The notes under the pieces: model-generated
Database searches by the model: none
What the model was told of the DNA's origin: nothing
The model's input: only the letters and a program-made list of their open reading frames with translations
Shown: one piece after another, positions 1-52,104 of the stretch
Numbering within the stretch: the stretch's first letter is position 1
How the letters are laid out: the number at the start of each line of letters is the position of its first letter
Origin: Thermoleophilia bacterium
GTDB lineage: Bacteria; Actinomycetota; Thermoleophilia; Miltoncostaeales; Miltoncostaeaceae
Direction of reading: 5' to 3'
NCBI GenBank assembly: GCA_028285405.1
Contig: JANQPH010000040.1
Coordinates: 1-52,104, forward strand
Length of the DNA: 52,104 nt
Made by a program: the position numbers and the translations under genes

Positions 1-45
1 CCCGCATCGGTCGGTCGCAGGTGTTCGGCGAGAGGACGCATGCCG

Positions 46-64
46 GGTCCGGAAGACCCGGACC
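46..64. terminator. Short GC hairpin upstream of the first gene
   Basis: GGTCCGG and CCGGACC form a perfect 7-bp stem around a 5-nt AAGAC loop. No T-run follows, so it is only terminator-like and could end a gene lying before the window. Apart from this and a -10-like box, I see nothing in positions 1-158. Confidence 0.3.
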
Positions 65-145
65 GTCCGGTCGTCTGTGTGGGTTGAAGCGGATGTGCCC
101 GCCGCGCACGAGCCACGGCGCTCACGCGATGACCCGCCCCTGATC

Positions 146-151
146 TAGGAT
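146..151 (+). promoter_or_regulatory. -10-like TAGGAT, leaderless type
   Basis: TAGGAT fits the TANNNT -10 consensus and ends 7 nt before the GTG at 159, so transcription would begin at or next to the start codon. No convincing -35 is visible. The same arrangement recurs before eight other genes in the window. Confidence 0.45.
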
Positions 152-158
152 CCGACGC

Positions 159-1049
159 GTGGTCGCACCCCGCGATGCGACATCCCCTGCGACCGGCCTC
201 GCGCTCATCCCGGCGCTGCTCGGGCTCGTCCGGTTCTCGCACACCGTGTTCGCGCTGCCGTTCGCGCTCGCCGGCGCGCTGCTGGCCCGGCTCGAATGGC
301 CGACGCTCGCGACGCTGTGGTGGATCCTGGTGGCGATGGTCGGGGCCCGGTCGCTCGCGATGGCGCTGAACCGGCTGATCGACGCCGACATCGACGCGAA
401 GAACCCGCGCACCTCTGGCCGCGAGCTGCCGGCGGGGCGCCTGACCGGCTCGCAGGTGGTCGTGTTCTCGGCCGTCGCCTTCGGCCTGCTGCTGCTCGCC
501 GTGTCGCAGCTGCCGCCCCTGACCTGGGTCCTGTGGCCGATCCCGGTGATCGCGTTCGTGCTCTACCCGTACACGAAGCGGATCACGTGGCTCTGCCACC
601 TCGCGCTCGGCCTGACCATCGGGCTGGCGCCGATGGGTGCCTGGATCGCGGTGACCGGCTCCATCGCTCCGGCCGCAGTGCTCCTGTGGCTCGCCGTCGC
701 GGCCTGGATCGCCGGCTTCGACATCATCTACGCCCTGCTCGACGTCGAGTTCGACCGAGCCAACGGCATCCGGTCGGTCCCGGCCCGGTTCGGCCCCGAC
801 GTCGCGCTTCGCATCACGCGCATCCTGCACGTCGTCACGATCCTGCTGCTGGCCGCCGCGGGCTTCGTCGCCGGTGCCGGCATCATCTACCAGGTCGGCG
901 TGGTCGCCTGCGCGATCGTGCTGGCGTACGAGAACGCCACCGTCGATCCGAAGGACCAGGGCAAGGTGCAGGCCGCGTTCGGGAGCGCGAACATGGTCAT
1001 GGCGACGCTCTTTGCGGTGTTCGTGATCGCTGAGGTGTCGTTCTCCTGA
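159..1049 (+). CDS. mqnP: UbiA-family polyprenyltransferase (menaquinone route, MqnP-like)
   Basis: Integral membrane prenyltransferase of 296 aa that would attach a polyprenyl chain to an aromatic acid during quinone synthesis. The first Asp-rich motif NRLIDADIDAKNPRT and the following GRELPAG are typical of the UbiA/MqnP branch rather than MenA. The second Asp motif is DVEFDRANG (around residue 190). Eight or so hydrophobic segments cover most of the length. The GTG at 159 is chosen because a -10-like TAGGAT sits 7 nt before it and no SD is visible; the N-terminal 15 residues are poorly constrained. It leads a cytochrome/heme block and its TGA overlaps the next start. MqnP rather than another UbiA is an inference from motif style; no other futalosine-pathway gene is in the window. 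Confidence 0.8.
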   Translation: MVAPRDATSPATGLALIPALLGLVRFSHTVFALPFALAGALLARLEWPTLATLWWILVAMVGARSLAMALNRLIDADIDAKNPRTSGRELPAGRLTGSQVVVFSAVAFGLLLLAVSQLPPLTWVLWPIPVIAFVLYPYTKRITWLCHLALGLTIGLAPMGAWIAVTGSIAPAAVLLWLAVAAWIAGFDIIYALLDVEFDRANGIRSVPARFGPDVALRITRILHVVTILLLAAAGFVAGAGIIYQVGVVACAIVLAYENATVDPKDQGKVQAAFGSANMVMATLFAVFVIAEVSFS

Positions 1050-1750
1050 TCGCGGCCCGCGGCCTCGTCAAGACCTATGGAAGCCGGGTTGCCCTGCGCG
1101 GCGTCGACCTGGACGTCGCGGCCGGCGAGCGCGTCGCGGTGATCGGGCCGAACGGTGCGGGAAAGACCACGCTGGTGCGTGTGCTCGCGACGCTGCTGCG
1201 TCCCGACGACGGCTCACTCGTCCTCGCTGGAGCCCCGTGTCCGAGCCAGGCCCGACGAGCCCGCGCGTACATCGGCTATCTCGGCCACGATCCGCTCGTC
1301 TACCCCGACCTCACCGCGCGCGAGAACCTGGAGCTCTTCGCGTCGATGTACGGACTCGGCGACGCCTCTGCGCGCATCGACGCCCTGCTCGATCGCGTCG
1401 GACTGCTCGCCCGCTCGCTCGAGCCGGTACGCGGCTACAGCCGGGGGATGGCGCAACGGCTCGGAATCGCGCGCATGCTGCTCCATTCGCCGCCGGTGCT
1501 GCTGTTGGACGAGCCGTACTCGGGCCTCGACGTCGAGGGGGCGCGGGTGCTCGACGAGGAGCTCGTGCCGGCGGCGGGGCACACGATCGTGGCCGTCACC
1601 CACGAGGTGGATCGCGCCCACGCGCTCGCCGAGCGCGTCGTCGTCATGCGGTCGGGGAAGGTCGTCGACGACCTCCGGACGGCCGAAGTCAGCCTCGCCG
1701 AGCTCGAGCGCCGCTACGCCGAGCTCGTCGGGGCCGTCGCCCCGACCTGA
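1046..1750 (+). CDS. ccmA: Heme exporter ATP-binding subunit CcmA
   Basis: ABC-type ATPase expected to work with CcmB/CcmC in cytochrome c maturation. Walker A is GPNGAGKTT, the signature loop is degenerate (YSRGMAQRLGIAR), and Walker B is VLLLDEPYSGLD. The first ATG/GTG in frame (GTG 1139) would delete the strand before Walker A. In-frame coding (IAARGLVKTYGSRVALRGV) continues back to 1049, and the frame stops at TGA 1031-1033. The only plausible initiators are CTG at 1046, which overlaps the mqnP stop as CTGA, or ATC at 1049. I use CTG, giving 234 aa, a normal CcmA size. Gene order ccmA-ccmB-ccmC supports the name. The start is the uncertain part. Confidence 0.85.
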   Translation: MIAARGLVKTYGSRVALRGVDLDVAAGERVAVIGPNGAGKTTLVRVLATLLRPDDGSLVLAGAPCPSQARRARAYIGYLGHDPLVYPDLTARENLELFASMYGLGDASARIDALLDRVGLLARSLEPVRGYSRGMAQRLGIARMLLHSPPVLLLDEPYSGLDVEGARVLDEELVPAAGHTIVAVTHEVDRAHALAERVVVMRSGKVVDDLRTAEVSLAELERRYAELVGAVAPT

Positions 1751-1817
1751 GGCGCCCGTCGCTCCACCGCACGGTCCTCCGGGACGAACGACGATCGCTC
1801 CGGGGGCCGGCCGGGCC

Positions 1818-1823
1818 TACACT
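1818..1823 (+). promoter_or_regulatory. -10-like TACACT before ccmB
   Basis: TACACT ends 8 nt before the GTG start of ccmB, within an 81-nt ccmA-ccmB gap that shows no ribosome binding site. It may be an internal leaderless promoter of the ccm operon. No -35 recognised. Confidence 0.4.
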
Positions 1824-1831
1824 GCGCCCAA

Positions 1832-2587
1832 GTGGCCACTTCCCAGACTCCCCCTCGGCTCGAGATCGCCGTCGCCGAGCCGGAACTCGCCGCCGTTCCC
1901 CGGGTCGGCTGGCGCGGCCCGCTGGCGGCGCTCGTTCGCAAGGACGTGCAGCTCGAGCTGCGAACGAAGCAGACCGCGATCGGGATGGTGCTCTTCGCGC
2001 TGGTGGCGATGGTCATCTTCCAGTTCGCCATTGGCTCGCGGACCGACGACGCGACGCCGTTCGCGGCGGGGATCATCTGGGCGACCGTTGCGCTGACGGC
2101 GGTCCTGGCCGTCTCGCGAGCGTGGGCGGCCGAGCGCGAGGGCCGGACCATCGACGGGCTTCTTGCGGCCCCGGTCGGCCGAGGCGTGCTCCTCACCGCC
2201 AAGGCGGTCTCGATCTTCCTCTACCTGCTCGCCCTCGAGATCGTCGTGGTTCCGCTCGCGGTCCTCTTCTTCGTGGAGAGCGCCGCCGCGACGGACCTGG
2301 CGATCGTGTTCGGCCTCTGCCTCCTTGCCAACCTCGCGCTGGCCATCGTCGGATCGCTGGTCGCCTCGCTCGCGGCCTTCACGCGCGGCCGCGAGCTGCT
2401 CGTTCCGGCCCTGTTCCTTCCAGCCATCGTGCCGGTCCTGATCGCCGCCGCAGGAGGGACCTTCTCCGTCCTCGGCGGGACGGACGACATGGCCGAGTTG
2501 CGGGGATATTCCCTGCTGTTGGCGGGTTGTGCGGTAGTCTTCGGCCTGGTCGCGTACGCCACCTACGAGTTCGTCTTCGATGACTAA
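1832..2587 (+). CDS. ccmB: Heme exporter permease CcmB
   Basis: Membrane subunit of the CcmAB transporter, 251 aa. The first 30 residues are a soluble extension, then LVRKDVQLELRTKQ leads into six hydrophobic segments. The internal REGRTIDGLLAAPVGR segment and a C-terminal helix ending in TYEFVFDD are CcmB-like. It is about 30 residues longer than usual CcmB because of the N-terminal extension. An internal start is possible, but GTG 1832 has a -10-like box 8 nt upstream. The next gene starts inside its last codons (8-nt overlap), which suggests translational coupling with ccmC. Confidence 0.9.
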   Translation: MATSQTPPRLEIAVAEPELAAVPRVGWRGPLAALVRKDVQLELRTKQTAIGMVLFALVAMVIFQFAIGSRTDDATPFAAGIIWATVALTAVLAVSRAWAAEREGRTIDGLLAAPVGRGVLLTAKAVSIFLYLLALEIVVVPLAVLFFVESAAATDLAIVFGLCLLANLALAIVGSLVASLAAFTRGRELLVPALFLPAIVPVLIAAAGGTFSVLGGTDDMAELRGYSLLLAGCAVVFGLVAYATYEFVFDD

Positions 2588-3272
2588 CGCACGCGGGACG
2601 CGGCTTCTCGCTGTCACGGGAACGGCCACCGCACTGCTGCTGGCGGTGTCGGTCTTCGGCATCTTCCTGGTGGCGCCAGAAGACGCCGACCAAGGAATCA
2701 TCCAGAGGATCTTCTACTTCCATGTCGCGATCGCGCTGACGTCGTTCATCGCGTTCCTCGTCGCGGCGATCTACGGCATCGTCTACCTGCGCACGCGCAA
2801 GCCCGAGTACGACCGCATCGGGGTCGCGTCGGTGGGGCTCGGGCTGTTCTTCTCGATCCTCGTCCTGATCACCGGGTCGATCTGGGCAAAGGCGTCGTGG
2901 GGCACCTGGTGGGTCTGGGAGGACCCCCGGCTGGCCACCTTCGTCATCGTCCTGCTGCTCTACGGCGCGTACTTCCTCCTGCGCTCCTCGGCCGACGGCG
3001 AGCGCCAGGCCCGCTATTCGGCGATCTTCGCGATCGCCGCCTTCGCATCGGTGCCGCTCTCCTTCTATTCGGTCCGCGTCGCGCAGTCGTTCGTCCACCC
3101 CGTCGTGTTCACCCCGAGCGGCGCGAACATGCCCTCGACGATGCTGGTGTGGTTCGTGGTCGCGCAGGTGGCGATGCTCGGTCTCTTCTGGACGCTCCTG
3201 CAGATGGAGCTCGTCCAGCGCCGCACCGACGCGGCACTCAAGCGCCTGAAGGCGCAGCTCGAGGTGCAGTGA
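2580..3272 (+). CDS. ccmC: Heme exporter protein CcmC (CcsA/CcmC family)
   Basis: Six-TM heme-handling protein, 230 aa, that in System I presents heme for transfer to CcmE. The tryptophan-rich heme-binding loop WGTWWVWEDPRLAT is present near residue 106. A histidine in FYFHVAIALTSF before it and one in SFVHPVVFTP after it are the expected axial ligands. ATG 2580 lies inside the end of ccmB. The C-terminal 20 residues are charged. CcmE, CcmF, CcmG and CcmH are not found in this window, so the rest of the maturation machinery must be encoded elsewhere, or the protein serves another heme-handling route. Confidence 0.92.
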   Translation: MTNARGTRLLAVTGTATALLLAVSVFGIFLVAPEDADQGIIQRIFYFHVAIALTSFIAFLVAAIYGIVYLRTRKPEYDRIGVASVGLGLFFSILVLITGSIWAKASWGTWWVWEDPRLATFVIVLLLYGAYFLLRSSADGERQARYSAIFAIAAFASVPLSFYSVRVAQSFVHPVVFTPSGANMPSTMLVWFVVAQVAMLGLFWTLLQMELVQRRTDAALKRLKAQLEVQ

Positions 3273-3282
3273 TGGGACCAGC

Positions 3283-3510
3283 ATGAGCTCGGGCGCGCAG
3301 TTCGTCGTCGCCTCCTACGCCGTGATCCTCTTCGGCCTGGTGATGTACGTGGTCGTCCTGGCGCTGAAGTCGGCGCGGATCTCACGCGAGGTCGAGCTGC
3401 TCAGCAAGATCCTCGAGCGGCGTCAGGAGGACGAGCCGCCCGGCTCGGCCCCCGGGGTCGAGCAACCTGAGGACGCGACCGAGGTCGAGGTGGAGTCAGT
3501 CGACCGATGA
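3283..3510 (+). CDS. CcmD-like small membrane protein
   Basis: A 75-aa protein with one N-terminal TM helix (about residues 6-28, FVVASYAVILFGLVMYVVVLAL), then a basic/amphipathic stretch with a leucine pattern (VELLSKILERRQ), then an acidic tail. Position directly after ccmC (10-nt gap), a single TM, and a charged cytoplasmic helix match CcmD, the small stabiliser of the CcmABC complex. CcmD sequences are too divergent for a firm call by eye. The acidic tail of about 30 residues is longer than in typical CcmD. Confidence 0.7.
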   Translation: MSSGAQFVVASYAVILFGLVMYVVVLALKSARISREVELLSKILERRQEDEPPGSAPGVEQPEDATEVEVESVDR

Positions 3511-3575
3511 GCGCGCCGATCAACTGGGGCCGGATGACCCGCCGCTCGCGACTGGCTCTCGCGTCGGTGCGCGCC

Positions 3576-3581
3576 TAGTGT
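3576..3581 (+). promoter_or_regulatory. -10-like TAGTGT before the siroheme gene
   Basis: TAGTGT ends 6 nt before GTG 3588 and 9 nt before GTG 3591. The 77-nt gap after the ccmD-like gene carries no ribosome binding site, so a new leaderless transcript may start here. Confidence 0.4.
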
Positions 3582-3587
3582 GAGGTC

Positions 3588-4265
3588 GTGGTGACGACCG
3601 CCGCAGACACGCCTGCCCGAACGCCCGGAGGGCGGCCGCTGACGCCGCTGCTGATCGACCTGAGCGGCTGGCGGGTGCTCGTTGTCGGGGGCGGACCGAT
3701 CGGCGCCCGCCGCGCGGCCAGTCTGGTCGAGGCCGGAGCGGACGTGCACGTCGTGAGTCCGCAGATCGACGGCTCGCTCGCCGAGCTCGCGCGCACGGGG
3801 GCGCTCACCGTCGCTGCCCGGCCGTTCGAGCGCGGGGATCTGGCGGGAGCGCGCCTGGTCGTCGCCGCGACCGGAGACCGCGCCGTGGACGACGAGGTGC
3901 GCGATGCGAGCGCCCAGGCGGGCGTGCTCTGCAACGTCGCAGCCGACGTCGAGGCCTGCAGCGTCGTGTTTCCGTCGCGGGTACAGCGAGGACCGCTCTC
4001 CATCGCGATCTCGACCGGAGGCGCCAGCCCGGCACTGTCCGTGCGGGCCCGGGAGCTGATCGAGAACGCGATCGGGCCCGAGTGGGGTGAGCTGGCGGCG
4101 CTGCTCGAGGCCTCCCGCGAGCGCCTTCGCTCGTCGTTTCCGGATGCGGCGGCGCGCCGTGACGCCGTGGATCGTCTCCTCGACGTGGGCGTGCTCGACC
4201 TGTTGTCGCGCGGCCGGCGCGAGGAGGCCAGCAGGCTTCTCGACGAGGCGCTGGGGGCCGGCTGA
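3588..4265 (+). CDS. Precorrin-2 dehydrogenase / sirohydrochlorin ferrochelatase-like (CysG N-terminal, Met8p family)
   Basis: NAD-dependent enzyme of siroheme synthesis, 225 aa, oxidising precorrin-2 to sirohydrochlorin. The Rossmann fingerprint is VLVVGGGPIGARRAASLVEA (about residues 28-47), followed by VVAATGD and CNVAAD. The family motif FPSRVQRGPLSIAISTGGAS (about 125-144) is clear. Two adjacent GTG codons (3588, 3591) can start it, and the -10-like box fits either. Its substrate would come from the CobA half of the protein encoded at 6431. The stop overlaps the hemA start (TGATG). Confidence 0.9.
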   Translation: MVTTAADTPARTPGGRPLTPLLIDLSGWRVLVVGGGPIGARRAASLVEAGADVHVVSPQIDGSLAELARTGALTVAARPFERGDLAGARLVVAATGDRAVDDEVRDASAQAGVLCNVAADVEACSVVFPSRVQRGPLSIAISTGGASPALSVRARELIENAIGPEWGELAALLEASRERLRSSFPDAAARRDAVDRLLDVGVLDLLSRGRREEASRLLDEALGAG

Positions 4266-5545
4266 TGTCCGACATCGTCTGCATCGGGCTGAGTCACAAG
4301 ACCGCCCCGCTGGCGATTCGTGAGCGGGTCGCCCTCACGGAGGTCGAGTCGGGGTCGCTCGTTCGGGACCTGGCCGCCGACGACCGCATCGGCGAGGTCG
4401 TGGCGCTGTCGACCTGCAATCGCACCGAGCTCTACGCCGCCGCGGACAGGGGCTGGGAGGCAGCCGAGTGGCTGACCGAGGTCCTGGCCGCGCGCACTGA
4501 CATCGAGCCGGCCGAGCTGGCGTGCGTGCGCTACGTGCATCGCGACGCCGACGCGGTGGCGCACCTGTTTCGGGTGGCGTCCGGGCTGGACTCGATGGTC
4601 GTCGGCGAGACCGAGATCCTCGGCCAGGTGCGGCGCGCCTGGCGGGCGGCGACCGACGACGGGGTCGCGGGCCCGGCGCTCGATCAGGTGTTTCGGCGGG
4701 CGCTCGAGGCCGGAAAGCGAGCCCGCACCGACACGGGCATCGCGCACGGGCCCTCCTCGGTCAGTGCGGTCGCCGTCGACCTGGCCCGTGAGGCGTTCTC
4801 GGACCCCGGCGAGCGGCGGGTGCTGTTGCTCGGGGCGGGCAAGATGGCGCGCGCCACCGCGGGCGCCCTGGACGAGATCGGCTTCGGCGAGATCGTCGTG
4901 GTCAACCGCTCGATCGGCGCCGCGCGGGAGCTGGCGGATCGGATCGGGGGGCGCGGCGTTCCATTCGACCGGATGCCTGTCGAGCTGCGGGACGCCGACA
5001 TCGTGATCAGCTCCACCGCCGCGCCGCACCAGATCCTGAGCGCTCGCGACTTCGAGGTGGCGATGGAGGGGCGGGCCGAGCGGCCGCTCGTCGTCCTCGA
5101 CATCTCGGTGCCGCGCGACATCGATCCGTGGGTCGGTCAGGTTCCCGGCGTCGAGCTGACCGACATCGACGACCTCGAGCGGGTGGTGGAGGCGAGCCTG
5201 AACGGGCGCCTGGCCGAGGCCGCCAAGGCGACCCTGATCGTCGACGAGGCGGTGTCGGGCTTCGAGTCGTGGCGACGCGAGCGCGTCGCGGCTCCGGCGA
5301 TCGCGAACCTGCGCGCCGAGGCCGAGCGGATCCGCCAGGCCGAGCTCGCGCGGGTGTCCGGCCAGTGGGAGTCCGCCAGCGAGGCCGATCGCGAGCGCGT
5401 CGACGCGCTCACCAAGGCGATCGTGAACAAGCTCCTGCACGAGCCCAGCGTGCGGGCTCGCGCGGCCGCCTCGGACGACGACGGCCTGCGCCACCTCGAG
5501 AGCCTGCGGCACCTGTTCGGCCTCGAGTCGCCGGTCGATCGCTAG
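4265..5545 (+). CDS. hemA: Glutamyl-tRNA reductase
   Basis: First committed enzyme of the C5 heme pathway, reducing glutamyl-tRNA to glutamate-1-semialdehyde with NADPH; 426 aa, normal for the family. N-terminal GLSHKTAPLAIRERVAL and the catalytic cysteine motif STCNRTELYA are intact. GLDSMVVGETEILGQVR follows, then the NADPH-binding VLLLGAGKMARAT and the C-terminal dimerisation helices. It starts one base inside the upstream stop (TGATG) and lies 13 nt before hemC. Confidence 0.97.
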   Translation: MSDIVCIGLSHKTAPLAIRERVALTEVESGSLVRDLAADDRIGEVVALSTCNRTELYAAADRGWEAAEWLTEVLAARTDIEPAELACVRYVHRDADAVAHLFRVASGLDSMVVGETEILGQVRRAWRAATDDGVAGPALDQVFRRALEAGKRARTDTGIAHGPSSVSAVAVDLAREAFSDPGERRVLLLGAGKMARATAGALDEIGFGEIVVVNRSIGAARELADRIGGRGVPFDRMPVELRDADIVISSTAAPHQILSARDFEVAMEGRAERPLVVLDISVPRDIDPWVGQVPGVELTDIDDLERVVEASLNGRLAEAAKATLIVDEAVSGFESWRRERVAAPAIANLRAEAERIRQAELARVSGQWESASEADRERVDALTKAIVNKLLHEPSVRARAAASDDDGLRHLESLRHLFGLESPVDR

Positions 5546-5558
5546 CCCGATCCGGACG

Positions 5559-6434
5559 ATGCGCGTTGTCCTGGCGACGCGCCGCTCGCCGCTCGCGCGG
5601 GCGCAGACCGACTCGGTGCGACGCGCGCTGGTCGACGCGGGTGCGCAGGTCGAGATCCTCGAGCTCGTGACCACAGGAGACCGCTGGAGCGCCGAGGGCG
5701 GGCCGACTCCCGACAAGGGCGTCTTCGTCAAGGAGCTCGAGGAGGCGCTTCTCGACGGACGGGCCGATCTCGCGGTGCACTCGGCCAAGGACCTCCCGGC
5801 GGACCTGCCCGACGACCTCGCGATCCTGGCCACGCCGCGCCGGGCCGACGCCCGCGACGTACTCGTCGGTTCGGGCAACGGGCTCGACGACCTGCCGCAT
5901 GGCGCCCGTGTCGCGACGGGGAGCCCGCGCCGATCGGCGCAGCTGCTCGCGGAGCGCCCCGATCTCGAGATCGTCGACATCCGCGGCAACGTGGACACGC
6001 GTCTTCGCAAGCTGGGCCAGGGCGTCGCGGATGCGCTCGTCCTGGCGGCCGCCGGGCTCGAGCGGCTCGGTCTCGAGCCGAAGGGGGTCTCCTTCCTGCC
6101 CGCGGACCGGTTCGTTCCCGCGCCGGGCCAGGGCACGCTCGCGATCGAGGGTCGAGCCGAGCGGGACGACCTGCGGGAGCTGCTCGAGCCGATCGCCGAC
6201 CCGGACACCCGTGTGTGCCTCGAGGCCGAGCGGGCGGTCCTGCGGGCGCTCGGCGGCGGATGTCGGGAGCCGATCGGGGCGCACTGCACCGTGGCGGGTG
6301 GCCGGCTCGATCTCCGCCTCTTTCGCTCCGACGACGAGGTCGGCACCAACGCGCGCCATGGCCATCTCGAGGGGGTCGCGGCCGATCCGGCCGGCCCGGC
6401 CGCCGAGGCTGCCAAGCTCCTGGCCGACACATGA
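5559..6434 (+). CDS. hemC: Porphobilinogen deaminase (hydroxymethylbilane synthase)
   Basis: Polymerises four porphobilinogens into hydroxymethylbilane; 291 aa. The N-terminal RRSPLARAQTDSV, the VHSAKDLPADLP motif with the catalytic Asp region, and SPRRSAQLL with the substrate-binding arginines are present. GGGCREPIGAHC includes the cysteine that carries the dipyrromethane cofactor. ATG 5559 follows hemA by 13 nt. Its TGA overlaps the ATG of the next gene by 4 bp (ATGA), so the product likely passes directly to the fused HemD. Confidence 0.97.
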   Translation: MRVVLATRRSPLARAQTDSVRRALVDAGAQVEILELVTTGDRWSAEGGPTPDKGVFVKELEEALLDGRADLAVHSAKDLPADLPDDLAILATPRRADARDVLVGSGNGLDDLPHGARVATGSPRRSAQLLAERPDLEIVDIRGNVDTRLRKLGQGVADALVLAAAGLERLGLEPKGVSFLPADRFVPAPGQGTLAIEGRAERDDLRELLEPIADPDTRVCLEAERAVLRALGGGCREPIGAHCTVAGGRLDLRLFRSDDEVGTNARHGHLEGVAADPAGPAAEAAKLLADT

Positions 6435-7945
6435 GCGGCACGGTCTACCTCATCGGCGCCGGTCCCGGCGATCCTGGCCTGATCACCGTGCGCGGGCAGG
6501 CGCTGCTGGAGGCCGCCGATGTCGTCTTCCACGACCGGCTCGGGACCGAGGGCCTGATCGGCCGGTGTCGCGCCGACGCCCGGCTCGTCAACGTCGGCAA
6601 GGCGCCGGGGCGGGTCGCCATGAGCCAGGACGAGATCAACGCCTCGCTGGTGGAGGCGGCCGAGACGGCCGAGGTGGTCGTGCGGCTGAAGGGCGGTGAC
6701 CCCTTCGTCTTCGGTCGCGGGAGCGAGGAGGCCCAGGCGCTGTCGCGAGCCGGGGTCGACTTCGAGGTGGTCCCCGGGGTCACGAGCGCGATCGCGGCGC
6801 CGGCGTACGCGGGCGTTCCGGTCACCCACCGGGGGGTCTCGACGACGCTCACGATCGTCACCGGCCACGAGGATCCCGACAAGGCCGGCGAGCAGACGGA
6901 CTGGGCGGCGCTGGCACGTGTTCCCGGCACGCTCGCGATCCTGATGGGGATGGGGCGCCTCCGGAACATCGCCGCGGCGCTGATGTCCGGCGGGCGCGAC
7001 CCCGCCGAGCCGGCGATCGCCGTGCAGTGGGGGACGATGAGCCGTCAGCGCAGCGTCCTGGCGACGCTCGAGACGCTCGCCGATCGGGTCGAGCACGAGG
7101 GGGTCGGCTCACCCGCCGTGGTCGTGGTGGGCCCGACCGCCGACCTCGCGGAGGAGATCGCGTGGTTCGCGACCCGCCCGCTGATCGGGCGGCGCGTTGT
7201 CGTGACCCGCGCCCGGGCGCAGGCGAGCGCGCTGTCCGAGCGGCTCCGTCTGCTCGGCGGGGAGCCGATCGAGCTTCCGAGCATCCGGATCGAGCCCATC
7301 GCGCAGCCGGCCGGCCTCGATGAGGCGGTGACGTCGATCGGCGACTACGACATCGTCGTGCTGACGAGCGTGAACGGGGTCGACCTGCTCTTCGACGCAC
7401 TCCGCGAGGCCGGAACGGACGCCCGTGCGCTCTCGTCCGAGACCTCGGTCGTGGCGATCGGCCCAGGGACGGCCGGCCGACTGGCCGAGCGCGGGGTGCG
7501 CGCCGACGTGATCCCCGAGCGGTTTGTCGCCGAGGGGGTGCTGGAGGCGCTTGCGGGCACGGATGTGGCCGGAGCGCGGGTTCTGCTCGCCCGGGCCGAG
7601 GACGCCCGCGCGACGCTGCCCGACGGGCTGCGTGAGCGAGGCGCCAGCGTGGACGAGATCCACCTCTACCGCTCGGTGCCCGAGCCGATCGCCGCCGACG
7701 CGATGTCGGAGGCGCTGGCGGCCGACTACGTCACGTTCACCGCGTCGTCGACGGTCCGCAGCTTCCTTGGCTCGCTCGAGGCGGATCAGCGGGCCGCGCT
7801 CGGGGATGGTCCGCGGCTCGTGTCGATCGGGCCCGTGACCAGCACGACGCTGCGTGAGGCGGGTCTGCCGGTCCACGTCGAGGCGCAGGAGCACACGATC
7901 CCCGGTCTGGTGGACGCCCTTCTGGCCGACGCGGCTGCGGACTGA
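6431..7945 (+). CDS. cobA-hemD: Uroporphyrinogen-III C-methyltransferase fused to uroporphyrinogen-III synthase (CobA-HemD)
   Basis: Bifunctional 504-aa enzyme. The N-terminal half (about 1-245) is the SAM-dependent methyltransferase making precorrin-2: GAGPGDPGLITVRG, LKGGDPFVFGRGSEE, and GVTSAIAAPAYAGVPVTHRG. The C-terminal half (about 250-504) is HemD, which closes hydroxymethylbilane to uroporphyrinogen III: VVTRARAQASALSERL, LTSVNGVDLLFDAL, and a terminal IGPVTSTTLREAGL. ATG 6431 is chosen because homology begins at once (SGTVYLIGAG) and it overlaps the hemC stop. This fusion is known in several Gram-positive lineages. The enzyme supplies both siroheme and heme branches. Confidence 0.95.
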   Translation: MSGTVYLIGAGPGDPGLITVRGQALLEAADVVFHDRLGTEGLIGRCRADARLVNVGKAPGRVAMSQDEINASLVEAAETAEVVVRLKGGDPFVFGRGSEEAQALSRAGVDFEVVPGVTSAIAAPAYAGVPVTHRGVSTTLTIVTGHEDPDKAGEQTDWAALARVPGTLAILMGMGRLRNIAAALMSGGRDPAEPAIAVQWGTMSRQRSVLATLETLADRVEHEGVGSPAVVVVGPTADLAEEIAWFATRPLIGRRVVVTRARAQASALSERLRLLGGEPIELPSIRIEPIAQPAGLDEAVTSIGDYDIVVLTSVNGVDLLFDALREAGTDARALSSETSVVAIGPGTAGRLAERGVRADVIPERFVAEGVLEALAGTDVAGARVLLARAEDARATLPDGLRERGASVDEIHLYRSVPEPIAADAMSEALAADYVTFTASSTVRSFLGSLEADQRAALGDGPRLVSIGPVTSTTLREAGLPVHVEAQEHTIPGLVDALLADAAAD

Positions 7946-8742
7946 TGGCGCTCGCGGCGTTCCTCACCGACTACGGACCGGCGAGCGAGCACGTCGGCGC
8001 GCTCCACGCGGTCCTCGCACGGGAGGCCCCCGGCGTCGATCGGATCGACCTGGCCCACGACCTGCCCGCCGGCGACGTCCGGTTCGCGGCCATCGTGCTC
8101 GAGCGGACCGCGCGCCTGCTTCCCGGCGCCGTCGTGGTCGCGGTCGTCGATCCGGGGGTCGGCACGCCGCGGCGGGGCGTCGCGATCGAGACGACCGATG
8201 GTGGCGCGCTGATCGGGCCGGACAACGGCCTGCTCGCGCTCGCAGCCGACTCGCTCGAGGCGGAGCGCGCCGTCGCGCTCGAGGGTCCCGGCGATGGGCC
8301 GGCGACGTTCCACGGGCGGGACGTGTTCGCGCCGATCGCCGCGCGCCTCGTGCTCGGCGCGCGGCTGGATCAGGTCGGTGCGCCGATCGATCTCGCGACG
8401 CTCGTGCGGCCGGACCTGCCCCGGCCGCTGGTCGCCGAGGGAAGCGTCACGACACGTGTCGCCGGCGTCGACCGCTTCGGCAACATCGCCCTCCACGCAT
8501 CGGGTGCGGACCTCAGCGCCGCCGACTTCGCCCCCGGCGAGCAGCTGCGGATCGTCCTCCCGGATCGGGAGCTCGGTGTGGCGCTGGCCCGGGTGTTCGG
8601 CGACGTGCCCGCGGGCGAGCTGCTGCTCCACATCGACAGCCACGGCATGGCGGCGATCGCCGCCAATGGCGCCAGCGCGGCTGACCTGCTCGACGTCGAG
8701 CCGGACATGCCGGTTCGGATCCTGCGGGAGGAGCGCGGCTAG
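7945..8742 (+). CDS. SAM hydrolase (S-adenosyl-L-methionine hydroxide adenosyltransferase family, DUF62)
   Basis: A 265-aa member of the family that includes SAM-hydrolysing enzymes and the fluorinase/chlorinase. Motifs: FLTDYG at the start, VVDPGVGT near residue 70, GPDNGLL, TFHGRDVFAPIAA and DRFGNIA. The Asp/Arg/His arrangement matches the hydroxide adenosyltransferases. The fluorinase-specific insertion loop is not evident, so hydrolysis of SAM to adenosine and methionine is the likely reaction. It is coupled to cobA-hemD (TGATG), which uses SAM; a link between the two is only inferred. Confidence 0.88.
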   Translation: MALAAFLTDYGPASEHVGALHAVLAREAPGVDRIDLAHDLPAGDVRFAAIVLERTARLLPGAVVVAVVDPGVGTPRRGVAIETTDGGALIGPDNGLLALAADSLEAERAVALEGPGDGPATFHGRDVFAPIAARLVLGARLDQVGAPIDLATLVRPDLPRPLVAEGSVTTRVAGVDRFGNIALHASGADLSAADFAPGEQLRIVLPDRELGVALARVFGDVPAGELLLHIDSHGMAAIAANGASAADLLDVEPDMPVRILREERG

Positions 8743-9251
8743 GCCCGCTCGATCAGGCTGCGGACAGTCCGGACGCCGCGCATCGTCGCGGTTCCCCCGA
8801 CCCAGCGCTCGACCACCGTGAGGTCGAGCTTCGAGCGGCCCAGCCCATCGGGGTAGTGCAGGAACAGCTCGCTCGAGCCGGGGGCGATCCGCTCGGGTCC
8901 GTCGATCGGCGGCGGCTCGAGCCGATCGAGCTCCACCGCGTCGGCCAGGAACGCGATCTGGACCTTCCGTTCGTCGTCGTCGGTGAAGGGGTTTCGCGCG
9001 AGCGCGTCGGCGAGCTGTGCCGGGGTCCGTACGACCACCGGGGTGTCGACGCCGACCGCATCGAGCAGTCCCGAGCGAAGGCGGTCGCCCACCTCGGCGG
9101 CGGGCTCGTCGCTCGACAGCAGCAGGTTCCCGCTGTTCAGGTGGGTCGAGACGTCGGTCCAGCCGAGGTCGGTCGCGACCTCGCGCAGCGTCGCCATCGG
9201 GACCCGGACCCCGCCGACGTTGACCCCTCGGAGCAGAGCGACGTAGCGCAC
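8739..9251 (-). CDS. DUF1697 family protein
   Basis: A 170-aa protein with the family opening YVALLRGVNVGG and the downstream THLNSGNLLLSS and NPFTDDDERKVQIAFL segments. The family has no established reaction. The start is GTG 9251, two nt after the stop of the SLC13 transporter gene, so the two are probably co-transcribed. It ends tail-to-tail with the SAM hydrolase, both stop codons sharing the 4-bp CTAG. Confidence 0.88.
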   Translation of the reverse strand: MRYVALLRGVNVGGVRVPMATLREVATDLGWTDVSTHLNSGNLLLSSDEPAAEVGDRLRSGLLDAVGVDTPVVVRTPAQLADALARNPFTDDDERKVQIAFLADAVELDRLEPPPIDGPERIAPGSSELFLHYPDGLGRSKLDLTVVERWVGGTATMRGVRTVRSLIERA

Positions 9252-9253
9252 GG

Positions 9254-11041
9254 TCAGTTCAAGAGCGTTGTCATACCGGCGATCGTCAGCAGCGTGACGA
9301 TCGTGAGCGGCAGCCCGGCGCGCATGTAGTCGGTGAACCGGTAGCCGCCCGGGCCGTAGACCATCGTGTTCGTCTGGTAGCCGATCGGCGACAGGAAGGA
9401 CGTCGACGCCGTGACGGCGACCGCGATCGCCATCAGGCGAGGGTCGACCCCCGACGGCTCGGCGATCGAGAGCGCGATCGGGAACACCACGACCGCGGCG
9501 GCGTTGTTGGTCACCATCTCGGTGAGGGCCCAGGTCGCCAGCACGACCGCGAGGATGATCCCGAAGGTGCCGAGGCCGCCGAGCGCGTCCACGAACCCGT
9601 CGGCGATGATCTGGGCCAAGCCGCTGGTCTCGACGGCCACCCCGAGCCCGAACGCCGACGCGATCAGCAGCAGGACGTCCAGATCGATCGAGCTCTTGGC
9701 GTCGCTGAACGAGACCACGCGCAGGGCGATCAGCGCTCCCGCGGCGAGCAGCGCGCCCTCGACGATCGACAGGACCCCGACCGCCGAGAGCACGACGAAC
9801 GCGACCAGGACGGCGGCGACGATCGGCGCTTGCCGGGTGGCCGCCGGGGGAGGCGCGGCGAGCGGGGCGGTCACCAGGAAGTCGCCGCTCTCGGTCCAGC
9901 GAGCGCGAAAGTCCGGGCCCGCCAGCAGGACGAGCGTGTCACCGTGGCGGAGGCGAACCTCGCCGAGCTTGGTCGTGATCCGCTGTCCGGAGCGATGGAT
10001 CGCGAGGACCGCAGCGCCGTAACGAGCCCGAAAGCCCGCCTCGCGAAGCGTTCGTCCGGCGACCGGGGACGTGCGACCGACGACGACCTCGAAGAGCTTG
10101 TTGCGGGCCTGGCGCAGTTCGTCGAGGTGGTCGGCGCCGGCGGGGGCGAGGCCACGCATCCGCTGGAGGTCGAGGACGTTGTCGACCGCGCCGACGAACG
10201 TCAGCGCGTCTCCGGCCTCGAGCGGCTCGGTCGGGGCGACCGGCGCGATCACCTGGCCGTGGCGGTCGATCTGGACGAGGTAGACGCCTCGCAGGTGCCG
10301 GAGGCCCGCCTCCTCGACGGTCCGCCCGTCGATCGGCGAGTCGGGAAGCACGCGCATCTCCATGGCGAACTCGCGGATGTCCTCGGTGATGGACTCGGGT
10401 GCCGTCTGACGCTCGGGGACGAGCTTGGCCGACACGAAGATCAGCGTGACGAGGCCGACCAGCACGACCGGCGCGCCGATCTTGGTGAGCTCGAAGACGC
10501 CGAGGGGCTCGGCGCCCGTCTCCTCGAGGAGTCCGGAAACGACCAGGTTGGTCGAGGTCCCCAGCACCGTCAGGGTGCCGCCGAGGATCGCGGCGTACGA
10601 GAGCGGCAGCAGGAACCGCGATGCCGAGATGCCGAGCCTGCGCGCCCACGCGACGACGTCGGGGATCAGGATCGCGACGAGCGGCGTGTTGTTGAACAGG
10701 CCCGACGCCAGGGCGGACGGCACGACCAGGCGGGTGAGGGAGGAGAGCCCGCCGGTGCGTCCCAGGGCGCTCGCGACGACGGCCGACAGGAGCCCGGTGC
10801 GCTGGGCCGCCGCGGCCACGACGTAGAGGGCGCCCACGGTGATCGGGGCGGGATTCGCGAAGCCGCTGAACGCCTGCCCGGTGTCGATGACGTTGGCCAG
10901 CAGCAGCGACACCGTCGCGGCGAAGACGATGATCGACGGGACGAACCGGTCCCAGACGAGGAGGCCGAACGCGACCGCCAGCACCCCCAGCGTGATCCAG
11001 GCGTCAACCGTCACGACAGTGGCCCTCGTCCCTTCCCGCAC
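9254..11041 (-). CDS. SLC13-family permease with two RCK_C (TrkA-C) domains
   Basis: Up to 595 aa. Membrane halves are about 10-190 and 410-595, with typical DASS/ArsB-like helices and re-entrant motifs (SGLFNNTPLVAILIP; TNNAAAVVVFPIALSI). Between them are two RCK_C-like domains, one from about residue 215 (LPDSPIDGRTVEEAGLR) and one from about 315 (RTSPVAGRTLREAGFRARYG). This is the arrangement of a sodium-coupled anion transporter; the substrate (sulfate, dicarboxylate or other) cannot be read. GTG 11041 opens the frame, but GTG 11014 is preceded by a purine-rich AAGGGACGAGG and may be the real start. It is upstream partner of the DUF1697 gene. Confidence 0.85.
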   Translation of the reverse strand: MREGTRATVVTVDAWITLGVLAVAFGLLVWDRFVPSIIVFAATVSLLLANVIDTGQAFSGFANPAPITVGALYVVAAAAQRTGLLSAVVASALGRTGGLSSLTRLVVPSALASGLFNNTPLVAILIPDVVAWARRLGISASRFLLPLSYAAILGGTLTVLGTSTNLVVSGLLEETGAEPLGVFELTKIGAPVVLVGLVTLIFVSAKLVPERQTAPESITEDIREFAMEMRVLPDSPIDGRTVEEAGLRHLRGVYLVQIDRHGQVIAPVAPTEPLEAGDALTFVGAVDNVLDLQRMRGLAPAGADHLDELRQARNKLFEVVVGRTSPVAGRTLREAGFRARYGAAVLAIHRSGQRITTKLGEVRLRHGDTLVLLAGPDFRARWTESGDFLVTAPLAAPPPAATRQAPIVAAVLVAFVVLSAVGVLSIVEGALLAAGALIALRVVSFSDAKSSIDLDVLLLIASAFGLGVAVETSGLAQIIADGFVDALGGLGTFGIILAVVLATWALTEMVTNNAAAVVVFPIALSIAEPSGVDPRLMAIAVAVTASTSFLSPIGYQTNTMVYGPGGYRFTDYMRAGLPLTIVTLLTIAGMTTLLN

Positions 11042-11049
11042 GGCGGCAG

Positions 11050-11078
11050 TTGCGCCGCTTCATGTCGACTCCTAGCCT
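11050..11078 (+). promoter_or_regulatory. Promoter of tRNA-Phe
   Basis: TTGCGC (11050-11055), 17-nt spacer, TAGCCT (11073-11078). The mature tRNA starts 12 nt after the -10, which leaves a short 5' leader. The -35 is weak and the -10 fits TANNNT. Confidence 0.55.
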
Positions 11079-11089
11079 TCACACGCTCC

Positions 11090-11162
11090 GGCGGGATAGC
11101 TCAGCTGGTAGAGCACACGACTGAAAATCGTGGTGTCCCCGGTTCGAGTCCGGGTCCCGCCA
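11090..11162 (+). tRNA. tRNA-Phe (GAA)
   Basis: A 73-nt cloverleaf. Acceptor arms GGCGGGA/TCCCGCC pair perfectly, the D stem is GCTC/GAGC, the anticodon stem CACGA/TCGTG encloses CTGAAAA (anticodon GAA), and the T arm is CCCGG-TTCGAGT-CCGGG. The discriminator base is A at 11162. The 3' CCA is not encoded. No other tRNA lies next to it. Confidence 0.97.
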
Positions 11163-11271
11163 TTCCTCTCCCTGCCACGGCCGAGTGGCGTCGATAAGCC
11201 TAGCCAATAGCTGCCATAAGGCGAACCGATGATGATGGGTGCGTCCGCGGAGGCCCGAGTAGGCTCCAGGC

Positions 11272-11291
11272 GCCCCTCATGGACGAGGGGC
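11272..11291. other. Hairpin in the leader of the DUF4396 gene
   Basis: GCCCCTC and GAGGGGC form a 7-bp perfect stem with a 6-nt loop, 31 nt before the GTG start at 11323 and just after a -10-like TAGGCT (11260-11265). It could be a leader structure. The rest of 11163-11322 shows no gene. Confidence 0.35.
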
Positions 11292-11322
11292 ACGTCGATG
11301 GTCGACGAAGGGGCGGCGGGTC

Positions 11323-12066
11323 GTGTCCGGGATCGATGTCTTCGTCACCGCCTGGCTGATCATCTCGGTCCTCACCGCGGCCGGCGTCACCTACGACGCG
11401 TTCCGCAACCAGCCGGCGATCATCCCGATCATGAAGGTCGCGTGGGGGCTGATCACCCTCTACATGGGGCCGATCGGGGCGATCCTCTACCTGACGTCGT
11501 GCCGCGAGCCATCGCCGGGCACGCACGAGCGCTACGTGGCCCCGCAGTGGAAGCAGACGGCCGGCTCGACGGTCCACTGCGTCGCCGGCGACGCCATCGG
11601 CATCGGCATCGTGGCCGCGATTCTGTCGGTCTTCGCCGTGCGCTGGTGGTGGGAGTTCACGCTGGAGTACGTCGCGGCGTTCATCACCGGCTGGCTGCTG
11701 TTCCAGGCGGTGGCGATGGGCCGGATGATGGGCGGCTTCCGCGCGGCCCTGAGGGGGGCGTTCGTCGCCGAGGCCCTGTCGCTGACGGCCATGGTCGCGG
11801 GGATGTTCCCGACGATGTTCTGGCTCATGGACATGGCGCACGAGGGCGACTCCGGAACGCGGGTCGGGCCCGACTCGGTCCAGTTCTGGGGTGCGATGTC
11901 GGCGGCGATCATCGTCGGGTTCGTCGTGACGTATCCAGTGAATTGGTGGCTGGTCGCCTCGGGCCGAAAGCACGGGATGGCCAGCTCGATGTCGATGGGG
12001 CACGGCGGCCACGCCCCGCACCCGGGACACGGCATGCCGGTCGAGCGGGTCGCCGATCGCGCGTAG
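11323..12066 (+). CDS. DUF4396 membrane protein with His/Met-rich tail
   Basis: A 247-aa membrane protein with about six TM segments. Family-like features are the early AFRNQPAIIPIMKVAW and WGLITLYMGPIGAILYL stretches, the STVHCVAGDAIGIG segment with conserved His/Cys, and FVVTYPVNWWLVASGRKHGM near the end. The family function is unknown. The C-terminal 30 residues after the last TM carry repeated H, M and G (MSMGHGGHAPHPGHGMP), which looks like a metal-binding tail. With the Cys/His pair in a membrane segment, this suggests copper or another soft metal; that is inference. GTG 11323 follows AAGGGGCGGCGG. Confidence 0.8.
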   Translation: MSGIDVFVTAWLIISVLTAAGVTYDAFRNQPAIIPIMKVAWGLITLYMGPIGAILYLTSCREPSPGTHERYVAPQWKQTAGSTVHCVAGDAIGIGIVAAILSVFAVRWWWEFTLEYVAAFITGWLLFQAVAMGRMMGGFRAALRGAFVAEALSLTAMVAGMFPTMFWLMDMAHEGDSGTRVGPDSVQFWGAMSAAIIVGFVVTYPVNWWLVASGRKHGMASSMSMGHGGHAPHPGHGMPVERVADRA

Positions 12067-12075
12067 GCGCGAGCG

Positions 12076-12552
12076 CTAGCGCCGCTCGGTCCGCCTGACG
12101 CCAGACCCGGGGTTCCAGATGTCGAGCTCGAGGCGGTCGCCCGCCTCGGCGAGTCGGACCGCCACGACCTCGGTCACGTCGGCTCGGAAGAGGTGCCAGT
12201 CGCCGCCGGGGCCGCTCTCGAGGGCGGCCGCGATCGACGCCTTTGTGTCGTCGTCCTCGACCTCCTCCGCGATGCCCGAGATCGAGACGTCACCTCGCCA
12301 CGTCGGCGGGTCGTCGGAGCCGCTGTGGAGCGCGAAGCGCGGGTCGCGTCGCAGGTCGAGCGCCTTCTGGGCCTGCCACATCGACCCGAACCACAGGTCG
12401 TCCCCGACGAAGAAGACCTCGATGCCGCTGAGCCTGGGTGCGCCGGTTCGGCGAAGCGTGGCAATGGTCTTGTGCCGGTGCGCGTCGAGGAAGCGGCGCG
12501 CCTCCTCGGCGAGTTCGGGGGCTTCCGCAGCGAAGTCGTGCCAGCGCGCCAC
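12076..12552 (-). CDS. Pyridoxamine 5'-phosphate oxidase-fold protein (PPOX family)
   Basis: About 158 aa. After an N-terminal helix (APELAEEARRFLDAH) comes the split-barrel opening KTIATLRRTGAPRLSGIEVFF, then WFGSMWQAQKALDLRRDPR and a strand-rich C-terminus. This is the arrangement of FMN- or F420-binding PPOX proteins; the specific cofactor and substrate are not readable. The frame stays open to 12642, but GTG 12552 is preferred: the first part of the longer frame crosses the AT-rich promoter region at 12590-12625 shared with the divergent GGDEF/EAL gene. GTG 12576 is an alternative. Confidence 0.75.
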   Translation of the reverse strand: MARWHDFAAEAPELAEEARRFLDAHRHKTIATLRRTGAPRLSGIEVFFVGDDLWFGSMWQAQKALDLRRDPRFALHSGSDDPPTWRGDVSISGIAEEVEDDDTKASIAAALESGPGGDWHLFRADVTEVVAVRLAEAGDRLELDIWNPGSGVRRTERR

Positions 12553-12645
12553 GTCGCCAGTGTGCCAACGCGCGACCTGCAACGGTCCGAAACGATGGTT
12601 ATGTAAATATTGGCGACTTGGGTACCCGTAAACGACGGACACGGG

Positions 12646-12674
12646 CTGACACGGTCAGACCGTCTTTGTACGTT
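12646..12674 (+). promoter_or_regulatory. Sigma-70-type promoter with inverted repeat over the -35
   Basis: CTGACA (12646-12651), 17-nt spacer, TACGTT (12669-12674). This is one of the best -35/-10 pairs in the window. The -35 lies inside CTGAC-ACG-GTCAG (12646-12658), a small palindrome that may be an operator. Transcription would start near 12681, upstream of ATG 12713 but after ATG 12674, which helps decide the start of the downstream gene. Confidence 0.6.
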
Positions 12675-12712
12675 TGGGCAGATTTTCGGCAGTCTTGTCA
12701 GCGCGTCCATGG

Positions 12713-15700
12713 ATGGCGAGGCCCAAGACGCTCCCCCGTACGACCCTGAACCCGAGCTTCCGCACGCGACTGATGGCGATCGTCGCCGTTCCGCTGGCCG
12801 GGATGCTCGCGTTTGCGGTGCTCTGGACGCTCGACCGATGGCAGTACCTCGAGGATGCCCGGGACGCGCGCGAGCGCGTGACGCTCGCCGATGGCGTCTC
12901 GGACGTGGTCGTCGAGGTCCGGAGCACCTCGATGCTCGCGCCGAGTGTCGGCGACCCGGGCCTGCCGGAGCCGCTGCGCGACGAGATCGATGGACGTTAC
13001 GCCGAGGCGGCCGGGCGTCTCGAGATCGCAATGGCCTGGTTTGTCTCGGCGACGCCCGAGCTGCAGGGCGACGTCGAGCCGGGACTCCTTCGCCAGATCG
13101 ACCGCGGTCTCGAGCGCCGGCAGGACCTCGAGAACCGGGTGCTGCGACGGGCCGCGGCGGGGGAGGCCCCCGGCGCGCGCGCCGTTGCGCAGCTCTTTCT
13201 GAGCACCAGGTCGGTGAGCGAGCTGCTCGGCGATGCGATCGAGCAGCTGACCACTCGGGACGGGGTCACGGTCGCCGGCACCGAGGTGCTCGGCGACATC
13301 GCCGAGCTACCGGGGAGCGTGTACGCGGAGACGGAGATCGCGATCGAGGCCCTGTCGGCGCGGCGGCTGACGCCACGGACCGCGGCCGAGCTGGTGTCGG
13401 CTCGGACGGCGGCCGCGTCGCTCGCCGAGGAGCTCGAGAGCGAGCTGCCAGGTGAGGTCCGCGCGCGGTTCGACGATGTCGATCGGACGACGGGGGCGGG
13501 CGAGCTGGTCGAGCTCACCTCGGCGGTCGAGCGTGCCGCGGCGGCGGGACGCGAGCCTCCCGTGCGCGGGCAGGCCGAGATCGCGACCGTGCGGCTCGCG
13601 GCGCTGGCCCAGATTCAAGTGCTCGATCAGGTCGGCGAGGATCTGGCCGATGTGCTCGACCAGCGCGCGAGCGCGAGCATTGCCTCGGCGCGGAACGACC
13701 TGATCATCTCCGCGGTCGTCACCGTGGTCCTCGTGCTCGCGACGATCGGTCTGGTCGCGGGGATCCTCCGCTCGGTGAGCCAGAACTTCCGCGCCCTGAT
13801 CGGGCGGGCGAACGAGATCCAGCAGGGCGACCTCGGCGTCCCCGCGATCCCGGAGCGCGGTCCGGAGGACATCCGCGTCCTGACCCGCTCGTTCAACGAG
13901 ATGGCGCAGACGCTTCGTGGCGTCGGCGAGCGAGCGGAGGACCTGGCGGCCGAGCCGACCCCGGAGCCTCCCGATCGCAGCCCCCTGCCGGGCGCGATCG
14001 GCCGGGCGCTCGACGCGTCGGTGGCCAGGCTGGCGACGGTGACACGGCGGCTTCGGGCGAGGGAGGCGTTCGTGACCTCCATCGTCGACACCGCGCCTCA
14101 GGCCGTGTGGGCGGTCGACTCGACGGGCGTGATCCGCTCGGCGAACGGAGCCGCGGAGGCGATGTCGGGGTATCCGGCCGATCAGATGGTCGGCCGGCCG
14201 GCGAGTCAGGTCGTGACGGTCGCGGCCGTCGAGGAGCTCATCAGGGGCAACGGGGCCGCACACCACCTCGACAACGTGGAGCTGGAGCTGCCGCACCGCG
14301 ACGGGCACGCCGTGCCGGCGAGCGTCCGCGCGACCACCATCACCGACGAGGACGGTCTCGACACGCTGATGGTCTTTGCCTTCGACATCACCGAGCGCTA
14401 CGAGCAGGAGCGTCGGCTGGAGCACGAGGCGACGCACGATTCGCTCACCGGGCTTCCGAACCGGCTGAGCGGGACCGCCGCGATCGCGGCCGCGCTGGCC
14501 GCCGCCCCTCGGCAGGAGCAGGGCTGCACGGTGCTCTTCATCGACCTCGACAACTTCAAGCACTTCAACGACGCGCTCGGCCACGCGTTCGGCGATCGCA
14601 TCCTGATCGAGGTCGCGAACCGGCTGCGAGCGAACGTCAAGCCGACCAGCACCGTCGCGCGCCTCGGAGGGGACGAGTTCGTCGTGGTCGCGCTGACGGC
14701 GTCGCCCGAGGCCGCCGCGGCCAGCGCGCGGCGGATCATCCGGGCGCTCGAGCAGCCGGTGCAGATCGACCGCGATCGGGTCTGGGTGAGCGGTTCCATC
14801 GGCGTCGCATGGAGCCGGGGTGGCCGAGACACCGCCGAGGACATGTTGCGCGACGCCGACACTGCCCTGTTCCGCGCCAAGGATCTCGGGCCCGGCAACT
14901 GCATGGTCTTCGACTCGTCGATGCGTCGGGACACCCAGGCGCGCGCTGGCACCGAGACGGCGCTCCGGCGCGCGCTCGCAAGCGGTGGCCTCGCCGATCG
15001 GTATCAGCCGCTGGTCGACCTGCGCACGCGCTCGGTCGTCGCGGCGGAGCTCCTCACCCGGCTCCCGACTCCGTATGGCGACGTCAGGCCGGGCCAGTTC
15101 ATCCAGGTGGCAGAGGAGACCGGAGCGATCGTCGACCTGGGTCGGTGGGCGCTCACGACGGCATGCCGCAGGCTGGCGCAGCTCGACCTGTTCGGCGCCG
15201 AGCGCACCCGCATCTCGGTGAACATCTCGTCGCTCCACCTGATGAACGGACAGCTCATTCGGGACGTGTCCGAGGCGGCGGCCCCGGTGAGCGACATCGC
15301 CGGCCGGCTGGGGATCGAGATCACCGAGAGCTTCCTGCTGCGCGACGAGCGCGGCGCCCGCGAGACGCTCGCCGAGCTGCGCGAGATGGGCGTCGTCGTG
15401 TCTCTCGACGACTTCGGAACCGGCTATTCGTCCCTCGCGCACATGCGTGATCTGCCGATCGACGAGATCAAGATCGACCGGGGGTTCGTTGCGCGGATGG
15501 AGCAGAGCGAGCTCGATCGGGCGATCGTCGAGGCCGTTGCCAACCTCGCCGATGCCCGCGACGTACGGGTGGTGGCCGAGGGGATCGAGACCGAGTCCCA
15601 GGCGGTTCGATGCCGTGACCTCGGTTGTGACCTCGGCCAGGGATTCCTGTTCTCGCCCGCCGCGTCGTTCGACCGTTTGCAGCGGGCGCTCCGGGTCCAC

Positions 15701-15715
15701 CCGGTGCGCTCGTAG
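12713..15715 (+). CDS. Membrane sensor with HAMP-PAS-GGDEF-EAL domains
   Basis: A 1000-aa c-di-GMP turnover protein. One TM near residues 20-40, a helical extracytoplasmic domain of about 290 residues resembling nitrate/nitrite-sensing NIT domains, a second TM (about 332-355), HAMP, then PAS (TAPQAVWAVDSTGVIRSANG). The GGDEF domain is intact at the active site (RLGGDEFVVV) but has KPTS where the inhibitory RxxD would be. The EAL domain keeps its catalytic set: ELLTR, VNISSLHL, IEITES, SLDDFGTGYSSL, IKIDR, AEGIETE. Both synthesis and hydrolysis are therefore possible. ATG 12713 is preferred over ATG 12674, which lies in the -10 box. Confidence 0.92.
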   Translation: MARPKTLPRTTLNPSFRTRLMAIVAVPLAGMLAFAVLWTLDRWQYLEDARDARERVTLADGVSDVVVEVRSTSMLAPSVGDPGLPEPLRDEIDGRYAEAAGRLEIAMAWFVSATPELQGDVEPGLLRQIDRGLERRQDLENRVLRRAAAGEAPGARAVAQLFLSTRSVSELLGDAIEQLTTRDGVTVAGTEVLGDIAELPGSVYAETEIAIEALSARRLTPRTAAELVSARTAAASLAEELESELPGEVRARFDDVDRTTGAGELVELTSAVERAAAAGREPPVRGQAEIATVRLAALAQIQVLDQVGEDLADVLDQRASASIASARNDLIISAVVTVVLVLATIGLVAGILRSVSQNFRALIGRANEIQQGDLGVPAIPERGPEDIRVLTRSFNEMAQTLRGVGERAEDLAAEPTPEPPDRSPLPGAIGRALDASVARLATVTRRLRAREAFVTSIVDTAPQAVWAVDSTGVIRSANGAAEAMSGYPADQMVGRPASQVVTVAAVEELIRGNGAAHHLDNVELELPHRDGHAVPASVRATTITDEDGLDTLMVFAFDITERYEQERRLEHEATHDSLTGLPNRLSGTAAIAAALAAAPRQEQGCTVLFIDLDNFKHFNDALGHAFGDRILIEVANRLRANVKPTSTVARLGGDEFVVVALTASPEAAAASARRIIRALEQPVQIDRDRVWVSGSIGVAWSRGGRDTAEDMLRDADTALFRAKDLGPGNCMVFDSSMRRDTQARAGTETALRRALASGGLADRYQPLVDLRTRSVVAAELLTRLPTPYGDVRPGQFIQVAEETGAIVDLGRWALTTACRRLAQLDLFGAERTRISVNISSLHLMNGQLIRDVSEAAAPVSDIAGRLGIEITESFLLRDERGARETLAELREMGVVVSLDDFGTGYSSLAHMRDLPIDEIKIDRGFVARMEQSELDRAIVEAVANLADARDVRVVAEGIETESQAVRCRDLGCDLGQGFLFSPAASFDRLQRALRVHPVRS

Positions 15716-15754
15716 AAAGTCGGTCGTCACCTCACCTGCGCCGGCCCGACCGGC

Positions 15755-15760
15755 TAGCGT
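15755..15760 (+). promoter_or_regulatory. -10-like TAGCGT, leaderless type
   Basis: TAGCGT ends 9 nt before ATG 15770. The same hexamer with nearly the same spacing stands before the gene at 19827. No SD is present in the 54-nt gap. Confidence 0.4.
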
Positions 15761-15769
15761 TCCCGCTCG

Positions 15770-16528
15770 ATGCTCCGGCGGATCAAGGATGCCTTCAAGC
15801 GGGACAAGGAGCGAAACCCGGGCGGCCTCGACCTGAGCGGCCAGCAGTGGGTGGTCGTGCTCCTCATCGGGCTGGCGTCCGTCCTCGCCGCCTTCTTCGG
15901 CTGGCGAGCGGCGGCGATCGGCAGCACGGCCGCTTACGACGATCGCCAGTCCATCTCGGAGACGATCAAGGTCGAGCAGCGTCAGATCGACATCGCGATC
16001 CAGGTGGTCGACGACACGAAGGAGTACACGCGGTATCTGGCCGGATACGGCGCCGCCGCCGAGCTCGACAACCAGGCCGATGCGCTCCAGGAGGCCGGCC
16101 AGGGTGACGCCGCGGCCGAGGCGCGGGCGGAGGCGGACGAGGTTCGCCGTAGCGCGACTGCGCGGGCGGCCGATGCGGGCGTGTTCGGCCCCTTCTCGAT
16201 CACGGACGAGCTCCTCGAGCCGAGCCCGACGCCCCGCCCCTTCAACCTCGATGACCAGGCGACCGCCATCGCGGCACAGGAAGCGACGTCGTTCGACTCG
16301 GCCGGACAGCTCGATCCGCAGGTGTGGGCCGATGAGGCCGAGGACATTCGCGACCGGATCCAGGGTCTCGCCTTCTGGACGTTCATGCTGCTGCTCTCGG
16401 TGCTGGCCTTCACCATCGGGCAGGTGAACTCCGACAAACGGCCGGTCTTCTACGGCTTCGTCGCGCTCGGGGTCGCCGCGCTGCTGTTCGGCTCGATCGG
16501 CGGATTCACGACGGACTTCTTCGCATGA
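15770..16528 (+). CDS. Unknown membrane protein, TM-helical loop-2TM
   Basis: 252 aa; not recognised. Cytoplasmic basic N-terminus (about 1-25), TM about 27-47, then roughly 150 residues outside rich in Ala, Glu and Gln and probably helical (ALQEAGQGDAAAEARAEADE), then two TMs (about 201-221 and 227-247). The last segment, RPVFYGFVALGVAALLFGSI, resembles RRVFYALGIAVALGSIGF of the next gene, so the two look like paralogues of one architecture. Its stop overlaps the next start (ATGA). Position between a c-di-GMP sensor and a tethered sigma factor suggests an envelope role, which is inference. Confidence 0.75.
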   Translation: MLRRIKDAFKRDKERNPGGLDLSGQQWVVVLLIGLASVLAAFFGWRAAAIGSTAAYDDRQSISETIKVEQRQIDIAIQVVDDTKEYTRYLAGYGAAAELDNQADALQEAGQGDAAAEARAEADEVRRSATARAADAGVFGPFSITDELLEPSPTPRPFNLDDQATAIAAQEATSFDSAGQLDPQVWADEAEDIRDRIQGLAFWTFMLLLSVLAFTIGQVNSDKRPVFYGFVALGVAALLFGSIGGFTTDFFA

Positions 16529-18126
16529 CCGACGAGCCGAACGACAACACGGCCCCGGCCGACGACGAGGAGGAGCAGAAGGACCCGCTCACCCGGTGGA
16601 TCGCGGTCTCGCTCGCGGCGATCGCGTTGCTCGGGGCGGGGCTCGGGATCCTCCAGACCAACGCGAGCGTCAACGAGTCGAACACCGCCCGCGAGACGAC
16701 CCGCGCCGCGGTGGGAGCGCTCCGTGCGAACGTGGTCGAGGGCGCGGGTCAGGGGCTCGAGCAGAGCATCGACGCCGAGACCGCGTCGCTCCTTCGTCAG
16801 CAGGCGTTTGTGGTTCGCAGCGCCGAGCGCAACGGTGACGCCGCGCCGCCGGTCGACTTCTCCGAGCTGAGCGAGGCCACCGAGGACGCCAGTGGCGAGC
16901 TTCCCGGGGCGCGCACCCAAGAGGAGCTCGACCGGCTCGCGTTCGAGACCGAGCAGCTCACGCTGACCCAGGAGACGCTCGCCGAGACGCGGGTGACCTG
17001 GAACGACCGCAGCACCCAGTACACGACCGCGATCGCCATTCTCGCGGTCGCGCTGTTCCTGACCGGGTTCTCGCTCGCCCTGAAGGGCCTGCGGCGACGG
17101 GTCTTCTACGCGCTCGGGATCGCCGTCGCGCTCGGGAGCATCGGCTTCGCCGCCTACGTGTACTCGCTCGACGTGCCCGAGACCCCGGAACAGGCGATCA
17201 ACACCACGGCGCGTGGTGTCGTCGAGAGCTCGAACCAGCGCTACGAGCGTGCGGTCGAGCTCTACACCGAGGCGATCGAGATCGACGGCGACTTCGCCTC
17301 GCCTTACACCAGTCGCGCGGTCGCCTCGGTGCTCGGCGCCAACCCCGACTTCCTGGCAACCGGGGCCGTGACCGCCGACGTGGAGTCGTTCAGGGAGGCG
17401 GCCGACGACCTGCTGACGGCCCGCGACCTCGCCGAGAACCCCGACTTCCTGACCCTGACGCTGCTGTCGCTGCTGGCGTTCTACGCCGGCCAGTACGACG
17501 CGTCGGTGACGGCGGCAGACGACGCCATCGGGATCAACCCCGTGGTTCCCGACGTCTACCTGCTGCGCAGCGCCGCCGAGGTCGGGCGCGGCGACGCCGA
17601 GGCGGCCGAGCGGTCGCTGGCCGACGGGCTCGAGCTGCTCTCGGGAGCGGACCCCTCGGAGCGCACCCGGGCGCTCGCTGCGAACTACATCACGTACCTC
17701 GAGTACGTGGTCGCGGCAGAGCCGGACCAGGCCGAGCTGGCGCTCGGGCTCGAGGAGCAGATCCTCGCGCTCGAGACCGGGTTCACGCTCGGCAGCGAGC
17801 CGTCGCTCACTGCTCCGGCTCGCGGATCGGTGGCGGTCGAGAACCTCCGCTATGCCGACGGTCGTCTCCAGCTGCGGCTGGAGTGGCGGAACCTGCCCGC
17901 GGACACTCAGCTCACCGCCGTTGCCTTCGAGCGACCCACCGAAGGCGGACCGTGGGTGCAGCCGAACGAGGCGGCGCTCTTCCGGACGGTCTCCGGAACC
18001 GGGCAGGAGGTCGTGAACGCCCCGCTCGAGCGTGCGTGCAAGCCGACGGAGGTCCGGGTGGACGTCTACCTGAACGGCGTCCGGGTCGAGTCGGCCACCG
18101 GCCCGGGGGTCGCGCAGACCTGCTGA
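16525..18126 (+). CDS. Unknown membrane protein with TPR-like C-terminal domain
   Basis: 533 aa. Acidic N-terminus, TM about 24-44, extracytoplasmic helical segment (about 45-165), TMs about 168-188 and 190-213, then about 300 residues outside. The first part of that tail has TPR-like helices (SNQRYERAVELYTEAIEID; LLAFYAGQYDASVTAADDAI; AAEVGRGDAEAAERSLADGL). The final 100 residues look like a beta-rich domain with a Cys pair (ACKPTE and the terminal TC). The first 215 residues match the layout of the upstream protein. No family name is offered. Translationally coupled to the upstream gene. Confidence 0.75.
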   Translation: MTDEPNDNTAPADDEEEQKDPLTRWIAVSLAAIALLGAGLGILQTNASVNESNTARETTRAAVGALRANVVEGAGQGLEQSIDAETASLLRQQAFVVRSAERNGDAAPPVDFSELSEATEDASGELPGARTQEELDRLAFETEQLTLTQETLAETRVTWNDRSTQYTTAIAILAVALFLTGFSLALKGLRRRVFYALGIAVALGSIGFAAYVYSLDVPETPEQAINTTARGVVESSNQRYERAVELYTEAIEIDGDFASPYTSRAVASVLGANPDFLATGAVTADVESFREAADDLLTARDLAENPDFLTLTLLSLLAFYAGQYDASVTAADDAIGINPVVPDVYLLRSAAEVGRGDAEAAERSLADGLELLSGADPSERTRALAANYITYLEYVVAAEPDQAELALGLEEQILALETGFTLGSEPSLTAPARGSVAVENLRYADGRLQLRLEWRNLPADTQLTAVAFERPTEGGPWVQPNEAALFRTVSGTGQEVVNAPLERACKPTEVRVDVYLNGVRVESATGPGVAQTC

Positions 18127-18191
18127 GTCGCGTGCTTACGAATCACTAACAACTCGGTCCGTCATCTCCGACCGCGGTCCCGGTTGACCGA

Positions 18192-18220
18192 GTGACGCCC
18201 CGCACGCGAGCCGCTACGGT
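18192..18220 (+). promoter_or_regulatory. Possible promoter of the tethered sigma factor
   Basis: GTGACG (18192-18197), 17-nt spacer, TACGGT (18215-18220). The pair is weak, but it would place the start of transcription near 18227, about 30 nt before the SD-preceded GTG 18258. Positions 18127-18191 are comparatively AT-rich (TTACGAATCACTAACAAC) and hold no gene. Confidence 0.35.
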
Positions 18221-18257
18221 GCTCGCAGGGACGGAACGGCCAGACCGGAGGCCGCCG

Positions 18258-19796
18258 GTGCCGCCCACAGAGCTCACAGCGCAGACCAGGCTCGAGACCG
18301 ACCTCTCGGCGAGGGCGCTCGACGGCGATGTCGAGGCGTTCACGGAGCTCTTCGCCATGCACGAGCAGGCGCTGCAGAACGTCGCCTACCGCGTGACGGG
18401 CAGCCGTGAGGATGCCGCGGACATCGCCCAAGAGGCGTTCCTGCGGGTGTTCGCCCGGCTCGACGCGCTCGCCGAGCGTCCCGACGTCAATCTGGCGGCG
18501 TACCTGTTTCGGACGGCGCGAAACCTGGTCTACGACCACCACGGGCGCTCGGGCCGGGAGACGCTGCAGGATGATCTGGAGCGCTCGGCCGGCGCTGACG
18601 ACGCCCTCGAGGAGGACCCCGAGCGCGCGCGGCTCGTCGACGCGCAGGTCGAGGAGGTTCGCGCGGCCAACGCGCGTCTGCCCGAGCGCCACCGGCTGGT
18701 GCTCGCGCTCCGTGAGCTCGAGGGCATGAGCTACGAGGAGCTGGGAATCGCCCTCGGTGTGACGACAGCCGCGGCGGGGCAGGCGCTGGTTCGGGCTCGG
18801 ATCGCGCTCCGAAGGGAGCTTCGGCTCGAGCAGGTCGATGTCGAGTCGCTGGACCCCGAGGTGCGCGCCGCTCTGGGAGACATCAGCGCGCACATCGATG
18901 GCGAGCTGTCGGGGGCGCGGCGGACCGCGGTCGACGATCTCCTCGAGCGCCGGGAGGCAGCCCGGCGGGTGAAGGCGCTCTTCGAGGAGGCGGGACAGCG
19001 CTACCGAGCGTGGCTCCCGTTCCCGGCGCTGCTCCTTGGCGAGCGCGCGGCGCGTGCGGCCGAGGCGCAGGGCCTGCTCGGACCGCGCGGGTCCGGCCAG
19101 GGCCAGGCCGGCCCGGGGACGGCGGGCGTGCGTCGCGGGACCGGGGCCCGCTCGCCCCGCACCTGGGGCATCGCCAAGGTGAGGGTCGGTCGATCGGCCA
19201 TGGTGCTCGGAACCATCGTCTTCCTGCTCGCGACCGCGGCGGTCACCGCGCGAGTCGGAGTCCCGGTCGACACCTCGAGCAACGAGCCCGAGGTGGATCA
19301 GCCGGCGAGCGTCGAGGCCCGAGAGGTCGAGCAGCCCCCCACCGACGCTGCCCCGCCGGCCGCGCCGCTCGTCGGCGCTCCCGCGCCCGTCGTGAGCGCC
19401 TCGCAGTCGATGTCAGACGAGGAGCCGACCCCGACCCGACCCGCGCCGCAGCGGCAGGCGAGGTCCGAGGCATCGTCACCCGTGCCGGCCCCCGAGCCCG
19501 CACCCGCGGCGGAGACCCCGCCGGTCGGGCCACCGCTGACCGAGTCACCTCCGGTGGAGCGGCCCCCCGTGGAGCCACCGCCGGTCGCGCCACTTCCCGA
19601 GCGCGCGCCCACCGAGCCGACCGACCCCGGGACCCGTGAGCCGGTCGACCCCAAGAACCCCGGCAAGAGCCCTGATCCGGGCACCACGCCCGACCCCGGT
19701 GTCGTTCCGCCGACCGGTCCGGGCGGCATCACGATCATTCCGGGCCCGAGCACGAACGTCGGCGGCGGCGGGTCCGGAGGCCTCGTCAGTCCATAG
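18258..19796 (+). CDS. ECF-type sigma factor fused to anti-sigma-like, TM and proline-rich domains
   Basis: About 512 aa. Sigma region 2 is in residues 15-80 (DGDVEAFTELFAMHE; DAADIAQEAFLRVFARL) and region 4 in 130-185 (LPERHRLVLALRELEGMSYEELGIALGV). A helical segment follows (AHIDGELSGARRTAVDDLL) that resembles the zinc anti-sigma fold but lacks its HxxxCxxC cysteines. Then one TM (about 313-333, MVLGTIVFLLATAAVTARVG) and about 180 residues outside, very rich in Pro, Glu and Thr and ending in a Gly-rich stretch. The domain order predicts a sigma factor anchored to the membrane. GTG 18258 has GGAGG 7 nt upstream; GTG 18192 would fall in the proposed promoter. Confidence 0.85.
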   Translation: MPPTELTAQTRLETDLSARALDGDVEAFTELFAMHEQALQNVAYRVTGSREDAADIAQEAFLRVFARLDALAERPDVNLAAYLFRTARNLVYDHHGRSGRETLQDDLERSAGADDALEEDPERARLVDAQVEEVRAANARLPERHRLVLALRELEGMSYEELGIALGVTTAAAGQALVRARIALRRELRLEQVDVESLDPEVRAALGDISAHIDGELSGARRTAVDDLLERREAARRVKALFEEAGQRYRAWLPFPALLLGERAARAAEAQGLLGPRGSGQGQAGPGTAGVRRGTGARSPRTWGIAKVRVGRSAMVLGTIVFLLATAAVTARVGVPVDTSSNEPEVDQPASVEAREVEQPPTDAAPPAAPLVGAPAPVVSASQSMSDEEPTPTRPAPQRQARSEASSPVPAPEPAPAAETPPVGPPLTESPPVERPPVEPPPVAPLPERAPTEPTDPGTREPVDPKNPGKSPDPGTTPDPGVVPPTGPGGITIIPGPSTNVGGGGSGGLVSP

Positions 19797-19812
19797 GGGC
19801 CGAGGCGTGGGT

Positions 19813-19818
19813 TAGCGT
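19813..19818 (+). promoter_or_regulatory. -10-like TAGCGT, leaderless type
   Basis: TAGCGT ends 8 nt before ATG 19827 in a 30-nt gap with no SD. Confidence 0.4.
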
Positions 19819-19826
19819 CCCGGCCG

Positions 19827-20882
19827 ATGTGGAGGTTCGGCGCTCGGGACGTCGAGGCCGCTCGCCGCCTCGACCTGTTCGTGGTCAGCGGCGTCGCAAC
19901 CGTCCTGATCGTACGGGCCTACCTGGCCGCCCTCGACTACCCGCAGGTGGGGGGCGGGGGGCTCCACATCGCCCACGCGATCTGGGGAGCGCTCTTCATG
20001 GCGCTCGCGGTGATGCTGACGATCACGACCCTGGGCCGCGGCGACAAGTGGCTCGCGGCGCTGGTCGGAGGCGTCGGGTTCGGACTCTTCATCGACGAGC
20101 TCGGCAAGTTCATCACCGCCGACGTGGACTACTTCTTCGAGCCGACCGCGGCGCTCATCTACGTCTGCTTCCTCGTGATCTACCTCGGCGCGAGGTTCCT
20201 GGTCGACCGCCCCGAGTTCTCGGCGCGCGAGGAGCTGGAGAACGCCGCCGACATGGTCCGAGCCAGCGCGTCGCGGGCCATCTCGGAGTCCGAGCGGACC
20301 CGTATCGAGATGCTGCTCGCCGAGGCGGATCCACGCCACCCGCTCACGGCGGCGCTCGCCGAGGTCCTTCCGCGGCTCCCGGTCCGCGATGATCGGCCGT
20401 CACGGCTTCGCTCCGCGGTCGAGCGAGGGCGCGCGGCCCTCACGCGCGTGGTGAGCCGACCGATCGTGCGCTACCTGGTCGCGGTCGTCGCCGTGCTGTT
20501 CGTTGCGAGCGCCCTGGCACAGGTCGGCTCGCTCATCGTCGCCGAAGGTGACCTGCGGACCGCCGACGCGTCGACCCAGGACGGTTTCGTCGCCTGGGCC
20601 GCGACGATCGGGTCGCTGATCCAGGCCGTCATCACCGGGCTGGGGCTGTGGGCGCTCCGCCGCTCGCGGCTCGAGGCATACCTGTGGTTCGAGCGGGCGC
20701 TGCTGGTCAACCTGCTCGTCACCCAGGTGTTCCTGTTCGCCCAGGACCAGTTCGCGGCGACCACCGGGTTCCTGCTGTCGCTCGCGGCCCTGATCGTCCT
20801 CCGAATCCTGATTCGGTCCGAGGAGCGGGACGCGGCGGCGGGCGGGATCAGCCGCCCACCGCTCGTGCGGTCGTCGTCCTGA
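19827..20882 (+). CDS. Unknown multi-TM membrane protein
   Basis: 351 aa; not recognised. An N-terminal group of TMs (about 15-125) contains a striking mixed motif, FGLFIDELGKFITADVDYFF (about 90-109), with acidic residues in or next to the membrane. A cytoplasmic helical loop (about 135-205, including SESERTRIEMLLAEADPRHP) is followed by three or four more TMs. The charged FIDELGKF motif would be the natural handle for a search. It sits just after the tethered sigma factor but probably has its own start of transcription. Ends 3 nt from the convergent lipoprotein gene. Confidence 0.7.
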   Translation: MWRFGARDVEAARRLDLFVVSGVATVLIVRAYLAALDYPQVGGGGLHIAHAIWGALFMALAVMLTITTLGRGDKWLAALVGGVGFGLFIDELGKFITADVDYFFEPTAALIYVCFLVIYLGARFLVDRPEFSAREELENAADMVRASASRAISESERTRIEMLLAEADPRHPLTAALAEVLPRLPVRDDRPSRLRSAVERGRAALTRVVSRPIVRYLVAVVAVLFVASALAQVGSLIVAEGDLRTADASTQDGFVAWAATIGSLIQAVITGLGLWALRRSRLEAYLWFERALLVNLLVTQVFLFAQDQFAATTGFLLSLAALIVLRILIRSEERDAAAGGISRPPLVRSSS

Positions 20883-20885
20883 GGA

Positions 20886-21698
20886 TCAGGTCGCGACGAG
20901 CTTCGTCTCGGTCGCGGTCTCGCCTGCGGCGTTGAAGACGGTCAGCGCGATCGTGTGGTTCTCGCCGTCGCACGGGAGGTCGAAGTTCGCGGTGCCGCTT
21001 CCGCCGAAGCCGGCCTGAGCGCCGGGCGCCTCGCCGTCGATCTCGAACTCCGAGCCGGTGGCGTTCACGCTGGTCCACTCCACCCTGACCGACGTCATCG
21101 CCGTGTCGTTGGAGCAGTCGGCGTCGCCGACGTTGAAGCTCGCGATGCTGACCGGTCCCGAGGTGGTCGTCGTGCCGGACGAGGTCGTCGTGCCAGCGGT
21201 CGTTGTCCCCGCGGTGGTGGTTCCCTCGGTCGTCGTCGACTCGGTCGTCGTGCCCCCGCTCGGCGGGCAGCTCTCGTCGTCGATCGTGCCGTCGGTCCGG
21301 ACCGTCCCGCAGCGGATCGAGCCGTCCAGGTTGACGTTCGTGAGCGTCGCCCCGCTCAGGTTCGCCTGCGTCAGGTTCGCGCTCGACAGGTCGACGTCGT
21401 CGAGCGTCGCGCCCTCGAAGGTCGCTCTCGTCAGATCCGCCCGGGACATGTTCACGCCCGTCAGCTCCGCGTCCGAGAAGTCGGCGCCCGTGAAGTCCCC
21501 GCCGCTCGCGTCCTCGCCGTCGAGGGTCACCCCGGACAGGTCGGCGTTCTGGCATTGGGTGCCCGGTGCGATCTCGCAACCGTTGACGGTGGTCGACGCG
21601 CCGGAGTCGTCATCCGAGCTGTCGCTTCCGCATCCGGCGACCGCGAGCGCGGCTCCGGCGAGCACCGCAACGGCGGCAAACTGAACAGATCGACGCAC
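20886..21698 (-). CDS. Pentapeptide-repeat lipoprotein with Thr-rich linker
   Basis: 270 aa. Lipoprotein signal with lipobox LAVAGC (Cys 23), then Asp/Ser-rich linker, then about ten A(D/N)L/F-type pentapeptide repeats (about 50-125: GADFSDAELTGVNMSRADL and onwards), then a Thr-rich linker with repeated TTT(A/E)G units (about 145-180), then a beta-rich C-terminal domain with one Cys pair (ADCSND; LPCDGEN). The role is unknown; pentapeptide right-handed helices are usually binding scaffolds. GTG 21698 has GGGAG about 8 nt upstream. The Thr-rich linker looks like a surface spacer and a likely glycosylation site, which is inference. Confidence 0.8.
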   Translation of the reverse strand: MRRSVQFAAVAVLAGAALAVAGCGSDSSDDDSGASTTVNGCEIAPGTQCQNADLSGVTLDGEDASGGDFTGADFSDAELTGVNMSRADLTRATFEGATLDDVDLSSANLTQANLSGATLTNVNLDGSIRCGTVRTDGTIDDESCPPSGGTTTESTTTEGTTTAGTTTAGTTTSSGTTTTSGPVSIASFNVGDADCSNDTAMTSVRVEWTSVNATGSEFEIDGEAPGAQAGFGGSGTANFDLPCDGENHTIALTVFNAAGETATETKLVAT

Positions 21699-21752
21699 TT
21701 CGCTCTCCCGGTCGGGGTTCGAGGTGGCGAGAACCTACCGGTTCGTCCGGAC

Positions 21753-22316
21753 TCAGCCGGCGATCACGAGCGCGTGCAACCCGAGCGCGCCGTGTGCGCC
21801 GAGGGTCGAGATCTTCTCGATGTCCGACGTCCGGCTGGGGGCGGACACCAGCGAGAGCGCCGATGGCGGGGGCCCCTCCCGGTAGACCTGGCCCAGCGCG
21901 CCCGCGAGCGAGTCGTGCAGGCGATCGTCCGGGACGAGCGACACGTGGTACGCCGCCGCCGCGTCGAGCGCCCGGCCCTGGCCCGTGCTCGCGGCGAGCA
22001 TGAGCGTGCCCCGGGGCGCCACCGCCGCAACCGAGACCGACACCCCGCAGGTGGCGGCCGGTCCCTCGAGGCCGAGCAGCTCACGGGCGCCGAGCCGAGG
22101 GGGCCAGGTCAGCACCTCCCGCCGGTCCCCGCCGAGTGCGTCCGCGACCCCGAGCTGCTCGAGCAGCGGGTCGTCGGCGAGCACGACCCGCGTCACGTTC
22201 CACGCGTCCAGCTGACGATCGAGCGCGGCCACCACCTCGTCGGCGGACACGACGGCGCCGGACGCACGCCGGCGCGTCAGGGCCGCGATCAGCTGCTGGG
22301 CGGCTTCGGTGGCCAC
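21753..22316 (-). CDS. lutC: LutC-type lactate utilization protein (LUD domain)
   Basis: 187-aa LUD-domain subunit of the LutABC lactate oxidation system. Characteristic segments: ADDPLLEQLGVADAL, ATCGVSVSVAAVAPRGTLML, HVSLVPDDRL and the terminal APSRTSDIEKISTLGAHG with the GxHGP-like end. There is no ATG. The only suitable start is GTG 22316, which makes a 28-nt overlap with the end of lutB. Last gene of the lutA-lutB-lutC operon. Confidence 0.88.
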   Translation of the reverse strand: MATEAAQQLIAALTRRRASGAVVSADEVVAALDRQLDAWNVTRVVLADDPLLEQLGVADALGGDRREVLTWPPRLGARELLGLEGPAATCGVSVSVAAVAPRGTLMLAASTGQGRALDAAAAYHVSLVPDDRLHDSLAGALGQVYREGPPPSALSLVSAPSRTSDIEKISTLGAHGALGLHALVIAG

Positions 22317-23692
22317 GTGGTCGGGACGTCGCGTTGGGAGGTCCAGGCCCCGGCCGGCCCCGGCAGGCGCTCGATCCAGCCCCGCCGGCCGAGGACCCTG
22401 GCGCCGGCGCGCGCCAGCCGCCGGCCGATCCCGTAGGCGACGGGGTTGCTCCAGAGGCGACTCCAGAGCCACATGCCGACCCGCTCGGAGCGTGGGCGCT
22501 GCTCGGTCGCCTGCCCGCGCGCCTTCACCAGCAGGTCGTGGATCGGGATGCCGACAGGACAGGCCTCGTGGCAGGCCCCGCACAGGGACGAGAAGTGAGG
22601 AAGCTGGCCGGCGCTCGAGGCATGCGGGCCCTCGAGCACCGGTGTCAGCACCGCCCCGATCGGCCCCGAGTACGGCGATCCGTAGGCCTGGCCGCCGACG
22701 CTCTTCCACATCGGGCATGCGTACAGGCAGGCACCGCACCGGATGCAGTTGAGGATCTCCTCGAACGGCCCACCGCGGAGCGCCGAGCGGCCGCCGTCGA
22801 CGATCACCAGGTGGAACTGCTCGGGCCCGTCGGTCTCGTCGGGCCGGCGCGGGCCCGTGATCAGGTTGACGTATCCGGCGGCGTCGTCGCCGATGGCCGC
22901 CATCGGCAACAGCTCGAGGATGTGGGCGGCGTCCTCCCAGCTTCCGACGATGCGCTCCATCCCCATCACGGCGACGTGGATGCGCGGCAGCGCGGTGACG
23001 AGGCGCCCGTTGCCCTCGTTCTCGACGACGCAGATCGTCCCCGACTCGGCGACCGCCAGGTTGACGCCCGACACCCCGATCTGCGCCGTGGCGAACACCT
23101 CGCGCAGGCGTTGGCGGGCGTGGGCGACGAGCGCCTCGCGCTCGTTCTCGACGGGCCCGCCGCTCTCCTGCTCGAACAGGTCGGCCACCTCCTCGCGATT
23201 GAGGTGCACCGCCGGCGCGACGATGTGGCTCGGGTGCTGGCCGGCGAGCTGGATGATCCACTCGCCGAGGTCCGTCTCGACGACGCGCAGCCCCGCCTCC
23301 TCGAGCGCCTCGTTCAGCTTGATCTCCTCGGTGGCCATCGACTTGGACTTGGCGACCAGATCGGCGCCCTCGCGCTGGGCCAGCTCGACGACGTACCTGC
23401 AGGCGGCCGCGGCGTCCGCCGCGCGATAGACGACGCCTCCGGTTGCGGTCAGGTTCTCCTCCAGCTGATCGAGCAGCTGGGGCAGCTCCGCGACCGCCCT
23501 GGTGCGGATCTCGCGGCCCTTCTCGCGCATCTCCTGGAACGGGTACTGCTCGTCCATTCGCTTCCGTCCGGCCGCCCAGCTGCCGGCCGAGGCGCGCAGG
23601 TTGGTGCGCAGCTGCTCGTCGCCGAGCGCCTCGGTCGCTCGCTCGCGGAGCGTGCCCGTGACGTCCTCGTAGCTGACCGGCCGCTCGCTCAC
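22289..23692 (-). CDS. lutB: LutB-type iron-sulfur protein
   Basis: 467 aa; an iron-sulfur subunit of the lactate oxidation complex. The N-terminal LUD-like domain (about 60-300) is followed by two 4Fe-4S cysteine clusters, CIRCGACLYACPMW (around 317-330) and CGACHEACPVGIP (around 369-381). KSKSMATEEIKLNEALEEAG is typical of the family. GTG 23692 overlaps the lutA stop as GTGA. Electrons would pass from lactate to the menaquinone pool, which fits the mqnP gene in the window. Confidence 0.93.
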   Translation of the reverse strand: MSERPVSYEDVTGTLRERATEALGDEQLRTNLRASAGSWAAGRKRMDEQYPFQEMREKGREIRTRAVAELPQLLDQLEENLTATGGVVYRAADAAAACRYVVELAQREGADLVAKSKSMATEEIKLNEALEEAGLRVVETDLGEWIIQLAGQHPSHIVAPAVHLNREEVADLFEQESGGPVENEREALVAHARQRLREVFATAQIGVSGVNLAVAESGTICVVENEGNGRLVTALPRIHVAVMGMERIVGSWEDAAHILELLPMAAIGDDAAGYVNLITGPRRPDETDGPEQFHLVIVDGGRSALRGGPFEEILNCIRCGACLYACPMWKSVGGQAYGSPYSGPIGAVLTPVLEGPHASSAGQLPHFSSLCGACHEACPVGIPIHDLLVKARGQATEQRPRSERVGMWLWSRLWSNPVAYGIGRRLARAGARVLGRRGWIERLPGPAGAWTSQRDVPTTWPPKPPSS

Positions 23693-24396
23693 TCGGCGAG
23701 CACCTCAGCGAGGTGGCGGACCCGAAGCGGAGTCCCGGTCCGGTGCGCCCTGCCAGCGATGTGGAGCAGGCACGAGACGTCGCAGGACACGAGCTCGTCG
23801 GCGCCCGTGGCCGCCGCGTGACGGGCCTTCTCCTCGCCGAGTCGCCCGGACACCTCTGGGTAGTTGACGCTGAAGACCCCCCCGAAGCCGCAGCAGACGT
23901 CGGTGGCCTCCATCTCGCGCAGCTCGATGCCCGATGCACCGGCCATCGCCGTCCTCGGGCTCTCCTTCTCCTCGAGCAGCCGGAGCATGTGGCAGGAGTC
24001 GTGGTAGGTGACGCTGCCTCGGTGGCTGCAGCCCGGGTTGAGGCCGTGCTCGGCCAGGAACTGCGTCAGCTCGCGCGTGCGGTCCGCCATCTGGCGGGCG
24101 GCGTCCTCGTCGGGCGTGCCGGCGAACGCTTCGGGGTACGCGTGCCGGATCATCGCCGCACACGAGCCGGACGGGACGATCACCGGGTCCTCGCCCGCGA
24201 ACACCTGCAGCGTGTGGCTCGCCACGCGCCGGGCCTCGTCCGGGTATCCGGCCGTCCAGGCGGGCTGCCCGCAGCACGTCTGCCCGCGCGGCTCGACGAC
24301 GTCGACGCCACAGCGCTCGAGCACGACTCGTGCCGCGCGCCCGACCGACGGAGCGGCATGATCCACCAGGCAGGTACGCATGAGCAGTGCACGCAT
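23689..24396 (-). CDS. lutA: LutA-type (Fe-S)-binding oxidoreductase (CCG domains)
   Basis: 235 aa, first gene of the lut operon. Two cysteine-rich CCG domains: TCCGQPAWTAG (around 40-51) and DVCCGFGGVFSV (around 165-176), each paired with an upstream Cys (MRTCLVD; YHDSCHMLR). These are heterodisulfide-reductase-like cluster motifs. ATG 24396 is preceded on the minus strand by TAGACT ending 6 nt away, with no SD. Transcribed divergently from the YbjQ gene. Confidence 0.93.
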   Translation of the reverse strand: MRALLMRTCLVDHAAPSVGRAARVVLERCGVDVVEPRGQTCCGQPAWTAGYPDEARRVASHTLQVFAGEDPVIVPSGSCAAMIRHAYPEAFAGTPDEDAARQMADRTRELTQFLAEHGLNPGCSHRGSVTYHDSCHMLRLLEEKESPRTAMAGASGIELREMEATDVCCGFGGVFSVNYPEVSGRLGEEKARHAAATGADELVSCDVSCLLHIAGRAHRTGTPLRVRHLAEVLAE

Positions 24397-24402
24397 CGGA
24401 CG

Positions 24403-24408
24403 AGTCTA
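24403..24408 (-). promoter_or_regulatory. -10-like TAGACT for lutA, leaderless type
   Basis: Read on the minus strand, TAGACT ends 6 nt before the lutA ATG. It lies in a 23-nt gap shared with the divergent YbjQ gene, whose GGGAGG SD is at 24410-24415, so any regulator here would touch both genes. Confidence 0.4.
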
Positions 24409-24419
24409 AGGGAGGCGAG

Positions 24420-24752
24420 ATGGCCGACGAGGTCCTTGTGGTGACGACCAACGACGTTCCCGGATATCGGGTCGAGGAGGTCTTCGGTGAGATCACCGGG
24501 CTCACGGTCCGCTCGAGGAACGTCGGCTCGCAGATCGGCGCCGGGCTCAAGTCCCTTGTCGGAGGGGAGCTGAAAGGGCTCACGAAGCAGCTGGTCGACA
24601 GCCGCCACGAGGCGCGCGAGCGCATGATCGAGGAGGCCAGGGCCGTCGGCGCGAACGCGATCCTCGCGATGCGGTTCGACAGCGACGAGGTCGGTGCCGG
24701 CTACCAGGAGCTCGTGGCCTACGGAACCGCGGCTCGGATTCGGAAGGTGTAG
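24420..24752 (+). CDS. YbjQ/UPF0145 family protein
   Basis: 110-aa pentamer-forming family protein with the motifs VPGYRVEEVFGEITGL, KSLVGGELKGLTKQL and ARAVGANAILAMRFDSDE. Often listed as heavy-metal-binding, with little functional proof. ATG 24420 has GGGAGG 5 nt upstream, one of the stronger SDs here. Starts 23 nt from the divergent lutA. Confidence 0.9.
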   Translation: MADEVLVVTTNDVPGYRVEEVFGEITGLTVRSRNVGSQIGAGLKSLVGGELKGLTKQLVDSRHEARERMIEEARAVGANAILAMRFDSDEVGAGYQELVAYGTAARIRKV

Positions 24753-24807
24753 CCGGGCGGCGCGAGGGCCGGCGGGCTCGCTCGCGCTCAGACCGCTCCG
24801 GCCGGGA

Positions 24808-25227
24808 TCAGCGGCTGACCAGCTCCACGACCGGGATCGTGCGGTCGGTGTTCTCCTGGTACTCGGCGAACTGCGGCACGGCTCGCGCGTTGTCCGCGTA
24901 GACCCGATCCCGCTCGGCGGGCTCCAGGACGACCGCCCGGGCCGTCTTGGTCTCGGTGCCCTGCTCGTAGGTCACATCGGGGTTGGCGACGATGTTGTGG
25001 AACCAGTCCGGGTTGTCCGGCGCGCCGCCCTTCGAGGCGAAGATGAAGAGCCGGTCACCCTCCTGGCGGCACATCAGCGGCGAGATGCGCTCTTTGCCGC
25101 TCTTTCGGCCCGTCGTGTGGAGCAGGATGAGGGGGGCGCCCTCGAACATGCCGCCGACCTTGCCCCCGTTGGCCCGGAACTCCTCGATGATCGGCTGGTT
25201 GAAGGCGTTGAAGTCGATCTCGCTCAT
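24808..25227 (-). CDS. Deazaflavin (F420)-dependent nitroreductase-family protein
   Basis: 139-aa split-barrel protein of the Ddn/DUF385 type. Motifs: LILLHTTGRKSGKERISPLM, DRLFIFASKGGAPDNPDWFHN, and ANPDVTYEQGTET. Members use reduced F420 to reduce quinones or nitro compounds, so the host probably makes F420. ATG 25227 has GGGAG 9 nt upstream. The frame is open further upstream, but that part shows no family similarity. Divergent from the nitroreductase gene at 25363. Confidence 0.88.
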   Translation of the reverse strand: MSEIDFNAFNQPIIEEFRANGGKVGGMFEGAPLILLHTTGRKSGKERISPLMCRQEGDRLFIFASKGGAPDNPDWFHNIVANPDVTYEQGTETKTARAVVLEPAERDRVYADNARAVPQFAEYQENTDRTIPVVELVSR

Positions 25228-25362
25228 CTTGTGCTCCCAAAGTGGTGGCCGTCCGCGAGATGATTGCACCGTGGCGGGACCTGTTCAGGCCACCGCCGAA
25301 CAATCGGCCGAGGCGCCGGCCGGACCTCGATCGGTGCCTCGCCACCACGAGCGGAGGGCGAG

Positions 25363-26022
25363 ATGGACGTCGAGGAGGCAATCAAGAAGCGGCGGGCGGT
25401 GCGCACGTACACCGACACGCCGATTCCCGACGAGGTGCTCGACCGGGTGCTGCGCCTGGCGCTGCGGGCGCCCACGGGCGGTGGCGCCCAGGCGTGGGCG
25501 CTCATGCTCGTCAAGGACCCGGACAAGCGGCTCGAGATCGCGGAGCTGATCATCCGCGGCGCGAGCCGGTACTTCCAGACGCTCCGGCCCAAGAAGGAGG
25601 GAACGACCGACGAGGAGCACGTCGCCTGGGCCAACGACTACGCCGAGACCGTCCTGTCGACGTACCGGGTCGCGCCGGCATGGATCCTCGCGCTGTACGT
25701 GCCGCGGTTCCCGTATCCGCCGGAGATGGCCGAAGGCGGTTACCTGGACGACGTGATCTCGGTCTCGTTCGCGGTCCAGAACATGATGCTCGTCGCGCGC
25801 GAGGAGGGGCTCGGCACCGTGCCGACGACGGCCTTCCAGCGCTACGAGAAGGATCGTCTGCGAGAGATCGTCGGCATCCCGCCCGAGGCGGACCCGATGA
25901 TCGTCACCCCGATCGGCTACCCCGAGAGCTTCCCCGAGGGGATGGCACCGGCCCTGAAGCGCAACTTCCAGGGCTGGAAGGCGCTCGTCCACGACGACAC
26001 GTACGGCAACACGCGCGCCTGA
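25363..26022 (+). CDS. Nitroreductase family protein (FMN-dependent)
   Basis: 219 aa. Opening AIKKRRAVRTYTDTPIPDEV, then LRLALRAPTGGGAQAWAL with the FMN phosphate-contacting residues, and later FAVQNMMLVAREEGLGTVPT and the terminal IGYPES. This is the standard flavin fold; the substrate is not predictable. ATG 25363 has GGAGGGCGAG just upstream. The 135-nt gap before it holds no gene. Confidence 0.9.
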   Translation: MDVEEAIKKRRAVRTYTDTPIPDEVLDRVLRLALRAPTGGGAQAWALMLVKDPDKRLEIAELIIRGASRYFQTLRPKKEGTTDEEHVAWANDYAETVLSTYRVAPAWILALYVPRFPYPPEMAEGGYLDDVISVSFAVQNMMLVAREEGLGTVPTTAFQRYEKDRLREIVGIPPEADPMIVTPIGYPESFPEGMAPALKRNFQGWKALVHDDTYGNTRA

Positions 26023-26045
26023 CCTACGACGGGCGCCAGAGCGGG

Positions 26046-26072
26046 CCTCCGCGCATCGCGCCGGCGCGGAGG
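26046..26072. terminator. 9-bp GC hairpin after the nitroreductase gene
   Basis: CCTCCGCGC and GCGCGGAGG pair perfectly around a 9-nt loop, 24 nt after the nitroreductase stop. No T-run follows, so it is a terminator-like structure rather than a proven terminator. Confidence 0.45.
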
Positions 26073-26131
26073 GCACGCCTCTCCTCGAGGAGCTCCCGCC
26101 GTTGCCGGCGGATGCTCGCGAGTACTGATCG

Positions 26132-27010
26132 GTGACCCGGATCTCCATCGCCGCGCTCGCCGCCATGGTGGGCGCGAGCGCCGTGTTCGGCGCGATCGGC
26201 GCGGTCGCGAGTCAGGTCGACATGCCTCCCGGCCAGCTGCTGCTGTTCCTGGTCGCCACGGCGGCGGTGCCCCTGGCGTTGGCGGGACCGCGCCTCGATC
26301 GCCCGGACCTTCCCCACCTCGGGTTGCGGGCGGTCGTCTTCCTCGGCGCGATCAACGCGTTCCAGATCGCCACCTATCTCGCCGGGCTGACCCTGGGCCC
26401 GGTGGGGCCGGTCGCCGCGCTCCACCTCTCGGTGCCCGTCGTCTACCTGGTGTGGGAGCTCGCGCGAGGGCAGCGGCGCCCCGACGTCCTTTCGCTCAGC
26501 GTACTCGCGCTCGCCGGGGCGGGAGCCGCGATCGCGGGGCTCTCGGAGGGCAGCGACAGCGGTGGGTCCGGGCCGATCATCGGCCTGATCCTCGCGGCGC
26601 TGTCGGCGATCGCCCTCGCCGTCTTCCTCGGATACGTCGCGGCGTGGGGCCGACATCGTCGCGTTCGCGGCGCGGCAGGTGGGATCCACCTGACGGGCGC
26701 GGTGCTGATGCTGCCCTCGCTCGCCTTCGGTGCGCCCACCCTGACGGAGGTCGGGCTCGCCGTGGCGTTGGGGGCGGTGCTGTGGGCTCCCGGCGTCCTG
26801 CTGCAGTGGTGGGCCGTGGCGCGGTTGCCGCGGGTGGTGTTCGGGACGCTCCTGCTCTTCGAGGCGGTGTTCACGGCGGTGATCGCCGCGATCGCGTTCG
26901 GGGAGGCGCTCTCGCCGCTCGTGGCGCTCGCCGTCGTTCTGATCATCGGCGCCGCGGCGATCGAGACCCGCCGGCGCGAGGGCGCGGTGGCCCAGCCGCA
27001 TCAGCCCTGA
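26132..27010 (+). CDS. EamA-family (DMT) transporter
   Basis: 292 aa with ten predicted TMs in two EamA halves (about 5-135 and 145-285). Typical elements are AINAFQIATYLAGLTLGPVGPVAAL at the end of half one and FGTLLLFEAVFTAVIAAIAFGEAL in half two. Substrate unknown (metabolite efflux is usual). GTG 26132 is the first start. Convergent with the DUF1269-like gene, overlapping it by 10 bp. Confidence 0.88.
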   Translation: MTRISIAALAAMVGASAVFGAIGAVASQVDMPPGQLLLFLVATAAVPLALAGPRLDRPDLPHLGLRAVVFLGAINAFQIATYLAGLTLGPVGPVAALHLSVPVVYLVWELARGQRRPDVLSLSVLALAGAGAAIAGLSEGSDSGGSGPIIGLILAALSAIALAVFLGYVAAWGRHRRVRGAAGGIHLTGAVLMLPSLAFGAPTLTEVGLAVALGAVLWAPGVLLQWWAVARLPRVVFGTLLLFEAVFTAVIAAIAFGEALSPLVALAVVLIIGAAAIETRRREGAVAQPHQP

Positions 27011-27510
27011 GCGGCCTGCCCCAGCTCGCGCAGGCGGGTGACCTGCTCGTCGCTGAGCGTGGTGCGCACGAGGCGCCCCCTCAGCTCGTCGGGGACGTGG
27101 CCGCTCAGCCAGGCGAGCTCCTCGACCTCGGCGGCGATGACCAGGGCGGAGCCGCCGTCTCTCAGCGACTCGCCCACCGCTTGGAGGAAGTCGTCGTCGA
27201 CGTCCTCGTGGTGGGTCGCCTCGTGGGCTCCGATGCCGCCACCGATCGCCAGGCCGGCGATCGCGCCGATCGGTCCGATCAGCGCTCCGACCACGCCGCC
27301 GATCAGGGCGCCGACCGCTCCGCCACCGAGTCGCTGCGAGACCTCCGGGGGTCCGATCGACGCATGGATCTGCCCCTCGTCGTCCACGGTGACGACGGCG
27401 ACCTCCTCGAGCGCGACCTGGTTGGCGTCCGACTGCTCGCGGAGGTACTCGGCGGCGTGCGCGGCGCCGTCGGCTGCCTCGTAGGCGATCGCGACGACTT
27501 CTGTCGACAT
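27001..27510 (-). CDS. DUF1269-like protein with glycine-zipper membrane segment
   Basis: 169 aa. The N-terminal soluble part (VVAIAYEAADGAAHAAEYL) and the basic-free VAVVTVDDEGQIH strand are DUF1269-like. A Gly-rich hydrophobic stretch follows (about 66-92, repeated GGxxGAxIG), and the C-terminal half has HEDVDDDFLQAVGESLRDG and an LVIAAEVEE strand. It shares this layout with the protein at 33725. ATG 27510 has GAGGGG just upstream. Function unknown. Confidence 0.78.
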   Translation of the reverse strand: MSTEVVAIAYEAADGAAHAAEYLREQSDANQVALEEVAVVTVDDEGQIHASIGPPEVSQRLGGGAVGALIGGVVGALIGPIGAIAGLAIGGGIGAHEATHHEDVDDDFLQAVGESLRDGGSALVIAAEVEELAWLSGHVPDELRGRLVRTTLSDEQVTRLRELGQAAQG

Positions 27511-27566
27511 TGGCCCCTCTTCGTTCGTGGTCCGCGAGAGGATAGCTCCGCAGCGGCGGCGTCCCG

Positions 27567-28778
27567 TCAGGCCAGCGCGCCGACCATCGTGAGCGCGGCG
27601 CGCGTGCGCACGATGGACTCCGCGGTTCCCGAGCGGGCGGACGCCCGCTCCGCCGGATCAGGCGCCGGTGGGTCGTCCTCGAGCCACGTCATCGGCGGTG
27701 ACTCGCAGCCCAGCTCGGCCGCCAGTGCCCGCCAGGCCTCCGGAACCCGATCGGCGACACGGAGTCCCGCCATCCTGATCGCCAGCAGCGCCCAGGCCCG
27801 CGGGGCGGCGCCGCAGAAGTAGTAGCCACCTCCGCCGTGGGCGACCCACCGCCCGCCCGTCAGGTCGAGCGACAGCTGGTCGAGCCGCGACCAGATCTGG
27901 GGATAGAGCGCCATCGTCGTGCGGTGGTGGGACAGCGGGTCGGCGTGGTGGTGGTCGACCCCGCACTGGGTGATCAGCAGATCCGGCTCGTAGGCGCGCA
28001 CGACCGGCAGGACGACCTGGTCGATCGCGGCGAGCCACTCCTCGTCTCCGGCGAACGGCGGCAGAGGGACGTTTGCCGCGGTGCCTGCGGCCCCGGGGCC
28101 ACCGGTCTCGCCGGCGAACCCCGACCCCGGAAAGAGATGCTTGCCGCTCTCGTGCACGGACACCGTCAGCACCCCGGGGTCCTCGTAGAACATCCACTGC
28201 GTGCCGTCTCCGTGGTGGACGTCGAGGTCGATGTAGGCGATCCGCTCGGCGCCGGCCGCCTTGGCCGCGGCGACCGAGACGGCGGTCTCGTTGTAGACCC
28301 CGAACCCGGACGCCGCGTTGGCGGTGCCGTGGTGCGACCCGCCGCCCGGCAGGAACGTGCGAGTCGCCGAGCCCGAGGCGACCCGTTCGGCGACGTGCCA
28401 CGCGGCGCCCGCGAGGTGGGCCGCGTCCTCGTGCATCTGGGAGTAGGCGCCGTTGTCGCCGCCGATGCCCCACTGGCGGGCATCCAGCCCGGCACCGAGC
28501 AGGGGGGTCGCCGAGAACCGCTGAATCGCCCGCACGAACGCCGGGGCGAAGATCTCCTCGAGCCGCTCGTCGGTGAGCGGGCTCGGTGTCGGCTCCAGCC
28601 GGATCGACGGGTCCACGAGCGCGCCGCTCTCCTCCAGGAGCGAGACGCAGAGGCGGTGCCGGCGCCCGTCCATCGGATGCTCGCCGGGCCACCGCATCCC
28701 GAGGCTGGCGTCCCACACCACCACCAGCGGGTCGTCGCCGCGTGCCGTGGCCGCCCCGCTGCTCGCGTCGCCGCTCAC
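27567..28778 (-). CDS. Histone deacetylase-family (AcuC-like) zinc hydrolase
   Basis: About 403 aa. HDAC-fold motifs: [18 protein letters not shown] with the catalytic His pair, [13 protein letters not shown] with zinc ligands Asp and His, and [13 protein letters not shown] with the second zinc-binding Asp. A Gly-rich [15 protein letters not shown] lies near the end, where the catalytic Tyr is expected. Bacterial members remove acetyl or related acyl groups from proteins or small amides (as AcuC does on acetyl-CoA synthetase). GTG 28778 is chosen; the frame extends upstream to 29024 with no family similarity. The VDHHH triplet is unusual against the common GxDxHxxDPL pattern. Confidence 0.85.
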
Positions 28779-28905
28779 GGGCCGATGGTCGCAGGCGGCA
28801 CCCCGATTGGGCCGTGGCCGGGCCGATCTCGGCCGAGTTCGCGTCGGGTGCTTCACCCAACGGTTACGGCGCCGGGTGGGGCCAAAGCGCGCCGGGGTGA
28901 TCCGA

Positions 28906-29004
28906 TACTGTGCTGCGCGCACTGGGGTCGGCCGTACAGACGGCCCCGGGCAGGGCCAGCGCTCGCGCCCCATCGCTCGAGCTCGAACGTTGAAGGAGAC
29001 TGCA
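28906..29004 (+). promoter_or_regulatory. cspA promoter -10 and long structured 5' leader
   Basis: TACTGT (28906-28911) fits a -10 and would give a leader of about 85 nt. The leader contains GGCCGT-ACAG-ACGGCC (28930-28945), a 6-bp perfect hairpin, and ends with the strong SD AAGGAGA at 28993-28999. Long leaders that change fold with temperature are typical of cold-shock genes. No convincing -35 seen. Confidence 0.5.
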
Positions 29005-29211
29005 GTGCCCGAAGGCGTCGTCAAGTGGTTCTCGGCTGAGAAGGGCTACGGGTTCATCACCCCCGACGAGGGCGGGAAGGACCTGTTCGTGCATTTCTCC
29101 GAGATCAGTGGGTCCGGGTTCCGGTCGCTCGAGGAAGGGCAGCGAGTTGCCTTCGAGGCCAAGGAGGGCGACAAGGGGCCCCAAGCCTCTGACGTCACCG
29201 TCATCGGCTAG
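29005..29211 (+). CDS. cspA: Cold-shock protein (CspA family)
   Basis: 68-aa single cold-shock domain that binds single-stranded nucleic acid. [19 protein letters not shown] carries RNP1 (KGYGFI) and DLFVHFSEI carries RNP2. GTG 29005 has the SD AAGGAGA 5 nt upstream and gives the normal length. Preceded by a long leader and followed by a strong hairpin. Confidence 0.97.
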
Positions 29212-29260
29212 GTCAGGGTGCGACGGCCTGCGCCCTCCCGCGGGGGCGTAGCGCTCCATC

Positions 29261-29284
29261 GGTCCGCGCCGGCGGGCGCGGACC
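29261..29284. terminator. 10-bp perfect hairpin after cspA
   Basis: GGTCCGCGCC-GGCG-GGCGCGGACC. The 10-bp stem and 4-nt loop lie 50 nt after the cspA stop; the following GTTCCATG has no T-run. In a genome this GC-rich it is the best terminator candidate for cspA. Confidence 0.6.
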
Positions 29285-29353
29285 GTTCCATGCGAGCCCG
29301 TTCGTGCTCAAAACCGGCGGACCTCGACTAGGGTCACCCGCCGGCATCACGGC

Positions 29354-32071
29354 ATGAGGCGCTCGACCGACACAGCCCAGAACGGCTCCCGACTGACGCG
29401 AGCGGTCGGGGTTGCGTCCATGCTCGGCGGGGTGCTCGCAGCGGGCGCGCTGGCAATGCCCGCCACGGCCCAGGAACCGATCGGCGAGTACTGGTTCCTG
29501 TTCGAGAGCCGCTTGCCGTCGGCGGTGAACGTCCAGACGACGTCGGGCCCCGACTGCTGGGCACTGTTCGAGCGGAGCTTCGCGCTTCCGGGCCGGATCG
29601 ACGAGGATCCCGGCACCGCGCTGCAGCGCGTGAGCGCGTGTGGCCCCGCCGCCGAGCAGCGACGGACGCTCGGGTTCTCGGCCGTCAGAGCGGGCGGTGC
29701 GCCGGTCCCCGGCCTCGGCGCGACGGTGGCGCTGCGCCCGGGCGACCCACCTCGTCTCGACGTTCCCCTGCGTCCGGACGGCACCCCGCGCTGGTCGCCG
29801 TTCCCAGGGGCCGCCGGCGGCGGTCTGGTGTGCGTGCGCTTCGCGCCGAGCATCGAGCGACGGGGAACGGTCGACATCAGCCGGACCGAGCTCTCGCGCG
29901 ATCCGCGCTGCGCGAACGTCGGTGCGCAACCCGGTGGCCTGCCGGCCGCGCAGCCGCGGGTCGCCGGCGAGTCGAGCGCTGTTGCCGACTTCCTCGCGGT
30001 TCTCGGTGACACCTGTCGGATCTGGGGCGGCGCCGGGTGCGCGCAGGCCGAGCGGCCCGGCGCCAGCGACCTGTCGGCGTTCACCGCGAGCACGCCGTTC
30101 GTCGGGGTGAACGACCTGGCCATCAGAGCGCCCGCGGAGGGCGTCTACCCCGACGCGGCGGTTCGCCAGCTGCGCTCGCGTGGTGGCCGGCTCTCGGTTC
30201 GGCTGCGCTCGCGCGAGCCGGTCGGGGGCACGAGCGTGACGACGACACTCCGAGGACAACGGGTCGGCGATCCGTCCGACGGTCCGGCGAGCGGTGCCGC
30301 GTGGCGGGTGACCGAGCGCCGGTGGACCGACGGCGAGACCCGGCCGGTGGCATACGACCTCGACTTCTCCAGCGGGGAGTCGGTCGAGCGGCGCGGGATC
30401 CGCCGCGTGCCGCTCACCGCCAACGTGGCCGCCAGCGGCCCGTCGGGCAGCTACGCCGTCCTGGCGGTCTCGACCGTCGCCGAGTCACGGCCGGTCTACG
30501 ACGCGGCGCTCGAGCTGGGCAGCGACGGGCGATCGGGGCACCCCGCCGATGCAGACAGGCCGCAGCTGCGCTCGCCGCTGGCCCGGCTGTCGGGCCTCAG
30601 CACCTCGGACGCCCAGAGCTGCGTCGGCTACCTGGCGGCCGCGTCTCGGGGATCGGGAGCGGGCGCGCGGGTGGACTTCAGCGTCGAGGACACGGCCTGG
30701 CGGCTGCAGCAGTCCGGGGCACCCCCGATCGCGGGGCTGACCGACCGGTTCCTCTCGGCGGCCGCCGGCTACTCCGGTACCCGGACCCAGTGCAAGGGGT
30801 TCGCGCGCTCGTTCGCGTCCGCCTGGGAATACGCGGCGACCGGGGTCGCGCAGGGGCGCCACACGCGGCGCTCGGCCGTGTGCGTCTACGCGCGACCGGG
30901 TGCGCCCAGGGCGCGGGTGTCCGGCCTGGCCGCTGGCGGCCGCGGGGCGGAGGCGACCCAGTCGGCGGGTTGCCCGGAACCGCTCGCCCAGACCGGCGAG
31001 GCGGCGTGGCTCGTCGTCCCCGGACCGGGCGGTGGTGTCCGTGGCACCGCCAACGGCGACTACATCACCGGAGACCGGCCCCGGGACGTCGACACGATCA
31101 CGGCGGCGGGCGGTGCCGACATCGTCCGCGGTGGCCCTCGTGCCGAGCGGGTGCTCGCGGGTCCGGGCGACGACGTGGTGAGCGGCGGCGGCGGCAACGA
31201 CGTCATCGACACCTCGAGCGGTGACGACAGCGCGGCCGGGGGGCCGGGGAACGACCGCATCACGGCTCAGGCCGGGACCAACCGTCTCGACGGAGGGCCA
31301 GGCGCGGACGTGCTCGTGAGTCGGGGCCGCGGGACCGACACGCTCTCGCTCGGCGGTGCCGGCAACGACCGCCTAGTCGCCTCGGGGTCCCGGACGAACA
31401 TGTGGGGTGGGCCCGGCAACGACGTCTACGACCTCCGCCGCGGTCGTGCCGAGACCGTCGAGCTGCCCGGGCAAGGGCGCGACACGATCCGCGCGTGGGT
31501 ATCGGCTCGTATGGCCCCGAACGTCGAGGTCCTGCGCCTGCAGGGGCGGCGCAAGCTGCGAGCGACGGGGACGTCGGGCCGGGACGTGATCATCGGCAAC
31601 CGGGGGCCCAACACGATCGACGGCGGCCCGGGGCGCGACCGCCTGATCGGAGGGCCCGGCGCCGACACGATCATCCTCGCCGGCTTCGGCTACGAGATCG
31701 CGACCGGCGGGCCGGGCCGCGACCGATTCGAGCTGCGCTCGACCCCGGTGACGGGCCCCCGGGGCGGCGGTCTCGAGCGCCCGCCGGTGCGGACCGCCCA
31801 CCGGATCACCGATTTCCGGGTGGGGCAGGATCGGCTGGTGCTGCGAGCCCGCGAGGTCGGACCCGAGGTTCTGGCGATCCGGGGTGCCCCCCGGATCGTG
31901 TCGGGGCCGGGCGCGGCGCCGTCAGAAGCCGCACCGACGATCGCCTTCGACACGCGCTCGAAGCTGGTGACCTACGACTCGGACGGGACCGGACCGAAGG
32001 CCGACATCGCGGTGGCCGTCCTTCCGGGGGTCGAGAGCCTCCCCGCCCAGGCCTTCGAGATTCGGCCCTGA
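29354..32071 (+). CDS. Secreted protein with RTX-like (hemolysin-type) calcium-binding repeats
   Basis: 905 aa. Sec signal peptide about 1-40 (VLAAGALAMPATAQ). Residues 41-560 are an unrecognised beta-rich region with several Cys pairs and no catalytic motif I know. Residues about 565-800 carry nonapeptide-like GGxGxDxLx repeats (GPGDDVVSGGGGNDVID; GGPGADVLVSRG; GGPGRDRLIGGPGADTI), which form calcium-binding beta rolls. The tail ends with DFRVGQDRLVLRA and a calcium-protease-like C-terminus. Many repeats are imperfect. A -10-like TAGGGT (29329-29334) lies 19 nt before ATG 29354. Likely a surface or extracellular protein. Confidence 0.85.
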   Translation: MRRSTDTAQNGSRLTRAVGVASMLGGVLAAGALAMPATAQEPIGEYWFLFESRLPSAVNVQTTSGPDCWALFERSFALPGRIDEDPGTALQRVSACGPAAEQRRTLGFSAVRAGGAPVPGLGATVALRPGDPPRLDVPLRPDGTPRWSPFPGAAGGGLVCVRFAPSIERRGTVDISRTELSRDPRCANVGAQPGGLPAAQPRVAGESSAVADFLAVLGDTCRIWGGAGCAQAERPGASDLSAFTASTPFVGVNDLAIRAPAEGVYPDAAVRQLRSRGGRLSVRLRSREPVGGTSVTTTLRGQRVGDPSDGPASGAAWRVTERRWTDGETRPVAYDLDFSSGESVERRGIRRVPLTANVAASGPSGSYAVLAVSTVAESRPVYDAALELGSDGRSGHPADADRPQLRSPLARLSGLSTSDAQSCVGYLAAASRGSGAGARVDFSVEDTAWRLQQSGAPPIAGLTDRFLSAAAGYSGTRTQCKGFARSFASAWEYAATGVAQGRHTRRSAVCVYARPGAPRARVSGLAAGGRGAEATQSAGCPEPLAQTGEAAWLVVPGPGGGVRGTANGDYITGDRPRDVDTITAAGGADIVRGGPRAERVLAGPGDDVVSGGGGNDVIDTSSGDDSAAGGPGNDRITAQAGTNRLDGGPGADVLVSRGRGTDTLSLGGAGNDRLVASGSRTNMWGGPGNDVYDLRRGRAETVELPGQGRDTIRAWVSARMAPNVEVLRLQGRRKLRATGTSGRDVIIGNRGPNTIDGGPGRDRLIGGPGADTIILAGFGYEIATGGPGRDRFELRSTPVTGPRGGGLERPPVRTAHRITDFRVGQDRLVLRAREVGPEVLAIRGAPRIVSGPGAAPSEAAPTIAFDTRSKLVTYDSDGTGPKADIAVAVLPGVESLPAQAFEIRP

Positions 32072-32090
32072 GCCGGCGGGGCGCCCGGCG

Positions 32091-32480
32091 TCAGCCCTCC
32101 ATGAGCCCGAACAGCGTGGCGGCGTCCCAGTAGACGCGCTCCTCGGCGACCGTGTCGCCGTCCATCTGCAGCACGCTCACTCCTGGGAGCTCGATGTCGC
32201 GACCGGTCGCCGCGAGCCCGGGGATGTCTCCCGTGTGCGTCCCCCGGTAGGTCCATTCGAGCGTCGTGACGTCGCCCGCGACGGTCATGCCGCGCACGTC
32301 GAGGGCGCAGTCGGGCACGGCGTCGATGTACGCCTGCGTGTGCGCCGCGATGGCCTGCCGGCCCACGAGCGTCGCCCCGGGTCTCGCGAACTCGATCCGG
32401 CGGCCGTCCTCGCGAAACGCCGCGGCGATGTCCGCTCCCGAGCGTGCGTTCCACGCGGCAACGAGTTGGTCAGCGCTCAT
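32091..32480 (-). CDS. SnoaL-like / NTF2-fold protein
   Basis: 129 aa. Helical start SADQLVAAWNARSGADIAAAF, then RIEFARPGATLVGRQAIAAH and strand-rich VTTLEWTYRGTHTGDIPG, PGVSVLQMDGDTVAEERVYWD. This is the ketosteroid isomerase-like cone fold; members are polyketide cyclases or of unknown role. ATG 32480 has GGAGTGACG directly upstream. Monocistronic and convergent with the RTX gene. Confidence 0.85.
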   Translation of the reverse strand: MSADQLVAAWNARSGADIAAAFREDGRRIEFARPGATLVGRQAIAAHTQAYIDAVPDCALDVRGMTVAGDVTTLEWTYRGTHTGDIPGLAATGRDIELPGVSVLQMDGDTVAEERVYWDAATLFGLMEG

Positions 32481-32639
32481 CGTCACTCCAGTGATCGGTG
32501 GACCCTCGATGCCGAACGTAGGCCTCGACCGATGGGCGCGACACTGTGGAAACCCACAGTCCCGGCCGGCGGTCGGCTCGGCCGGCACCGCTGCCCCCGA
32601 GCGTTCCGTCCGCCGAGGCATCCCGCCGGCCGGCGGCTC

Positions 32640-32645
32640 TATCCT
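32640..32645 (+). promoter_or_regulatory. -10-like TATCCT, leaderless type
   Basis: TATCCT ends 8 nt before GTG 32654. No SD is present between them, which supports this GTG as the start of the nitrilase gene. Confidence 0.45.
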
Positions 32646-32653
32646 TGCCGCCA

Positions 32654-33694
32654 GTGATCGAGGACGAGATGCGCGCTCCCGGCTTTCGGGAGCTGATGGA
32701 GGAGGGGGTCGGGAACCTCCGGACCGAGGAGGACTTCCTCGTCGTCGAGCGCACGTACGCGCAGGACCCGACGAAGATCTCGGTCGGCCTCGCGAACATC
32801 GCCGCCGAGGTGCCCGACATCGAGGCCAACAAGGCCAAGATCCTGCGGGCGCTCAAGGTCTTCAAGGAGCATGGGACCAACATCGCGGTCTTCCCGGAGT
32901 TCTGCCTGTCCGGCTACTTCTGGGACTCCGAGGAGTGCTGGGACTACATGGACGCCGCGGTGACCGAGAACCACCTCGACTGGCTCGAGGGCGAGGTGCG
33001 CCCGCTGCTCGACGAGACCTTCCGGGTCGTGGTGATGAACAACATCCGGCGCGGCCCGGGTCGCAAGTACTTCAACACGACGTTCCTGCTCGGGCATCAC
33101 CACGACCACGAGGTGCTGGACCCCGAGTTCACCTACAACAAGGTCTTCCTGCCGGGCATCGAGAAGCGGTTCACCGAGAGCGGGCGAGACGACCGGCTGG
33201 TGATCTCCAAGGACGACCGGGGCAGGGTCGGCTTCACCACCTGTTACGACTACCTCTTCCAGGATCTCCTGCGCGAGTACGTCATCGCGGACGACGTCCA
33301 GGCCATCATCGAGCTCGCCTCATGGCGAGGCGTGGCGACCCGCGACTATCCGGGCCTGAACGTTCGGACCGACCAGTACTACGGGCAGCTGTGGGACACG
33401 GTCATGGCCGCGAACTCCGCGATGAACCAGGTGTGGACGATCGCGTGCAACGCGGTGGGCCAGCACCCGGTCTCGGGTGCCCGGTTCTGGGGTGGCTCGG
33501 GCATCTGGGCTCCGTCGGGGATCAAGCTCGTCCAGGCGAGCCACTTCAACGAGGAGCTCCTGATCGTCCACAACATCGACTTCCGGGGCGCGCTCGCCAC
33601 CGAGAAGGCCGATTTCGACTACGAGTTCGACTTCCACGAGATCTACCGGCCGATGGAGGGGGGCCGGTCGTACACCCGCAATGTCGATTTCTGA
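32654..33694 (+). CDS. Carbon-nitrogen hydrolase (nitrilase superfamily)
   Basis: 346 aa. The Glu-Lys-Cys triad is visible: AVFPEFCLSGYFW (Glu), FTYNKVFLPG (Lys) and GRVGFTTCYDYLF (Cys). The family hydrolyses nitriles, amides or carbamoyl groups; the unusual HHHDHE and WDSEECWDYMD segments do not point to a known subfamily for me. The frame is open upstream to 32546, but GTG 32654 is chosen because of the -10-like box. Followed 30 nt later by the DUF1269 gene, probably in one transcript. Confidence 0.88.
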   Translation: MIEDEMRAPGFRELMEEGVGNLRTEEDFLVVERTYAQDPTKISVGLANIAAEVPDIEANKAKILRALKVFKEHGTNIAVFPEFCLSGYFWDSEECWDYMDAAVTENHLDWLEGEVRPLLDETFRVVVMNNIRRGPGRKYFNTTFLLGHHHDHEVLDPEFTYNKVFLPGIEKRFTESGRDDRLVISKDDRGRVGFTTCYDYLFQDLLREYVIADDVQAIIELASWRGVATRDYPGLNVRTDQYYGQLWDTVMAANSAMNQVWTIACNAVGQHPVSGARFWGGSGIWAPSGIKLVQASHFNEELLIVHNIDFRGALATEKADFDYEFDFHEIYRPMEGGRSYTRNVDF

Positions 33695-33724
33695 GATCGG
33701 CCAACCAGCAGGAGGGCGAGAGCG

Positions 33725-34210
33725 ATGAGCGATCTGGTCGTCGTCGCGTTCGACGACGAGGAGACGGCGGGGAAGGTCCGCGAGAAGCTCGAGCAGATGA
33801 ACAAGGACTCCCTCGTCGGGCTCGAGGACCTCGTCACGGTCGTGCGCACGAGCGACGGCAAGGTCCGGATGAAGCAGTCCCTGAACCTGGTCGGCGCGGG
33901 CGCGCTGTCCGGGACGCTGTGGGGCTTCATCTTCGGCCTGATCTTCCTGGTCCCGCTCGCCGGGGCGGCGATCGGGGCCGGGCTCGGTGCGCTGATGGGC
34001 AAGCTCACCGACATCGGGATCGACGACAAGTTCATCAAGTCGGTCGGGCACACGATCGAGCCGGGCAGCTCCGCCGTGTTCATGCTCCTGAAGGACGTGA
34101 CGCCCGACAAGTTCCTCAAGGAGATGGGCGACTACCGGGGCACGATCATCCAGACGTCGCTCAGCGAGGAGGACGAGGCCAAGCTGCGCTCCGCGATCGA
34201 GGAGGAGTAG
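33725..34210 (+). CDS. DUF1269 family membrane protein
   Basis: 161 aa. Start SDLVVVAFDDEETAGKVREKL, strand LVTVVRTSDGKVRMKQ, then a hydrophobic Gly/Ala-rich hairpin (about 55-95, LWGFIFGLIFLVPLAGAAIG), then SAVFMLLKDVTPDKFLKEM and a terminal SLSEEDEAKLRSAIEEE. The family has no known function. AGGAGGGCGAGAGCG precedes ATG 33725. A second, more diverged relative is at 27001. Confidence 0.9.
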   Translation: MSDLVVVAFDDEETAGKVREKLEQMNKDSLVGLEDLVTVVRTSDGKVRMKQSLNLVGAGALSGTLWGFIFGLIFLVPLAGAAIGAGLGALMGKLTDIGIDDKFIKSVGHTIEPGSSAVFMLLKDVTPDKFLKEMGDYRGTIIQTSLSEEDEAKLRSAIEEE

Positions 34211-34241
34211 CCGCGGCGGGTCCGCGCCCTCCCGGCTCGCC

Positions 34242-35474
34242 ATGACGTCGCGCGGCTCCGGCGCCGGTCAGCCGGTCGCCGACCGACCCGGGACAGGGCC
34301 GGCGCAGCCGACCGCCCCGACCGAGCGCGTCGCGCTGCTCGACGTGCTCCGCGGCTTCGCGCTGCTCGGGATCCTGCTCGTCAACATGGAGAGCTTCGCC
34401 GTCCCGATCGACGAGGGCTGGGACGCCGCGCGCTTCTCGGGCGCCGCGGACGAGGTGGCGAGGTGGGTCATCGTCGCCTTCGCGGCGCTCAAGTTCTACA
34501 CGCTGTTCTCGCTGCTCTTCGGCTACGGCCTGGCCCTGCAGATCCAGCGCGCGATGGCGCGCGGCGAGGACGCCCTGGCCCGCTACTCGCGCCGTCTCGT
34601 GGGCCTCATCGTGCTGGGCGTCCTGCACGCCGTGTTCCTGTACTTCGGCGACATCCTGATCGCCTACGGGATCCTCGGCTTCCTGCTCCTGCTCCTGCGC
34701 GACAAGCCGGACCGGGTGGTCCTGAACTGGGCGCTCGGCGTCTGGCTGGCCGGCCTGGCGATCGCCGTGCTGCTCGGCCTGGCGAGCGCGGTGGCCGGCG
34801 ACAGCGACCTCGGTCGTGACATCTCGGCGGTGCAGGCCGCCTACGCGGACGGCGGGTTCTGGGATGTGGTGAGCCAGCGCCTCGAGGATCTCGCCGTCGC
34901 CATCCCGTCGGTCGTCGTGCTCCAGGCCCCGACGGCGTTCGCGATGTTCGCGCTGGGCCTCGTGCTGGGCCGGCACCGGGTGCTCTCGCGCACCGACGAG
35001 TTTCGGTCGTCGCTCGTCCGCGGGCTGCTCGTCTTCCTGCCGATCGGGGTCATCGGCGGCGCCGTGGCGGCGAGTCTGGATCCGCTCGGTGACGGCGGGC
35101 TCTCGGGGCTCGGCCTGGTGATCCTCTTCGCGACCGCGCCGATGCTGACGTTCGGCTACGTCGCCGCCATCGCGCTCGTGCCCGAGCGGATCCTGCGGGC
35201 GCCGGCGATGTGGATCATGCGGGCGCCGGGGCGGATGTCGCTGAGCGTCTACCTCCTCGAGTCGGTGGTCGCGACGTTCGTCTTCACGAGCATCGGCCTC
35301 GGGCTGTTCGGCGATGTCGGCCCCGCGGCCGGCTTCGGGCTGGCCGTCGCGATCTGGCTCGGGCTCTCGGTCTTCTCGATGCTGTGGCTCGCGGTGTTTC
35401 GGTTTGGGCCGTTCGAGTGGCTGCTGCGCTCGTTCAGCTACCTCCGGCTGCAGCCGATGTCTCCGCGTCGGTAG
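34242..35474 (+). CDS. DUF418 (YeiB-like) membrane protein
   Basis: 410 aa with about ten TMs. The family opening LDVLRGFALLGILLVNMESF is clear. The middle has FSLLFGYGLALQIQRAM and VLHAVFLYFGDILIAYGILG. The C-terminal DUF418 domain has PGRMSLSVYLLESVVAT and ends in FRFGPFEWLLRSFSY. Related to acyltransferase-like membrane proteins; function unproven. ATG 34242 is 31 nt after the DUF1269 stop. Its 3' end overlaps the convergent MFS gene by 41 bp. Confidence 0.9.
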   Translation: MTSRGSGAGQPVADRPGTGPAQPTAPTERVALLDVLRGFALLGILLVNMESFAVPIDEGWDAARFSGAADEVARWVIVAFAALKFYTLFSLLFGYGLALQIQRAMARGEDALARYSRRLVGLIVLGVLHAVFLYFGDILIAYGILGFLLLLLRDKPDRVVLNWALGVWLAGLAIAVLLGLASAVAGDSDLGRDISAVQAAYADGGFWDVVSQRLEDLAVAIPSVVVLQAPTAFAMFALGLVLGRHRVLSRTDEFRSSLVRGLLVFLPIGVIGGAVAASLDPLGDGGLSGLGLVILFATAPMLTFGYVAAIALVPERILRAPAMWIMRAPGRMSLSVYLLESVVATFVFTSIGLGLFGDVGPAAGFGLAVAIWLGLSVFSMLWLAVFRFGPFEWLLRSFSYLRLQPMSPRR

Positions 35475-36654
35475 GCGCGCGCAGGACCGGAAGCGACAGC
35501 AGCAGCGCGGACGCCGCCGCGGGGATGCACAGAAGTGCCAGCCCGACCTCCCAGCCGACGATCCCGAGCACCGTCCCGAACGCGATCGGCGCGACCGCGT
35601 TCGCCGCCAGCGTCGCGGTCATGCGCACGCCGAGCGCGGTGCCGACGAGCGCGAGCGGTACCCGCTCGCTCACCGCCCCCGCCGACACCCCGTTTCCGGA
35701 CACGGCGAGGACGATCGCCAGCGCGGCCAGCGCCGCGACCGCCGGCTCGAAGGCCGCGACGGCGAGCGCGAGGAGCAGCACGGATGCCCCGCTCGCGAGC
35801 GCGAGTCCGCGGATCACCCCGACACGGGATCGCATCCGCTGGGACAGCCAGCCGAAGGCGACACGGGCGCCCGCTGACACGAGGAGCGCCGCCGCCAGGA
35901 GCACGCCCGCCGTGCCGACGTGCCACCCCAGCTCCTGGACCAGCAGGATCGAGGTGAAGGCGATCAGCGAGACCCCGGTGAGCTGCAGCATGGCCGCCGC
36001 GCCCGCGAGCACCAGGACCGGCTCGTTGCCGAGCACCGCTCGTGGCCCCGGGCGGTCGGCGCGCAAGGGGCCGTTGTTCTCGTCGGGAGGACGACGCAGG
36101 AACACGAACGCGATGCCGGAGCCGGCGAGGCACGCGATCGCGAGGGCGACGAAGGTGTGCGATACCGACAGCGACACCGCGATCGCGGGGAGGGCGAGCG
36201 CGCCGATCGCGGCGCCGAGCATCGGCGCGGACTGGCGGGCGGACACCGCGAACGCGCGCTGGTCGGACGGGAACCACGCTGCCGCCGCGCGGCCGCCGAT
36301 CGCCGCCGACGCCCCGAACAGTCCGGCCACAACGAGCCAGCCGAAGAGCGCCGCGGGGCCATCCGCGGTGGACGCGCCCAGCAGCGCGCCCGCGGCGATC
36401 GCGAGGCCGCTACCGATCACCGCCCGCTCGCCGAACCTGTCCGCGGCCGCGCCCAGGATCGCGACGCTCAGGAGCATGCCGAAGAGCGGTGCCGAGAGCA
36501 CCGTTCCGACCTCTCCGAGGGAGAGGTCGTCGGCCGCCGCGATCTCGCTGCCGATGGATGGCAGCCCGAAGTACGTGGCCGAGAACGTCGCCTGCGCCAG
36601 CACCGCGGCGACAAGCACGATCCACTTGCGGTTCGGGCCGGAGCCGTGGGTCAT
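35434..36654 (-). CDS. MFS transporter
   Basis: 406 aa, twelve predicted TMs. The loop 2-3 signature is LGAAADRFGERAVIG, with its relative in the second half (GWLSQRMRSRVGVIRG). FPSDQRAFAVSARQSAPMLG resembles nitrate/oxalate-type or Bcr-like MFS members; substrate unknown. ATG 36654 lies 50 nt after the FHA gene stop, so it may be the last gene of the kinase/FHA operon. Confidence 0.85.
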   Translation of the reverse strand: MTHGSGPNRKWIVLVAAVLAQATFSATYFGLPSIGSEIAAADDLSLGEVGTVLSAPLFGMLLSVAILGAAADRFGERAVIGSGLAIAAGALLGASTADGPAALFGWLVVAGLFGASAAIGGRAAAAWFPSDQRAFAVSARQSAPMLGAAIGALALPAIAVSLSVSHTFVALAIACLAGSGIAFVFLRRPPDENNGPLRADRPGPRAVLGNEPVLVLAGAAAMLQLTGVSLIAFTSILLVQELGWHVGTAGVLLAAALLVSAGARVAFGWLSQRMRSRVGVIRGLALASGASVLLLALAVAAFEPAVAALAALAIVLAVSGNGVSAGAVSERVPLALVGTALGVRMTATLAANAVAPIAFGTVLGIVGWEVGLALLCIPAAASALLLSLPVLRAPTDAETSAAAGGS

Positions 36655-36703
36655 CGCCGTGGATTCTCGACGGTCACCAGGACGGGTGACGGCGCGGGGT
36701 CGC

Positions 36704-37777
36704 CTACTGGTGGTGGTGCTCGAAGAGGAGCTCGCGGCCGCCGATCTTGATCCGTGTCCCCGACCGCAGCGAGAGCCGCTCGTCGGGGCCCAGGCGCCGC
36801 CACGTGTCGTCTCCCTCGCGAACCCAGGTCCCGTTCGCCGACGCCCGATCCTCGAGGAGCACCTCCCAGCCCTCCAGCCAGAGCCGGGCGTGCGCTCGAG
36901 AGGCGAGCCGCTCCGGGTCGTCGATCGTGAGCGGCTCCGCCTCGCCCTGCTGAACCACCGCGTCCGCCGTGGGCTCCCGACCGAGGATCGCGTCGCTCAC
37001 GATCGCGAACGTGCCGCCGTCGTCGAGGACCAGGACGCCGAGCGGCGGCCGGGGGCCCTCGACGATGACGAGGCTGCGGTGGGCGCCCATCCGAATGCCG
37101 CATCGATGGCAGAAGCGGGCGTCCGGGCTGTTGTGGTGGTCTCTGGGGCACCGCACCCCTGGGACGAGCACGGCGCCCTCGTCGGCGCCGGCCGCCTCGG
37201 CGGGTGCCGCCTCGCCGCCCGCGGGCACCCCCACGGGGAGCGGCTCGAGGCCGGCCAGCGAGTCCGCCGGCGCCGACGCGGCGTCGAGGGAGACGACGTC
37301 GAGGCTCGCGGGGGCCGGCGGTGGGGCCGGGGGTGGCCCGAGCGGGGCCACCGTCGCCTCGGCTCCGGCGCCCGGCACGATGCCGTCGGCGAGGTCGCTC
37401 GCGGGCATGGGCTCCCCGGCGCCGTCGAGCGCGAGCCGCACCCGCTCCGAGGCGCGCGGCAGCGCCCCGAGCCGCTCTCCTTGCTCGGGCACCGCCTCGT
37501 GCTCGACTTCCCCGACCCGCGCGACGATCGACGCACCCGGGCGAACGAGGAAGGCGCGCCGGTCACCCTCGAGGATCGCCGCCGCGATCGGCGGCGCGTC
37601 GTCTCCGAGCTCGGCGACCGCGACGGCGAGCGCCTCGACGAGGGCCTCGCCGGTCAGCTCGTCGAGCAGACCGAGGAGACGCTCCGTGCCGGCGCGATCC
37701 GATGGGTCGAGCACGACGACCGCTCCTCCCCGGCGAGCGACGAGCCCTGTTCCCGGGCAGACCTCGAGCCGTTCCAT
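36704..37777 (-). CDS. FHA-domain protein with zinc-ribbon-like motif
   Basis: 357 aa. N-terminal region (1-130) unrecognised, a Pro/Ala-rich linker (about 140-205), then a short zinc-ribbon-like motif with C210, H214, C223 and C226 (CPRDHHNSPDARFCHRCG), then a phosphothreonine-binding FHA domain (about 260-350) with LGREPTADA, ASRAHARLW and ASANGTWV. ATG 37777 overlaps the kinase stop by 4 bp (ATGA). The adjacent kinase is the obvious source of phosphothreonine partners. Confidence 0.88.
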   Translation of the reverse strand: MERLEVCPGTGLVARRGGAVVVLDPSDRAGTERLLGLLDELTGEALVEALAVAVAELGDDAPPIAAAILEGDRRAFLVRPGASIVARVGEVEHEAVPEQGERLGALPRASERVRLALDGAGEPMPASDLADGIVPGAGAEATVAPLGPPPAPPPAPASLDVVSLDAASAPADSLAGLEPLPVGVPAGGEAAPAEAAGADEGAVLVPGVRCPRDHHNSPDARFCHRCGIRMGAHRSLVIVEGPRPPLGVLVLDDGGTFAIVSDAILGREPTADAVVQQGEAEPLTIDDPERLASRAHARLWLEGWEVLLEDRASANGTWVREGDDTWRRLGPDERLSLRSGTRIKIGGRELLFEHHHQ

Positions 37778-38610
37778 CACGTCCCCTCCCCGTCGGTCGC
37801 GAGCGTCGCCTCGATCGCGGTGGCCAGCTCCTCGCTCGTCGCATAGCGACTCCCGGCATCCGGCTCGATGCACCGCGCGATCACCTCGCGGAGCGGCGCG
37901 CAGATGCGCTCGCTGATCGTGGGCGGCTCGCGGAGGACCTGCTGCAGCGCGGTCATCACGTTCCGGTCGTCGATCTCGCCGTGGACACCCTCGCCGGCGA
38001 GGACGCGGTGGAGGGTGATGCCGAGCGACCAGATGTCGGTCCGGCGGGTCGCGTCCTCGCCCCGGATCAGCTGGGGTTCCATGTACTCGATCGTGCCGAT
38101 CGGCCCCTGGCCGGTGGTCGTCATCCCCGGCTCGAGCAGGGCCGCCAGGCCGAGATCCGACAGCCGCCCGCGGCGCTCGGCCAGGAGGACGTTCTGGGGC
38201 TTGATGTCGCGATGCACGACGCCGACCTCGTGGAGGGCATGCGCCCCCCGCGCGGCGTCGGCGACCGCCCGGGCCGTCACGTCGTGCGGCAGCCCGAACC
38301 CGCCGGCGAGCGAGTCCTCGGGGTAGAACGGCATGCAGTAGAAGAGCACGCCGTCGACACAGCCGGCCTCGTGGAGCTCGACGAGGTGGGGCGAGCGGAC
38401 CGCGGCGAGGATGCGCAGCTCGTTCGCCACCCGCCGAAACTCGGAGTCGGTCGCATTTCGGTCGAGTACCTTCAGCGCGACGCGGGCGTCCTCGAGGCCC
38501 AGCCGTGGTGGGGGCACGGCCAGATAGAACCGCCCGTGGTTTCCCGCCCCGAGCTCGTCGAGCAGCCGGTAGTCGCCCACGACCTGGCCGACCCGTGAGC
38601 GGCCGCTCAT
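37777..38610 (-). CDS. Soluble Ser/Thr protein kinase (PknB-type fold)
   Basis: 277 aa, barely more than the kinase domain and with no TM or sensor region. Gly loop GAGNHGRFYL (21-30), ATP-binding Lys 47 (VALKVL), catalytic loop HRDIKPQN (133-140), DLG in place of DFG (152-154), activation segment with TTTGQGPIGT, and YMEPQ for the APE region. All residues for activity are present. ATG 38610 overlaps the stop of the TauE-like gene (ATGA), and its own stop overlaps the FHA gene. An intracellular kinase in this setting probably regulates its operon partners. Confidence 0.92.
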   Translation of the reverse strand: MSGRSRVGQVVGDYRLLDELGAGNHGRFYLAVPPPRLGLEDARVALKVLDRNATDSEFRRVANELRILAAVRSPHLVELHEAGCVDGVLFYCMPFYPEDSLAGGFGLPHDVTARAVADAARGAHALHEVGVVHRDIKPQNVLLAERRGRLSDLGLAALLEPGMTTTGQGPIGTIEYMEPQLIRGEDATRRTDIWSLGITLHRVLAGEGVHGEIDDRNVMTALQQVLREPPTISERICAPLREVIARCIEPDAGSRYATSEELATAIEATLATDGEGT

Positions 38611-39893
38611 GCGCCGCCGCCGTTTCGGTCGCCGTCCAGGTCCGCTCGATACCCCCGGCCGACGTCGAGCCGCGAGCGGGTGAGCGACTCGTCGACCGGG
38701 GCGCCGGGTGTCCCGACGAGCTCGCGGCGCCACCGCGAGGCCACGGCGAGGGCACCGATCAGCACGACGGCTCCGATGACCGCGTACGCCACCAGCGCGG
38801 GGTCGCTCCGCAGCTGGTCGACGAAGATCAGGGTGGTTAGTACCTCGGCGGCCGCCAGCACCGCGACGAACCCGACGAGCTGGCGGTCCGTGACGCGGGC
38901 CGCGGCCAGCGCGCCGAGGGGGGCACCGACCGCGACGACCGGAACCGCCGCGAGCCAGAGGCCGAACAGGTCGAACCGGCCGGCCGGCAGCCCCTCGCCG
39001 ACGCCGTAGACCGCCTGGCCGGCGGACTCGGTGACGCTCTGGCCGCCGACGGCGACCACCTCACCGCTCGCCCCGAGCTGGGTCATCAGCTGGCCGTCGA
39101 CGAGCCCCAGCACCACGAGGCCGACGACCGAGACGCCGGCCATGACGACGACGCTCGAGGGGACCCCGACCCGGGGGCTGAGCGCGGCGAGGACGACCAG
39201 GACGAGGTAGAGGAAGACATCCGCGCCGGATCCGACGAGCGCCGAGGCGACGCCACCGACGAGGCCGGCCACCACGAGGGTGGCCACCAGCCGGCGGGAC
39301 ATCTCGGGCAGGTGGGATCGCCGCTCGAGGATCTGACGGCGGTATCCCAGGTAGACGACCGCGGCCATCGCCGCGACGACCAAGGTGAAGGTCACCTTCA
39401 CGTACGCCCCGGGCAGGCGGGAGGGCCAGAACGGCTCCCCCGGGTCGCCGAGCGCGAACAGGCCGATCGCGAGCCCGACGAGCGCCGCCGGGAGCGCGAT
39501 GCCGACGCTGGTCCACGCGACTCGGCGCCGGTTGATCCAGATCGCCAGCGACGCGGCCGTCATCCCAACTGCCTGGATGCAGAGCGAGAACGAGCGCGCG
39601 ACCTCGGCCGGAACGTCGAGACCCTTGGTCAGCACCGGAAAGGCGACGGCGCCGCCGCCCTGCGGCGTCGAGCCGGCCACGAAGCTACCCCCGATCATCG
39701 TCACGGCCGCCTCCCAGTTGTCGGCCACCCGTCCCCACTGGTCGTCGATCGAGACGTAGAGCGTCCACGCCACCACCACGGCGAGCGAGACCATCGCGGC
39801 GAGCCGTCCTCGGTTGCGACGCCGGTCCTGCCGGTGCCGAAGACCAGCCCCGATCGATGCCTCGAGGTCACGGTCCCGGGCGAGGGCACTCAC
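38607..39893 (-). CDS. TauE/SafE-family membrane transporter
   Basis: 428 aa with eight or nine TMs. SFVAGSTPQGGGAVAFPVLTK is the family's first repeat motif (TauE/SafE: GfGGGxxxvPlL), and GGVASALVGSGADVFLYLVL is the matching second-repeat motif. A long loop sits between the halves. Members export sulfite, sulfoacetate or related anions; the substrate here is not known. GTG 39893 overlaps the stop of the upstream 4-TM gene (GTGA). The frame extends further upstream with no similarity. Confidence 0.85.
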   Translation of the reverse strand: MSALARDRDLEASIGAGLRHRQDRRRNRGRLAAMVSLAVVVAWTLYVSIDDQWGRVADNWEAAVTMIGGSFVAGSTPQGGGAVAFPVLTKGLDVPAEVARSFSLCIQAVGMTAASLAIWINRRRVAWTSVGIALPAALVGLAIGLFALGDPGEPFWPSRLPGAYVKVTFTLVVAAMAAVVYLGYRRQILERRSHLPEMSRRLVATLVVAGLVGGVASALVGSGADVFLYLVLVVLAALSPRVGVPSSVVVMAGVSVVGLVVLGLVDGQLMTQLGASGEVVAVGGQSVTESAGQAVYGVGEGLPAGRFDLFGLWLAAVPVVAVGAPLGALAAARVTDRQLVGFVAVLAAAEVLTTLIFVDQLRSDPALVAYAVIGAVVLIGALAVASRWRRELVGTPGAPVDESLTRSRLDVGRGYRADLDGDRNGGGA

Positions 39894-40318
39894 CCAAGTC
39901 TCCCGCCGCGATAGCGCCAGCGGAGGAAGACCACCCGCATGGGGCCGTTCGCGACGAGCCAGATCAGCAGCCAGGTCGTGAGAAAGAGGGCCACGAAGGC
40001 GCCGACCGGGACGCTGCCGAAGCCGGCGAGCAGCAGCAGGAACACCACGAGGCCTTCGTTCACGACCGTGACCAGGCCGAACAGGGTCGGCCAGTCCTTC
40101 TCCCATCGCAGCTGCTGGAGCGCCTGGTAGAGGAGGTCCCAGCCGATTCCCGCGACGGCGACCCAGAGCAGTGCGGTGAAGCCGATCGCGTACATGTCGC
40201 CGGCGCTGACGCCCGCGGCCGCCGCGAGCGGCGGGCCGATGATCAGCGTCCAGGGGATCCCGACGACCACGACGAGGAAGATGCGCGTCTGGATGCGGCC
40301 GGCCAGGGTGGGGGTCAA
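39890..40318 (-). CDS. Unknown 4-TM membrane protein, TTG start
   Basis: About 142 aa, four TMs (IFLVVVVGIPWTLIIGPPLA; MYAIGFTALLWVAVAGIGWDLL; LFGLVTVVNEGLVVFLLLLAG; VGAFVALFLTTWLLIWLVAN). Ends in a basic RVVFLRWRYRGGRLG. Not recognised. TTG 40318 is preferred: GGAGG lies 8 nt upstream and the codon overlaps the flavoprotein stop (TTGA). GTG 40348 is possible but would overlap by 34 nt. A conserved Trp in the loop (GWDLLYQALQQLRWEKDW) may be a partner-binding site. Confidence 0.75.
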   Translation of the reverse strand: MTPTLAGRIQTRIFLVVVVGIPWTLIIGPPLAAAAGVSAGDMYAIGFTALLWVAVAGIGWDLLYQALQQLRWEKDWPTLFGLVTVVNEGLVVFLLLLAGFGSVPVGAFVALFLTTWLLIWLVANGPMRVVFLRWRYRGGRLG

Positions 40319-41871
40319 TCCGGCGACCTCCCCCGCACCCAGCGCCACCACTGCGAGATCGACCGGCCCGGGCCGATGCGGTGGCAGAAGCCCGCGCGCG
40401 CGAGGTCGTCGGCGATCGCGAGGGCCGAGTACTGGAGGCCCAGAAACGAGTCGACGCCCGCGTACGGGCCGCCGAGCGTGATGGAGCCCGACGCGTAGAG
40501 CTTCCCCGGGTCGCTCTCGGCTCCGAGCACGTCGAAGCTCGTGCCGACGTCGAGGCGTCCCTTGGGGTTGCGGCGGGCGCCGCCTCGCTCGAGCAGGTCG
40601 CCGATCAGCCGGTCCTGACCGATGTCGGCGACCAGACCAGTCGCGTCGATCACGAAGTCCGCGGCGACCTCGTAGCGACCGCCGTCGCCGCCGACCTCGA
40701 GCACCAGCCCGCCGGCCGGCGCGGCGCGAACGCCCTCGACCTCCCCGACCCGCTGCTCGTACGAGCCGTTCGCGAGCCCTCGATCCATCTGGCGCTGCCA
40801 CACGCGCCGCTTGGGCACGTTGGTCCCGCCGAGGGCGTCGATCAGCTCGGCGCGCTCCTCGGGCGATGCCCCCTCGAGCCGCTCGCGCAGCTGGCCTCCC
40901 CAGGACGCCTTCGGGAAGTTGAAGCCCTGGTACGCGAACCCCCGCCCGCCGGGGCGCCGGAACGTGGCGTGGTCCCCCTGCGGGCCGTCCACGTAGTTGC
41001 GGAACAGGTGAACGATCTTCGTCGGGGCGTTGCGGCGCTCCCGATCGTCGAACAGTCGCTGCAGCACCCGCGCCGCGACGATCCCGCTGCCGCGAACGAC
41101 CACCGTCGTCGGACGGAACGCGGCCGTCTCGTACACGTGATCGTGCGACTCGTACGCGTTCACCACGGATCGGTGATCGCCGCTTCGCTCGCGGTACTCC
41201 TGGAGATCGGAGAGCAGCCGGATTCCGAGGTAGCCGACCGACAGGTGCACGTAGGTGCTCCTGATCACCGCTCGTTGACGTTGCCCCGGAGGCCCGAAGC
41301 TCACGAGCGTGAAGTAGCCGCCACCCTCACGGCGACGGACCAGCCGGGCGTACCCCTCGCGTCGCATCGCCGGCCAGCCGATTCGGGCGGCCTCGCGGTG
41401 GACGGACTCGTAGACCTGTCCGGCCTGGGGCGTGAAGAACTCGGCCAGCACCGGCTCGGTCATGACCTGCCACGCGGGTGCCAGGGACCTCTTCCGCCAG
41501 GCCTCGCGAATCGCGTACGACGGAAAGCCCCAGATGTTGTCCATGACCGAGCCCGAGTCCGAGCGAAGGCGCTCGTGCGGGGGGATCTGCGAGTTCTCGG
41601 CGAGAAGGCGATACGTCTCCTCGGGCGAATCCAGATCGGTGACCGTGCGAAGCTGCGCGGCCGGAACGCCCGCGATCCTCAGCGTGTCGAGCATGGCGAG
41701 CGATCCGAGCCCGCCCCCGACCGAGACGAACGGCACGTCCTCCACCTGCATGCCCTGCCGCGCGACGAGCTCGTCCGACCAGACGTCGACCTGTTCGAGA
41801 TCCGCTGGCGGGCGGGCGATGTCGACCGAGCCCGGCGTGGCCGCCGGATGGATCGTCCCGCTGTCGCTCAT
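40315..41871 (-). CDS. FAD/NAD(P)-binding flavoprotein of unknown substrate
   Basis: 518 aa. First dinucleotide motif SVGGGLGSLAMLDTLR (50-65), second VVVRGSGIVAARVLQRL (near 257-273), and the ATG motif FVIDATGLVADIG (near 405-417). This two-nucleotide layout resembles monooxygenases and amine-type oxidoreductases, but I cannot assign a family. ATG 41871 is first in the operon. It is followed with 4-bp overlaps by the 4-TM, TauE-like, kinase and FHA genes. Redox chemistry coupled to a sulfur-anion exporter under kinase control is a natural idea, but unproven. Confidence 0.75.
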   Translation of the reverse strand: MSDSGTIHPAATPGSVDIARPPADLEQVDVWSDELVARQGMQVEDVPFVSVGGGLGSLAMLDTLRIAGVPAAQLRTVTDLDSPEETYRLLAENSQIPPHERLRSDSGSVMDNIWGFPSYAIREAWRKRSLAPAWQVMTEPVLAEFFTPQAGQVYESVHREAARIGWPAMRREGYARLVRRREGGGYFTLVSFGPPGQRQRAVIRSTYVHLSVGYLGIRLLSDLQEYRERSGDHRSVVNAYESHDHVYETAAFRPTTVVVRGSGIVAARVLQRLFDDRERRNAPTKIVHLFRNYVDGPQGDHATFRRPGGRGFAYQGFNFPKASWGGQLRERLEGASPEERAELIDALGGTNVPKRRVWQRQMDRGLANGSYEQRVGEVEGVRAAPAGGLVLEVGGDGGRYEVAADFVIDATGLVADIGQDRLIGDLLERGGARRNPKGRLDVGTSFDVLGAESDPGKLYASGSITLGGPYAGVDSFLGLQYSALAIADDLARAGFCHRIGPGRSISQWWRWVRGRSPD

Positions 41872-41916
41872 CGGCGTCGGGGGTGAGCTGTCGGCCGGGC
41901 ACGACTCACGGACGGG

Positions 41917-41926
41917 AGCCTACGGT
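41917..41926. promoter_or_regulatory. Overlapping divergent -10-like boxes
   Basis: TAGGCT on the minus strand (41917-41922, toward the flavoprotein operon) and TACGGT on the plus strand (41921-41926, toward the membrane protein at 41941) share the central TA. RNA polymerase could not occupy both at once. No clear -35 for either. Confidence 0.35.
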
Positions 41927-41940
41927 CCGACGCTCGGAGT

Positions 41941-42699
41941 GTGCTGGGGGTGACATCAGCGGCGGCTGAGGGCCGACGACGGCCGGGGGTCCGGGCCGGG
42001 CTCGGCTGGCTCGCCACGGCCGCGCGCCGTCATCGGCGGAGCCTGCGTGCGGTGAGCATCGTCGCCCTCGGCACATCGGTCCCGCTCGCCCTCATCGGCG
42101 CCGTGCTCGACCGGGGGCTGGAGCTCGACACCAGCTCGGGCCACGCCGGGTTGCTCGCGCTCCTTGCGACCATCGTGGTGGCCGACATCGCCTTCATCGT
42201 CTTCGGCAGCACGTTCCTCTCGGCGCTGCTGCAGCAGTACCTGCATGCGCTCGGGGACGAGCGCGAGGACCCGAGCTGGCGGTCGGTCGGCCGGGCGATC
42301 GGCGTGGCGTTCGGCCACATCAGCATGCTGCGCCTGATCGTCGCCGACGTGCTGGTCACGGTGATCACGATGATCGGCGTCGTCCTGTTCGTCGTGCCCG
42401 GACTGATCGCCGCGCTGCTCCTGTGGCTGACAGGACCGATCATGTCGATCGAGGGGCTCGGGCCGATCGCCGCGATGCGACGGAGCGTGCGGCTCTCGCT
42501 GCGCGGCCCCATCGGCGTGGCCGTGGCGCTGGTCGTTCCGGTGACGCTGTGGAGCGCGGCGTCGTCGGCGCTCGACCTGGCTCCGTTCGGCAACTGGTGG
42601 GTGCTGTTCCTGAGCGGCCTGCTGTACGCGCCGTTTGCCGCACTGGCGAGGATCGTCGCGGCCCAGGCGCTCCTCGCGCGCGCCCCCGCGCCCGCATGA
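41941..42699 (+). CDS. Unknown multi-TM membrane protein
   Basis: 252 aa. After a basic N-terminus (about 1-35) come about six TMs. The segment SVGRAIGVAFGHISMLRLIVADVL and the VVLFVVPGLIAALLLWLTGPIMSIEG motif (VPGxxxxxxxxxxxPxxxxEG) resemble the glycerophosphodiesterase-membrane-domain/DUF975-like integral membrane families. Function unknown. GTG 41941 or GTG 41950. Followed by a secreted protein gene. Confidence 0.75.
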   Translation: MLGVTSAAAEGRRRPGVRAGLGWLATAARRHRRSLRAVSIVALGTSVPLALIGAVLDRGLELDTSSGHAGLLALLATIVVADIAFIVFGSTFLSALLQQYLHALGDEREDPSWRSVGRAIGVAFGHISMLRLIVADVLVTVITMIGVVLFVVPGLIAALLLWLTGPIMSIEGLGPIAAMRRSVRLSLRGPIGVAVALVVPVTLWSAASSALDLAPFGNWWVLFLSGLLYAPFAALARIVAAQALLARAPAPA

Positions 42700-42717
42700 T
42701 CTCGGCGCCGGCCGGAC

Positions 42718-42723
42718 TATCAT
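42718..42723 (+). promoter_or_regulatory. -10-like TATCAT, leaderless type
   Basis: TATCAT ends 8 nt before ATG 42732 and is the closest match to TATAAT among these boxes. GAGGG also lies between them, so an SD-led start from a longer transcript is equally possible. Confidence 0.45.
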
Positions 42724-42731
42724 CGCGAGGG

Positions 42732-43187
42732 ATGAGACGCTGGCTCCCAATCGCCGCGGTGGCGGCGTCGCTCGGCGGGCTGACCTTCGCGGCCACGGCG
42801 AGCGCGCAGCTCGACCTGTCGCCGCAGGGCACGAGCCTCTTCCAGGTGACCGGCGAGGAGCGCGACGATCTCGAGCGCGCCCTCGTCGCGCGGCAGGGGG
42901 ATCGCTACCGCTTCCAGGTCGACTACGAGGTGCAGGGGGCCGACCAGATCGGCACCTCGCACACGTTCATCTTCGAGAACGCGCTCACCGGCGAGCGCGT
43001 CGACGTCGCGACCAAGTCGTTCCCGCCCGAGCCCCCCGGCGAATACAACGAGGCCACGACCAACGAGATCCCGCGGTCGTGGCAGCCGGGCGTCTACCTC
43101 GTCAGGTGGCAGATCACCGCCCGAAACCCGAGCGAGACCTCGGTCGACATCAGCGGAGTCGAGTCCTTCCTCGTCCTGCCGGGCTGA
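42732..43187 (+). CDS. Small secreted beta-rich protein, unknown
   Basis: 151 aa with a Sec signal peptide (cleavage after ATASA, about residue 25). The mature part reads as an Ig-like beta sandwich: DRYRFQVDYEVQGADQIG, SHTFIFENALTG, WQPGVYLVRWQITARN, SVDISGVESFLVLPG. It resembles extracytoplasmic chaperone-like or CopC-like folds without the metal ligands. It lies 6 nt before a response regulator gene, so it may be co-transcribed with the two-component system and act on its sensor; that is inference. Confidence 0.7.
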   Translation: MRRWLPIAAVAASLGGLTFAATASAQLDLSPQGTSLFQVTGEERDDLERALVARQGDRYRFQVDYEVQGADQIGTSHTFIFENALTGERVDVATKSFPPEPPGEYNEATTNEIPRSWQPGVYLVRWQITARNPSETSVDISGVESFLVLPG

Positions 43188-43193
43188 GCCCCG

Positions 43194-43889
43194 ATGAGCC
43201 TCGGCGAGCGGAGCGGCCACGTCCTCGTCGTCGACGACGAGCGACCGATTCGCCGGCTCCTGCGCATGTACCTGTCGGATGCGGGGTTTGCGGTGACCGA
43301 GGCGGCTGAGGGCGCCGAGGCGCTGGCCCAGGTGCGCCAGGGTGGCATCGACCTGGTGCTCCTCGACCTGATGCTCCCCGACATGGATGGCGTCGAGGTG
43401 TGCCGGCGCTTGCGCGAGACCACCGCGCTCCCGGTGATCATGGTGACCGCGCGCGGCGACGAGGAGCAGCGGGTCGCCGGCCTCGAGGTCGGGGCGGACG
43501 ACTACGTGGCCAAGCCGTTCTCGGCTCCCGAGGTGGTCGCCCGAGTACGGGCGGTGCTGCGGCGCGTACGGGGACCGCGCGAGACGCCGGACGAGCTTCG
43601 TGCGGGACCGGTCACCCTCCACGTCGCGGCCCGGCGCGTCGAGCGCGAGGGTGCGGAGGTCTCGCTGACACGACTCGAGTTCGACCTGCTCGCCGAGCTC
43701 GCCGGCCGTCCGGGGGTCGTGTTCACGCGCGAGCGCCTGCTCGAGGACGTGTGGGGCTACCAGTCGAGCGTCGGCGCGAAGACCGTCGACGTCCATGTCG
43801 CCAACCTTCGGAGAAAGCTGGGCGAGGACATCGGGATCACCGCGGTCCGGGGCGTGGGGTACCGGCTCGAGCCGGCCGCCGGCGCATGA
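43194..43889 (+). CDS. OmpR/PhoB-family response regulator
   Basis: 231 aa. Receiver domain (about 5-120): acidic pair in VVDDERPIRR, phosphoacceptor Asp in LVLLDLMLPDMDG, Thr in MVTARGDEEQ, Lys in YVAKPFS. C-terminal winged-helix DNA-binding domain (about 135-230) with TRLEFDLLAELAGRPG and TVDVHVANLRRKLGE. Its stop overlaps the histidine kinase start (ATGA), so they form a two-component pair. Confidence 0.96.
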   Translation: MSLGERSGHVLVVDDERPIRRLLRMYLSDAGFAVTEAAEGAEALAQVRQGGIDLVLLDLMLPDMDGVEVCRRLRETTALPVIMVTARGDEEQRVAGLEVGADDYVAKPFSAPEVVARVRAVLRRVRGPRETPDELRAGPVTLHVAARRVEREGAEVSLTRLEFDLLAELAGRPGVVFTRERLLEDVWGYQSSVGAKTVDVHVANLRRKLGEDIGITAVRGVGYRLEPAAGA

Positions 43890-45262
43890 GCGCGCCCGGC
43901 GCGTTCGGTCACCGGCTTCGCGAGGCCGGTGACCGCCTGCGTCCGTCGAGCCTGCGGGGGAGGGTGGTGCTCGGCGTCGCCATCACGCTCGTCGTGGTGG
44001 TGATCGTGCAGGTCGTCGCGCTCGTCCTGGTCGAGCGACGTGTGGAGGGTGAGCTCGAGCGCGCGCTCGCGGATCGCGCGGCGGCGATCGCGCTCGAGGC
44101 GAGCCGAGTTCCGCCCGCCGAGGCGGCGAGCGTTGCGCGCCAGGCCGATCGCACGCTCGGCGACACCCGGATGGTCATGAAGGTCGACGACACCGTCGTC
44201 TTCTGGAACGCGCCGGTCGCGCCGCTCGAGGCGCGAGCCGTTGCCACCGAGGGCGCCGTGGAGGTGTTGCTCGAGCGCCCCGACCCGTCCGCGGGACTGG
44301 CCGGCTGGGCGATCGTCGCGCTCGTCGGCGGCGGGGTCGTCTTCGCCGCCGGGGTGGCGTGGCTGATCATGTCCGGGGCCAGCCGGCGCCTGCGTCGCGA
44401 CGTCGACGCCCTCGCCGCACGCGTCGAGGCGGTGGCCGACGGAGACTTCTCGCAGGCCGATCCCGAGACCGCGGACGAGCTCGGTCGGCTCGCGCTCGCC
44501 GTCAACGACGCGGCGGATCAGCTCGCCCGCGCGGACGCGCGCCAGCGGGAGTTCCTCGCGGACGCTGCGCACGAGCTGCGGACTCCCGTCACGGCGATCG
44601 AGGGGTTCGCGAACGCCCTCGAGGACGGGACGGCGAGCACCCCCGAGGATCGCGAGGAGGCGGCCGCCTACATCCGCTCGGAGGCGGAGCGACTCCGGGT
44701 CCTCGTCGAGCGGCTCCAGGAGCTCACCGTGCTCGACCTCGACCCGCCGGTGGACCTGGTGGCGACGGATCTCGGCGAGATCGCGCGCGAGGAGGTGGCC
44801 CGGCTCGAGCCCGACGCGCTCTCGCGCGGGGTGACCCTCGTCGGCCCCGGCGCGTCGGCGCCGGCGGTGACCGACCCCGAGCACGTGCGGGTCATTCTGG
44901 ACAACCTCATCTCGAACGCGCTCAAGGCGACCGCGCGAGGTGGCCGGATCGAGGTCGGCGTCAGCGCCGGCGACGGCCGGGAGGGCTGGGAGCTCTCGGT
45001 GGCAGACGACGGGCGCGGGATCCCGCCCGAGCATCTCCCGCACCTCTTCGAGCGCCTGTACCGGGCCGAGCGCGGGCGCGATCGGTCGCTCGGCGGCTCG
45101 GGGCTCGGCCTTGCGATCGTCCGCCGCCGCGCCCGCCTCCTGGGCGGACGGGTGAGCGTGAGCAGCACGGTCGGCCAGGGATCGACGTTCAGCGTCTGGC
45201 TCCCGAGCGCGACCGGCCTGGCTCCGTCACCGCCCGAGCCCGAACGAGCGCCCGCCCGCTAG
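43886..45262 (+). CDS. Membrane sensor histidine kinase
   Basis: 458 aa. TM about 28-50, extracytoplasmic sensor about 51-130, second TM about 135-158, HAMP, then H-box FLADAAHELRTPVTAIEG, N-box DNLISNALKAT, G1 VADDGRGIPPEH, F-box HLFERLYRAERG and G2 GGSGLGLAIV. All catalytic boxes are intact. The short sensor domain suggests envelope or membrane stress rather than a large ligand. Convergent with the VanW gene, sharing CTAG at the stops. Confidence 0.96.
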   Translation: MSAPGAFGHRLREAGDRLRPSSLRGRVVLGVAITLVVVVIVQVVALVLVERRVEGELERALADRAAAIALEASRVPPAEAASVARQADRTLGDTRMVMKVDDTVVFWNAPVAPLEARAVATEGAVEVLLERPDPSAGLAGWAIVALVGGGVVFAAGVAWLIMSGASRRLRRDVDALAARVEAVADGDFSQADPETADELGRLALAVNDAADQLARADARQREFLADAAHELRTPVTAIEGFANALEDGTASTPEDREEAAAYIRSEAERLRVLVERLQELTVLDLDPPVDLVATDLGEIAREEVARLEPDALSRGVTLVGPGASAPAVTDPEHVRVILDNLISNALKATARGGRIEVGVSAGDGREGWELSVADDGRGIPPEHLPHLFERLYRAERGRDRSLGGSGLGLAIVRRRARLLGGRVSVSSTVGQGSTFSVWLPSATGLAPSPPEPERAPAR

Positions 45263-46890
45263 CTCTCGGCGGGCGGCGGAGGGTCGTACGCCCAGGTGTA
45301 GGAGTCCTCGCGCTTGACCGAGTCACCCTCGAAGACGGTGCGCGAGTAGCGGGCCCCCGGAGCGCCGTCGTTGCCCGGGATCTCGACCGTCTCGCTCTCG
45401 ACGCTACGCCCCAGCGGGCTCGAGTAGAAGCTGATCGTGATCGAGGTGTCCGTCGTGGTGGCCGAGATCAGCACCGCTGCCGGCCAGTCGTTGACGAAGA
45501 CCAGCTCGGGTCCGCCCCACGAGACCGTCGCCTCGCGTCCGAGCGGGTACCGCGCGATGTAGAAGGTGTGCGGCATGTGGGTCTCGATCTGGAGGCCCGC
45601 GAACCACGCGGCGTTGAAGATCGTGGTCGCGACCTGGCTGACGCCGCCACCGACCGCGTCCTCCAGCATGTTGTTCTCGCTGATCTGCGGCGCGGCGACG
45701 AAGCCGCGGTCCTCGGTTCGCTCGCCCAGTGCCTCGTTCAGCGAGAACCGACCCCCCGCGGGGATGATCTGCCCGTCCAGGACGGAGGCGGCCAGCTTGA
45801 TGTTCGTCACCCGGGGCGGGCAGCAGGCGAAGTTGGTCGTGAACGTCGAGACCTGCCGGCGGATCCCCATCGCCTCGGCGTCGGCGGTCGTGCGATCCGG
45901 CTCCACGACCTGGAATCGGGCTGGGACCCGACCCGACGGGGGGTTGCGCAGGATCGCCTCGCCGATCGGCGCGGTCCGGAGCTCGCGCCCGTTCTTGGAT
46001 GGCACCACCTGGACCGTCTCGCCGGTGATGCGAAACCCGGCCGACCGCGGCTCGCTCAGCAGGCTCGAGAACGTGGGCGCGAGCTCCGACGAGAGGGCCT
46101 GGTCGTTCACGGCGATCTGGATGGTGTCCCCCGAGCGCGGGAACTCGAGCGTGCTCCGGAGGTCCGCCGCGGTGAGGCGCGCGTTTCGGCCGGCCCCGCT
46201 GACCGTCACCCCTCCACGGACCAGCTCTCGGGCCTGCGCGGCTACCCGCTTGGCCTCCTCCACCGAGACCGGTGGTGGCACCTCGGCGACCGGGAGCTGG
46301 ATCCGCGGCGCGAGCCGTGCGAGCCGCCGCTCGAGCACCTGGGTCCTGACCCGCTGCCCCGGCTGTCCCGGGACCGCCCTGATGTTCTGGCCGGCCACGA
46401 CCCGGGCCGGGCGGGGCGGCTGGTTGACCCGGCTGCTGATCTCGCGGGTGAGCGACTTCACGGCGCCGGGTCCGAGGTCGTACCGCAGCGGGACCTCGCG
46501 TGTCTCCCCGAATCCGAGCTCGGTCCGCACGCGACCCCACCAGCCGCGCTGGGCCATGGCCTGCTCGATCGCCGGGTCGAGCGCCGGGGATGGCGCGAGC
46601 ACGGCGGTGGGAACGGTCACCGGCTGCCCGTCGAGCGCCGGCCCCGCGATCGTGATCTCCTTGGTCTCCGGCTCGGCGACGAGCGCGACCGCGCGCCTGG
46701 CCTCGTCCGGCGTCATCCCGCCCACCTCGACGCCCGCGATGGCGACGTTGGGGGGAATGCGGTCGTCGCCGGTGTCGGCCACGCGCCAGGTGAGCACCGC
46801 GAGCGCGATCAGCACCAGCACGCCGGCGATGCCGGAGAGCGTGACGGCGGCAGGGTGCTCGCGCCAGATCTTTGCCGCCGTTCGGCGCAT
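45259..46890 (-). CDS. VanW family protein
   Basis: 543 aa. N-terminal cytoplasmic stub and one TM (about 17-37, LSGIAGVLVLIALAVLTWRV) anchor a large outside part. Tandem YoaR/PG4-like repeats come first (GGMTPDEARRAV; then RGGVTVSGAGRNARL), then the VanW domain (about 345-500): FACCPPRVTNIKLAASVLDG, AGGRFSLNEALGERTEDRGF, DAVGGGVSQVATTIFNAAW. The PGGxFSLNxxLG and GGGxSQVSTTLYNA motifs are diagnostic. A cell-wall role is expected; it is not evidence of vancomycin resistance. ATG 46890 is preceded by a -10-like TACAAC 7 nt away. Confidence 0.9.
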   Translation of the reverse strand: MRRTAAKIWREHPAAVTLSGIAGVLVLIALAVLTWRVADTGDDRIPPNVAIAGVEVGGMTPDEARRAVALVAEPETKEITIAGPALDGQPVTVPTAVLAPSPALDPAIEQAMAQRGWWGRVRTELGFGETREVPLRYDLGPGAVKSLTREISSRVNQPPRPARVVAGQNIRAVPGQPGQRVRTQVLERRLARLAPRIQLPVAEVPPPVSVEEAKRVAAQARELVRGGVTVSGAGRNARLTAADLRSTLEFPRSGDTIQIAVNDQALSSELAPTFSSLLSEPRSAGFRITGETVQVVPSKNGRELRTAPIGEAILRNPPSGRVPARFQVVEPDRTTADAEAMGIRRQVSTFTTNFACCPPRVTNIKLAASVLDGQIIPAGGRFSLNEALGERTEDRGFVAAPQISENNMLEDAVGGGVSQVATTIFNAAWFAGLQIETHMPHTFYIARYPLGREATVSWGGPELVFVNDWPAAVLISATTTDTSITISFYSSPLGRSVESETVEIPGNDGAPGARYSRTVFEGDSVKREDSYTWAYDPPPPAES

Positions 46891-46978
46891 CACCGGCGTT
46901 GTACCCGGGATCGGCCGCCTCCGGATCCAACCCGGTGCGGTCGCGACCTCGGCTGGGGCCTCGGGCTCGCCGTGTCGC

Positions 46979-47671
46979 TCAGCTGGTCAGGACCAGCATT
47001 CGGTTCGCGCCGCGCTGGAACTCGTACGACACGACGCGGATCTCAGTGGCGATCCCGCGATCCTGCAGCCGCGCTCTCAGCTGGTCCATCTCGGGATAGG
47101 GGTGCGCTCCGTAGTCGACGAGCGGGTACGCCCGGACCTCGCTCGCGACGCGGGCGAGCTCGCCGAGCGCGGCGAGGTGGAACTCGAAGTCGAGCCGGTC
47201 CGCGTAGGTGAAGAGCAGGTGGGAGCTGAGGGCCAGCCGGAACCAGCCGTCCTCGAACGGCAGCTCGGGGAGCTCGGCGGCGACGTAGTGCTCGGGGTGC
47301 GCCACGATGTCCTGCGCGAAGAGCTGCGCGCCGCCGCGCCGGTGCTCGAGGTGGTGCCCCTGCGAGCGGAAGAACGTCCAGACGTACCGCTCCAGGTTCT
47401 CGCCGATGAAGTCGCTCGATCGGTGGGTGTCGAGGAGCGTCCGGTCGGCCAGCTCCGCCGGTGTCGCGGCGTAGAGCGGATCGACCGACAGGACGTCCGC
47501 GCCGAGCGCCCTGGCCTCGGCCGCAAACGACGCCCCGCCCCCCGGGCAGTCGAGGACCGGTCCGGCCAGCAGGTCGTCGTCGGTCAGCTCGAACATCGCC
47601 CGGTACTCCGACAGTGGCCGGGCGCTCATCATCGTCTGCCCCAGGTGCGGCCGGCCGGCGGGGACGCTCAT
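46979..47671 (-). CDS. Class I SAM-dependent methyltransferase-like protein
   Basis: 230 aa. VLDCPGGGASFAAEARALGADVLSVDP (about 40-66) is a Rossmann SAM-binding motif I with the acidic end of strand two. LPELPFEDGWFRLALSSHLLF (motif IV region) and the closing YPLVDYGAHPYPEMDQL complete it. Substrate unknown. ATG 47671 overlaps the stop of the small membrane protein gene (ATGA), so the two are coupled. Confidence 0.8.
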   Translation of the reverse strand: MSVPAGRPHLGQTMMSARPLSEYRAMFELTDDDLLAGPVLDCPGGGASFAAEARALGADVLSVDPLYAATPAELADRTLLDTHRSSDFIGENLERYVWTFFRSQGHHLEHRRGGAQLFAQDIVAHPEHYVAAELPELPFEDGWFRLALSSHLLFTYADRLDFEFHLAALGELARVASEVRAYPLVDYGAHPYPEMDQLRARLQDRGIATEIRVVSYEFQRGANRMLVLTS

Positions 47672-47871
47672 TGGCCCTCGACCCGTTCTCGGTCCGCCTT
47701 CATCCGTCGCCGGATCGCCATGTGGGTGCCGACGAGCAGCAGCAGCCCGACGGCGATGTAGGTGATGCCGAACAGGTAGCGGTTGTCGTCCAGGAAGACG
47801 ATGAACAGGATCCCGCCGATCAGGAAGATCAGCCCGATCACGTACGAGAAGATGAGGTTGGTGACCCTCAT
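47668..47871 (-). CDS. Small 2-TM membrane protein
   Basis: 67 aa. TMs about 6-27 (IFSYVIGLIFLIGGILFIVF) and 33-53 (LFGITYIAVGLLLLVGTHMA), then a basic tail RRRMKADRERVEGQ. No family recognised. Overlaps the methyltransferase gene by 4 bp and lies 21 nt after the NifU-N gene stop. Confidence 0.75.
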   Translation of the reverse strand: MRVTNLIFSYVIGLIFLIGGILFIVFLDDNRYLFGITYIAVGLLLLVGTHMAIRRRMKADRERVEGQ

Positions 47872-47892
47872 GGCGAGCCGGTGGGCGTGCGG

Positions 47893-48162
47893 TCAGCCGT
47901 CGAAGTGCGTGGTGATGGTGTCGATCACCTTCGGGACGAGGTCGTCCCAGCTCGCATCGGCCGCTTTGGTGACGCTCACGAAGTCGGCGGTGAGGAAGAC
48001 GTTCGTGATGCCGCCGAGCGCGAAGATCTTGGCGCCGAGCGGGCTGTCCTCCGGGTTGGAGCCCTCCCGAAACGTCTGACCCCTGCCCTCGGTCGCGGGC
48101 CGGTCGAGCGTGAACTTGAGCGCCTCCGGGTTGGGGGTGGGCTCGGGGAAGACCTCTGTCAC
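47893..48162 (-). CDS. NifU N-terminal-domain (Nfu scaffold-like) protein
   Basis: 89 aa. The family opening FPEPTPNPEALKFTLDRP is clear, with SPLGAKIFALGGITNVFLTADFVSVTK following. The C-terminal CxxC iron-sulfur domain of full Nfu proteins is absent, as in stand-alone members. Assigned to Fe-S assembly by family only. GTG 48162 has GGGAG 6 nt upstream. Confidence 0.85.
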   Translation of the reverse strand: MTEVFPEPTPNPEALKFTLDRPATEGRGQTFREGSNPEDSPLGAKIFALGGITNVFLTADFVSVTKAADASWDDLVPKVIDTITTHFDG

Positions 48163-48247
48163 GCCTGCTCCCTCTGTCCTGGGGTGGTCGACCCGTCCAG
48201 GGTCACAGAACAAGCGTGCCATGGCGACCGAGCGCGGGGCCCGCGGG

Positions 48248-48253
48248 TACCAT
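48248..48253 (+). promoter_or_regulatory. -10-like TACCAT for pyrE, leaderless type
   Basis: TACCAT ends 8 nt before the pyrE ATG at 48262, with no SD between them. Confidence 0.45.
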
Positions 48254-48261
48254 CCGCCCGC

Positions 48262-48822
48262 ATGAGCGACGACGACCGCATGCGCCTGCTGGCGCTCCTG
48301 CGCGAGCGTGCCCTCAGCCGCGAGTCCGTGAAGCTCGCCTCGGGGCGCCGCTCGAGCTACTACATCGATGCCCGCCAGGTGCTCCTCGACCCCGAGGGCG
48401 CCGAGCTCGCCGGCCGGTTGGGCCATGCCGAGCTGTCCGCCCATTCACTGGCCGCGGTCGGTGGCCTGACGCTCGGAGCCGACCCACTGGTGTGTGCGGT
48501 GAGCTCGGCGGCGTGGCGCGCCGGCCAGCACTGGTCGGGGTTCCTCATCCGCAAGGAGGCAAAGAAGCACGGCTTCCAGCAGTGGCTCGAGGGGCCGTTC
48601 ATCGAGGAGGGGGCACCGGTTGCCGTCGTCGACGACGTGCTCACGTCCGGCGGCTCGCTGCGCCTCTCGCTCGAGCGCGCGAGGCAAGCCGGCGGCGACG
48701 TGAAGGCGGCCCTCGTGGTCGTCGACCGTCAGGAGGACGGTGGGCGCGACGCCGTCGAGGCGGACCTCGACGGGGCGCCGCTCTACTCGTTGTTCACGGG
48801 CGCGGAGCTGCTCGACGGCTGA
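48262..48822 (+). CDS. pyrE: Orotate phosphoribosyltransferase
   Basis: 186 aa, typical for short PyrE. Transfers phosphoribose from PRPP to orotate in UMP synthesis. The opening LLRERALSRESVKLASGRRSSYYID, RKEAKKHG loop, and the PRPP motif VAVVDDVLTSGGS are intact. ATG 48262 is chosen because family similarity starts there. Followed by rsgA after 19 nt. Confidence 0.93.
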   Translation: MSDDDRMRLLALLRERALSRESVKLASGRRSSYYIDARQVLLDPEGAELAGRLGHAELSAHSLAAVGGLTLGADPLVCAVSSAAWRAGQHWSGFLIRKEAKKHGFQQWLEGPFIEEGAPVAVVDDVLTSGGSLRLSLERARQAGGDVKAALVVVDRQEDGGRDAVEADLDGAPLYSLFTGAELLDG

Positions 48823-48841
48823 CACGGAGCACTCCGCCACG

Positions 48842-49714
48842 GTGATCCGGGTGGCGGGGCCAAGCGCGACGGTCCGCGACGAGCTGGGCGAGCACGAGGC
48901 GCGGCTGCCGGCCGGCCGGGGGCGGGAGCGGCTCGTCGCGGGCGACCGGGTGATCGTGCGCGCGCGTGGGGACGAGCTCCTCGTGGAGGGGCTGGAGCCA
49001 CGGACCACGGTGCTCGAGCGGGCCGACGGGCACTCCCGTCGATCCCGACCGCTGGTGGCGAACGCCGATCTCGCGATCGTGATGACCTCGGTCGTGGACC
49101 CGCCGCTGCGTCCGGACATCGTCGACCGATACCTGGTTGCGGCGGCCGTCGGGGGCCTCGAGGCGGCGATCGCGATCACCAAGGTCGACCTCGAGCACGA
49201 TCGGGCCGTCTTCGACGAGGTCTGTGCGACCTATCGGCGCATCGGCCACAGCGTGATCGCGGGGGATGCCCGGTCCCGGGAGTTCGTCGAGGCGACTCGT
49301 GAGCTGATCGGCGGCCGGGTCGCGGCGCTCGTGGGTCCGTCCGGTGTCGGCAAGTCCACGCTGGCGGCGGCACTGACCGGGGTGGAGCGCGCGGTCGGGG
49401 AGGTCAGCCAGAAGGCCGGGACCGGGCGCCACACCACGACCGATCCGCGCCTGCTCCCCCTCCCCGACGGGGGAGCGATCGTCGACACCGCGGGGGTTCG
49501 GACGTTCCACCTGCCGGCGCTCGACGTGCGGAGTGTCGAGGCGGGCTTCCCCGACGTCGCGGCCGCGGCGGAGCGGTGTCGGTTTCGTGGCTGCAACCAC
49601 GTCGGCGAGGACGGCTGCGCGGTTCCGGGCGCGGTCTCGCCGGACCGTCTGGAGTCGTATCGACGCATACTCGAAGAGGTCGGAGCCTTGACCCGCCGCG
49701 CTCCCCACGCGTAA
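48842..49714 (+). CDS. rsgA: Ribosome small-subunit-dependent GTPase RsgA (YjeQ)
   Basis: 290-aa circularly permuted GTPase that assists 30S maturation. N-terminal OB-fold (about 1-65), then G motifs in permuted order: TKVDLEHD (G4) before GPSGVGKST (G1), then GTGRHTTTD (G2) and DTAGVR (G3). The C-terminal zinc site is CRFRGCNHVGEDGC. GTG 48842 gives a full OB fold; the nearest GGAG is about 15 nt upstream, so it may be translated by coupling with pyrE. Confidence 0.92.
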   Translation: MIRVAGPSATVRDELGEHEARLPAGRGRERLVAGDRVIVRARGDELLVEGLEPRTTVLERADGHSRRSRPLVANADLAIVMTSVVDPPLRPDIVDRYLVAAAVGGLEAAIAITKVDLEHDRAVFDEVCATYRRIGHSVIAGDARSREFVEATRELIGGRVAALVGPSGVGKSTLAAALTGVERAVGEVSQKAGTGRHTTTDPRLLPLPDGGAIVDTAGVRTFHLPALDVRSVEAGFPDVAAAAERCRFRGCNHVGEDGCAVPGAVSPDRLESYRRILEEVGALTRRAPHA

Positions 49715-49717
49715 CTT
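49688..49717 (+). promoter_or_regulatory. Sigma-70-type promoter of the TGWE-repeat gene
   Basis: TTGACC (49688-49693), 18-nt spacer, TAACTT (49712-49717). This is one of the strongest promoters in the window and lies inside the end of rsgA. Transcription would start near 49724, giving a 78-nt leader that ends in AAGGGAG before ATG 49802. Confidence 0.6.
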
Positions 49718-49729
49718 CGTGTCGACACG
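49718..49729. promoter_or_regulatory. 12-bp perfect palindrome at the start of transcription
   Basis: CGTGTCGACACG is directly downstream of the -10 and spans the expected +1. This is a classic position for a repressor operator. A partial echo (TGACACGAC) lies about 18 nt downstream. Confidence 0.4.
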
Positions 49730-49801
49730 CACGAACCTGCGCGTCTGACACGACAAAATTCCGGTGGTCGAGGGTCGAACCGGTCTCTTGAAGGGAGCCG
49801 A

Positions 49802-50614
49802 ATGAGCAGCACGAGCCCTGTCGGAGGGACGAGCGGGCGGCAGCGTCGCTTTTATCCCCCAATCGCGGGTGCTGCCCAGAAGACCGGGTGGGAGGCCCTC
49901 GACAAGTGGGTCGGCGGCTCGGGCGGCAGCGACGCACCGGCTTCAGGTGGTGGCAAGACCGGCTGGGAAGCCCTTTCGAGCTGGGTGTCCGACCAGCCCG
50001 CCGGGCCGCAGGAGCCGTCCGGCATGTCCGAGGCGGCCAGCACGGGCAAGACCGGCTGGGAGGCGCTTGGCAAGTGGGTCTCGGACCAGCCCGCGGCCGA
50101 GGAGCCGGCCGGCATGTCCGAGGCGGCCAGCACGGGCAAGACCGGCTGGGAGGCGCTTGGCAAGTGGGTCTCGGACCAGCCCGCCCCCGCCGAGCCAGCT
50201 GGGATGGCGTCGAAGGGGACGACCGGTTGGGAAGCGCTCGACAAGTGGGTCGGTGACTCGGGCGGCGGCCAGGCCGCGGCGCCTTCCGGTGGCGGCAAGA
50301 CCGGCTGGGAAGCGCTCGACAAGTGGGTCGGCGATGGCGACGGCGGCCAGGCCGCGGCCGCGCCTTCCGGCGGTGGCGGCAAGACCGGCTGGGAAGCGCT
50401 CGACAAGTGGGTCGGCGACGGCGGCGGAGCTGCCGCGCCTTCCGGCGGCGGTGGCAAGACCGGCTGGGAGGACCTCGACAAGTGGGTCAGCTCGGACGCG
50501 GCCCCGAGCGGCGACGCTGCGGCCGGTGCCGCGGCGAGCGCGGCCGACGAGGCGCCGGCCAAGCAGGAGGGCGGCGGGTTCATGGCCTTCCTGAAGAGGA
50601 TCTTCGGCGGCTGA
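49802..50614 (+). CDS. Unknown protein with eight TGWEALDKWV-like repeats
   Basis: 270 aa; no known family. A basic N-terminus (SGRQRRFYPP) is followed by eight copies of an 11-residue motif, consensus TGWEAL(D/G)KWV(G/S), starting at residues 28, 53, 84, 114, 141, 167, 195 and 220. Spacers of 14-20 residues are rich in Gly, Ala, Ser and Pro. W-x-x-L-x-x-W-V would put both Trp and the Leu on one face of a short helix. The C-terminus, after an Ala-rich acidic stretch, is a basic amphipathic MAFLKRIFGG. No signal peptide or TM. It has its own promoter and SD (AAGGGAG). A multivalent scaffold of short linear motifs with a membrane-contacting tail is the likeliest reading; a structural or storage role is possible. 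Confidence 0.85.
   Translation: MSSTSPVGGTSGRQRRFYPPIAGAAQKTGWEALDKWVGGSGGSDAPASGGGKTGWEALSSWVSDQPAGPQEPSGMSEAASTGKTGWEALGKWVSDQPAAEEPAGMSEAASTGKTGWEALGKWVSDQPAPAEPAGMASKGTTGWEALDKWVGDSGGGQAAAPSGGGKTGWEALDKWVGDGDGGQAAAAPSGGGGKTGWEALDKWVGDGGGAAAPSGGGGKTGWEDLDKWVSSDAAPSGDAAAGAAASAADEAPAKQEGGGFMAFLKRIFGG
50019..50184 (+). repeat. Two 76-bp identical direct repeats, period 90 bp
   Basis: Positions 50019-50094 and 50109-50184 are identical, each covering one TGWE motif and its spacer (30 codons per period). Identity at synonymous positions shows a recent in-frame duplication or active homogenisation, while the other motif copies have diverged. Confidence 0.85.
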
Positions 50615-50640
50615 CGCACCGGGCTCGGCCCCGTCGAGGA

Positions 50641-50663
50641 GTGCTCCCGTCAAGCGGGAGCAC
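50641..50663. terminator. 9-bp perfect hairpin after the TGWE-repeat gene
   Basis: GTGCTCCCG-TCAAG-CGGGAGCAC, 27 nt after the repeat-protein stop. It lacks a T-run. It also overlaps in-frame sequence (VKREHSAGG) that looks like the missing N-terminus of the next gene, so it may act in the mRNA of either. Confidence 0.55.
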
Positions 50664-50675
50664 TCGGCCGGCGGG

Positions 50676-51080
50676 GTGCTCGCCCTTCCCATCGGAAGTC
50701 AGCTGTTCGTCGCGGCGATCCGCCCCCGCGGCTCCGACGCCCTCGCCCTGCCGAAGGGGCATCCGGAGCCGGGCGAGTCGGACGTCGACGCGGCCACGCG
50801 CGAGGTGCGCGAGGAGACCGGCCTCGTGGGGCGCCTCGTGTCGGAGCTGGGCCAGATCGAGTACTGGTTCTACTCGCGCTGGGAGCGGGTGCGCGTCCGC
50901 AAGACCGTGGCCTTCTTCCTGCTGGCGTACGCCCGCGGCAGCTGGCGCGACCACGATGCCGAGGTCGAGCGCGTCGTCCTCGTTCCGATCCACGATCTCG
51001 CGTCGTCGTTGACGTATCGTGGTGAGCGACAGATCGCCGAGCGGGCGCTGGCGTCGCTAGCAGGGGCGCCGATCGGCTGA
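50676..51080 (+). CDS. Nudix hydrolase
   Basis: At least 134 aa. The Nudix box GHPEPGESDVDAATREVREETG is complete with all catalytic acidic residues. RKTVAFFLLAY and the flanking strands complete the fold. GTG 50676 is the first standard start, but the open frame upstream (from 50595) encodes KREHSAGG, the usual strand before VLALPIG, and contains no ATG, GTG, TTG or CTG. Either a rare start codon is used or a slightly shortened protein is made. Such enzymes often act on diadenosine or nucleotide-sugar diphosphates; the substrate is unknown. Confidence 0.85.
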   Translation: MLALPIGSQLFVAAIRPRGSDALALPKGHPEPGESDVDAATREVREETGLVGRLVSELGQIEYWFYSRWERVRVRKTVAFFLLAYARGSWRDHDAEVERVVLVPIHDLASSLTYRGERQIAERALASLAGAPIG

Positions 51081-51163
51081 GGCCGGACCGGACGAGCCTC
51101 ACGGGTGCGCCGCGAGCCACCCGGTTCCGCGAGCCGGCTCACCCACGATCCTCGAGGCTCGAT

Positions 51164-51526
51164 GTGTACGCGCTGAACTTCTACTCGCCGCTGTTCGTCG
51201 ACCAGCTCCGGAACGGCCGCAAGACGGCGACGATCCGGCTCGGCGATAAGAGCTCCAAGTACAAGAAGGGCCAGCTGGTCTGGGTCACCGTCGGGCACAG
51301 ACACGGGCCACGGCAGCGCATCTTCACGGCGATCATCGACGACGTCGACGTGAAGCCGCTGCGCGAGCTGACCCAGCGCGACATCGAGCGGGACAATCCG
51401 GAGTTCCGCCTCGTCGACGACACCGTCCACTTCCTCTCCCACCTCTACTCGCGCGACATCACCCTCGACGACACCGTGTCCGTGATCCACTTCAGCGAGG
51501 TCATCGAGTTCCCGTCGCTGAAGTAG
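51164..51526 (+). CDS. ASCH/PUA-like domain protein
   Basis: 120 aa. YALNFYSPLFVDQLRNGRKTATIRLGDKS has the ASCH signature of an early basic loop with KTATIRLG; KYKKGQLVWVTVGHRHGPRQ and the strand-rich rest match the fold. Members bind RNA or hydrolyse modified cytidine. GTG 51164 is used; the overlapping ATG at 51162 is in another frame. Confidence 0.8.
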   Translation: MYALNFYSPLFVDQLRNGRKTATIRLGDKSSKYKKGQLVWVTVGHRHGPRQRIFTAIIDDVDVKPLRELTQRDIERDNPEFRLVDDTVHFLSHLYSRDITLDDTVSVIHFSEVIEFPSLK

Positions 51527-51632
51527 CGGGACGTCCGACGCGTCGTACCGAGCCGTGGTGCCGGTCCGTCCGCGCCGCTGCCGGGGCTGAGCCCGTGGCA
51601 GGTGTGAGTCACTCCTGAGACACGCCCGTGTC

Positions 51633-51661
51633 TTGAATGCCCGTCGCGTCGGGTCTAGCCT
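51633..51661 (+). promoter_or_regulatory. groESL promoter
   Basis: TTGAAT (51633-51638), 17-nt spacer, TAGCCT (51656-51661). The -10 directly abuts the CIRCE operator. The rest of 51527-51632 shows no gene. Confidence 0.7.
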
Positions 51662-51687
51662 TGGCACTCAATTGACAAGAGTGCCAA
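51661..51687. promoter_or_regulatory. CIRCE operator (HrcA binding site)
   Basis: TTGGCACTC-N9-GAGTGCCAA, a perfect 9-bp inverted repeat with the canonical 9-nt spacer; it differs from consensus TTAGCACTC at one position per arm, in a matched way. It overlaps the expected start of transcription, so HrcA would block groESL. hrcA is not in the window. Confidence 0.95.
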
Positions 51688-51700
51688 TCCCGGACGGAGC

Positions 51701-52104
<404 letters not shown>

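Follow-up and report, generated by a model that had tools for sequence, protein, structure and literature searches.

What does a bacterium do with a protein that repeats one short tryptophan motif eight times along a chain of low-complexity linkers? Such a protein is encoded near the end of the DNA analysed here (52,104 nucleotides, hereafter the window), and the preliminary description of this DNA took it for a cytoplasmic scaffold. The open reading frame, with an ATG start and a product of 270 residues, lies on the forward strand at 49802-50614, where that description had placed it, and it does contain eight motifs, of the form TGWE[A/D]L[D/G/S][K/S]WV (Table 1). Outside the motifs, Gly, Ala, Pro and Ser make up 68% of the residues. 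The claim that the protein has no known domain was borne out by Pfam, NCBIfam, PHROG and PDB sequence searches with the 270 residues, which gave no match; Foldseek with the AF2 model, a model of low confidence, gave none either, and a literature search for TGWEAL found no paper containing the string. A Tat signal was considered for the leader, RRF(L/Y)PP, and was rejected because no hydrophobic region follows it in the sequence. We conclude that this is a new, previously undescribed protein family, which puts a known working principle into a new arrangement.

Table 1. Features of the repeat gene and its upstream region, in window coordinates.
Feature	Position	Strand	Basis or remark
Promoter: -35 TTGACC 49688-49693, 18-bp spacer, -10 TAACTT 49712-49717	49688..49717	+	sequence; overlaps rsgA end
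Palindrome TTCGTGTCGACACGCACGAA, candidate operator	49716..49735	.	overlaps end of -10 box
Ribosome-binding-site-like AAGGGAG	49791..49797	+	read from sequence
Repeat protein gene	49802..50614	+	270 aa plus stop; orthologues in 35/42 family genomes
N-terminal leader RRFYPPIAGAA	49844..49876	+	alignment; varied form RF-x-PP-x-AG(G/A)A kept outside genus g12
Motif 1 TGWEALDKWV	49883..49912	+	sequence; AF2 helix 31-37
Motif 2 TGWEALSSWV	49958..49987	+	sequence; AF2 helix 54-63
Motif 3 TGWEALGKWV	50051..50080	+	sequence; AF2 helix 85-94
Motif 4 TGWEALGKWV	50141..50170	+	sequence; AF2 helix 115-124
Motif 5 TGWEALDKWV	50222..50251	+	sequence; AF2 helix 142-151
Motif 6 TGWEALDKWV	50300..50329	+	sequence; AF2 helix 169-176
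Motif 7 TGWEALDKWV	50384..50413	+	sequence; AF2 helix 197-205
Motif 8 TGWEDLDKWV	50459..50488	+	sequence; AF2 helix 223-229
C-terminal amphipathic tail GGGFMAFLKRIFGG, MinD-MTS-like putative membrane anchor	50570..50611	+	AF2 helix 259-268, MinD likeness

Protein searches found the repeat protein in 35 of 42 Miltoncostaeales-type genomes, which are all the genomes of the order in the sample, and rsgA lies directly upstream of the gene wherever that flank is assembled. Of the seven genomes without a match, four gave no rsgA at the cut-off applied, a fifth has just an apparent paralogue of it, and in the remaining two rsgA extends as far as the end of its contig; because these assemblies lack the locus or are broken there, gene loss is established in none. 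When 399 Thermoleophilia, of which 357 lie outside the family, and 396 Actinomycetota were searched with a profile, family members were returned and a single other match (G170, E 0.008), which we attribute to chance since it has a lone vague motif and neither repeats nor a tail. A phage or plasmid origin was rejected, as searches of phage, plasmid and viral collections gave no match. The repeat protein is a conserved, order-restricted family. Neither a characterised relative in the databases nor an orthologue with an unconserved motif came to light. This Miltoncostaeales-type locus also occurs in public MAG records that bear the names Bifidobacterium breve or Acidobacteria (L041, L047, L044) and look misnamed.

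Complete orthologues have between 2 and 14 motifs, 22–48 residues apart, and the motif is conserved throughout. The near relatives G039, G035 and G041 have three, four and five copies respectively, indicating that repeat units come and go quickly. Nearly all the sequences are metagenome assemblies, in which repeat counts may be collapsed.

The motif has been preserved through this turnover. Among 164 motifs T1, G2, W3, E4 and L6 are invariant, the search pattern itself fixing T, G, W, E and L; a loose scan for decayed copies found none. Position 5 is mostly Ala, position 7 Asp or Glu, position 8 Lys and position 10 Val, with one Ile. The pN/pS ratio is about 0.10 for motifs within genes and 0.16 between genes, as against 0.70 and 0.85 for the linker codons that follow them, these ratios being descriptive because the sequence pairs are non-independent. 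The motif is written in 79 distinct DNA codings, which, together with its low pN/pS, argues that its sameness is not merely a product of recent duplication. The motif residues are therefore under strong purifying selection and the linkers are not, in agreement with what had been supposed of the motif at the outset; we have here a repeated, selected motif on variable linkers that appear disordered. The motif is also almost confined to this gene. All eight matches to the DNA pattern for W-E-x-L-x-x-W-[V/I/M] in the 2.4 Mb source genome lie inside it, the reversed control giving one match, and among the matches listed for the 42 family genomes few lie outside the repeat gene, roughly as many as the reversed control gives.

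The pattern W-x-x-L-x-x-W-V, described earlier as invariant, is so within the window protein but not across the family, where position 9 is Trp in 156 of the 164 motifs, His in seven and Tyr in one. The exceptions fall in four genomes of three genera (loci L097 in G007, L098 in G017, L096 in G016 and L099 in G008), in which every readable repeat reads TGWEAL(E/D)(K/Q)HV apart from the one Tyr. These genomes occupy two places on the RsgA tree, so that at least two changes from Trp to His are needed. Contig ends truncate two of the four genes after a single motif, and the concerted nature of the change rests mainly on G007, with four repeats, and G017, with two.

AF2 models the window protein with a short helix at each of the eight motifs and a further helix in the tail. 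Mean pLDDT is 56, and only the tail is modelled with confidence, its last ten-residue block reaching 89; low values elsewhere are as expected if the chain is disordered. Most of the motif helices are not formed in the model of the G013 orthologue, and the motif helices are thus not robust.

The tail is the second conserved element. A sequence of the form G[F/L]xxxL[K/R]x[L/F/V/I]F[G/S/T]G closes 26 of the 27 complete orthologues; it is amphipathic, with a charge of +2 to +3. The membrane-targeting sequence (MTS) of MinD is reportedly a transplantable lipid-binding helix (Szeto 2003, cited in PMC13246001). In E. coli it reads KGFLKRLFGG (PMC5471200), and the tail GGGFMAFLKRIFGG aligns with it. 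The pattern L-K-R-[hydrophobic]-F-G-G matches once in each of six genomes, every time at the end of the repeat gene. No MinD in the source genome scores above the curated cut-off. The segment GFMAFLKRIFGG (muH 0.59, charge +2) is strictly C-terminal and helical in the AF2 model, a short amphipathic helix with a hydrophobic face and basic residues. The HeliQuest discrimination score, 0.944 x muH + 0.33 x charge, is meant for 18-residue windows; this formula classes the tail, but not the motif, as lipid-binding. A match over ten residues can arise by convergence. The tail has a pN/pS of 0.48 in the anchored comparison (a value of 0.84 was discarded because the tails compared, some ending in an extra Lys and some lacking it, were out of register), and M, W, F, I, L and V interchange at its hydrophobic positions. 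Its evolution is physico-chemical, whereas that of the motif is identity-fixed.

In the 27th complete orthologue, that of G013 (L101:1910-2680), a predicted transmembrane helix, AMFAGVSAIGWALGIALLVIGVVILIVALLS, stands in frame in place of the tail; the other frames there contain no amphipathic tail, and AF2 gives the C-terminus as one 28-residue hydrophobic helix with pLDDT 88–97. Because an amphipathic and a transmembrane helix share little but membrane attachment, we regard this swap, found in one genome, a MAG, as the strongest evidence for the role of the tail. We infer, with good support, that the tail anchors the protein to the membrane. The preliminary assignment to the cytoplasm should be revised in view of this membrane-targeting-type helix; the protein is probably not freely cytoplasmic and would better be placed at the cytoplasmic face of the membrane.

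The gene also appears to have its own control region. TTGACC, an 18 bp spacer and TA(A/G)(G/C)TT recur in the corresponding position before the orthologues in several genera outside g12; a generic consensus scan did not pick up the window promoter. The palindrome TTYGTGY-N6-RCACRAA has its sole genome-wide match at the repeat-gene promoter in the source genome (G000), G004, G008 and G019, and is found at orthologous promoters in several genera, there too overlapping the end of the -10 box, either exactly or with small departures; the promoter–palindrome arrangement is absent from genus g12. The N6 spacing resembles that of CRP/FNR-family sites. A second copy of the palindrome in genus g5 (L124:1501-1520, L125:1501-1520) precedes the gene for a double-zinc-ribbon-like protein of about 100 residues, a target that is missing from the source genome, and no function for the repeat protein follows from such a regulon. 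Nor do the neighbours say much about a partner, since the order nfu-pyrE-rsgA-nudix-ASCH-groES is generally kept and aldolase or desaturase genes follow the repeat gene in some genera. Two features of this neighbourhood may be recorded in their own right. The ASCH-domain protein (51164-51526 of the window, and orthologues) is 75–88% identical family-wide, far above rsgA and nudix, and some members have a second, divergent RsgA-like gene (G009:C130, G014:C70, L119 in G021:C516).

The reading that we favour, with a probability of roughly 0.6, is that the repeat protein is a membrane-tethered, multivalent short-linear-motif scaffold: a string of Trp motifs appears to be clipped to the membrane, probably holding many copies of a partner there. 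Like the tail of MinD, the C-terminal 10–14 residues would form a short cationic amphipathic helix that rests in the inner plasma-membrane leaflet, and a disordered Gly/Ala/Ser/Pro chain would extend from this anchor into the cytoplasm with 2–14 copies of TGWEAL(D/E)KWV. Each copy may fold as a short amphipathic helix, whose face of Trp, Leu, Trp or His, and Val would dock in one common type of groove on a partner in the cytoplasm. A single tether bearing many such weak copies could then gather and cluster the partner at the membrane, with valency set by a copy number that is free to drift while motif identity is fixed. The preliminary description had reached the motif and the class of scaffold but had missed the tail, its transmembrane replacement, the change from Trp to His, the confinement to a single order and the conserved promoter with its palindrome. 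Besides the low AF2 confidence and fragile motif helices, the scope for convergence in the tail match and the metagenomic origin of most sequences, two observations count against a scaffold. The proposed docking face is not absolutely fixed, the second Trp being His or Tyr in four genomes, and the motif, with a muH of 0.72, is amphipathic in its own right, so that it could bind lipid or itself.

Were the motifs to bind lipid, they would serve as weak amphipathic in-plane anchors beside the strong tail, and the protein would be a membrane coat or stress protectant, for which LEA proteins, synuclein and apolipoproteins are the models. The hydrophobic face of the motif helix does include Trp, the linkers of G012, G007 and G006 have stretches rich in Ala, Lys and Glu that look amphipathic, and the segment before the tail in G006 is weakly like apolipoprotein PF01442 (E 0.0035). 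We nevertheless consider a coat unlikely. A strong anchor is already there, and no lipid-binding family cut-off is reached, the best score, for PF01442 in one orthologue, being 17.5 bits against a cut-off of 90. The polar T, G and E of the motif are invariant, unlike the tail with its swapping hydrophobics, and the invariant Glu and a net charge of about -1 are more in keeping with recognition of a protein than with binding to lipid.

That the motifs bind each other, forming a membrane-associated condensate or network of homotypic stickers with no dedicated partner, seems to us improbable, even though the layout is that of stickers and spacers, with Gly/Ala/Ser/Pro spacers, 22–48-residue spacing and a labile copy number. 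All readable repeats of a protein in the His genomes share one class of residue at position 9, as if they paired; homogenisation of the repeats explains this as well, and the orthologues with only two or three motifs (G017, and G027, G029, G031, G032 and G039 in g12) would be sparse for a network. The idea of a low-complexity minisatellite, which stays in frame through the period of its repeats and has no selected function, can draw on GC-rich DNA, tandem units and rapid change in copy number, but is already contradicted by the pN/pS of motif and linker, by the family-wide conservation of position and tail and by a promoter with palindrome in several genera, and we give it hardly any credence.

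A more specific version of the membrane-tethered scaffold is possible, although we hold it tentatively and rather doubt it: a cortical organiser peculiar to the order, built as a sticker-and-spacer polymer with a MinD-type tail and controlled by its own near-unique operator, might cluster a core cell-division, envelope or metabolic machine at the membrane through the Trp motif, Trp and His switching at the recognition residue together with the partner. To our knowledge, few bacterial membrane scaffolds are built of repeated short motifs. The gene is compact, single-copy and present in every family genome with a fully assembled locus, and it offers a direct route to the partner. Anchor, spacer and motif are separable, and nature has already swapped the anchor, from amphipathic to transmembrane helix, and one residue, from Trp to His; the 2–14 copies form a natural series for how valency controls clustering at membranes.

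Several known systems share parts of this design. LEA and apolipoprotein-like repeat proteins are likewise disordered and Ala-rich, and some linkers here are amphipathic as theirs are, but the repeat protein has a fixed, Trp-rich motif, and the window protein gave no match at all to the LEA or apolipoprotein Pfam models, let alone one at the cut-off. LEA- or apolipoprotein-like segments rich in Ala, Lys and Glu, in linkers or before the tail, occur at L024 (G006), L019 (G005), L095 (G012) and L097 (G007). In the endocytic adaptors AP180 and epsin, a membrane-anchored disordered chain bears repeated short motifs in a fishing-line layout. The repeat protein would match this arrangement if it is attached to the membrane as we propose; the adaptors are eukaryotic, have a folded membrane domain and use DLL/DPW motifs, and we claim no homology. 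EPYC1, the pyrenoid linker, binds one partner many times through short helical motifs on a disordered chain, a likeness to the predicted helices here, but it is eukaryotic, lacks a membrane tail and has another motif. Among bacterial proteins, the alpha-carboxysome scaffold CsoS2 is disordered and binds partners multivalently through short conserved repeats (PMC11365436). Partner binding of this kind would be the shared principle; CsoS2 differs in its VTG and Y repeats, its carboxysome context and its lack of a known membrane tail, and its domain and repeats gave no Pfam or NCBIfam match in the repeat protein at permissive E-values. MinD and the repeat protein share a short cationic amphipathic helix at the extreme C-terminus, with F-L-K-R-[L/I]-F-G-G. 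The 270 residues contain no deviant Walker ATPase domain of the MinD type, and it is the tail alone that resembles MinD, set here on a disordered chain of repeats.
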